Positions 1 through 33,676 of a stretch of 33,676 bases of DNA are shown here, piece by piece; position 1 is the stretch's first letter; every line of letters starts with the position of its first letter. This DNA is from Arthrobacter sp. H35-D1 (GTDB lineage: Bacteria > Actinomycetota > Actinomycetes > Actinomycetales > Micrococcaceae). The notes under the pieces were generated by a model, which was given only the letters and a program-made list of their open reading frames with translations, searched no databases and was not told the origin of the DNA. Location of the stretch: positions 1 to 33,676 of the forward strand of contig NZ_JASISP010000003.1 in the NCBI RefSeq assembly GCF_030063185.1. The letters are read 5' to 3'. A program made the translations under genes and the position numbers.

Positions 1-74
1 CTGAAAAGGGCCTGTCCGCCCGCGTTGTCGAAGCTGCCCGGCAGCTCGGTTCCGCTGGCAAGACGTTTAAGTAA
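1..74 (+). CDS. fba: Class II fructose-bisphosphate aldolase, C-terminal end (partial)
   Basis: The window opens inside a gene whose last 23 codons read EKGLSARVVEAARQLGSAGK followed by TFK and a TAA stop at 72-74. This matches the C-terminal helix of actinobacterial class II fructose-bisphosphate aldolases, the zinc enzymes that cleave fructose-1,6-bisphosphate in glycolysis. The next gene encodes DUF3151, which commonly follows fba in Actinobacteria (known context), and this supports the call. Only the tail is present, so no catalytic residue can be checked. The reading frame starts at base 3. Confidence 0.72.
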   Translation, partial: EKGLSARVVEAARQLGSAGKTFK

Positions 75-75
75 T

Positions 76-501
76 ATGAGCGAAGATTTCCGGCGAAACC
101 TCCTCGGACCGGAGCCCACGCTGCTCCCGGCCGAGGTGGATGTTCAGGCTCGTTTGGATGCAGGGGACGAGGCGGTCGACCTGGCTGCTGCAAATCCCAC
201 ATCCTCGTTGTTGTGGGCCATTCTGGCAGATGAGGCCTACGCGGAAGGCCGGACCATCGAGTCTTACGCCTATGCCCGCACCGGCTATCACCGCGGCCTG
301 GATTCACTGCGCCGCAACGGTTGGCGCGGCACTGGTCCGGTGCCGCACTCGCATGAGGGAAATCGTGGTTTCCTGCGTGCGTTGTACGCGCTGGGCCGTG
401 CCGCAGGCGCCATTGGCGAAGCGGACGAGGCTGCGCGCATTGCCACGTTCCTCAACGACTCCGATCCGCTGGCCGCGGCCGCGATCGAAGCCGCACTGTA
501 A
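76..501 (+). CDS. DUF3151 family protein
   Basis: A 141-residue soluble protein of unknown function beginning MSEDFRRNLLGPEPTLLP. The start is the ATG at 76, one base after the fba stop; an in-frame TTG at 25 lies inside fba and is rejected. The body is alpha-helical with a TPR-like feel: a stretch rich in Ala and Leu (about residues 30-70, with LWAILADEAYAEGR) and a RNGWRGTGPVPHSHEGNRGFLR segment typical of the family (split here only in description). No signal peptide or membrane segment is visible. Conserved linkage with fba and purA in Actinobacteria suggests a housekeeping role near central metabolism, but no reaction is known. Expression is probably coupled to fba, given the one-base gap. 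Confidence 0.85.
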   Translation: MSEDFRRNLLGPEPTLLPAEVDVQARLDAGDEAVDLAAANPTSSLLWAILADEAYAEGRTIESYAYARTGYHRGLDSLRRNGWRGTGPVPHSHEGNRGFLRALYALGRAAGAIGEADEAARIATFLNDSDPLAAAAIEAAL

Positions 502-508
502 GTTCCAA

Positions 509-553
509 CAAAAAAATACCGTCGATCCTGCACGGATCGGCGGCATTTTTTGT
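509..553. terminator. Bidirectional intrinsic terminator between DUF3151 and DUF2249 genes
   Basis: An A-run (511-516) leads into a stem of roughly 12 bp. The left arm is TACCGTCGATCC, the loop TGCA and the right arm GGATCGGCGGCA, with one mismatch and one G-U pair, followed by a run of six T (545-550). The A-run and T-run on opposite sides let it work for both converging genes. Confidence 0.75.
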
Positions 554-588
554 TTGGCTTGGGCTTGTTTGGTTCGCAGGTGCGGGAG

Positions 589-1356
589 TCAGTTGCGCAC
601 CATGCTCAGTTTCCACAGTTCCGGGCCGTTTTCCACATAGTCCACCGTGAACTTGCCTGCCGCGCGCTGTTCCAGCTGGGCCAGCAACGGCAGCGGGTTG
701 TGGTTGGCGACCAGCAGGATGCCGCGGCCGGTGGTGAGCCCTTCCAAAGCGCCGAAAATGGTGGCGTGGCGGATGGCGTGGGGAATGACGCGGGTGTCCA
801 GCTCGGACAGGCCGGGCTCGTCGTGCCCGCCGCAGGCGCAGCCGCCCTGGGCCGGAACTTCGCTTGCAGTGGCGACAGTGGCGGTGTGGGCTGGCAGCAC
901 CTGTGAGAGTGTGACGCCGGGGTTTTGAGCCAAGGCGGGCAGGACAAGTTCGCTGGCTTGATCCACGAATACTGCTACGGCTTCCTGGAGGCGGCCGCCG
1001 GCATGAACCATGTTGACGGGGTATTCCTGGACTTCCAGTTCCTTCGTTGCGGAGACCAGCCTGGTGCTGTGTGCGGTGGCCAGCGAGGCGACCAGCTTGA
1101 GGGAATCATCACTCAGGTCAGCAGTTTGGAAGGCACCGGCTAGAGCGGCAGCCAACGGCAGCAGTTCCATTTCGGCGAAGTCAACCAGGGCACCTTGATC
1201 TGCTTGGGCCAATTCTTCGCCCGCAGGATTTGTCGCGGCCGCCACAAGATTGCCGCCGAGGGTGAGCACGGTTCCGGCGGCTTCAGCCAGGCGGGTGCGG
1301 GCGTCTTCCAAGGACGCAGCTTCTGTGGAGGAGGATGCGAGAACAAGATTATTCAC
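589..1356 (-). CDS. DUF2249 domain-containing protein, nitrite-reductase locus
   Basis: A 255-residue cytoplasmic protein. The C-terminal third (about 170-255) is a DUF2249 domain: a short Cys-rich lead (CACGGHDE), then LDTRVIPHAIRHATIFGAL, LLVANHNPLPLLAQL and a final strand ending in VENGPELWKLSM. The N-terminal ~165 residues are helical and Ala-rich and I do not recognise them. They lack the His pattern of hemerythrin. The start is a GTG at 1354-1356 preceded by a GAAAGG ribosome site 8 bases away. DUF2249 proteins are often found beside nitrite and NO metabolism genes in Actinobacteria (known association). Here the gene is divergent from the regulator-NnrS-like-NirK set and shares its promoter region, so a role in nitrogen-oxide handling is inferred. 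The biochemical function is unknown. Confidence 0.8.
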   Translation of the reverse strand: MNNLVLASSSTEAASLEDARTRLAEAAGTVLTLGGNLVAAATNPAGEELAQADQGALVDFAEMELLPLAAALAGAFQTADLSDDSLKLVASLATAHSTRLVSATKELEVQEYPVNMVHAGGRLQEAVAVFVDQASELVLPALAQNPGVTLSQVLPAHTATVATASEVPAQGGCACGGHDEPGLSELDTRVIPHAIRHATIFGALEGLTTGRGILLVANHNPLPLLAQLEQRAAGKFTVDYVENGPELWKLSMVRN

Positions 1357-1412
1357 GGTGAAAACCTTTCATGACTGCACGAATTTGTGGCGAATGGCGA
1401 TTCTGCGACTAT

Positions 1413-1427
1413 ATTACTACACTTAAT
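1413..1427. promoter_or_regulatory. Divergent promoter/operator candidate for the nirK module
   Basis: The only AT-rich stretch between the divergent genes. ATTA-N7-TAAT forms a short imperfect dyad at 1413-1427. On the plus strand TACACT (1418-1423) could be a -10 element placing the transcript start near the GTG at 1431. On the minus strand TAATAT (1411-1416 complement) could serve the DUF2249 gene. Overlapping divergent promoters with a dyad are a plausible target for the adjacent Cys-containing regulator, but the dyad is weak. Confidence 0.3.
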
Positions 1428-1430
1428 CCT

Positions 1431-2234
1431 GTGGAAAATAAAAGTCTTGTGCCGACGTCATATGGCCCCCGGCCCGGAGGCCGTGACGCCGTTGCGCCCA
1501 TATCCAAGGCACGCGCGGCGGTGCTTGCCAGGCTGCGCGCAATTGACGGCACGCTCAGCGTGGAACAACTCGCCCTGCAGACGGGCCAACACGCGAACAC
1601 TGCACGCGAACACCTTGAGGCACTTGTCGAGGACGGGTATGCCACCAAGGCCGCAGCCCCCAAGGAAGGCAGGGGCAGGCCGGCCTGGCTGTACCGGCCG
1701 GCACCCGCCCCCGCCGGGCCCGTGGGGTATGCGGCCCTTGCCGCGGCCCTGGCCCAGCACTTGGCAACCCACAGCGAAAACCCGACAGCCGAAGGTGAAG
1801 CGGCCGGCCGCGCCTGGGCTCGCGCCATGCCACCAGCCAGTCCAAGGATCAACGGTGACGAGCCAAAGGCCAGCGGTGCCAAACGGGACGGCGCCAAACT
1901 GTCGGCCGCTGGAGCCAAAGCCACCCGCAGCCGCGTGGCCACGGCCCTTGAGCAGGCAGGATTCGGCGTGCAAAAGAACCGTGACGCCACCGAACTGACC
2001 CTCACCGTCTGCCCCATTGTCGAGGCAGCACGGGAAAACCCCGACGTGGTGTGTGCCGTTCACCTCGGCCTGGTCAAGGAACTGATGGCAGGCAGCGGAC
2101 TGCCGGAGGAGAACGTGGCGCTGCTGCCGTTTGCCGGTCCCGGCATCTGCACCCTGCACATGCCCTCGATCGCACCCGCGAAGGATGCAGCCGCGAACGC
2201 GGCGAAGATCGAAGCGGGGCCCGCTGCCCCATGA
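1431..2234 (+). CDS. Winged-helix regulator with Fe-S-type cysteines (SufR-like)
   Basis: A 267-residue regulator if it starts at the GTG at 1431. An upstream in-frame ATG at 1371 has no ribosome site and would add a non-conserved tail, and a GTG at 1449 is also possible. The N-terminal ~25-95 residues form a winged helix (RAAVLARLRAIDGTLSVEQL, then HANTAREHLEALVEDGY and a GRGRPAW wing). The C-terminal part carries C194, C208 (CX13C, in LTVCPIVEAARENPDVVC) and C240 (GICTLHM), with a conserved HLG after the second Cys. This layout resembles SufR-type DeoR/ArsR-like repressors that bind a 4Fe-4S cluster; such a cluster reacts with NO. Its place at the head of the nirK operon suggests an NO or redox sensor for this module (inference). 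Its TGA overlaps the next ATG by four bases. Confidence 0.75.
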   Translation: MENKSLVPTSYGPRPGGRDAVAPISKARAAVLARLRAIDGTLSVEQLALQTGQHANTAREHLEALVEDGYATKAAAPKEGRGRPAWLYRPAPAPAGPVGYAALAAALAQHLATHSENPTAEGEAAGRAWARAMPPASPRINGDEPKASGAKRDGAKLSAAGAKATRSRVATALEQAGFGVQKNRDATELTLTVCPIVEAARENPDVVCAVHLGLVKELMAGSGLPEENVALLPFAGPGICTLHMPSIAPAKDAAANAAKIEAGPAAP

Positions 2235-3382
2235 CTTCCACCAGGCCGGCTGGCGTTGCACCTGTCAAAGCCGACACCCGCAGCCCCCGCCGACCAACCA
2301 TGCTGCGCCGGCCCGCCTTCCGCATGATGTTCCTGTTGCCTGCGGGCGCGGCACTGCTTATTGGCCTCAACGCCGGCCTGCAACTTTTGGGGGCCGACGC
2401 CCCGCTGAAGATCGACCGCTTCCCCCAAGTCCACGGCATGCTGCTGGTGCTCAGTTTTGTAGGCACCGTCATCTCGCTGGAGCGCTCCGTGGCCTTGAAC
2501 AAGGCATGGGGCTACGCCGCACCGGCGCTGTTGGGCGTCGCCGGACTGCTGATGATTTCACCCCTTGAGCTGTGGATCGGCAAGAGCGTTCTGCTGGCCG
2601 GAACCATCGCCATGACGGTTGTCTACATCCCGTTGTGGCGCCGTCAATACGACAACGTGGTGCTCATCCAGATCCTCGGCTCGGTCTCAGCCGTGGCTGC
2701 TGCGGCACTGTGGCTGCGTGTGCCCAGCATCCCGCACTTGCTGCCGTTCCTCATCACCTATGTAGTGCTGACCATCGCCGGCGAACGGCTGGAACTGGCG
2801 CGGATCGGCATCAACAGCCCCAAGGCCGAACCGCTCCTGCTCGCCGCATCGTTCGCCCTGCTGGCCGCCACCACTGCCACACTGCTGTGGCCGTCCGCCG
2901 GCTACCCGCTCTACGGGGTGCTGCTGCTGGCCCTCGTCGGCTGGCTCACCGTGTACGACGCCGCCCGCAAAACCATCCGCTCCCAAGGCCTGCCGCGCTA
3001 CATTGCCGCGTGCCTGCTGGCGGGCTACAGCTGGTTGGCGATTGCCGGCGTCGTGCTGGCCCTGCATGACGGGCCACTGACCGGGGCCTCGTACGACGTC
3101 GCCGTCCACGCAGTGTTCCTGGGCTTCACCATCTCCATGATCATGGCCCACGCACCTGTCATCCTGCCCGCCGTGCTGCGCAAACCGCTGCCCTACACCT
3201 CCGGGTTTTGGCTGCCGGCGGGACTCTTGCACGCATCCCTGGCCCTACGCTTGGGATTGGGCGACGGCGCTGGCCTGAACGGCGCGTGGGTCACCGGCGG
3301 CGTCCTGAACGTCATTTCCATCCTGCTGTTCGCCGTCATGGCGGTTTGGCAGGCCACCCATGCGCAGAAAGCAGCAGCGTGA
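2231..3382 (+). CDS. Polytopic membrane protein, NnrS-like
   Basis: A 383-residue integral membrane protein with about 11-12 hydrophobic segments after a short basic N-terminus (MTSTRPAGVAPVKAD). The start ATG at 2231 overlaps the regulator stop (ATGA). Segments include FPQVHGMLLVLSFVGTVISL (about residues 68-87) and a late helix VHAVFLGFTISMIMAHAPVI, which resembles the His-bearing helices of NnrS, a haem/copper membrane protein that eases nitrosative stress in denitrifiers. Similarity is by motif only and many database entries would read hypothetical membrane protein. It lies between the regulator and NirK with overlaps on both sides, so it is co-translated with both. A role in NO tolerance or in copper/haem supply to NirK is inferred. 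Confidence 0.68.
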   Translation: MTSTRPAGVAPVKADTRSPRRPTMLRRPAFRMMFLLPAGAALLIGLNAGLQLLGADAPLKIDRFPQVHGMLLVLSFVGTVISLERSVALNKAWGYAAPALLGVAGLLMISPLELWIGKSVLLAGTIAMTVVYIPLWRRQYDNVVLIQILGSVSAVAAAALWLRVPSIPHLLPFLITYVVLTIAGERLELARIGINSPKAEPLLLAASFALLAATTATLLWPSAGYPLYGVLLLALVGWLTVYDAARKTIRSQGLPRYIAACLLAGYSWLAIAGVVLALHDGPLTGASYDVAVHAVFLGFTISMIMAHAPVILPAVLRKPLPYTSGFWLPAGLLHASLALRLGLGDGAGLNGAWVTGGVLNVISILLFAVMAVWQATHAQKAAA

Positions 3383-6138
3383 ACATCGGCTCCGCACCCA
3401 TCCCAGGCCCGGGTCCAACGTCGGGCCCAACTCCGGCCACCGCCGGCAGGACACCGATGAACCGGGCCGCCTGGCACCTGCGCGCCAACGCCCCGGCAGT
3501 GTTTTGGCTGCTGGCGCTGGTGGTTGTGGTGTTGTTCCACCGCAACATTGCCGTGTCCGGCTGGCTCATGGTGCACCTGCTGCTGCTCGGGGCCGTCACC
3601 AATTCCATCCTTGTCTGGAGCTGGCACTTCGCTCAGGCGCTGCTGCGCGGGCCGAATCCCGGCAACCGGGGCATGGCGGCGCGGCTGATCGGCTTGAACG
3701 TGGCGGTGACCCTCGTGGTGGTGTCAATGATCTTGAATGTGTGGGTCCTGACGCTCATAGGCAGCATCGGTGTTGGGCTGGCCGTTGCCGCCCACGCAGT
3801 GGTCCTGGGGCTGCGGGCCCGCAAGGCGCTGCCGTCCCGGTTTGGCCCCACCGTTTGGTACTACGTGGCCGCGTGCCTGCTGCTGCCGGTGGGTGCAGGC
3901 GTGGGGGCTGCGCTGGCATCCGGCGTCAGCGGCGAAGCGCATGTCCGGCTGTTGCTGGTGCACCTGGTAGTGAACGTGCTGGGTTTTGTAGGGCTGACGG
4001 TGCTGGGCACACTCATGACGCTGCTGCCCACCATGCTGCGCACAAGAGTGGCCGACGGCGCCGAAGCCGTTGCGCGCCACGGTGCTGTCCCGCTGCTGTC
4101 CGGGGTGTTGCTCACGGCTGCCGGAGCCGCCGCCGGGGTCATGTTCCTGTGTTCGGTGGGGCTGGCCATCTACTTGGGCGGCGTCATCTATATTTGCGTG
4201 CCGTTGGCCAAGGTGGTGCGCTCGAAGCAACCCACGACATTCGCCCCGCTATCGGCCATTGCCGGGCTGTTGTGGCTGCTGGTTTCACTCGTCTGGCTGC
4301 TGGCACCAACGTTTACGGCGGGCAGCTGGGAGGCACTGCAGCGCGGGATCGAGTCGGTGGTCCCCGTGCTTGCCGCAGGTTTTGCCGCCCAAGTGCTCGG
4401 AGCTGCGTTGACGTACCTGGTGCCCGTTGTTTTGGGCGGCGGGCCCGCGGTGCTCAAGCATCGCACTGCCATTTTGGACAAGGCCGGCTGGTTTCGTGTG
4501 GTGCTGGCCAATGCCGCACTTGTGGTCTCGCTGCTCCCGGTGCCCAGCCTGGTGCGCGTGGGAACCACGTTCCTGGTGTTTGGCGCTCTGGCCTGGTTCC
4601 TGCCGCTGCTCGGCTTGGCCCTGTTCAGCAAAGCTCCCGCAGTCCCGAAAGGAACCCCGAAAGCGCAGCCGGACAAGCCCTCCGCAGCTGAGCCGAGGAG
4701 TGCGCGCGCTGCTGCGGCGCCCACAGCTGCGTATGACCCGGCCCCGCGCAGGAGGTTGGGTCAGGGCGCCACCGCACTGGCCGTCGTCGTGCTTGTCATT
4801 GTGGCAGGGATTATTGCCGATCCGCAGTCCATGCCGGGGTTTGCCGGGGTGGTGCAGCAGCCTGCCGCCGCGGCCACGGGCCAAACCACCACGGTGGAGA
4901 TGACAATGAAGAACATGCGCTTCCACCCGGACAAGGTGGACGTGCCGGTGGGGGACAAGCTTGTCATCAACCTGGTCAATGAAGACAACATGGTGCACGA
5001 CCTCGTCACGGCCATGGGTGCAGAATCCGGGCGGCTATACCCGGGCGAGAAAGCCACCATCGACGCGGGCGTGATTGGCGCCGACGTGGCCGGTTGGTGC
5101 AGCGTGGTGGGACACAAGCAGCAGGGCATGGTGTTCAGCATTGTGGCCACCGGCGGGGCAGCTGCAGCGCCGCCGGCCGCGCCCGGCGAGAGCATGCCCG
5201 GCGAGACCATGCCCGGCGGGAGCATGCCCGGCATGGACCACGGCGGGAATTCGGGCGAGCCCGCCGCCTTTGACTTCATGAAGGAGCCGGGCGCAGAATT
5301 CACCGCCCACGACGCCGTGCTGCCGCCACTGCCCTCCGGAACAGTGCACGAAGTGGCCATCAAGGTCACCGAGGAGGAACGCGAAGTGGCACCAGGGGTC
5401 ACGCAGCGCCTGTGGCTTTTCAACGGCACGGCACCCGGGCCGACCCTGCGCGGCAAGGTGGGGGACAAATTCAAGATCACGCTGAGCAACGACGGGTCCA
5501 TGGGACATTCGATCGACTTTCACGCCGGGGCGCTGGCGCCTGACGAACCCATGCGCACCATCAATCCGGGGGAGTCGCTGACCTACAATTTCACGGCCAC
5601 CCGCGCCGGAATCTGGCTCTACCACTGCAGCACCATGCCCATGAGCCAGCACATCGCCAACGGCATGTTTGGCGCCGTGGTCATTGACCCGCCCAACTTG
5701 CCGAAGGTGGAGAAGGAATACGTGCTCATCCAGTCCGAGCTTTACGCCGGAGGGCAGGGCGGCGTGGCCGACTTGGCGAAAATCCAAGCGGAGAAGCCCG
5801 ACGCCGTGGTGTTCAACGGCTATGCGAACCAGTACAAGTTCCGCCCGCTGCCGGCCAAGGCGGGCGAGCGGGTGCGGATCTGGGTGCTCGACGCCGGGCC
5901 GAACCGGGCGTCGTCCTTCCACGTGGTGGGCGGCCAGTTCGACACGGTCTGGAGCGAGGGTCGGTACTTGATTGACGGCTCCGACCCGGCCGCCGGCGCG
6001 CAGGTCCTGCCGCTGGCACCGGGGCAGGGCGGATTTGTGGAACTCGCGTTCCCGGAGGCCGGCAACTACCCCTTTGTTTCGCACAGCATGCTCGACGCCG
6101 AACGCGGCGCCAGCGGGGTGTTCCAGATCGCGAAGTGA
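3379..6138 (+). CDS. nirK: Membrane-anchored copper nitrite reductase fused to a cupredoxin
   Basis: A 919-residue three-part protein starting at a GTG (3379) that overlaps the previous stop (GTGA). Residues ~35-420 form about ten membrane helices with His-bearing segments (VHLLLLGAVTNSILVWSWHF; VHLVVNVLGFVGLTVLG), NnrS-like. After a charged linker and one more helix (~465-490), residues ~503-590 are a cupredoxin with type-1 copper ligands H540, C574, H579 and M584. A Met/Gly/Pro-rich linker (~595-625) follows, then the nitrite reductase (~630-919). That domain shows type-1 ligands H710, C750, H758 and M763, type-2 ligands H715, H749 and H902, and catalytic D713 and H848. The enzyme reduces nitrite to NO outside the cytoplasm; the cupredoxin probably passes electrons to the type-1 copper, and the membrane part may take them from quinol or a cytochrome (inference). 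All copper ligands are intact, so it should be active. Confidence 0.88.
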   Translation: MNIGSAPIPGPGPTSGPTPATAGRTPMNRAAWHLRANAPAVFWLLALVVVVLFHRNIAVSGWLMVHLLLLGAVTNSILVWSWHFAQALLRGPNPGNRGMAARLIGLNVAVTLVVVSMILNVWVLTLIGSIGVGLAVAAHAVVLGLRARKALPSRFGPTVWYYVAACLLLPVGAGVGAALASGVSGEAHVRLLLVHLVVNVLGFVGLTVLGTLMTLLPTMLRTRVADGAEAVARHGAVPLLSGVLLTAAGAAAGVMFLCSVGLAIYLGGVIYICVPLAKVVRSKQPTTFAPLSAIAGLLWLLVSLVWLLAPTFTAGSWEALQRGIESVVPVLAAGFAAQVLGAALTYLVPVVLGGGPAVLKHRTAILDKAGWFRVVLANAALVVSLLPVPSLVRVGTTFLVFGALAWFLPLLGLALFSKAPAVPKGTPKAQPDKPSAAEPRSARAAAAPTAAYDPAPRRRLGQGATALAVVVLVIVAGIIADPQSMPGFAGVVQQPAAAATGQTTTVEMTMKNMRFHPDKVDVPVGDKLVINLVNEDNMVHDLVTAMGAESGRLYPGEKATIDAGVIGADVAGWCSVVGHKQQGMVFSIVATGGAAAAPPAAPGESMPGETMPGGSMPGMDHGGNSGEPAAFDFMKEPGAEFTAHDAVLPPLPSGTVHEVAIKVTEEEREVAPGVTQRLWLFNGTAPGPTLRGKVGDKFKITLSNDGSMGHSIDFHAGALAPDEPMRTINPGESLTYNFTATRAGIWLYHCSTMPMSQHIANGMFGAVVIDPPNLPKVEKEYVLIQSELYAGGQGGVADLAKIQAEKPDAVVFNGYANQYKFRPLPAKAGERVRIWVLDAGPNRASSFHVVGGQFDTVWSEGRYLIDGSDPAAGAQVLPLAPGQGGFVELAFPEAGNYPFVSHSMLDAERGASGVFQIAK

Positions 6139-6234
6139 CACCCGGTTGGACTGCATTGCGTGGACGGCGCGGTGTGGACGGCACTGCCGGACGAGTCGGT
6201 ACGTTGCATCCGGTCCGTCCTGCATGCCGGACCC

Positions 6235-6804
6235 TTACTGGCCGACGCGGCCGTCGACGCATTCGCGCAGCAGGTCGGCATGCCCGCAGTGCCTGGCGTA
6301 CTCCTCGATCCTGTGCACCAGCAACTCCCGGACGGCGATGCCTGCCTTGCCCAGGCGGTCATCCGGATTCGGGTGCTCGGCCAAGAGGGCGTCGGTCGCG
6401 GCCTGTTCGCGCATGAGGTCCGCGTAGGCGGCGTCGACAACCGTCTGATCGGCGATGGCGCCGTCGAAATCCGCGCCCCCTGGGCCGTATATTTTTGGCA
6501 ACACATCCCCGGAGGTGATCCAGTTTCCCCAGTCTCGTTCCACCTCGGCAAGGTGACGGAGCAGGCCGAGCAAGGACATGGTGGAGGGAGGCACGGACCG
6601 GCGAGCCAGCTGTTCCGGCTCCAACCCTGCGCACTTCATGCCCAGTGTCAGCCGATAGTTGGACAGATAGTTGTGCAGGGTCGCCAGTTCGCCGTTCGGG
6701 CTTGCTTCACCGGTGTCTCGCGGATCGTCATCCGGGTCAACCCACATGTCCGGGTGGACGGATGACTTTGTCCATCGGGTTGGCTTTTGCGTCATGCTGG
6801 TCAT
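6235..6804 (-). CDS. DinB family protein (DUF664)
   Basis: A 189-residue four-helix-bundle protein. It has the DinB/DUF664 pattern: SLLGLLRHLAEVERDW around the first metal-binding His, then VRELLVHRIEEYARHCGHADLLRE near the C-terminus with the remaining His ligands. Members of this superfamily include metal-dependent thiol transferases, and in Actinobacteria they are suspected to use mycothiol. The substrate cannot be told from sequence. The start ATG at 6804 has only a weak upstream purine run (GTAGGCG); a second ATG three codons in is possible. It converges with nirK across a 96-base gap with no clear terminator. Confidence 0.85.
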   Translation of the reverse strand: MTSMTQKPTRWTKSSVHPDMWVDPDDDPRDTGEASPNGELATLHNYLSNYRLTLGMKCAGLEPEQLARRSVPPSTMSLLGLLRHLAEVERDWGNWITSGDVLPKIYGPGGADFDGAIADQTVVDAAYADLMREQAATDALLAEHPNPDDRLGKAGIAVRELLVHRIEEYARHCGHADLLRECVDGRVGQ

Positions 6805-6854
6805 TTTCGCCTACGCCAACCGTTCGCGCCACCCTTTTCTGAACCCGACGGGAC

Positions 6855-7232
6855 CTATTGTCCGCCCGCGGCAAGGTACTCGCCGGCGTTGTACTGGAGA
6901 TGGAGCTCCCTGATGAGATCGCCGTCGAACGTGAAGAATTCCGTGAAGCGCACCGTGCCGTTGGGGAAGGTTGCGTCGTAGAGCACCGCTGCCGCCTCCG
7001 GGGTAGTGACGAACTGAAGAACGGTGATGTCTTGGACGTTCGCGATGAAACCCTTCACGCCGTGGGTGAATGGCTGTCCGCCTTCCACCCGGCCGGCGAT
7101 GGGACCGTTGAAAACAAAATCGTCGCTCAACAGGGGAAGAAGGTCCCGGCCCTCGCCGTATTGTTCGGCGCCGCCGGTGAGAATCGCATAGTAGCGATGG
7201 AGTGGGGACGAGCCGCTGATGGTGGGTGACAT
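6855..7232 (-). CDS. SnoaL/NTF2-like protein
   Basis: A 125-residue single-domain protein of the NTF2/SnoaL-like fold: an N-terminal helix (SPLHRYYAILTGGAEQYGEGR), LLPLLSDDFVFNGPIAG, a mid-domain GFIANVQDITVLQFVTT, and C-terminal strands TVRFTEFFTFDGDLIRELHLQY. The ATG at 7232 has a near-perfect GGAGGAATC ribosome site, so the longer in-frame ORF reaching 7292 is rejected. Proteins of this fold bind small molecules or act as isomerases or dehydratases; the ligand is unknown. It is divergent from an HxlR regulator with a palindrome between them, so it is probably the regulated target of that repressor. Confidence 0.82.
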   Translation of the reverse strand: MSPTISGSSPLHRYYAILTGGAEQYGEGRDLLPLLSDDFVFNGPIAGRVEGGQPFTHGVKGFIANVQDITVLQFVTTPEAAAVLYDATFPNGTVRFTEFFTFDGDLIRELHLQYNAGEYLAAGGQ

Positions 7233-7275
7233 GATTCCTCCAAAGTGATAGTTGATAGTTGAAATTCTCAAGTGA

Positions 7276-7296
7276 ATGCTTGAAATAGTCAAGCAT
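7276..7296. promoter_or_regulatory. Operator palindrome between NTF2-like gene and HxlR regulator
   Basis: A perfect inverted repeat ATGCTTGA-AATAG-TCAAGCAT (8-5-8). Extra half sites flank it: CTCAAG at 7267-7272 and CTTGA at 7307-7311, so the same half-site word occurs four times in about 45 bases. HxlR dimers are known to bind such divergent palindromes. It lies directly upstream of both genes and would let the regulator control itself and the NTF2-like gene. Confidence 0.75.
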
Positions 7297-7314
7297 CCTC
7301 TTTAGTCTTGATGG

Positions 7315-8022
7315 GTGAAGACATATCGGCAGTATTGCGCGCTTGCGCGGGGCTTGGATCTGGTCGGGGACCGATGGACGCTGCTCATTGTGCGTGAGCT
7401 GCTGTCGCTGGGTGAATGCCGCTACTCCGATTTGCAGCGCGGTCTCCCGGGCATCGCGAGCAACCTCCTTGCGCAGCGCCTGCGGGAGATGGAGGACAGC
7501 GGGCTGGTGCGGCGCACAGCGTTGCCACGGCCCGCGCATGCCACCGCCTTCACACTGACTGCGCGAGGGGCCGCGCTGCAAGGCGTGGTGCGTGAATTCG
7601 TGAAGTGGGGTGCGCCGTTGATGGCAGCGGATGAAGCGCAAGACACTTTTCGGGCCCACTGGCTGATGCTTCCCCTGCGTGGCCTGTGCCGGGACAACGA
7701 GCCCCACAGCGGCCGCGTTGTGGTGCGTGTCGGAACGGTTGACGACGGGTGTGACATCACCGCCGATTCCGGAACCGTGCACGTGGCACCAAGCCACCCC
7801 GCTGTGGATCCCGTTGCCACTGTCACAGGCGATTCAGCAGCCCTCGTGGCGCTTTTTACGGGTCAACTGCCGCTCGAGGCCTCCAGCAGCTCGGGGCTTT
7901 TGATCGACGGGGATGCTGCTGCGGTTCGCCGGATTATCGGCGGCATGCCTACTGCCCCAAATGAATCCCCACTGAATCGATCGGCCCAGGGCGGGCCCAC
8001 GAAAGATGGAGGACCACGATGA
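7315..8022 (+). CDS. HxlR family transcriptional regulator with C-terminal SCP2-like domain
   Basis: A 235-residue regulator. Residues 1-95 are a typical HxlR winged helix: KTYRQYCALARGLDLVGDRW, TLLIVRELLSLGECRYSDL, GIASNLLAQRLREMEDSGLV and a wing ending in FTLTARG. Residues ~130-215 look like an SCP2-type ligand-binding domain (VVVRVGTVDDGCDITAD to ALFTGQLPLEA and LLIDGDAAAVRRIIGG), a known partner for HxlR domains in Actinobacteria. The start is GTG at 7315; the nearby ATG at 7311 is out of frame. There is no strong ribosome site, so the message may be nearly leaderless. It is divergent from the NTF2-like gene and its TGA overlaps the following ATG. Confidence 0.88.
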   Translation: MKTYRQYCALARGLDLVGDRWTLLIVRELLSLGECRYSDLQRGLPGIASNLLAQRLREMEDSGLVRRTALPRPAHATAFTLTARGAALQGVVREFVKWGAPLMAADEAQDTFRAHWLMLPLRGLCRDNEPHSGRVVVRVGTVDDGCDITADSGTVHVAPSHPAVDPVATVTGDSAALVALFTGQLPLEASSSSGLLIDGDAAAVRRIIGGMPTAPNESPLNRSAQGGPTKDGGPR

Positions 8023-8366
8023 CAACGCCACCAGGAACTTCGCTCGAGATGCTTCACGCGGTGGGAGAGCTGCTGGCCGCAGAGGGCCCGGTGGAAATCG
8101 GCACGATGTTCCGCAGCCCCGGACTGCGCACGGGCACCAAAATCTTCGCGTTCCTGGGACACGGCGACTACCTCATCGTGAAGCTGCCCCGCTCCCGCGC
8201 GAATGAGCTCACCTCGGAGGGCAGTGCCAAACCTGTCACGATGGGCACTCGAACCCTGCGCGAGTGGGTGGAGATTCCCGCACACACCAGCCCTGACACC
8301 ACGCTGGACACATGGACTGCCCTCGCCTCGGAGGCACTGCACTACGTGCGCAGCCTGGACAGTTGA
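8019..8366 (+). CDS. TfoX N-terminal-like small protein
   Basis: A 115-residue soluble protein starting at an ATG that overlaps the HxlR stop (ATGA), so the two genes are co-translated. The core TMFRSPGLRTGTKIFAFL, then GDYLIVKLPRSRANEL and REWVEIP, matches the small TfoX-N/YjbR-like fold often found as stand-alone proteins in Actinobacteria. No enzymatic motif is visible and the function is unknown. Its coupling to a regulator may mean it is an accessory of the same response (inference). MmcQ/YjbR is the alternative family assignment. Confidence 0.7.
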   Translation: MTTPPGTSLEMLHAVGELLAAEGPVEIGTMFRSPGLRTGTKIFAFLGHGDYLIVKLPRSRANELTSEGSAKPVTMGTRTLREWVEIPAHTSPDTTLDTWTALASEALHYVRSLDS

Positions 8367-8393
8367 AGTGCCCAGTGCCCAGTGCCCAGTGCC
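8367..8393. repeat. Short tandem repeat, 7-bp unit AGTGCCC, 3.9 copies
   Basis: Three full AGTGCCC units and a six-base partial copy follow directly after the TGA at 8364-8366. A further imperfect direct repeat of GCGCTTGATGTG occurs twice just downstream (8406-8432). The region lies between two converging genes and shows no stem followed by T-run. Confidence 0.8.
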
Positions 8394-8477
8394 TGGCGCG
8401 CATCGCGCTTGATGTGTTTTGCGCTTGATGTGCTGACGGCTTCAAATGCACCGCGCGTGAAGTGCAGCTGTGGCGGT

Positions 8478-10022
8478 CTACCCCGGGTTGGCAGCGGCGG
8501 CAGGGCCGGCGTCGCCCAGCGGACCTGTGGTGCCTGCCTGCGCCAGTTGGGGCACCACGCCGCCGGCGGAATCGCGGAGCTGTGTGGCCAAGGCGCCAAT
8601 CTGATTGGAGAGGACGTCCGGGACGGCCGCGAGCAGCTCCGTGCTTCGGGATACGGCAAAGTGTGCCAAGACGCTGCCCATGATGGCCGATCCCAATGCC
8701 GCACCCAGCTGCCTGACAGTGCTTTGGGTGGCCGAACCTTGGCCTGAAACAGCCGTCGGAATATCCGCCAAAACAGTGCCGGTCAGCTGTGCCGATGCCA
8801 GCCCCAGCCCAAGGCCGTAAACAACGAGCAGCGCGGCGATGAGCCACACGGACGTGGTGTTCGTCATGAACAGTCCAAGAAGCAGCAAACCGACAGTTTC
8901 CAGGGCCAGGCCAATGATGACAACTGTGGGCGGGCCGAGCCGGGCTGCCAAGTGTCGTGCCGAGGCGCCGGAGAAAAAGGCGCCCAGCGCCATGGCTGCC
9001 AGCACGAAACCAGCGTTGAGCGTGCCCAAGCCCAGGATATTGATCAAATACAGCGGCAGCACAAGCAGCAGGCCGAACTCCCCGATCGCCACCGTGGCCG
9101 CAACCGAGTTGCCCCATGAAAAGGTCCGCACCTTGAACAGGCCCAGATCCAAAATCGCCGAGCGGTCAATGGTGGCCCGGCGCCTTTCCCACAGCACGAA
9201 TCCCGCCAGCAAGACGATACTGGCAGCGAGTGTGATCGGAACGATGGAGATGGCCGCATCGGCCGGCCACGTGATTGGTCCCAGGGCCATGGCACCCTGC
9301 GCCGACCACCAACCAAGGGAAGGCCCTTCAATCAAGGCAAAAACAAAGAGGCCAAAGCCGCAGGCACTCAGCAGCAGGCCCAGCACATCAAGCCCCACCT
9401 TGTCCTGCGGTGCGTGTGTTTCCGGGACAAAAAGCACCGCCCCCACCAAGACGGCCAAGCCAAGCGGGATGTTCACAATGAAGATCCACTGCCAAGCAAA
9501 GGAGGAGGTCAACCAGCCGCCAAGCAAGGGACCGATGGCGGCCATGCCGGAGATGACGGCACCCCAGACGGCAAAAGCGGTGGTCCTATCCTTGCCAAAG
9601 AAGGTTGAATTGACGCTTGACAGTGTGGAGGGAAGCACAGCTGCTCCGCCGACGCCTTGGAGTACGCGGCTGAGAATCAGGGATCCGGCGTCTTGTGAGA
9701 GGGCGGCAAAGATGCTCCCTGCCATGAACACCACCACGCCGAGCATAAACAGCCGGCGACGGCCAAACCTGTCGCCGAGGCGTCCGCTGGTCAGCAACAG
9801 CGCTGCCAAGACCACAGAGAAGAGGCTGTTGACCCACTGGGCTTCGTTCAGGTCCAGGTGGAGATCGGCGATGATCGTGGGCAGCGAGACGCCAACGATG
9901 GTGCCGTCGATGACGATCATGGAGAGTCCGGTTGCCAAAACACCCAGACCGGCCCACTTGTTCCGTGGGGTTTCCGCCACTACGCCACTGCCGTTGTGTT
10001 CGCTGCTCGTGTGCTCCTGCAT
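8478..10022 (-). CDS. MFS efflux transporter, DHA2 (EmrB/QacA) type
   Basis: A 514-residue inner-membrane transporter with 14 predicted helices, the size and layout of the DHA2 drug:proton antiporter family. Visible motifs are WAGLGVLATGLSMIVIDGTI in helix 1 with the family D, the motif A loop SGRLGDRFGRRRLF after helix 2, and motif C-like GVGGAAVLPSTLSSV. The C-terminal tail (PLGDAGPAAAANPG) is short and unstructured. It probably exports hydrophobic or cationic compounds; the substrate cannot be read from sequence. The ATG at 10022 has a modest purine run (GTGGAAG) close upstream. A 7-4-7 palindrome lies 34-51 bases before the start, suggesting repressor control. Confidence 0.92.
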   Translation of the reverse strand: MQEHTSSEHNGSGVVAETPRNKWAGLGVLATGLSMIVIDGTIVGVSLPTIIADLHLDLNEAQWVNSLFSVVLAALLLTSGRLGDRFGRRRLFMLGVVVFMAGSIFAALSQDAGSLILSRVLQGVGGAAVLPSTLSSVNSTFFGKDRTTAFAVWGAVISGMAAIGPLLGGWLTSSFAWQWIFIVNIPLGLAVLVGAVLFVPETHAPQDKVGLDVLGLLLSACGFGLFVFALIEGPSLGWWSAQGAMALGPITWPADAAISIVPITLAASIVLLAGFVLWERRRATIDRSAILDLGLFKVRTFSWGNSVAATVAIGEFGLLLVLPLYLINILGLGTLNAGFVLAAMALGAFFSGASARHLAARLGPPTVVIIGLALETVGLLLLGLFMTNTTSVWLIAALLVVYGLGLGLASAQLTGTVLADIPTAVSGQGSATQSTVRQLGAALGSAIMGSVLAHFAVSRSTELLAAVPDVLSNQIGALATQLRDSAGGVVPQLAQAGTTGPLGDAGPAAAANPG

Positions 10023-10055
10023 GCTTCCACGCTACTTATCACGGGGCAGTGAGCC

Positions 10056-10073
10056 ATCAACCAACCGGTTGAT
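10056..10073. promoter_or_regulatory. Operator-like palindrome upstream of the MFS transporter
   Basis: A perfect inverted repeat ATCAACC-AACC-GGTTGAT (7-4-7). It lies 34-51 bases upstream of the transporter start, the usual place for a TetR- or MarR-type repressor site. A degenerate copy occurs at 10246-10263 in the second half of the duplicated element. Confidence 0.55.
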
Positions 10074-10144
10074 TCGCTCGTGTCCTTGGATCAGCTCGGC
10101 GCATTTGGGAGATCCACGGCCCTGCCAAGCTGGTTTTGAAATCG

Positions 10145-10387
10145 AAAGGGGAGCAGTCGGCATTGTTTTTTCATATGATTGCGGTCTGGTCACGTTTTGT
10201 AGTGTGGATGCTCAAAAACCGCTACGAATCGCGGGGCCGTCAGCCACCAACCCCCCTGTTGATTCGCCGTTGTAGTTGGATCCGCTCGCCGCTTTGGGGA
10301 GCACACGGGCCCTGCAACGCTGTTTTGTACACCGACCGGGCTGCTGGCTGCAAGGTATACACACACCATGGCCGACTGCTCCCCTTT
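10145..10387. repeat. 17-bp perfect inverted repeat spanning the duplicated element
   Basis: AAAGGGGAGCAGTCGGC at 10145-10161 is the exact reverse complement of GCCGACTGCTCCCCTTT at 10371-10387. The arms lie in the internal sections of the two element copies and are 209 bases apart. Confidence 0.85.
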
Positions 10388-10417
10388 GGAAGTGTGGAAG
10401 CTAAAAAACGCAGGGGA

Positions 10418-11233
10418 TTAGTCCCAGATGTTGTCCCCGCGCAGTGAAGCGTCGGCGCCGCCATCGGTGTAGATGGTCTGGCCGGTGACGTGGGTGTTTT
10501 CTTCGCTTGTCAGCCAAGCCAGCAGTCGGGAGATGACAACGGACTCCGAGTGGTAGTTCAGCGGCATGGGAACGTGGGAGTCCACCATCGCACGGCCTTC
10601 CTCGGTGGCCAGAAGCTGCGTGGTCATGGGGGAGATGACGGTGCCGGGGGCCACGGCGTTCAGCGGGATGCCGGCACCTGCCCAGCGCGGGGTGATGGAT
10701 TCACGGCGCACCCAGCGGCTTAGGGCACGCTTGCTGGAGGGGTAGTTCAGGTAGCCGGCTTCCGGGCCCTTGTCGGCCAGTGCTGCGCCAACGGCGACGG
10801 CTGCAGCCTCGTCGTCGGCGAGCAGTGCGTCAACGAGCTCGGAGGAGTTTGGCTGCAGTGATGCCATGGAGCTGACGACGGCGGCGCGCGGGCTCGCGCT
10901 CTTGGCCAGAGTGGGTGCAAGGTGCTCGAGGAATTCGGTGACACCGAAGTAGTTGACGCTCACGGTCAGCGGGATGGGAGCGGAGATGCCTGCGCATGCA
11001 ATGACGGCGTCGACGCTGCCATTGGCCAGCTCCACGGCCTTGGCGGCGGCAGCGGCGCGGCCTTCGGGGGTGCTCAGGTCGGCTTCCACCTCGGCGCCTT
11101 TCAAGTCCACCCCGATGACCGTTTCTCCGCGTTGACGCAGCAACTCTGCAGTGGACGCCCCGATGCCGGATCCCGCTCCGGTGACAATGTAGGTTCTGGA
11201 CGCGGATGTTTCGTTGCTGGGGGTGGTGGTCAT
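10418..11233 (-). CDS. SDR family oxidoreductase, 3-alpha-hydroxysteroid dehydrogenase-like
   Basis: A 271-residue NAD(P)-dependent short-chain dehydrogenase. It has the TGAGSGIG cofactor loop (about residues 19-26), an ADLSTPEGR stretch after the second strand that is typical of the 3-alpha-HSD/carbonyl reductase group, CAGI in place of NNAG, a Ser in SSMAS and the catalytic YPSSK. The C-terminal VTGQTIYTDGGADAS is the usual SDR tail. The substrate could be a steroid or another secondary alcohol; it cannot be fixed by sequence. The ATG at 11233 has a GAAGGAG ribosome site and overlaps the stop of the upstream MarR gene (ATGA), which rules out the longer ORF. It is the last gene of an SDR-MarR-SDR operon. 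Confidence 0.88.
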   Translation of the reverse strand: MTTTPSNETSASRTYIVTGAGSGIGASTAELLRQRGETVIGVDLKGAEVEADLSTPEGRAAAAAKAVELANGSVDAVIACAGISAPIPLTVSVNYFGVTEFLEHLAPTLAKSASPRAAVVSSMASLQPNSSELVDALLADDEAAAVAVGAALADKGPEAGYLNYPSSKRALSRWVRRESITPRWAGAGIPLNAVAPGTVISPMTTQLLATEEGRAMVDSHVPMPLNYHSESVVISRLLAWLTSEENTHVTGQTIYTDGGADASLRGDNIWD

Positions 11234-11751
11234 TGCATTGCTCCTTCGTTGTCGCCTGTTCCCTGTGGGGCAGGCGTTGAATGGGTGGTGCGGAGTTGTT
11301 CGGAAAAGTTGATGGTGGATTTCTCCAGCTTTTGCAGCAGCCGGACCAGCTCGCAACGGTCCTGCGGCGACCAGCCGGTCAGCAGGTCGTCCACAAGGCC
11401 GTCCCCGGCGCGGACGAAGGTGTTGGCCACGCGCTGTCCGGCCGGGGTGAGCTTGATGAGTTGCGCCCGGGCGTCGGCCGGGTCCGGGATGCGCTCCGCC
11501 AGTCCTGCCGCAGACAGGCGGGCCACTATCTTGCTGATGTTCGAGGCGCCCGTCACCATGTGGTGCGCCAACAAGGAGGGCCGTTGCGGTCCGTCGGCGG
11601 ACAACAGCGTGATGGTGGTGATGGCTCCTGAGTCAAGTTCCACGCCCTCGCGGGCCACCACCCCGGTGAGGAAGTCGGGGGCCGTCCACTGCCCGATGAT
11701 GCGGGTTAGCGACGTCAGGAGGGCATCCTGGTAGCGGCCCTCCTTAGGCAC
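11230..11751 (-). CDS. MarR family transcriptional regulator
   Basis: A 173-residue winged-helix regulator. The recognition part is TGASNISKIVARLSAAGLAE, followed by the wing IPDPADARAQLIKLTPAG, both diagnostic of MarR proteins. The start is GTG at 11751, with GGAGGG five bases upstream; the ORF extends to 11832, but that part overlaps the upstream SDR gene. The GTG lies eight bases inside the SDR gene, so translation is coupled. The two tandem dyads before the operon (12532-12580) are the obvious candidates for its binding sites, giving autoregulation and control of both SDR genes in response to an unknown, perhaps aromatic or steroid, ligand (inference). Confidence 0.87.
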   Translation of the reverse strand: MPKEGRYQDALLTSLTRIIGQWTAPDFLTGVVAREGVELDSGAITTITLLSADGPQRPSLLAHHMVTGASNISKIVARLSAAGLAERIPDPADARAQLIKLTPAGQRVANTFVRAGDGLVDDLLTGWSPQDRCELVRLLQKLEKSTINFSEQLRTTHSTPAPQGTGDNEGAMQ

Positions 11752-12487
11752 TGGTCCCTCCGTCGACGGGCAGTGTAACGCCGGTGACGAAGCTTGCTTC
11801 CTCGGAGAGCAGCCAGGCAACGACGTTGGCAATTTCCTCGGACTGGCCCAGTCGCTTCATGGGGACTTCGGCGGCGTAACCGGCCTTGGCTTCATCGGGC
11901 AGCGCCGCCAGGGAGGCTGTCTCGATGGCGCCCGGGGCCACGGCATTGACGCGGATGCCGTGCGCGGCATTTTCACGGGCCACGCTGCGGGTGAGACTGA
12001 CGACGCCGTGCTTGGATGCCCCGTAGGGGGTCAGCTGGGGGGTGGCGGTGATGCCTGCAATCGAGGCGATGTTCACCAGGGCGCCTCTGCCGTTGGCGCG
12101 GAAGTGTGCGATCTCGGCTTTCATGGACAGGAAGGTGCCGCGCAGCGTCACGTTGATGACGCGGTCCCAGTCCGCCTCGGAAATTTCTTCCACCGGCGTG
12201 GGCATGGCGCCGATTCCGGCATTGTTCACGGCCAATTCAAAGCTGCCGAAGGTCTCGACCGTGAAGTCCATCAGGGCGGCAACGTCGCTTCCCTTGCTGA
12301 CGTCGGCGCGCTTGTAGGCGGCCCGTCCGCCAGCTGCGGTGATGAGGTCCACTGTTTCCGTTCCCGCCAAGTCGTTGATGTCAGAGACGACGACGGCGGC
12401 ACCGGAGGCGGCAAGGCGGAGGGCGATGGCACGTCCAATCCCTGCACCCGCAGCAGTGACAACGGCAGTTTGGTTTTCGAAACTCAT
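11744..12487 (-). CDS. SDR family NAD(P)-dependent oxidoreductase
   Basis: A 247-residue classical short-chain dehydrogenase. Motifs are TAAGAGIGRA (cofactor loop, about 11-20), a D in VVSDIN after strand 2, NNAGIG, the Ser of NIASIAG, and YGASKHG with catalytic Tyr and Lys, ending in VTGVTLPVDGG. The Asp after strand 2 points to NAD over NADP preference. It resembles 3-oxoacyl-ACP reductase-like enzymes, a broad group for which the substrate cannot be assigned. The ATG at 12487 follows a CAGGAGA site. It is the first gene of the operon and the one next to the tandem operators. Confidence 0.9.
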   Translation of the reverse strand: MSFENQTAVVTAAGAGIGRAIALRLAASGAAVVVSDINDLAGTETVDLITAAGGRAAYKRADVSKGSDVAALMDFTVETFGSFELAVNNAGIGAMPTPVEEISEADWDRVINVTLRGTFLSMKAEIAHFRANGRGALVNIASIAGITATPQLTPYGASKHGVVSLTRSVARENAAHGIRVNAVAPGAIETASLAALPDEAKAGYAAEVPMKRLGQSEEIANVVAWLLSEEASFVTGVTLPVDGGTSA

Positions 12488-12531
12488 GATGTTCTCCTGA
12501 GGAAGGTTTGATCCGTGCGGGCAATACCATT

Positions 12532-12580
12532 TACTGTCCTAACGACAGTATACAGTTTTATTGTCGGAAAGACAGTAAAA
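12532..12580. promoter_or_regulatory. Two tandem inverted-repeat operators and a -10 element for the SDR-MarR operon
   Basis: Site 1 is TACTGTC-CTAAC-GACAGTA (12532-12550, perfect 7-5-7). Site 2 is TTTTATTGTC-GGAAA-GACAGTAAAA at 12556-12580 (shown in parts; 9 of 10 arm positions match). They share the word GACAGTA and their centres are 27 bases apart. On the minus strand TATACT (12547-12552) is a good -10 box lying between the sites, so a bound repressor would block the SDR operon promoter. The adjacent MarR protein is the likely binder. Confidence 0.8.
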
Positions 12581-12698
12581 TTCTTGACTGGCGGAAAAAC
12601 TCCGTGCATGGCTGCGGGAACCCGTGCCGTTTGCCCCGCCGATGTGTCCGGCCGGCGGCGTCGGCGGGGCCAATGTGCACCTTTCGGCGACGTTCCGG

Positions 12699-12704
12699 TA
12701 AACT
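12699..12704 (+). promoter_or_regulatory. Possible purA -10 element
   Basis: TAAACT, inside CGGTAAACTCC, is a fair actinobacterial -10 box about 165 bases before purA. No convincing -35 box is seen at the right distance. The rest of 12582-12870 is GC-rich leader with no recognised riboswitch. Confidence 0.25.
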
Positions 12705-12870
12705 CCAGAGGCAAGGCCCCCTTGTTCGCTTGGCCGTGGACAGCGGCGCGTTTCGCGCACACACGTTCCGCCAAGTGGTTTCCAAGGGGTATTTTCGTGT
12801 CCGAACGGTGCACGGCAATCGCCGAATTCTGCAGCGCCCGGATCAACTTATGAGCAAGGGGGAGGGTCCC

Positions 12871-14163
12871 ATGCCAGCAATCGTAATCGTCGGAGCCCAA
12901 TGGGGTGACGAAGGAAAAGGCAAAGCCACGGATCTTTTGGGTGGTTCGGTCGACTATGTAGTGAAGCCCAACGGCGGCAACAATGCCGGGCACACCGTCG
13001 TCGTGGGCGGTGAGAAGTATGAGCTCAAGCTCCTTCCCGCAGGTATTCTGAGCCCCAACGCAACACCCATCATCGGCAATGGCTGCGTGGTGAACCTTGA
13101 GGCGTTGTTCGAGGAGATCGACGGCCTTGAGGCCCGCGGCGCGGACACCTCCAAGCTGCGAGTTTCCGCCAACGCCCACCTGGTGGCCCCGTACCACCAG
13201 GTGCTGGACAAGGTCACGGAGCGTTTCCTGGGCAAGCGCGCCATCGGCACCACGGGCCGCGGGATCGGTCCGGCGTATATGGACAAGGTGGCCCGACTGG
13301 GCATCCGCGTCCAGGACGTCTTTGACGAGTCCATACTGCGCCAAAAGGTGGAAGGGTCGCTGAAGCAAAAAAACGAGCTGCTGGTCAAGGTCTACAACCG
13401 CCGCGACGTTGAGGTCGAGGAAGTTGTTGAGTACTTCCTCAGCTTCGCCGAGCGCCTGCGCCCCATGGTCATTGATGCAACGTTCGTGTTGAATGAGGCC
13501 CTTGACCGCGGGGAAGTTGTGCTCATGGAAGGCGGCCAGGCCACGTTCCTGGACGTTGACCACGGCACCTACCCGTTCGTGACCTCCTCCAACCCGACCG
13601 CCGGCGGCGCCTCCGTGGGCTCGGGCATTGGCCCCACCCGCATCACGCGCGCCGTGGGCATCATCAAGGCCTACACCACCCGCGTGGGCGCCGGGCCGTT
13701 CCCCACAGAACTGTTTGATGAGATGGGCCTCTACCTGCAGAAAACCGGCGGCGAATTCGGTGTCAACACCGGCCGTCCGCGCCGCTGCGGCTGGTACGAC
13801 GCCGTCCTTGCCCGCCACGCCTCGCGCGTCAACGGCTTCACGGACTACTTCGTCACCAAGCTCGACGTGCTCACGGGAATCGAGCAGATTCCGGTGTGCG
13901 TCGCCTACGACGTCGACGGGGTGCGGCACGATGAAATGCCCATGACGCAGACCGAGTTCCACCACGCAAAGCCCATTTTTGAGTACTTCCCGGGCTGGAC
14001 CGAAGACATCACCACGGCCCGCACCATGGAGGACCTGCCCGAGAACGCGCGCAACTACGTGTTGGCCCTTGAAGGCATGTCAGGCACCCGGATCTCGGCC
14101 ATCGGCGTCGGGCCCGACAGGGACCAGACCATCGTGCGCCACGAGTTGATCCCCACCAGCTGA
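12871..14163 (+). CDS. purA: Adenylosuccinate synthetase
   Basis: A 430-residue enzyme, the normal length for the family. It joins IMP and aspartate using GTP to give adenylosuccinate, the first step from IMP to AMP, in the cytoplasm. The N-terminal motif [17 protein letters not shown] carries the catalytic Asp and the GTP-binding loop. Other family landmarks are [22 protein letters not shown], the substrate loop [17 protein letters not shown], and [10 protein letters not shown], with [13 protein letters not shown] later. The ATG at 12871 follows a GGGGGAGGG site; an in-frame ATG at 12850 is less well placed. fba, DUF3151 and purA share a neighbourhood in Actinobacteria, but here about 12 kb of other genes separates them. 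A terminator follows. Confidence 0.98.
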
Positions 14164-14192
14164 CCAACACCTGGCCAGCTGAAACGCAAGGC

Positions 14193-14240
14193 AAGGACGA
14201 CGGCGGAACTTGGGGTCCGGCGTCGTCCTTGTCCGTTTTA
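14193..14240 (+). terminator. Terminator-like hairpin after purA
   Basis: Arms AAGGACGACGGCGG and CCGGCGTCGTCCTT (14193-14230) pair at 13 of 14 positions around a loop of about 10 bases. Only a short T-rich tail (GTCCGTTTTA) follows. It lies 30 bases after the purA stop. Confidence 0.7.
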
Positions 14241-14325
14241 GTGGACGCAATTTCAGCCGGCGACCATGGCCGCCCGGGAAGGACTAGGCTGGTTGCATAG
14301 GAACCCGGCGGAAGGACCCACGGCC

Positions 14326-15132
14326 ATGAAAGTCAGTGTTGGACAGTTCAATCCAAGTGCGGATGTTGCAGGAAACTTGGCCACCATGCGCCGGCTTTCC
14401 GCCGCTGCGGCACAGGAGGGCAGCAAGCTGATCCTGTTCCCGGAAGAGGCCATGTTCTCCGTGGGCAAGGTGGTGGGCGACTTTGCCGCCGCCGTTGATG
14501 CACAGTGGACAACCTTTGTGCAGGGGTTGTCGTTGACGGCCGCGGACACCGGGATTGCCATCCTTGCCGGCGGCTATGAATCCAGCGGAGAAGCACGCCC
14601 CTACAACACCGTGGTGGCGGTGGACGCCGATGGCGAGATCTTGGGGACGTACCGGAAATTGCACCTCTACGATGCCTTCTCCTACCAGGAATCCAACCGG
14701 ATCAAGCCCAGCGACAAGGGCATCACGGTCGTGGAAATTGGTGGCTTCAAGGTCGGCATCATGACGTGCTACGACATCCGCTTCCCCGAGATGGCCCGCA
14801 CGCTTGCCCTTTCCGGAGCGGACTTGATCTGTGTTTCCGCGGCCTGGTTCAAGGGCGAACACAAAGTGGACCACTGGGAGACGCTGTTGAAGGCCCGTGC
14901 CATTGAAAACACCGTGTGGATGGCGGCGGCGGGGACCTCAAGCGACCACTGCATAGGACATTCGGTGATCCTTGACCCCATGGGCCTCCCCGTTGACTTC
15001 CTTGAGGAAGAAGCCGAGGGCTTGGCCACGGCCGATGTGACGCACAGGCGCATTGAAGAAGTCCGCGAGTTCCTTCCGGTGCTGCGCAACCGTCGTTTTG
15101 AAAGTAGTTCAGTGGTGGCACCGGTGGCCTAA
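14326..15132 (+). CDS. Carbon-nitrogen hydrolase (nitrilase superfamily)
   Basis: A 268-residue amidohydrolase. The Glu-Lys-Cys catalytic triad is visible: E40 in LFPEEAMFS, K111 in TYRKLHLYDAF and C148 in IMTCYDIRFPE. A second Glu of the fold lies in KARAIENTVW. The sequence most resembles the Nit/omega-amidase branch that hydrolyses small amides such as deaminated glutathione or alpha-ketoglutaramate. The exact substrate is not settled by these motifs. The ATG at 14326 has a GAAGGA site about 9 bases upstream, and the longer ORF start at 14266 is rejected. It is a single gene between the purA terminator and an unknown gene. Confidence 0.92.
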   Translation: MKVSVGQFNPSADVAGNLATMRRLSAAAAQEGSKLILFPEEAMFSVGKVVGDFAAAVDAQWTTFVQGLSLTAADTGIAILAGGYESSGEARPYNTVVAVDADGEILGTYRKLHLYDAFSYQESNRIKPSDKGITVVEIGGFKVGIMTCYDIRFPEMARTLALSGADLICVSAAWFKGEHKVDHWETLLKARAIENTVWMAAAGTSSDHCIGHSVILDPMGLPVDFLEEEAEGLATADVTHRRIEEVREFLPVLRNRRFESSSVVAPVA

Positions 15133-15193
15133 AGTTCTCGTTGACGTGGCCCACGGCGGTGATTAGTGTCAGGTCTAGAAGCAGGAGGAAATC

Positions 15194-15706
15194 ATGAACG
15201 ACACCAGGATTTGGTCGGTTTTGAAGCCCATGCATCCAGCCGGGTTGGAGGACATGCCGCTGGACGGGCAATGGCTCGAACCCCCCTTTAACAACGACGC
15301 CGCAGGCCGGGCCGTGGTGTGCAACGACGGTGACTTCCAGTTCGTGGTGGTGAACCGCAAAAGCGGTGCCGTCCTCTACGTCTGCGAAGACGAAGAAAGC
15401 CTCATGGCCTCTTCCCTAGCCACCTTGCCTGCCATTGTGGCCGCCTGGAATTCCATCGACAGCGACACCGTGGGACCGGAAGACGACGAAGATTTTTCCG
15501 CCGTGAAGAAGTCCTTTCAGGAACAACTGCAACTTTTGGATCCGCAGGCCGCTGCCAGCAATGAGTTCTGGGCGTTGTACACGGACGAGCTCACCAACGA
15601 AGACTATGTCGACATTGACGACGTCCCGGTCGAGGAAGAAGATCCGGAGTCGGATTCGGGGGACAATGACAGGCCCGGCGTCGACGAGACTTTTGTGGGA
15701 GCCTGA
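15194..15706 (+). CDS. Hypothetical acidic protein, SUKH-like
   Basis: A 170-residue protein I do not firmly recognise. The first ~95 residues have an alpha/beta look with a FQFVVVNRKSGAVLYVCEDE strand pair and an ATLPAIVAAWNSI helix, weakly reminiscent of SUKH-4-type domains. The last ~60 residues are strongly acidic (DYVDIDDVPVEEEDPESDSG) and probably disordered. There is no signal peptide or membrane helix. The ribosome site is excellent (AGGAGG, six bases before ATG), so it is well translated. SUKH domains include toxin-immunity proteins, but no toxin gene is beside it, so immunity is not claimed. Confidence 0.72.
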   Translation: MNDTRIWSVLKPMHPAGLEDMPLDGQWLEPPFNNDAAGRAVVCNDGDFQFVVVNRKSGAVLYVCEDEESLMASSLATLPAIVAAWNSIDSDTVGPEDDEDFSAVKKSFQEQLQLLDPQAAASNEFWALYTDELTNEDYVDIDDVPVEEEDPESDSGDNDRPGVDETFVGA

Positions 15707-15770
15707 GCAGCAGGCGAACCGCCGGTGGCACTGCGCAGCATCCACGCCTCGCTGGGATTAGGCTTCAAAC

Positions 15771-16187
15771 ATGGCAAAAATCAATGATCCGCAGACCATC
15801 CGGCGCTTGCTTTCAACACCGGGCCGATGGGCCGTGGTGGGACTTTCCAGGAACCCGCTGCGTCCTGCCGTTGATGTCTCGTATTTCCTGCAGCAGGAAC
15901 TTGGCCATGAGATCATCCCCGTCAGCCTCAAGGGCGACGACGTGCACGGCGCCAAGGGGTACCAAACATTGGCAGAGGTGCCCGGGCGCATCGATGTGGT
16001 GGACTGCTTCGTCAATTCCGCGAAAGTTGGGCCGGTGGTGGACCAAGCCATTGCCGTGGGTGCCAAGGCGGTGTGGCTGCAACTGGGTGTGGTGGATGAG
16101 GCGGCGGCCAAACGGGCACTGCAAGCCGGCCTGGATGTCGTCATGGACACCTGCCCCAAGATCGAAGCTGCAAGAATTGGCTTCTAG
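15771..16187 (+). CDS. CoA-binding protein (CoA_binding_2, YccU-like)
   Basis: A 138-residue Rossmann-type protein. The nucleotide-binding start RWAVVGLSRNPLRPAVDVS, the mid-domain HEIIPVSLKG and YQTLAEVPGRIDVVDCFVNS, then KAVWLQLGVVDEAA and a final VVMDTCPKIE are the standard pattern of small stand-alone CoA-binding proteins. In these proteins the late Cys before PKIE is usual. The domain binds CoA or an acyl-CoA; no enzyme activity is established for the family. The ATG at 15771 has only a weak ribosome site. Confidence 0.9.
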   Translation: MAKINDPQTIRRLLSTPGRWAVVGLSRNPLRPAVDVSYFLQQELGHEIIPVSLKGDDVHGAKGYQTLAEVPGRIDVVDCFVNSAKVGPVVDQAIAVGAKAVWLQLGVVDEAAAKRALQAGLDVVMDTCPKIEAARIGF

Positions 16188-16190
16188 GCT

Positions 16191-16213
16191 CCCCGCTTCC
16201 CCGCTTCCCCGCT
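16191..16213. repeat. 8-bp tandem repeat CCCCGCTT
   Basis: Two perfect CCCCGCTT units and a third that ends in G, in the gap after the CoA-binding gene. No function is evident. Confidence 0.75.
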
Positions 16214-16251
16214 GACCACACCACGAACCACAAAGGCGCCACGAAAAACAT

Positions 16252-17133
16252 ATGCCACGCCATTTTCGCCGATCCCGCCCCGCGGGCCGCTTGATCGGAT
16301 TCATCAGCCTTGCCTTTGCAGCTGTCTTGGTGACAGCCGGCATTTGGTGGGTGGCCGCATCCACCGGCGCCGGTCCGGCCGCCAGCCCGGCAACCGCTGC
16401 CCGCACCACGGCGGCAGCCGGACCGGAGGACCCTGGGCAAGGTTCGACGTCGTCCATGCCCAGCAGTGCAGCAGCGACAAACCCGGCGACGGGGCGCGTG
16501 GACACCTTGGACGGGCTGGTCCCCGACTATGTCCTGCCGCCCATTGAAGACGGCATGGTCCCGGTATTGACAAAGATTCCCACCGAGCAAAACGTGGTGT
16601 TCTTGACGCTTGACGACGGCGCCGTGAAGCGGGAATCGGACCTGGCGCTGTTGGAAAAGAACGGCATCCACGCGTCCCTTTTCCTGGCGAACACGTTCAT
16701 CGCCGGGGACCCGCAGTTTTTCGAGCAGTTCACGGATGCAGGGAACTTGGTGGAAAACCACTCCATGAGCCACAATCTGGGCTTCATCCAGCTGGGCTAT
16801 GAAGCGCAAAAGGCCGAAATCTGCGGCATGGCCGATTACGCCGAACAGCACTACGGGCGCCGGCCCGTGTTCTTTCGGCCGCCCGGCGGGCCTTACACCC
16901 AAGCCACCCGACAAGCCGCCGCGGCCTGTGGGATGAAGGCCCTTGTTGACTGGGAAGCCAAGGCCAATGCCAAGGGCATGGATTATCAGGTGGGGGCGGG
17001 GTTGCGCCCCGGAGACATTGTCCTGATGCACTTCCGTCCCGAGTTCGCCGAAGATTTGGCCGCGTTCACGGCGGCGCAGAAAGCGGCGGGGTTGAAGGTC
17101 GTGTTGCTCGAGGACTACCTGGCCACCCGGTAG
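16252..17133 (+). CDS. Polysaccharide deacetylase family protein, membrane-anchored
   Basis: A 293-residue protein with a basic N-terminus and one hydrophobic helix (about 15-37), then a Pro/Ala/Thr-rich linker to ~85, so the catalytic domain lies outside the membrane. The NodB-type domain (~110-285) has D121 and D122 (TLDDG), the metal-binding H170 and H174 (ENHSMSH), the RPPGGPY motif and a late LMHFRPEF in place of the usual LxH motif. Such enzymes remove N- or O-acetyl groups from cell-wall or surface glycans. The metal triad is intact, so activity is expected; the substrate, peptidoglycan or another polysaccharide, is open. Its stop is followed by the reductase gene ten bases later. Confidence 0.88.
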   Translation: MPRHFRRSRPAGRLIGFISLAFAAVLVTAGIWWVAASTGAGPAASPATAARTTAAAGPEDPGQGSTSSMPSSAAATNPATGRVDTLDGLVPDYVLPPIEDGMVPVLTKIPTEQNVVFLTLDDGAVKRESDLALLEKNGIHASLFLANTFIAGDPQFFEQFTDAGNLVENHSMSHNLGFIQLGYEAQKAEICGMADYAEQHYGRRPVFFRPPGGPYTQATRQAAAACGMKALVDWEAKANAKGMDYQVGAGLRPGDIVLMHFRPEFAEDLAAFTAAQKAAGLKVVLLEDYLATR

Positions 17134-17143
17134 CGTGGATGCC

Positions 17144-17713
17144 ATGACGCGATTTGTGTATTATACGGCCGCCACCCTGAACGGCTTTCTGGCGGATCAA
17201 GACCACTCGCTGGAATGGCTCTTTGCCGTGGATGACACCGACGGACCGGACATGGCGGGGTTCATGGACACCGTGGGCGTCTTCGTGGAGGGGTCCTCGA
17301 CCTACGAGTGGGTGCTGAAAGCGGAAAACCTGCTGGCCGAACCCCACAAGTGGCAGCAGTTCTACGGTTCGAGGCCCACCTACGTCTTCACCAGCAGGAC
17401 GCTTCCCGTGCCCGACGGCGCGGACGTCCGGTTTGTCAACGGCGACGTGGCCGCGGTGCTGGCGGAAATCACGGAAGCGGCAGGCTCGCGCGACGTCTGG
17501 GTGGTGGGCGGCGGGGACCTGGCCGGGCAGTTCCTGGACTGCGGATCCCTTGACGACCTGGTTGTCACCCTTGCTCCGGCCACACTGGCCGCGGGAGCGC
17601 CCCTGCTGCCACGAAATGTGGGGGCTGATCGGCTCAAGCTGCACAGCGCCAGCCACCAGGGAGAGTTTGCCGTGCTCACGTACTCGGTCCAGCGGCGGGA
17701 GAGCAAGCCATGA
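17144..17713 (+). CDS. Dihydrofolate reductase family protein (RibD C-terminal-like)
   Basis: A 189-residue reductase-fold protein: YYTAATLNGFLADQDHSLEW at the start, VGVFVEGSSTYEWVL, PTYVFTSRTLP, then the NADPH loop VWVVGGGDLAGQFLDCG and a final strand pair. This is the pattern of stand-alone RibD-C/YyaP-type proteins, which probably use NADPH; the substrate is unknown. ATG 17144 is preferred; an in-frame GTG lies three codons upstream. It begins a tight three-gene set: its stop overlaps the next ATG by four bases. Confidence 0.88.
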   Translation: MTRFVYYTAATLNGFLADQDHSLEWLFAVDDTDGPDMAGFMDTVGVFVEGSSTYEWVLKAENLLAEPHKWQQFYGSRPTYVFTSRTLPVPDGADVRFVNGDVAAVLAEITEAAGSRDVWVVGGGDLAGQFLDCGSLDDLVVTLAPATLAAGAPLLPRNVGADRLKLHSASHQGEFAVLTYSVQRRESKP

Positions 17714-18111
17714 GCATTGCGGCCGGGACACTGCGGACTGCGGCGCTGGCGATGGCCGGGGCCTATGAAGACTTCCCGTTTGGGCCCGAAACAAGTGTTT
17801 TCAAGGTCAAGGCCCCCGGAGGAGGAGAACGGCCCGGGAAAGTGTTTGCCCTGGGCGATCTGGACGGGGAGCCACTCTGCATCAGTTACAAGTGCGACCC
17901 CGAACTGGCCCCTGCCCTTCGGGCGGGAAATCCTGGAATTACCGGCGGCTACCACCTGAACAAACGGCACTGGAACACTGTTGACACCTCTCTGGTGGAC
18001 GAGCAAATGGTGCTGGAGATGCTGGAAGACTCCTACGACCTGGTGGTGGCTGGGTTGCCGAAGAAACTGCAAGAAGCATTGAAATGGAGCGCACATGTCG
18101 CCAAAAGCTAG
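17710..18111 (+). CDS. MmcQ/YjbR family DNA-binding-like protein
   Basis: A 133-residue protein of the YjbR fold. Signature parts are YEDFPFGPETSVFKV near the N-terminus, KVFALGDLDGEPLCISYKCD, the GYHLNKRHWNTV motif and a C-terminal SYDLVVAGLPKK. The fold resembles a cyanobacterial/TfoX-type double-wing protein, and the molecular role is not known. It overlaps the genes on both sides (ATGA upstream, 17 bases downstream), so the three are one translational unit. Confidence 0.9.
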   Translation: MSIAAGTLRTAALAMAGAYEDFPFGPETSVFKVKAPGGGERPGKVFALGDLDGEPLCISYKCDPELAPALRAGNPGITGGYHLNKRHWNTVDTSLVDEQMVLEMLEDSYDLVVAGLPKKLQEALKWSAHVAKS

Positions 18112-18673
18112 CCAAGACCGCCTCGACTACCCGTTCATGGGGCTCACACGGTTGATGGCCCAAAAGCGGGCCGGCACCGGCCAGTGGCCCAAGGGCTTCG
18201 GCCATGTGGACAAGACGGTGTCAGTGGGCCACGGACGAGCGGCTTTTTCGGCCCTGGCCGAGGGCATCCTGGGGTGGGAGATCCAGCAGGGTGCCGGTTT
18301 GACGGTTGCAGCACCGCCGCGGGCCGTGGTGGGGGCGCGCGTGGTCAGCGGATTTGGGGTGGGCAATCTCCGGCTGCCCGTGCCCTGTGAAGTCGTGTGG
18401 GCCATGGAGCCCCAGCTGGCGCCGGGCCCCGACGGCACGGAGGTTCGGATGGCCGGATTCGGTTACGGAACCTTGCCCGGACATCCTGCCCTGGGCGAGG
18501 AGGCGTTCATCGCCATGATGGGCGCCGACGGCCGTGTGCAGTTCAGGCTCTTGGCGTTCAGCAAGCCCGCCGGGCTGATCTTTGCGTTGGGATCGCCCGT
18601 CACAAAACTCGCCCAGGCCGGTGTGACCCGCTCTTATCAGCATGCCGCCCGCTCACTGACCGGCGGCTTTTAG
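18095..18673 (+). CDS. DUF1990 family protein
   Basis: A 192-residue protein starting 17 bases inside the preceding gene. The family pattern is clear: an N-terminal HVDKTVSVGHGRAAF region, an AAPPRAVVGARVV strand, VVWAMEP, and the hallmark FGYGTLPGHPALGEEAFI followed by FRLLAFSKPAG. DUF1990 proteins resemble the START/SRPBCC fold and may bind a hydrophobic ligand. No enzyme role is established. The stop at 18671-18673 is followed by about 150 bases without a gene, in which only the purL terminator is seen. Confidence 0.9.
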   Translation: MSPKASQDRLDYPFMGLTRLMAQKRAGTGQWPKGFGHVDKTVSVGHGRAAFSALAEGILGWEIQQGAGLTVAAPPRAVVGARVVSGFGVGNLRLPVPCEVVWAMEPQLAPGPDGTEVRMAGFGYGTLPGHPALGEEAFIAMMGADGRVQFRLLAFSKPAGLIFALGSPVTKLAQAGVTRSYQHAARSLTGGF

Positions 18674-18810
18674 CGCCTGTTTGCTGCCTTGAGCGGGCCA
18701 CGCCGTGGCTGCAGATGCCACCCGGAACGTAGAGACGGGCTTTGTGCGCTTCGTTGGTGGCGAACGCGAGGGCCGCTTCTGCACTGGCGCCCGGCCCACC
18801 ATGAACTGTG

Positions 18811-18855
18811 CGCAGAAAGAAACCCCGGCCGGCTTCGAGATGAGCTGACCGGGGT
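18811..18855 (-). terminator. Intrinsic terminator of the purSQL operon
   Basis: On the minus strand ACCCCGG-TCA-GCT (18855-18843) pairs with AGC-CGG-CCGGGGT (ending 18822) around an 8-base loop, with one mismatch, and is followed by a T-rich run TTTCTTTCT (18821-18813). It lies 27 bases after the purL stop. Nothing else is seen in 18674-18881. Confidence 0.75.
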
Positions 18856-18881
18856 ATTCTGAGCGGACCCACAGCGTGTGG

Positions 18882-21200
18882 TCAGCCGAAGTACTTCGGC
18901 AGCGTCTCCTCGTGTGCTTCACGGAGTTCAGACAGCGGGGCAGTGAACAGGCCCTGCAGGTCGAGTGCGCCGCCGGCGGCGTCAACAACTCCGATGCGGG
19001 AGACCGGGAACCGCCGGGCGGTGCACATGTCGTTGAAGCGGACTTCCTCGGAGCGCGGCACAGCCACAATGGCGCGTCCCTGCGTTTCGGAGAACAGCAA
19101 CGTGAACGTGTCGACGCCGTCGCGGGCGGCAACTTCGTCCAGGGCAACGCGTGCGCCGGTGTTGAAACGCAGCGCCGACTCAACCAGGGCTGCTGCGAGG
19201 CCACCTTCGGAGAGATCGTGGGCGGAGTCGATCATGCCGTCGCGGGAGGCGTTGATGAGGATTTCGCCCAATTCACGCTCGCGCTCCAGATTTACGGCCG
19301 GCGGGAGCCCTCCGAGGTGTCCGCGCAGGTTGGCCCACTCGGAGCCGTCCATGTCGTTAGCGGTGGTTCCGAGCAGGTAAATGGCCTGCCCGTCCTCAGC
19401 CCAGCCCGACGGCGTGCGGCGGGCAACGTCGTCGAACTTGCCCAACACTGCCACCACGGGGGTGGGGTGGATGGGCGTGCTGCCGGTCTGGTTGTACAGC
19501 GAGACGTTGCCTCCTGTGACCGGGATGCCCAGCACCATGCAGGCGTCGGAGAGCCCGCGGATGGCTTCGGCCAGCTGCCACATGACGTCCGGGTCTTCGG
19601 GGGAGCCGAAGTTCAGGCAGTCGGACACTGCCATGGGGATGGCGCCGGAGGTGGCGACGTTGCGGTAGGCCTCGGACAAGGCGAGCTGGGCGCCGTGGTA
19701 CGGGTCCAGGAAGGTGTAGCGGCCGTTGGCGTCGGTGGCCAGGGCCACGCCCAGCCCGGTCTCCTCGTCGACACGGATCACGCCGGAGTCGTCGGGGAAG
19801 GCCATGGCAGTGTTGCCGCCCACGTAGCGGTCGTACTGGTTGGTGATCCAGTCCTTTGAGCACATGTTGGGGGAGGCGATGAGTTCCAGCACGGCGGCCT
19901 TGAGCTCATCGGCTGAGGAGGGCCGGCCGCCGTCGTGGACGGAACCGGTGAAGGTGTCGGCTTGAAGCGCGTCCTGCCATTCCGGCCGAGCGTAGGGGCG
20001 GTCATAAACCGGTCCATCGTGCGCCACGGTGCGGGGGTCGACGTCCACAATGACTGCGCCGTCCCACTTGATGATCAAGCGTCCGGTGTCGGTGACTTCG
20101 CCGAGCCAGGAATACTCCACGGCCCACTTGTCCATGACGGCTTCGAAGGCTGCCACGTTCGCGGGGGAGACCACCGCCATCATGCGTTCCTGGGACTCGG
20201 ACATGAGAATTTCGCCCGGTGTGAGGCTGGGATCGCGCAGTAGTACGGACGTCAGCTCAACTTCCATGCCGCCGTCGCCGTTGGAGGCCAGCTCGGACGT
20301 GGCGCAGGAAATGCCTGCTGCACCGAGGTCTTGGATGCCTTCGACGAGGGAACCCTTGAACAGTTCCAGGCAGCACTCGATGAGCACTTTCTCGGCGAAG
20401 GGGTCACCCACCTGCACGGCGGGGCGCTTGGAAGGCTTCGTGTCATCGAAAGATTCCGAGGATAGGATCGAGGCCCCGCCGATGCCGTCGCCACCGGTGC
20501 GGGCGCCAAAGAGCACCACCTTGTTGCCCTTGCCGGAAGCGTTGGCCAGGCGAATGTCCTCGTGGCGCATGACGCCCACGGCCAGTGCGTTGACCAGCGG
20601 GTTGCCCTGATACACCGAGTCAAAGACCATTTCGCCGCCAATGTTTGGCAGGCCCAAGGAGTTGCCGTAGCCGCCAATGCCGGCCACCGCCCCGTGCATG
20701 ACGCGGGCGGTGTCGGGGTGGTCGATGGCACCAAAACGCAACGGATCCATCACGGCCACGGGGCGTGCACCCATGGAGATGATGTCGCGGACAATGCCGC
20801 CAATGCCGGTTGCGGCGCCCTGGTACGGCTCGATCATGGAGGGGGAGTTGTGCGACTCAATCTTGAACGTCACGGCCCAGCCGTCGCCCAAGTTGGTGAC
20901 GCCGGCGTTTTCGCCAATGCCCACCAGCATGTCCTTCTTCATTTCCTCGGTGACCTTTGCACCGAACTGGCGCAGGTGGTTCTTGGAGGACTTGTAGGAG
21001 CAGTGCTCGCTCCACATGACGGAGTACATGGCCAGCTCGGCGGCGGTGGGGCGGCGGCCCAAAACCTTCACGACGTCGTCGAACTCGTTTTGCTTCAAGC
21101 CAAGCTCGGCCCACGGCAGCTCCACCTCGGGGGTGGCTGCAGCGGTTTCAACGGTGTCGATGTTGAATTTCTTCGCGGGGTCGGTAGCGATCTCGCTCAT
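18882..21200 (-). CDS. purL: Phosphoribosylformylglycinamidine synthase subunit PurL
   Basis: A 772-residue small-type PurL, the synthetase subunit of FGAM synthase in de novo purine synthesis. With PurQ and PurS it converts FGAR, glutamine and ATP to FGAM. The catalytic His region is [11 protein letters not shown] (H66). Further landmarks are [68 protein letters not shown], and in the second half [27 protein letters not shown] and [11 protein letters not shown]. The length and motifs are those of intact enzymes. The ATG at 21200 directly follows the purQ stop (TAAATG), so translation is coupled. It is the last gene of purSQL and a terminator follows. Confidence 0.98.
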
Positions 21201-21953
21201 TTATTTGTCTCCCAGAAGTGTGTTCAGCACCGACGTGATGAAGCCCAGGCCATCGGTGCCGGTGTGGGCGGGGCCGTATCCGGTCTCCACTGCGTGTTCG
21301 GGGTGCGGCATAAGGCCCACCACATTGCCGGCGGCGTTGGAAATACCGGCAATGTTGCGGCGTGAGCCGTTGGGGTTGCGGCCCACGTAGCGGAACGCCA
21401 CGCGGCCCTCGGCCTCAAGGGCGTCAAGGGTCTTTTCGTCGGCTATGTACTGGCCGTCCTGGTTCTTCAGCGGAACCGTGATGTCTTGGCCCGCGGCGTA
21501 CGCGTTGGTCCATGCGGTGGCGTTGTTTTCCACGCGCAGCACCTGATCGCGACACAGGAACTTCAAGTGGTCGTTCTTGATCATGGAACCTGGCAAAAGG
21601 TGTGCTTCGGTCAGGATCTGGAAGCCGTTGCAAATACCCAGCACGGGCAGCTTGGCATCCGAGTTTGCCGCGTCGATGATCTGGGCCATCAAGGGAGCAA
21701 ATCGGGAGATGGCGCCTGCGCGCAGGTAGTCGCCATAGGAGAAGCCGCCGGGGATGATGACGGCGTCAACATCGGCCAGGGCGGTATCGGCATGCCAAAG
21801 TTCGACGGCGGTGGCGCCGGAGAGGCGCACGGCGCGGACTGCGTCTCGGTCATCGAGGGTGCCGGGAAAGGTCACTACGCCGATGCGGGCACCCGCCAGA
21901 CGGGAATCAACAGGAGCCTGGAAGGCCCCGCCAATCAAGGGAGTTTCTGTCAT
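21201..21953 (-). CDS. purQ: Phosphoribosylformylglycinamidine synthase subunit PurQ
   Basis: A 250-residue class I glutamine amidotransferase that supplies ammonia to PurL. The nucleophile is C108 in [13 protein letters not shown], and the His/Glu pair lies in [10 protein letters not shown] near residue 220. An [17 protein letters not shown] segment precedes the nucleophile elbow and matches PurQ rather than other amidotransferases. The N-terminus carries about 20 extra residues ([20 protein letters not shown]) before the usual [10 protein letters not shown] start. The ATG at 21953 lies two bases after the purS stop. Confidence 0.98.
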
Positions 21954-21955
21954 GG

Positions 21956-22207
21956 TTAGTCCGCCACAACTTCAATGTTGACGACGTCTTCGATGACGGG
22001 GTTGGAAAGCATGGTTTCCGCGGCCTGCCGGGCCTGGGCCAGAATTTCTTCGGTCACCTCGCCGTCAACGAAAAGTTCAAAGCGCTTGCCCTGGCGGACA
22101 GAGGGGAATGCGGTGAAGCCCAGACGGGGAAGTGCGCCAACAATGGCCTTTCCCTGCGGGTCCAGAATTTCGGGCTTGAGCATGACGTCGACAACGATCC
22201 GGGGCAT
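21956..22207 (-). CDS. purS: Phosphoribosylformylglycinamidine synthase subunit PurS
   Basis: An 83-residue protein of normal family length that bridges PurL and PurQ in the FGAM synthase complex. Motifs are [34 protein letters not shown] and a C-terminal [13 protein letters not shown]. It is the first gene of purSQL. The ATG at 22207 follows a CAGGAGTTCCTTCG leader in which AGGAG is the ribosome site. Confidence 0.97.
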
Positions 22208-22299
22208 CGAAGGAACTCCTGATGTTAAAGGGGATGGCCACGGAAGTGCCGTCTTACGCCGTCTTGTCGGCCAGGGGGTCAGCCTGAGAAATCCAATAA

Positions 22300-22334
22300 G
22301 GAAAGCGCTCCGCGAGCTTGCTTTCCCATTCTAC
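22300..22334 (-). promoter_or_regulatory. purSQL leader: possible -10 box and hairpin
   Basis: On the minus strand TAGAAT (22334-22329) is a reasonable -10 box. Just after it comes a strong hairpin: GGAAAGC and GCTTTCC (22300-22326) enclose an inner GCTC-GCG-GAGC stem with a two-base bulge. The hairpin would lie at the very 5' end of the purSQL message, about 95 bases before purS. It is followed by TTATT, too short for a clear terminator, so it may be a stability or attenuator element. No known purine riboswitch core is seen. Confidence 0.45.
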
Positions 22335-22507
22335 GCAGTGATTGCAAACGGAGAAATTTTAGTGGTGCACATCGCATCCTCTGCAGAAGCCGTTGCCACT
22401 GCGCCCCTGCCGGAGTAACGGCATTGTTACGGCTGCCAGCAACGAGCACGCAAGCCCCGTATTCAGCGACTCTCCGCAGCGTCGTTGATCCGAAAGGACA
22501 AAATCCT

Positions 22508-22524
22508 TATGCATGTGATGCATA
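22508..22524. promoter_or_regulatory. Operator-like palindrome upstream of the sialidase
   Basis: A perfect inverted repeat TATGCAT-GTG-ATGCATA (7-3-7), 111-127 bases before the sialidase start. TAGGTT (22541-22546) downstream could be a -10 box, which would put the palindrome over the -35 region, a repressor position. Nothing further is recognised in 22335-22507 or 22547-22620. Confidence 0.55.
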
Positions 22525-22634
22525 GCACTTCAAGATGGGGTAGGTTGTCCTATGTCCTGGTTGGAGGGGGCCGTCGGGGCGGTTTTGTTCGTTTGCAGGT
22601 AATTTGGCCGGCCATGGCCACTTGAAAGGAATGC

Positions 22635-25600
22635 ATGAGTTATCTGAACACGGTTCGCCGTCCCAAAGGTGGGCGGATTGCGGTCACGGCGGGAGTGTTG
22701 GCTGCCGGAGTTGTTGCGGCCATGATGGGCCCGGTCTTTTCCCTCGCGACGGCAGGCCAGGCGGTTGCCGCAGATGCCGGAAGCTACGAGGAGCAAGTTC
22801 TTGCCAAAAATGGCGACAACGCCATTGACCCGGCCCTTGGCCGCTTCTATCGAATCCCTGCCCTCGCCGACCTCGGCGGCGGCGTGGTGTTGGCCTCGTA
22901 TGACGGCCGCCCGGACGGTGCCGATGCGCCGTCCGCCAATTCAATTGTGCAGCGCCGCAGCATTGACGGCGGCAACACCTGGGGTGCGCCCACCTACATT
23001 GCCCGCGGCCAGGAGGCGAAGAACGGCAACAAGAAATTCGGGTTCAGCGACCCCAGCTACGTCGTTGACAAGGTCACCGGCGATGTCTTCAACTTCCACG
23101 TGTATTCAAAGGACGTGGGTTTCCAGGGAAGCGGCTTTGGCAATGACGACGCCGACCGCAACATCATCGGCACGGAAGTTTCCGTCTCCAAGGACAAGGG
23201 CCTGAGCTGGTCAACGGATCCGGCCAACATGCCGGTTCTGCCCCCTGCAGACTATGCAGCTGGTTCGAAATTTGCCGACTTTGACGGCCCCCTCATCACC
23301 GATGTGGTCAAGCCCGTTGGCGACCCCACCAATGTTGGTGGGGTCTCCGGCGTCTTCGCGGCTTCCGGTGAAGGAATCCAACTGCAATACGGCGAACACA
23401 AGGGCCGCCTCATCCAGCAGTTCACCGGCAAGGTCAAGCAGGCCGATGGTTCTGTTCCGTACCAGGCGTACAGCGTGTATTCCGATGACCACGGAGCAAC
23501 CTGGGAGCGCGGCGAGTTCACCGGCACCGGCATGGATGAGAACAAGACCGTGGAACTCTCCAACGGCGATGTCATGCTCAACTCGCGTGCCAGCAGCGGC
23601 GGCAATGGTGGACGCAAGGTTGCCATTTCCAAGGATGGCGGCCAGTCGTACGGCCCCGTCACGATTGACGCCACGTTGACGGATCCAGTCAACAACGCCT
23701 CCATCACACGCATGTACCCCAACGCAGCCCAAGGCTCGGCTGAGGCAAAGATGCTGTTGTTCTCCAACGCGAACTCCAGCAGTGGCCGCCAGAATGGCAC
23801 CATCCGCTATTCCTGCAACGACGGGACCAGCTGGAGCGCCGGCAAGCAGTTCAAGGCCGGTGCCATGAGCTACTCCACCGCCACGGCCCTGAGCGACGGG
23901 ACCTTTGGTGTCTTCTACGAAGGCGACAGCAACACCATGACCTTCGGCAAGTTCGACGCCGCCTGGCTGGGTGTCGACTGCGAAAATTCCATGACTGCTG
24001 TGCTCTCTGCTGCCCCCGTTTCAGGAGCCAACGGGGCAAGTGTTTCAGCGCAGCTGACTGTGACGAACAATGGCACGGAAACGCTGTCTGGTGCCACCGC
24101 GTCGTTTGCTGCCAAGGCAGGCTGGAACTTTGACTCGGTGGTGGTTCCCGACGTTGCGCCAGACGCCACGGTGACAGTGGAAGTCCCGCTCACCATCCCT
24201 GAATACGCGAAGGCAGGAAACATCAACCTGTCGGCTTCGCTCTCACTGGGGGACCAGACAGTTGCAGCCACCGTGCCGGTGACCATCACCGGCGGCGCCA
24301 CGAAGAACATCGTTGGCCTCGACATCAAGGGATCAGCAACGGACATTGCTCGCGACCTCGGGGCAGACCCCTACGTTGTGGGCAGCAAAGTTCCCTACAC
24401 ATTTGTGGTAAGCAGCCTCAGCAACGTCGCCGTCAACGCGGTGCCGCTGACAGGCAACTTTGATCCTCTGGTGCCTGCCGACCGTGGCGGCGCCACCAAC
24501 GCCGGAAACTGCCGCTTCAACAACCTTGCAGTGTCTGGGAACTTCAGCTGCACCACCCCTCGTCACCAAGTCACGGCCGAGGAATTGGCGAATGGATTCT
24601 TTGTTCCGCTGACCACGTGGGAAGCAACAGCCACCGGAGCCACCACGCAGAACTACACCGTCACCGGGGCGGAAGTGGATTTGCTTCTGCGGAAGCCTGC
24701 AGTATCGGTGGAGTACACCGCGGGGGCATTGATCGATGTCGACGAAAGTGGCTTTGCCACCGTCGGCGACACCATCACCTATACGGGCCATGTCGCCAAC
24801 ACGGGCAACGTCAAGCTGACGAACATTGCTGTCCCTGGCCAGGCTGGCTTTGACTTGGACATTGCGGCCAGCAAGACCCTGACACGCGTTTACACATTGA
24901 CGGCAGCAGACGTGGCGGCCAACAAGGTAGCAGCCAAGGATCTGTCGGCAATCGCCTACAACGGGAAAAAGGCCGTTTCCGCTTCATCGAGTGCTCCGGT
25001 GGTCAAGGCGTGCGCTGATGAACTGTGCGGTGAAGAGCCGCCGATGGAGAACTTGATCCCACAAGGCGAGATCAGCATCGAGTCTGTCTCCTCCGAGGAG
25101 CTCACGGGGGAAACCGCCCCCAGCGGTCCGGCGGCAGCGCTTCTTGACGGCGATGTTGAGTCCTTCTGGCACACCAAATGGTCCGGCACACCGGACGATT
25201 TCCCCCACTCGGTGGTTTTCGATCTGGGCAAGGAATACCAAGTTACTGGTTTCGAATACACACAGCGCCAGAATGGTGCGAACGGCAGGATAAAGGATTA
25301 CGAGATCCATGTCTCCGAGAGCCCCACGGAGTTCGGTACAAAGGTGGCAAGCGGTACATTTGCGGCTGTCAACGAGAGCCAGCGCATCACCATTGGCGGC
25401 AACAAAGTAGGCCGCTACGTGAAACTTGTTGGCCTGAACTCCATCGCCGGCAACGAATTCGCCGGCGGGGCAGAGGCCAACATCGGTGGACTGGTGACCA
25501 GCGACGAAACTGCAAGCATCGCTGCGACACCGGGGACAGTGGAGGCTGGCAAGGACGTATCGCTTGCACTCTCCGGCTTTCCGGCAAGCAGCGAAGTGGA

Positions 25601-27116
25601 ACTGGCCATGGAAGGTGGCGTCGCCCTTGGCAATGTCACCACTGATGCCTCCGGCAACGCCACTCAGGCCGTCACAGTTCCGGTGGACACCGCTGCAGGA
25701 AACTACGCGGTAACGGCCGTATCAGGAGCAACCAACGCCACCGTGACGCTCGTCGTCACGGCAGCGCCCACTACCGGCGGCCCCGTTGTTGGAGCCATCA
25801 TCGCGGGTGAACGCGCTGATTCGTCCCGTGACTTGGCTGCCAATCCGTACAGCGTTGGTCAACAGTTGCCGTACAACTTCGTTGTGAACAGCACTGCAGA
25901 CATCGTTTCCACTGTTTACCCGACCGCCGGAGACTTCACCGGGTTCAACATCTCAGGGACGCCCAATTGCCGGTACCGGGACATCCCCGTCGGCGGCGGC
26001 TACACCTGCACCACGGCCAAGCGCGTCGTCACGGCGGAGGACGTTGCCAATGGCTTCTTCCAGCCCGTCACGAAGTGGGCTGCTGAAGGGACCGGTGCCA
26101 CCACGGTGGATTACACCATCGACGGCGGCGAAGTGGACGTTTTGGTCCGCGAGCCCTCCTTGGCGCTGGCTATAGGAACAGGCGTCCTGGAGGACAAGGA
26201 CGACGACGGCTACGCCAGCGTCGAGGACATTGTCAGCTTCCCCGTCACGGCTGAGAACGATGGCAACGTTGCGTTGACGGATGTTGCTCTGCCCGGTGTT
26301 GATGGCGCGGCGGCAACCCTTGCTGCCGGAGCAAGCACTGCCGGAACCATTGAGCACACCGTGACAGTGGGCGACTTGGTGGCTGGCCAGGTTGCCGGCG
26401 TTTCAGTCTCAGTGGCTGCCAAGAACGGCGCAAAGGATGTGTCCAAGGATGCAACTGGAACGGCACTGGAGCTGACACTGGCTCCGGAGCCGACTCCGGA
26501 GCCGACTCCGGAGCCGACTCCGGAGCCGACTCCGGAGCCGACTCCGGAGCCGACAACGGAGCCGACAACGGAGCCGACAACGGAGCCGACAACGGAGCCG
26601 ACGAGCGAACCGACGGCAACCTCTGCACCCGATGAAGCCACCGGTGCCGTGAATGTTGGAACAGTGGCGGCCGGCGAGGCCGTGACCATCACCGGTGAGA
26701 ACTTCAAGCCGGGAACCACCGCCACCTTCACGCTTGACTCGGACCCGGTGGTGCTGGGCAGCGCCATTGTTGCAGCCAACGGGGCAGTTTCCCTGACGGC
26801 GAGAGTGCCGGCCGATGTTCCCGCTGGCGGGCACACAGTGGTCATCTCAGGAACGGGCGTGGACGGCGAAGCCGTTGAAGTCAGCATTCCGCTGACAGTG
26901 GTTGCGGCCGGCACCACGCCTTCCGCCAGCGCCACTGCTGGAGCAAGCCAGCCTGCAACAAGCCCCACGGCAGGCATTGATGGAGCAGGCTCCGGGGACG
27001 ATCTGGCCAACACTGGCGCCAGCATGCTGCCGTTCGGTTTAGCTGGCGGCATGCTGGTCTTGCTGGGTGGTTTGATTCTCATGCGCAGGTCCTCCGTGCG
27101 GGCCGCCCGCCACTAG
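22635..27116 (+). CDS. Secreted, wall-anchored multidomain exo-sialidase
   Basis: A 1493-residue exo-alpha-sialidase. A signal peptide (residues 1-46, ending AVA-AD) precedes a six-bladed sialidase domain (~50-450) with Asp boxes (SIDGGNTWG, SKDKGLSWS, SDDHGATWE, SKDGGQSYG). Active-site candidates are R73 (YRIPAL), D97 (acid/base), E302, R318, R385 and the nucleophile Y413 (MSYSTAT); their spacing agrees with the Micromonospora viridifaciens enzyme. Then come a NEW3/CARDB-like domain (~455-550), wall module 1 (~557-795), an F5/8C-CBM32-like domain (~805-955), an Ig-like domain (~965-1045), wall module 2 (~1050-1282), an EPTP/EPTT stalk (~1284-1326), another Ig-like domain (~1335-1425) and the sortase signal LANTG (1457-1461) with a final helix and RRSSVRAARH. 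It cleaves terminal sialic acids from glycans at the cell surface. No sialic acid uptake or catabolic genes are nearby. The ribosome site is GAAAGGA before ATG. Confidence 0.93.
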   Translation: MSYLNTVRRPKGGRIAVTAGVLAAGVVAAMMGPVFSLATAGQAVAADAGSYEEQVLAKNGDNAIDPALGRFYRIPALADLGGGVVLASYDGRPDGADAPSANSIVQRRSIDGGNTWGAPTYIARGQEAKNGNKKFGFSDPSYVVDKVTGDVFNFHVYSKDVGFQGSGFGNDDADRNIIGTEVSVSKDKGLSWSTDPANMPVLPPADYAAGSKFADFDGPLITDVVKPVGDPTNVGGVSGVFAASGEGIQLQYGEHKGRLIQQFTGKVKQADGSVPYQAYSVYSDDHGATWERGEFTGTGMDENKTVELSNGDVMLNSRASSGGNGGRKVAISKDGGQSYGPVTIDATLTDPVNNASITRMYPNAAQGSAEAKMLLFSNANSSSGRQNGTIRYSCNDGTSWSAGKQFKAGAMSYSTATALSDGTFGVFYEGDSNTMTFGKFDAAWLGVDCENSMTAVLSAAPVSGANGASVSAQLTVTNNGTETLSGATASFAAKAGWNFDSVVVPDVAPDATVTVEVPLTIPEYAKAGNINLSASLSLGDQTVAATVPVTITGGATKNIVGLDIKGSATDIARDLGADPYVVGSKVPYTFVVSSLSNVAVNAVPLTGNFDPLVPADRGGATNAGNCRFNNLAVSGNFSCTTPRHQVTAEELANGFFVPLTTWEATATGATTQNYTVTGAEVDLLLRKPAVSVEYTAGALIDVDESGFATVGDTITYTGHVANTGNVKLTNIAVPGQAGFDLDIAASKTLTRVYTLTAADVAANKVAAKDLSAIAYNGKKAVSASSSAPVVKACADELCGEEPPMENLIPQGEISIESVSSEELTGETAPSGPAAALLDGDVESFWHTKWSGTPDDFPHSVVFDLGKEYQVTGFEYTQRQNGANGRIKDYEIHVSESPTEFGTKVASGTFAAVNESQRITIGGNKVGRYVKLVGLNSIAGNEFAGGAEANIGGLVTSDETASIAATPGTVEAGKDVSLALSGFPASSEVELAMEGGVALGNVTTDASGNATQAVTVPVDTAAGNYAVTAVSGATNATVTLVVTAAPTTGGPVVGAIIAGERADSSRDLAANPYSVGQQLPYNFVVNSTADIVSTVYPTAGDFTGFNISGTPNCRYRDIPVGGGYTCTTAKRVVTAEDVANGFFQPVTKWAAEGTGATTVDYTIDGGEVDVLVREPSLALAIGTGVLEDKDDDGYASVEDIVSFPVTAENDGNVALTDVALPGVDGAAATLAAGASTAGTIEHTVTVGDLVAGQVAGVSVSVAAKNGAKDVSKDATGTALELTLAPEPTPEPTPEPTPEPTPEPTPEPTTEPTTEPTTEPTTEPTSEPTATSAPDEATGAVNVGTVAAGEAVTITGENFKPGTTATFTLDSDPVVLGSAIVAANGAVSLTARVPADVPAGGHTVVISGTGVDGEAVEVSIPLTVVAAGTTPSASATAGASQPATSPTAGIDGAGSGDDLANTGASMLPFGLAGGMLVLLGGLILMRRSSVRAARH
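26485..26604 (+). repeat. 12-bp tandem repeat encoding the EPTP/EPTT stalk, 10 copies
   Basis: Ten contiguous 12-bp units begin with CGGAGCCGAC. The first five units end in TC (coding PEPT), the next four end in AA (coding TEPT) and the last ends in GA. The in-frame unit length allows copy-number change without a frameshift. Confidence 0.9.
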
Positions 27117-27164
27117 GCGGCTGAGGCCTGCTCCACCATCAAACGCTCCTGCAGTTTCGGGGGT

Positions 27165-27211
27165 AAAAAAGCGAACGCTCCTTCAGTTGCTGAAGGAGCG
27201 TTTCGCTTTTG
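27165..27211. terminator. Strong bidirectional terminator after the sialidase
   Basis: Left arm AAAAGCGAACGCTCCTTCAG (27167-27186), loop TTG and a matching right arm to 27210 with one bulged base. An A-run precedes it (27165-27170) and a T-run follows. It lies between the converging sialidase and 27239-28156 genes and can serve both. Confidence 0.9.
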
Positions 27212-27238
27212 ATCACCGAATCTGCTGGAGCGTCGGGG

Positions 27239-28156
27239 TCAGGGGGCGGTGAGGGCGCCTACTGCCACTTTCAGCCGTTCGCGCAAGACTTCTGCCTCAG
27301 CGGCAAAGGCGCGTTGATGTGCCACGTAGTCGGCCTTGCCCGCGGTCGTTTCGATGCGAATGGGCGGGTAGCCCCACTCGGCCAGGTCGTAGGGCGAGGC
27401 CTGCATGTCCATGGCCCTGACTCGCCACGACAGCTCAAAACAATCCATCACCAGTTCGCTGGGCAACGCCGGCGAGAGCTTGTAGGCCCACTTGTACAGG
27501 TCCATGTTGGCGTGCAAGCAGCCCGGCTGTTCCATCTCGCGCTGGTTCTCCCGTGTTGGGGCCAGCTCATTGAGACCGGACGCCTGCGGGGTGTAGAAAC
27601 GGTACGCATCAAAGTGTGAGCAGCGGATCCGGTTCTCCTCCACCACCGTGTCCGTACCGCTCGAACCGAGCCGCAATCCAAGGTATTCGTGCCGGACGGC
27701 ATTGGCTTCCTGCTTGTACACCATGGCCCATTCGTGCAGCCCAAAGCAGCCAAATTGGGCCGGACGCGCGGCGGTCCGCCCCAGAATGATCCGGGCAAAA
27801 TCGATGGCGTCCTTTCGCTGGGCGACGAATTTTTCCAAATCAAGCACGACGGCGGGACCCTCCTCCGGTACCCCGCCCTCCTTGCGCTCGCCGCCTTCTG
27901 CGGGTCGGTAGAACTTCCAGCCCAAGCGCTCCGCAGCGGCGGCACCGGTGAGGACCACGCCGGGGCCCGGATGCCAACGAGCCAGCTGCCCGGGTTTTTG
28001 CGTGTAGTACGTGAAGAGGAAATCCTCCACCGGGTGCTTTTGGTTGGTTGAGCGGCGGGCCAGGTACGGCTCGGCGTAGCGGTTCACCCGGTTGTGGTGG
28101 GCGGCAGCACGTTCCAGCCACGCGCCCTCGGTCAAGGAGTGCAGGGCGAAAGTCAT
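27239..28156 (-). CDS. Conserved actinobacterial protein, often labelled 3-methyladenine DNA glycosylase
   Basis: A 305-residue soluble protein. Recognisable stretches are AAHHNRVNRYAEPYLARRS near the start, HPVEDFLFTYYTQKPGQLAR, RWHPGPGVVL, QFGCFGLHEWAMVYK and QPGCLHANMDLYKWAYKLSP. Proteins like this are widely annotated as 3-methyladenine DNA glycosylase in Micrococcaceae. I see no helix-hairpin-helix or other DNA-glycosylase motif, so that name is doubtful and the function should be held open. The many His, Cys and Trp residues (GCFGLHEW, GCLHANMD) may bind metal. The ATG at 28156 is four bases after the OhrR-type gene stop, so the pair is an operon and this protein may be part of the same redox response. 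Confidence 0.72.
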   Translation of the reverse strand: MTFALHSLTEGAWLERAAAHHNRVNRYAEPYLARRSTNQKHPVEDFLFTYYTQKPGQLARWHPGPGVVLTGAAAAERLGWKFYRPAEGGERKEGGVPEEGPAVVLDLEKFVAQRKDAIDFARIILGRTAARPAQFGCFGLHEWAMVYKQEANAVRHEYLGLRLGSSGTDTVVEENRIRCSHFDAYRFYTPQASGLNELAPTRENQREMEQPGCLHANMDLYKWAYKLSPALPSELVMDCFELSWRVRAMDMQASPYDLAEWGYPPIRIETTAGKADYVAHQRAFAAEAEVLRERLKVAVGALTAP

Positions 28157-28160
28157 GGGA

Positions 28161-28685
28161 TCAATTATCCGCCATGTCCTGCAGTGTTGTGTCGTTTGTT
28201 GCCCCGCCGTTTGTTGCTATGCCGTTCAGTGCCGTGGAAGGAGCTTCGGTGTTGGCAGCTGCTTCGATCAGGTCCATCATGCGCCGATGCAATTCCATGG
28301 CGCTACCCCTGTCAAGGCGCAGCTTGGCCATCATGGTGCCGGGCACGGCGCGCGCCTGCTCACGCAATGCCGCACCCGCTGCCGTCAGGTCAACGGCGAG
28401 GGCGCGTTCATCGTGGCTGTCTTTCTCGCGGCTGACATAGCCAAGGACTTCCAGACGCTTGAGCAGGGGAGAGAGCGTGGCAGGCTCAAGCAACAACACC
28501 TGGCCCAGATCCTTGACCCGGCGCGGAGCCAGTTCCCACAACGCGAGCATCACCAAGTACTGCGGGTGGGTCAGGTGCAGCTTGGCGAGTACCGGCTTGT
28601 AGGCGGCAATGACGCTGCGGGAGGCGACGGAAAGACCAAAACACAGCTGGCGCTCCAGTAGCAGATCGTCGTCAGTAATGTCCAT
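28161..28685 (-). CDS. ohrR: OhrR-type MarR regulator (peroxide sensing)
   Basis: A 174-residue MarR-family protein. Near its start is ERQLCFGLSVASR, the OhrR/OspR signature in which Cys senses organic hydroperoxide; with the ATG at 28685 this is C15, the same number as in Bacillus subtilis OhrR. A GTG at 28691 lies directly against the GAGGAAGG site and is rejected for spacing. The winged helix is LTHPQYLVMLALWELAPRRV, then LEPATLSPLLKRLEVLGYVS and the wing SHDERALAVDLTAAG. The C-terminal ~25 residues are a poorly conserved Asn/Thr/Ala tail. No ohr peroxidase gene is adjacent, which is unusual. The palindrome at 28704-28721 next to its start is a likely autoregulatory site. Confidence 0.85.
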   Translation of the reverse strand: MDITDDDLLLERQLCFGLSVASRSVIAAYKPVLAKLHLTHPQYLVMLALWELAPRRVKDLGQVLLLEPATLSPLLKRLEVLGYVSREKDSHDERALAVDLTAAGAALREQARAVPGTMMAKLRLDRGSAMELHRRMMDLIEAAANTEAPSTALNGIATNGGATNDTTLQDMADN

Positions 28686-28703
28686 TCCCACCCTTCCTCA
28701 TAT

Positions 28704-28721
28704 TAGTTAGTGGACTAACTA
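28704..28721. promoter_or_regulatory. OhrR-type operator palindrome
   Basis: A perfect inverted repeat TAGTTAG-TGGA-CTAACTA (7-4-7), 19 bases upstream of the ohrR start. AT-rich, 7-bp-arm dyads are typical MarR/OhrR sites. It also faces the small gene at 28802, so both directions could be controlled. Confidence 0.75.
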
Positions 28722-28801
28722 TCAGTGTGCGGTGAACGGAGTTGCCACTACCAACGGGTCCAAAAACAGCTTTTGGACCCCTGCCGCAAGGAACGCCACC
28801 C

Positions 28802-29026
28802 ATGCCCAAGACGCCGTTCGTCCATAGATTGATGCGCTTCACCGGGCGTCTGCGCTTCATTTTTGGACCTGCCGTCAGCAGCCCGCTTGACCACGAGATG
28901 ACGGATGAGAACAAAGCATTGCTTGTTTCCCAGCAAGCAGCATCCGGGCAATGGATTACCGTGACGCGGGACGATGGCAGCACGTACCTGGTGCCCAAGA
29001 ACCCCCGCGACAAGTCCCTGCGCTAG
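28802..29026 (+). CDS. Small protein with IFGPA motif, first of a pair
   Basis: A 74-residue protein with no recognised family. The N-terminal third is basic and amphipathic: FVHRLMRFTGRLRFIFGPA at residues 6-24. The C-terminal part (SQQAASGQWITVTRDDGSTY, then LVPKNPRDKSLR) looks like a small beta-hairpin with a basic tail. ATG 28802 has an AAGGA site nine bases upstream; a longer ORF from 28742 lacks one. The next gene encodes a protein with the same 19-residue block. It is divergent from ohrR with the OhrR-type palindrome between them. The function is unknown. Confidence 0.72.
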   Translation: MPKTPFVHRLMRFTGRLRFIFGPAVSSPLDHEMTDENKALLVSQQAASGQWITVTRDDGSTYLVPKNPRDKSLR

Positions 29027-29120
29027 TCTCTTTCGGTCCTCCAACCCGGTGCCTTTGGCGTCGTACAGGCGTAAGCTGAAGACTTACCAGTGGCACTTCT
29101 CACGCGGAGAGGGGGTGTTG

Positions 29121-29348
29121 ATGATGACGAAAGATGAAAAATTCGTGCAGAAAGTCATGCATGCTACCGACAAGTTCCAAAAGATTTTTGGTCCGGCGGA
29201 TCAAGGCGACATGGATGAACCAGTGGTGCATCGACACGATGACTTCGAAGACAGCAGCGAAGAGCAGTTGAAGCACTACGAAGAACACACGGATTCAGAC
29301 GGCCACCATTACGCAGAACGCAAAGAAGAACCGGCCGAAGAACGTTAA
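29121..29348 (+). CDS. Small acidic protein with IFGPA motif, second of a pair
   Basis: A 75-residue protein of unknown function. Residues 8-26, FVQKVMHATDKFQKIFGPA, align without gaps to residues 6-24 of the preceding small protein (9 of 19 identical, with further Lys/Arg and Leu/Val/Phe matches). The rest is different: very acidic and His-rich (HRHDDFEDSSEEQLKHYEEH, then HHYAERKEEPAEER), probably disordered and perhaps metal-binding. The site GGAGAGGGGG lies just before ATG 29121; the second codon is also ATG, so the start could shift by one residue. It lies 94 bases after its partner. Confidence 0.75.
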   Translation: MMTKDEKFVQKVMHATDKFQKIFGPADQGDMDEPVVHRHDDFEDSSEEQLKHYEEHTDSDGHHYAERKEEPAEER

Positions 29349-29397
29349 GGACTACGAACAGGAATGCAGGTGTTCCTGAATGGGTTCTCGATGATTG

Positions 29398-29437
29398 AAA
29401 AGGGCGCGTCTGGAATTTCTTCCGGACGCACCCTTTG
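29398..29437. terminator. Terminator between the small-protein gene and lysC
   Basis: AAAGGGCGCGTCTGGAA and TTCCGGACGCACCCTTT pair around a TTTC loop, with one mismatch and one G-U pair. A-rich bases precede it and TTTGGGG follows, so it probably works mainly for the plus strand, about 50 bases after the small gene's stop. It converges with lysC and may stop transcription from that side too. Confidence 0.65.
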
Positions 29438-29447
29438 GGGAGGGCGT

Positions 29448-29478
29448 GGCTGGGCCCACGCGCCCGAGGGGCCCAGCC
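29448..29478. terminator. Strong GC hairpin downstream of lysC
   Basis: GGCTGGGCCC (29448-29457) and GGGCCCAGCC (29469-29478) form a perfect 10-bp stem with an 11-base loop, 42 bases after the lysC stop. There is no T-run, so it could be a mycobacterial-style U-less terminator or an mRNA 3' stabiliser. Confidence 0.5.
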
Positions 29479-29519
29479 TCGAGACGCGCCAGCGGCTCAG
29501 GGTTGGGAGGGCGTGGGGA

Positions 29520-30038
29520 TTAGCGGCCGGTGCCGCCGTACACGGTGGCTTCGTCGTCGGTGTCGAGACCAAAGACCCGGTGGACGGCACGCACTGCCGT
29601 GTCCAGCAGGTCTGCGCGCGTGACGACGGAGATGCGGATCTCGGAGGTGGAGATCAAATCGATGTTCACGCCGGCGTCGGACAGGGCCTTGAAGAAGTTG
29701 TAGGAGACTCCCGGGTTGGAGCGCATGCCCGCGCCGATGAGGGAGAGCTTGCCGATCTGGTCGTCGTAGATCAAGTCCTCGAAGCCAACTTCGGACTGTT
29801 GGGCGCGCAGTGCGGCGAGTGCGTCCTCGCCCTCAATCATCGGCAGGGTGAAGGAGATGTCCGTCTTCCCGGAGCCGCGGGTTGAAATGTTCTGCACGAT
29901 CATGTCGATGTTGGTGTGCGCCCCGGCAATGATGCCGAAAATCATCGCAGCCTTGCCGGGAATGTCCGGCACGCCAACAACTGTGACTTTGCCTTCGGAC
30001 CGGTCGTGGGCCACGCCGGAGATGATTGGCTGCTCCAA
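29520..30038 (-). CDS. lysC: Aspartate kinase beta subunit, internal translation start
   Basis: In-frame TTG at 30038 ([20 protein letters not shown]), preceded by GAGGGAG at 30044-30050 with a five-base spacing. The product would be 172 residues and contains both ACT regulatory domains. In Corynebacterium glutamicum and Bacillus, lysC makes a beta subunit from such an internal start at the same GVAHDRSE segment, and 172 residues is the Corynebacterium length as I recall it. This is an overlapping gene product, not a separate gene. Confidence 0.65.
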
Positions 30039-30806
30039 GGCAACTCCCTCTGAGATCTTGATTTTGTCGTCGGGGCTGGGCAGGACCCAGGTTCCCTCAT
30101 TGTCAGTGAATGAGGACCGCACGTGGATGGGCAGTCCAAAACGTCGCGCGTATTCCACGCAGCGAAGGTGCAGGATCTTGGCCCCTGATGCGGCCATTTC
30201 CAGCATTTCCTCGCTGGAGATCTTGCTGATCTTCTGGGCGCTGGAGACAACGCGGGGATCGGCCGTGTAGACGCCGTCCACGTCGGTGTAGATTTCGCAC
30301 ACATCGGCATTGAGCGCCGCTGCAAGGGCAACTGCCGTGGTGTCGGATCCGCCGCGCCCCATGGTGGTGATTTCATGGGTGGTGCGGCTCATGCCCTGGA
30401 AGCCGGCCACAATGGCGACCTTTCCCTTGTCCAAGGCGGTGCGGACGCGGTGCGGGTCAACATCGATGATGCGCGCCTTGCCGTGGATGCCGTCGGTGAT
30501 CATGCCGGCCTGGCTGCCCGTGAACGACTGGGCCACCCCGCCCTGCGAGCTGATGGCCATCGCCAACAGCGCCATGGAAATGCGCTCGCCGGCCGTCATG
30601 AGCATGTCCAATTCGCGTGCCGGGGGGTGCTGGGAAACTTCGCGGGCCAAGTCCAGCAGTTCGTCGGTGGTGTCGCCCATGGCTGAAACCACCACGACTA
30701 CTTCATGGCCGGCCTGCTGGGTCGTGACGACCCGGCGGGCAACACGAAGAATGCCCGCGGCGTCGCACACGGAGGAGCCGCCGTACTTTTGAACAATAAG
30801 GCTCAT
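29520..30806 (-). CDS. lysC: Aspartate kinase, alpha subunit (with internal beta start)
   Basis: A 428-residue aspartokinase, which phosphorylates aspartate as the first step to lysine, threonine, methionine and diaminopimelate. Motifs are VQKYGGSS (K7), [47 protein letters not shown] and [16 protein letters not shown]. Two ACT domains follow (~265-428), including the effector stretch [17 protein letters not shown], with the [13 protein letters not shown] segment of the second. This is the feedback-regulated actinobacterial type. An internal TTG at 30038 with a GAGGGAG site gives a 172-residue beta subunit. The expected downstream asd gene is absent; a convergent small gene lies there instead. 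The ATG at 30806 has no good ribosome site of its own. Confidence 0.97.
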
Positions 30807-30820
30807 GGATGCACGCTCAT
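30803..30820 (-). CDS. Possible 5-codon upstream ORF coupled to lysC
   Basis: ATG AGC GTG CAT CCA TGA reads MSVHP and its TGA overlaps the lysC ATG (ATGA). It has a purine-rich TTAGGTAAG seven bases or less upstream, whereas lysC itself lacks a good ribosome site. Translation of lysC may therefore start by re-initiation. A longer ORF in the same frame reaches 30997 but has no coding look. Unproven. Confidence 0.3.
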
Positions 30821-30995
30821 TGACTTACCTAACGCAACACTAGGAGAAAGAAATTTGCTGCCCCCACGTCTGAGCCGCGCCACGGCGCTGGGCCAGTGCG
30901 GCATCATCAACGCGGTAGGCAGTTGAGCCAAGTTTAGCGCGGGCCCGGGAGAACACGGAATCGACATATCCACATAGTGATACGGGGAGGTCATC

Positions 30996-31085
30996 ATGTG
31001 GTCGTTACGGCCTGCTGGGGCGACTATCCGGCCGCGGTTAAAGTCCGACGGCGGGATGATGCCCTGGGTGCCCTGCCCGCCATAG
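30996..31085 (+). CDS. Possible 29-residue leader ORF before the ABC transporter
   Basis: ATG 30996 follows a very good GGGGAGG site with a five-base gap and opens a 29-codon frame, MWSLRPAGATIRPRLKSDGG then MMPWVPCPP, ending at TAG 31083-31085, 45 bases before the ABC gene. It is rich in Arg, Pro and Trp. The ribosome site is the main evidence and no homologue is recognised. Apart from this, 30821-31130 holds only the divergent lysC/ABC promoter region, in which I cannot pick out a sure -10/-35 pair. Confidence 0.35.
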   Translation: MWSLRPAGATIRPRLKSDGGMMPWVPCPP

Positions 31086-31130
31086 GCTTGTCACACGTCC
31101 GCGCCCGCGGGCAGTTGGGGAGGGAACGTC

Positions 31131-32222
31131 ATGATGGAACACAAGCCACCGTCGCAGGATCCACCAGAGCAGGATCCGCCGGAGCAGGATGTGCCGGAGC
31201 AGGATGTGCCGGAGCCGGTGGCATCGGAGCCGGCCGCCGTGGCTGCTGTACAGCCAGCACCTGCCGCCACTCCCGAAGTGGGGGCGCCTGACACGGGCAC
31301 ACCATTCACAGGGCTGGAAGCTGTTGGACTGTCCCGCAGCTTTGGTGACGTCCACGCCGTCGTCAATATGGATCTTCGCGCACCTGCCGGGCAGGTGACG
31401 GCGTTGATCGGGCCGAACGGCGCCGGAAAGACCACGTTGCTGTTGATGCTGGCCTCGCTGTTGGCCCCCGATGCAGGCACCATCAGCATCATGGGCGTCG
31501 ACCCGGTCAAGGATCCGGCCGCGGCCAGGGCAAAGATCGGATGGATGCCTGACACCTTGGGCGTGTGGGAGTCGCTGACAGCCCGCGAAATCCTGACGAG
31601 CATGGGCCGGTTTTACCGCCTTCCCAAGGCCCAGATCCCCGGTCGGGTGGAGGAATTGCTGGCCCTTGTCAACCTTCTTCCGCTTGCCGAGCAGAAAGCA
31701 CGGGTGCTCTCGCGCGGCCAACAACAGCGGCTCAGCCTGGCCCGGGCGCTGATCCACGATCCGCAAGTACTGCTCCTTGATGAACCTGCATCAGGGCTTG
31801 ACCCGGGCTCTCGCGTGGCGTTGCGCAGCATCCTGCGTCGTCTGGCCGGGGAGGGCAAGGCCATTGTGGTTTCCTCCCATGTGCTGGCCGAATTGGACGA
31901 AATCGCCGACGGTGCCGTGTTTGTCAACCAGGGACGGACGGTGCTTGCCCAAACCGTGGCTGAAGCCGACGGGCAGGGGCGCAAGTATGCCATTGCAGCC
32001 CTGGACCCCGTCGTCTTGAACGCTGCCCTCGTTGGATTGGGTGTTGAGTTTGAGGCTGGCGGCGGACGCCGGGATTCGGTGACTGTCACCCTGGGTACGC
32101 AGCAGCACGCAGCCCGGTTGTTGCGGGACCTGGTGGAAGCCGGTGCCGGGGTGTGTGCGTTTGCCCCCGCAAGCGGGGCACTCGAAGAGAGCTACATGAA
32201 CATGTTGGTGGAACAGCCATGA
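31131..32222 (+). CDS. ABC transporter ATP-binding protein
   Basis: A 363-residue ATPase. Walker A GPNGAGKTT lies at about 94-102, the signature LSRGQQQRLSLARAL and Walker B VLLLDEPASGLD follow, with an H-loop VSSH. It is the single-domain CcmA/NatA type that pairs with an ABC-2 permease. Two features are odd. The first ~60 residues are an extra Pro/Glu/Gln/Asp-rich tail with repeats (QDPPEQDPPEQDVPEQDVPE), and the ~100 residues after the ATPase core are poorly conserved. The ATG at 31131 has a GGGGAGGG site; a second ATG follows at once. Its TGA overlaps the permease ATG. The substrate is unknown; export is the usual role of this type. Confidence 0.93.
   Translation: MMEHKPPSQDPPEQDPPEQDVPEQDVPEPVASEPAAVAAVQPAPAATPEVGAPDTGTPFTGLEAVGLSRSFGDVHAVVNMDLRAPAGQVTALIGPNGAGKTTLLLMLASLLAPDAGTISIMGVDPVKDPAAARAKIGWMPDTLGVWESLTAREILTSMGRFYRLPKAQIPGRVEELLALVNLLPLAEQKARVLSRGQQQRLSLARALIHDPQVLLLDEPASGLDPGSRVALRSILRRLAGEGKAIVVSSHVLAELDEIADGAVFVNQGRTVLAQTVAEADGQGRKYAIAALDPVVLNAALVGLGVEFEAGGGRRDSVTVTLGTQQHAARLLRDLVEAGAGVCAFAPASGALEESYMNMLVEQP
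31155..31214 (+). repeat. 15-bp in-frame tandem repeat in the ABC ATPase N-terminus, 4 copies
   Basis: Four units of the form CAGGATSYRCCRGAG (31155, 31170, 31185, 31200) encode QDPPE, QDPPE, QDVPE and QDVPE. The frame-preserving unit could vary in number between strains without disrupting the ATPase. Confidence 0.8.
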
Positions 32223-33445
32223 CACTTGTCAACAAGGGCACGCCCCCGCTGCCAGGGACTCCCTCCGAGAGCCCTGTACGGCAGGCTGGGCTGTCCGCCT
32301 ATCTCGGCGGCGTGTTTGCCGTAGTGGGCATGGAACTTCGCCAGCGCCTGCGGTCTCGCGGCTGGTACATCATGTTGGGGATTTGGTTTGGGCTCATTTG
32401 GCTGGTGGCAGCCTTAACCTGGATCAGCTGGAAAGCGCAGACCAACCGGACAGATTTTGACTACGTGGACCCTGCAATGCTGGCGCACGGTCCGGGCTCA
32501 CTGATCTTTGAAGTGGTTTTGGCATTTGTGCTGCTCTTCGGGTTGCTGGTGGGGCCGGCTTTTTCCGCCAATGCCATCAGCGGTGACAGGGCCGGCGGCA
32601 CCCTGGCCATCATGCAGGTGACGCTGCTGCGCCCGGGCCAGATCCTGTGGGGGAAGTTCCTTGCTTCGTGGGTTGCCGCGCTGGCGTTCCTGGTGGTGAG
32701 CGTGCCGTTCCTGATCTTCGGCATCGCGCAGGGAGGCTTGGGAGTTGGCTACATTTTGATTGCCCTGCTCATGCTCGCTATTGAACTGGGTGTTGTGTGC
32801 GCACTGGGCGTGGGAATTTCCGCGCTGGCCAACCGCCCGCTCTTTTCCATTGTGGTGACATATTTGGCTGTTGCCGCACTGACGTTTGGCACCCTCATTG
32901 CCTTTGGCCTGGGCTCCATGCTCAGCAATGGAACCGTGATGGCAAATCAGTCCTATTACAAGGACATCTCCCACCAAAGCCCTGAGGGTGAAGGCATGAG
33001 CGGCACGTACCAAGAGGGCTATCCCGACCGTCCGAATCCCAAGGACATCACGGATGAGAACGACGAATATGCCTGCTACGGACCGCTGGTGGAAAACCGG
33101 GTGATACGAACCGAACGCGTGGCCTGGATGTTGAGCATGAACCCATTTGTGGTGGTGGCTGACGCCATCCCATACCCTGACCCAAGCGATCGGGGCAATC
33201 AGTTCTACAGTGTGGCACTGTTTGAAACGGTCAGCCAGGGAGCGCGTTACGCACAAGCCGGCCCCGACGCAACGTACCAATGCGCCAACGGCAAGGTGAC
33301 GGCGTCGTACCTTGCACCTCAAACGCCGCTCTGGCCACTGGGGCTGGGACTGCAACTGCTGGTGTCGGCCGGAATCCTCGCCTTGGCGTGGCGGGCGCTG
33401 CGCACACCGGCAGGAAAACTGCCCAAGGGAACGCGCGTCGCGTAA
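32219..33445 (+). CDS. ABC-2 type transporter permease
   Basis: A 408-residue membrane protein with six or more helices: YIMLGIWFGLIWLVAALTWI after a cytoplasmic VVGMELRQRLRSRGW, then FEVVLAFVLLFGLLVGPAFS, the ABC-2 hallmark loop AISGDRAGGTLAIMQVTLLRP, FLASWVAALAFLVVSVPFLI, GYILIALLMLAIELGVVCAL and FSIVVTYLAVAALTFGTLI. A large external loop (~250-365) contains the Cys pair positions YACYGP and YQCANG, which could form a disulfide. A last helix ends in RALRTPAGKLPKGTRVA. The start ATG overlaps the ATPase stop (ATGA), so the pair forms one transporter. The substrate is not known. Confidence 0.9.
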   Translation: MTLVNKGTPPLPGTPSESPVRQAGLSAYLGGVFAVVGMELRQRLRSRGWYIMLGIWFGLIWLVAALTWISWKAQTNRTDFDYVDPAMLAHGPGSLIFEVVLAFVLLFGLLVGPAFSANAISGDRAGGTLAIMQVTLLRPGQILWGKFLASWVAALAFLVVSVPFLIFGIAQGGLGVGYILIALLMLAIELGVVCALGVGISALANRPLFSIVVTYLAVAALTFGTLIAFGLGSMLSNGTVMANQSYYKDISHQSPEGEGMSGTYQEGYPDRPNPKDITDENDEYACYGPLVENRVIRTERVAWMLSMNPFVVVADAIPYPDPSDRGNQFYSVALFETVSQGARYAQAGPDATYQCANGKVTASYLAPQTPLWPLGLGLQLLVSAGILALAWRALRTPAGKLPKGTRVA

Positions 33446-33452
33446 GCCGTTC

Positions 33453-33530
33453 TTAACGCCGAGAGTGCAGCAGTTGTGGGTCGCCGGGCTCGGGGTGGTG
33501 CCACTGAGGCCACCAGCGTGTTCGAGTCTC
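33453..33530 (-). CDS. Possible C-terminal end of a convergent gene (partial)
   Basis: On the minus strand about 25 codons before TAA 33453-33455 read PETRTRWWPQWHHPEPGDPQ then LLHSRR. Trp, His and Pro runs of this kind look like a real protein end rather than chance, and the stop sits eight bases after the permease stop, as in a convergent pair. Upstream, beyond about 33530, the sequence becomes G-run-rich and the frame loses all coding character, so the gene cannot be named. Confidence 0.3.
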   Translation of the reverse strand, partial: ETRTRWWPQWHHPEPGDPQLLHSRR

Positions 33531-33676
33531 TGGCCGGGGGCGGGGGGGCGGGAGGAGCCGGGCGCCGCCCCCCGGGGGCCGCGCGTTGTCCCGGGCTCGG
33601 GGAGGGTGGGGGGGGGGCGGCGGGGGTGGGCCGTGGTGAGAGGGGGGGGTGCGGGCGCCCACCGGGCGTCGGGGGG
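33531..33676. other. G-run-rich, low-complexity end of the window (probable artefact)
   Basis: The last ~145 bases are dominated by runs of 5-10 G on the plus strand with few A or T. Nothing else in the window looks like this. No ORF with coding bias, no repeat unit and no RNA fold is convincing. A low-quality contig end is the most likely reason. Confidence 0.7.

Follow-up and report, generated by a model that had tools for sequence, protein, structure and literature searches.

A three-part copper nitrite reductase of Arthrobacter sp. H35-D1 and a co-encoded membrane partner with possible ties to the haem-copper oxidase/NnrS superfamily

The window analyzed here, a stretch of 33,676 bp from Arthrobacter sp. 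H35-D1, encodes on its forward strand (3379..6138) a single chain of 919 residues in which a 12-helix membrane module, an anchor helix, a cupredoxin and a copper nitrite reductase (NirK) follow one another, and which shares an operon with a regulator and a second membrane protein. The reading that we favor, tentatively, is that the cupredoxin-fed NirK is attached to a haem module of two proteins, similar to NnrS and the oxidases, which would handle nitric oxide (NO), under the control of an ArnR-like repressor.

Architecture and copper sites of the fused chain

An earlier, sequence-only reading of this DNA had proposed that one chain combines a nitrite reductase, its own cupredoxin and a polytopic membrane part, with complete sets of copper ligands. 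The 919-codon frame is present, the combination is supported, and all 13 of the residues it named were found where it had placed them: H540/C574/H579/M584 in the type-1 site of the fused cupredoxin, and, in NirK, H710/C750/H758/M763 (type 1), H715/H749/H902 (type 2) and D713/H848. In an alignment of 81 sequences, comprising the window protein and 80 loci, 12 of these residues, including the whole type-1 site of the fused cupredoxin, are identical in 81 of 81, and M763 is found in 78. The 80 relatives kept (out of 237 found) all have the same chain layout.

The chain has two candidate starts, a GTG at 3379 that overlaps the stop codon of the upstream gene and an ATG at 3457, corresponding to residue 27; residues 1-17 have pLDDT below 50 in the AlphaFold2 model. 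Where the sequence-only reading had counted about ten membrane helices, the model contains 12 and a further, 13th anchor helix. The 12-helix module (residues 27-416; 3457..4626, forward strand) is supported by the model, conservation, topology and remote kinship, and the 13th helix (residues 456-480; 4744..4818, forward strand) by the model and the topology, with the copper domains placed outside. The cupredoxin domain (about residues 500-592; 4876..5154, forward strand) is recognized by its conserved ligands and by Pfam Cupredoxin_1, which scores 46.6 bits against a cut-off of 27, and NirK takes up about residues 640-919 (5296..6135, forward strand).

For the assignment to NirK, the type-1 and type-2 ligands and the catalytic Asp and His are complete, and the AlphaFold2 model has, by Foldseek and VIA, the two-cupredoxin NirK fold. 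NCBIfam TIGR02376 matches with 165.3 bits (E 2.2e-48), below the equivalog cut-off of 296.3 bits, which is a score threshold and not a functional feature. The best match in the PDB, both by sequence (E 6e-50) and by Foldseek, is the NirK of Hyphomicrobium denitrificans (2dv6, 6tfd, 6tfo), which has the N-terminal cupredoxin and the NirK core but lacks the membrane module. When cupredoxin and NirK are superposed jointly on that enzyme, VIA gives an rmsd of 25 A, so the modelled position of the cupredoxin either differs from the known structure or is unreliable. Run on the full model, Foldseek and VIA listed NirK structures, which are uninformative for the module.

This architecture has already been published for a NirK of approximately 900 residues in Propionibacterium acnes and related actinobacteria (PMC4770552). 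The window protein has all three parts of that enzyme, a membrane part of approximately 400 residues, a cupredoxin with the motif CX4HX4M and NirK, in the same order and without any difference in layout from what the sections of the paper used here describe. Those sections call the transmembrane domain "of unknown function", as anticipated by the earlier remark that similar actinobacterial fusions exist and that the role of their membrane part is not settled; they give it no identity and do not mention the upstream partner. We found no published account of either the module's identity or the partner in the open-licence literature.

Conservation and remote kinship of the membrane module

Within the module, H66 (TM2), H195 (TM6), W299, R373 and Y162 are each invariant in 59 of 59 aligned rows, of which 10 come from the 13 divergent loci that were fetched and served as extra rows in the profile comparison. 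H66 and H195 lie 6 and 10 residues, respectively, from the outer ends of their helices, and TM10 carries Q338. Over the 13 helices of the window protein, 26 Lys and Arg residues fall inside and 2 outside, and the bias is the same in 49 of 49 module rows; the topology is therefore N-in/C-out. The second His of an HxH motif corresponds to V197 in the window protein and is His in only 6 of the 59 rows, all of them among the 10 divergent ones.

The membrane part had been described as NnrS-like, a description that fits in part: the upstream neighbor is a probable remote relative of NnrS, and the module itself has no NnrS match. NnrS (PF05940) has no Pfam match at 0.01 in the window's module and none listed at E <= 1 among 49 modules (the filters drop weak hits), and hhalign finds no match between the two families (E 0.42 and 0.1); neither Pfam nor profile comparison supports assigning the module to the NnrS family. 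The organism's own genome contains no NnrS at E <= 1. What the module has in common with NnrS is 12 hydrophobic peaks and polar positions that are conserved, for example in helices 2, 6 and 10. Its link to NnrS is indirect, because the module appears to be kin of the partner and, locally, of oxidase subunit I.

Comparison with haem-copper oxidase subunit I by hhalign gave E 2.1e-4 with 59 rows and E 1.1e-4 with the six unfused copies of the module, at modest probabilities of 46% and 56%. The 49 fused rows by themselves gave E 0.002. As controls, reversed profiles in this comparison gave E 0.1 to 0.61, the lowest reversed control overall reached E 0.011, and unrelated membrane families, of which only three clusters were large enough, gave E 0.047 at best. 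An oxidase profile matched 3 of 93 module proteins (1.4e-7 to 9.8e-6). The similarity is local, covering 93-109 columns, and the methods disagree on its register: profile comparison places it at helix IX-X, Pfam at the start of COX1. Pfam COX1 matches two unfused copies (E 8.8e-6 and 0.0029), both under the cut-off of 34.8 bits (the best score, from an unfused relative, is 25.3 bits), and one of the 49 fused modules (E 1.3e-4); it has no match in the window protein.

In haem-copper oxidase subunit I, the ligands of the haems and CuB are His residues in helices II, VI, VII and X. The module does not have this set, and its TM10 carries Gln; the likeness to the oxidase and NO reductase subunit I family (PF00115) is a local similarity around the HxH of helix X, and the module differs in having only two invariant His, in TM2 and TM6, and mostly just the first His of HxH.

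The module also resembles the upstream partner (hhalign E 3e-4 over 311 columns, probability 40%), with E 0.007 to 0.013 when only the 49 fused rows are used; against six proteobacterial partner homologs alone there was no signal (E 0.096; unfused copies 0.037). A comparison of NnrS with the oxidases gave E 0.009 for six oxidases and 0.038 for fourteen, and is not relied on. The module profile found nothing in the PDB at E <= 1, PHROGs had no match for either the module chain or the partner, and the module had none in the plasmid collection. The best-supported kin of the module would accordingly appear to be oxidase subunit I, locally, and the upstream protein, with the sequence evidence for both of modest strength.

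The upstream partner gene

Immediately upstream, and overlapping the fused gene by 4 nt, lies a forward-strand gene (2231..3382) for a protein of 383 residues with about 12 helices by hydropathy, in which H68, H293, H307, M303 and R85 are invariant. Its profile matches NnrS with E 1.8e-5 over 314 columns (hhalign probability 78%) and does not match the oxidases (E 0.36 and 0.46). The Pfam profile of NnrS finds nothing at E <= 10 in the window's partner; one of five proteobacterial homologs (L116) reaches E 0.051 over nearly the full profile length.

The partner adjoins the fused gene in 74 of 80 loci and is absent nearby in 6. In a sample of 60 genomes it is confined to those that bear the module (8 of 8, P 1.2e-6). 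Two divergent fusions (L140, L141) have no partner in the flank or elsewhere in the genome. In one draft genome, 84% complete, the arrangement is exchanged: the partner is fused to cupredoxin-NirK (L164) and the module is a separate gene. In another genome, G056, module, partner and cupredoxin-NirK are three separate genes on a shared contig. An argument drawn from G056, that the module is unnecessary for electron supply, was dropped, as that genome has both the module and the partner as separate genes.

The sequence-only reading had also suggested that the fused enzyme is self-contained. Because of the partner's adjacency, its co-occurrence and its own fusion to the reductase in one genome, where it replaces the module, this is doubtful. 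We read the module, the partner and cupredoxin-NirK as one three-part complex whose pieces are fused in various ways.

Regulator and genomic context

The first gene of the operon (1371..2234, forward strand) shares 4 nt with the partner gene and encodes an ArnR-like helix-turn-helix (HTH) regulator. C214, C228, C260 and H231, together with the HTH, are found in 61 of 61 rows (the window and 60 of 69 matches, those with E under 1e-60 on the forward strand). Corynebacterium ArnR, as characterized in the portion of PMC12343034 used here, likewise combines an HTH with three Cys (179, 193 and 223) and a conserved His nearby; compared by this published description, the Cys spacing is 14 and 30 in ArnR and 14 and 32 in the window. 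A gene for a DUF2249 protein (589..1356, reverse strand) diverges from the operon, and for 64 of the 80 loci the flanking DNA that was fetched includes a DUF2249 gene. The organism's own genome also encodes NarG and a NorB-type NO reductase.

The plasmid collection contained 8 records for the partner, of which 6 neighborhoods were fetched and 4 of those were annotated. All four annotated neighborhoods of these proteobacterial homologs contain NO-related genes and no listed nirK, and in one the homolog is directly followed by NnrS. Genomic context is no proof of NO handling, because NO-related genes surround nitrite reductase genes of every kind.

Discussion

In the reading that we tentatively prefer, the chain would be a copper nitrite reductase anchored at the outer face of the cytoplasmic membrane, where the type-2 copper converts nitrite to NO and receives its electrons by way of the NirK type-1 copper and, probably, the fused cupredoxin. 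The cupredoxin would be supplied from outside, for example by the cytochrome bcc branch. The module, apparently in the neighborhood of the haem-copper oxidases and NnrS, most likely binds haem, and perhaps copper, through H66 and H195 near the outer face, and would form one complex with the NnrS-related upstream protein. The pair most likely does, where NO arises, the job that NnrS has in proteobacteria, binding or buffering NO and protecting iron, and an ArnR-like [4Fe-4S] repressor would turn the operon on once NO appears.

Nearly as likely, though we give it slightly less credence, is that the module, with its partner, is the point of electron entry, oxidizing menaquinol or drawing on the bcc complex through a haem at the outer face and passing electrons to the cupredoxin and on to NirK. 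The covalent order of membrane module, cupredoxin and NirK speaks for such a route, as do the nearness of H66 and H195 to the face where the cupredoxin sits, the local kinship with oxidase subunit I, the joining of the same cupredoxin-NirK to either membrane protein and the continued presence of the three separate genes on one contig in G056. Against it, the partner also occurs in proteobacteria, in clusters of NO-related genes for which no nirK is listed; PMC4770552, in the sections used here, describes an actinobacterial NirK with a cupredoxin and no fused membrane part (considering fused parts only), and regards the cupredoxin at the N-terminus of the known enzyme as too distant from the core for effective transfer.

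It is unlikely that the module merely anchors NirK in the membrane or assists copper loading, with His residues that are structural or transient copper ligands. Cofactor binding by the module is itself inferred, and genes with weak, below-cut-off CopD matches adjoin both the unfused module of G040 (L138) and the nirK of G056 (L163). Five residues invariant in 59 of 59 rows and a conserved second membrane protein are, however, beyond the needs of an anchor, and the enzyme of G056 does without a fused module of this kind.

We also consider it possible, again with reserve, that module and partner are two unrecognized branches of the haem-copper-oxidase/NnrS superfamily, paired in one complex with cupredoxin-NirK joined to either half or to neither, and that this built-in haem machine either feeds quinol electrons to the reductase or takes over its NO. 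The published account, in the sections used here, left open both the function of the membrane part and how actinobacterial NirK is powered. The partner gene identified here, the pair of invariant His residues and the natural domain swap bring the question within direct reach of experiment. If the kinship is true, two branches would be added to the superfamily of oxidases, NO reductases and NnrS.

The fused chain and its relatives

The frame at 3379-6138 (+) encodes 919 residues, in which Pfam matched Cupredoxin_1 at residues 493-562 and Cu-oxidase_3 at residues 663-773. The NirK model TIGR02376 matched residues 655-915 (E = 2.2e-48) with a score under its equivalog cut-off. The top PDB sequence match was 2dv6, the NirK of Hyphomicrobium; a weak alignment also links its first domain to the cupredoxin of the window chain. 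The sequence-only reading had described a membrane part fused to a cupredoxin and NirK, and this was confirmed: all 13 copper-site residues that it named are present, 12 of them invariant in 81 sequences and M763 kept in 78 of the 81. Its interpretation held in part. The architecture of the protein had already been published, a P. acnes NirK of about 900 aa with the same layout being described in the excerpt of PMC4770552 consulted; none of the sequence tests made supported NnrS as the identity of the membrane part.

A scan of genome contigs gave 237 stretches encoding a relative, and we kept the best 80. All 80 of these carry the fused chain, 78 are actinobacteria by record title, and the nearest relatives among them are from Arthrobacter, at 84-88% identity. 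Two records, L006 (Sporosarcina beigongshangi) and L028 ('Bacillus sp. AZ43', UNVERIFIED_ORG), carry the actinobacterial fusion with identities of 74% and 52%; they are probably mislabelled or contaminated, gene transfer being the other explanation.

The membrane module

We built an AlphaFold2 model of the fused chain from 49 aligned rows (mean pLDDT 88, pTM 0.66, with pLDDT mostly >90 across the membrane part). It shows 12 helices followed by a 13th (456-480), the cupredoxin and NirK. The distribution of positive charges (26 Lys and Arg inside and 2 outside in the window chain, and likewise biased in all 49 rows) places the N-terminus inside and the copper domains outside. Within the module formed by the 12 helices (residues 27-416), H66 in TM2 (6 residues in from the outer helix end) and H195 in TM6 (10 residues in) are present in all 59 rows, as are W299, R373 and Y162; Q338 in TM10 is present in 58.

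The module occurs in 14 of 60 sampled genomes of the class, fused to cupredoxin-NirK in 8 and as a separate open frame in 6. The six unfused copies (L134-L139) have neither cupredoxin nor NirK within the fetched stretch of 6 to 12 kb; internal stops were flagged in three of these matches, though the open frames still span most of the module. We added ten divergent copies, of which six were unfused and four fused, to the 49 fused rows and compared them by hhalign with 14 oxidase-superfamily proteins, obtaining E = 2.1e-4 at 46% probability (reversed controls 0.59 and 0.61). With only the six unfused copies the result was 1.1e-4 at 56% (reversed 0.10 and 0.17), and with only the 49 fused rows it was 0.002. 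A HMMER profile of the 14 oxidases, searched against 238 membrane ORFs of which 93 were module proteins, matched three module proteins (1.4e-7, 9.7e-7 and 9.8e-6); the remaining eight matches had E-values of 5e-85 or better, two of them being in the profile. Pfam COX1 matched two of the ten divergent proteins under the cut-off (8.8e-6, 0.0029) and one of the 49 fused modules (1.3e-4). In the segment aligned with the oxidases, the TM6 motif coincides with HxH in their helix X, whereas Pfam places this part of the module at the start of COX1, in a different register. HxH itself occurs in 6 of the 59 rows, the remainder, window included, having only the first His.

The most divergent copy, L136 3663-5933 (+) in genome G050 (31% identity), retains HxH in TM6 and has Pro for Q338. 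No nar, nir or NO genes were recognised by eye near it, and it perhaps has another function.

The upstream partner

A second membrane protein, the partner, with about 12 helices by hydropathy, is encoded at 2231-3382 (+), where its gene shares 4 nt with the fused gene. In 74 of the best 80 of 237 loci, a homologue is encoded immediately upstream in the same orientation, the exceptions being L051, L067, L069, L077, L080 and L081. Six of its residues (H68, H293, H307, M303, E84, R85) are 100% conserved in 75 rows.

Proteobacterial homologues were found in 8 plasmid records (35.6-38.9% identity). Six were examined for neighbours, and all four that are annotated list DUF2249 and a metal-sulfur cluster assembly factor, together with varying sets of hemerythrin, NnrS, Rrf2 regulator, NO reductase or Hmp; none of the four lists nirK. 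In Variovorax boronicumulans an NnrS gene comes next after the partner homologue and overlaps it by 1 nt. By profile comparison, the partner appears related to both NnrS and the module. Against NnrS, the six proteobacterial homologues gave 1.8e-5 over 314 columns at 78% (reversed 0.34 and 0.36), all 54 rows 6.2e-4 over 112 columns, and the actinobacterial rows 0.0017. Against the module the value was 3e-4 over 311 columns at 40% (reversed 0.23 and 0.31), and 0.007 to 0.013 without the divergent copies. NnrS relieves NO-derived iron stress.

Co-occurrence and a domain swap

All 8 sampled genomes with a partner, including G026, whose copy is a short fragment close to the end of a contig, are among the 14 with a module (hypergeometric P = 1.2e-6, ignoring shared ancestry). 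Two of the 8, G056 and G074, have an unfused module. One contig of G056 has one gene each for the module, the partner and a cupredoxin-NirK of 462 aa, and Pfam matches there (molybdopterin, delta and gamma subunit) mark nitrate reductase genes. G074 instead joins partner and cupredoxin-NirK in one 859-aa frame, L164 6558-9137 (-), and has the module as a gene of its own on the contig that holds this fusion. The partner profile matches residues 34-389 of this fusion (E = 1e-119), Pfam finds the copper domains, and an alignment of 482 columns with the window chain, starting at the anchor helix (the 13th) and reaching the C-terminus of NirK, shows 43% identity. We did not meet this layout in the literature consulted. 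Either membrane protein can therefore carry the same copper enzyme, and we infer that module, partner and cupredoxin-NirK form one complex of three parts.

Regulator and genomic setting

The regulator gene (1371-2234, +) runs 4 nt into the partner gene and has a homologue in 65 of the best 80 of 237 loci. Its C214, C228, C260 and H231, kept in 61 of 61 rows, give it a resemblance to ArnR, a [4Fe-4S] protein that, according to the portion of PMC12343034 consulted, represses narKGHJI and hmp and loses its DNA binding on exposure to NO. In the window, the regulator and a DUF2249 gene are divergently oriented, and the fetched flanks of the best 80 of 237 loci hold DUF2249 in 64, a qNOR relative in 5 and NarK in 7. 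Just downstream of the fused gene, on the opposite strand, is a mycothiol-S-transferase family protein (6235-6804). Elsewhere the window holds two adjoining purL- and purQ-like genes with AIRS domains (FGAR-AT linker) and GATase_5 (18882-21953, -), and a 1493-aa protein with BNR_2 (sialidase-like) and F5/8 type C domains (22635-27116, +).

Role of the membrane part

Electrons might enter through the module, which would account for the domain order of the fused chain. We slightly favour the alternative, that module and partner would handle the NO made by NirK, because relatives of the partner lie in NO-related clusters without a listed nirK, one of them beside NnrS, itself termed a hypothetical haem-copper membrane protein in the excerpt of PMC1274295 consulted, and because actinobacterial NirK without a fused membrane part exist, according to the portion of PMC4770552 available. 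G056 does not help in this choice, since its module is unfused yet present.

The genome has NarG and an 826-aa protein in which a NorB cytochrome c-like domain is fused to COX1, which we take for a quinol-dependent NO reductase; Arthrobacter sp. H35-D1 can thus be a truncated denitrifier. Another actinobacterium, Intrasporangium calvum, is described as such, with NirK placed after the bc1 complex, in the part of PMC6349771 consulted. What our analysis adds to the published architecture is a placement for the membrane module, together with the partner gene and the domain swap.
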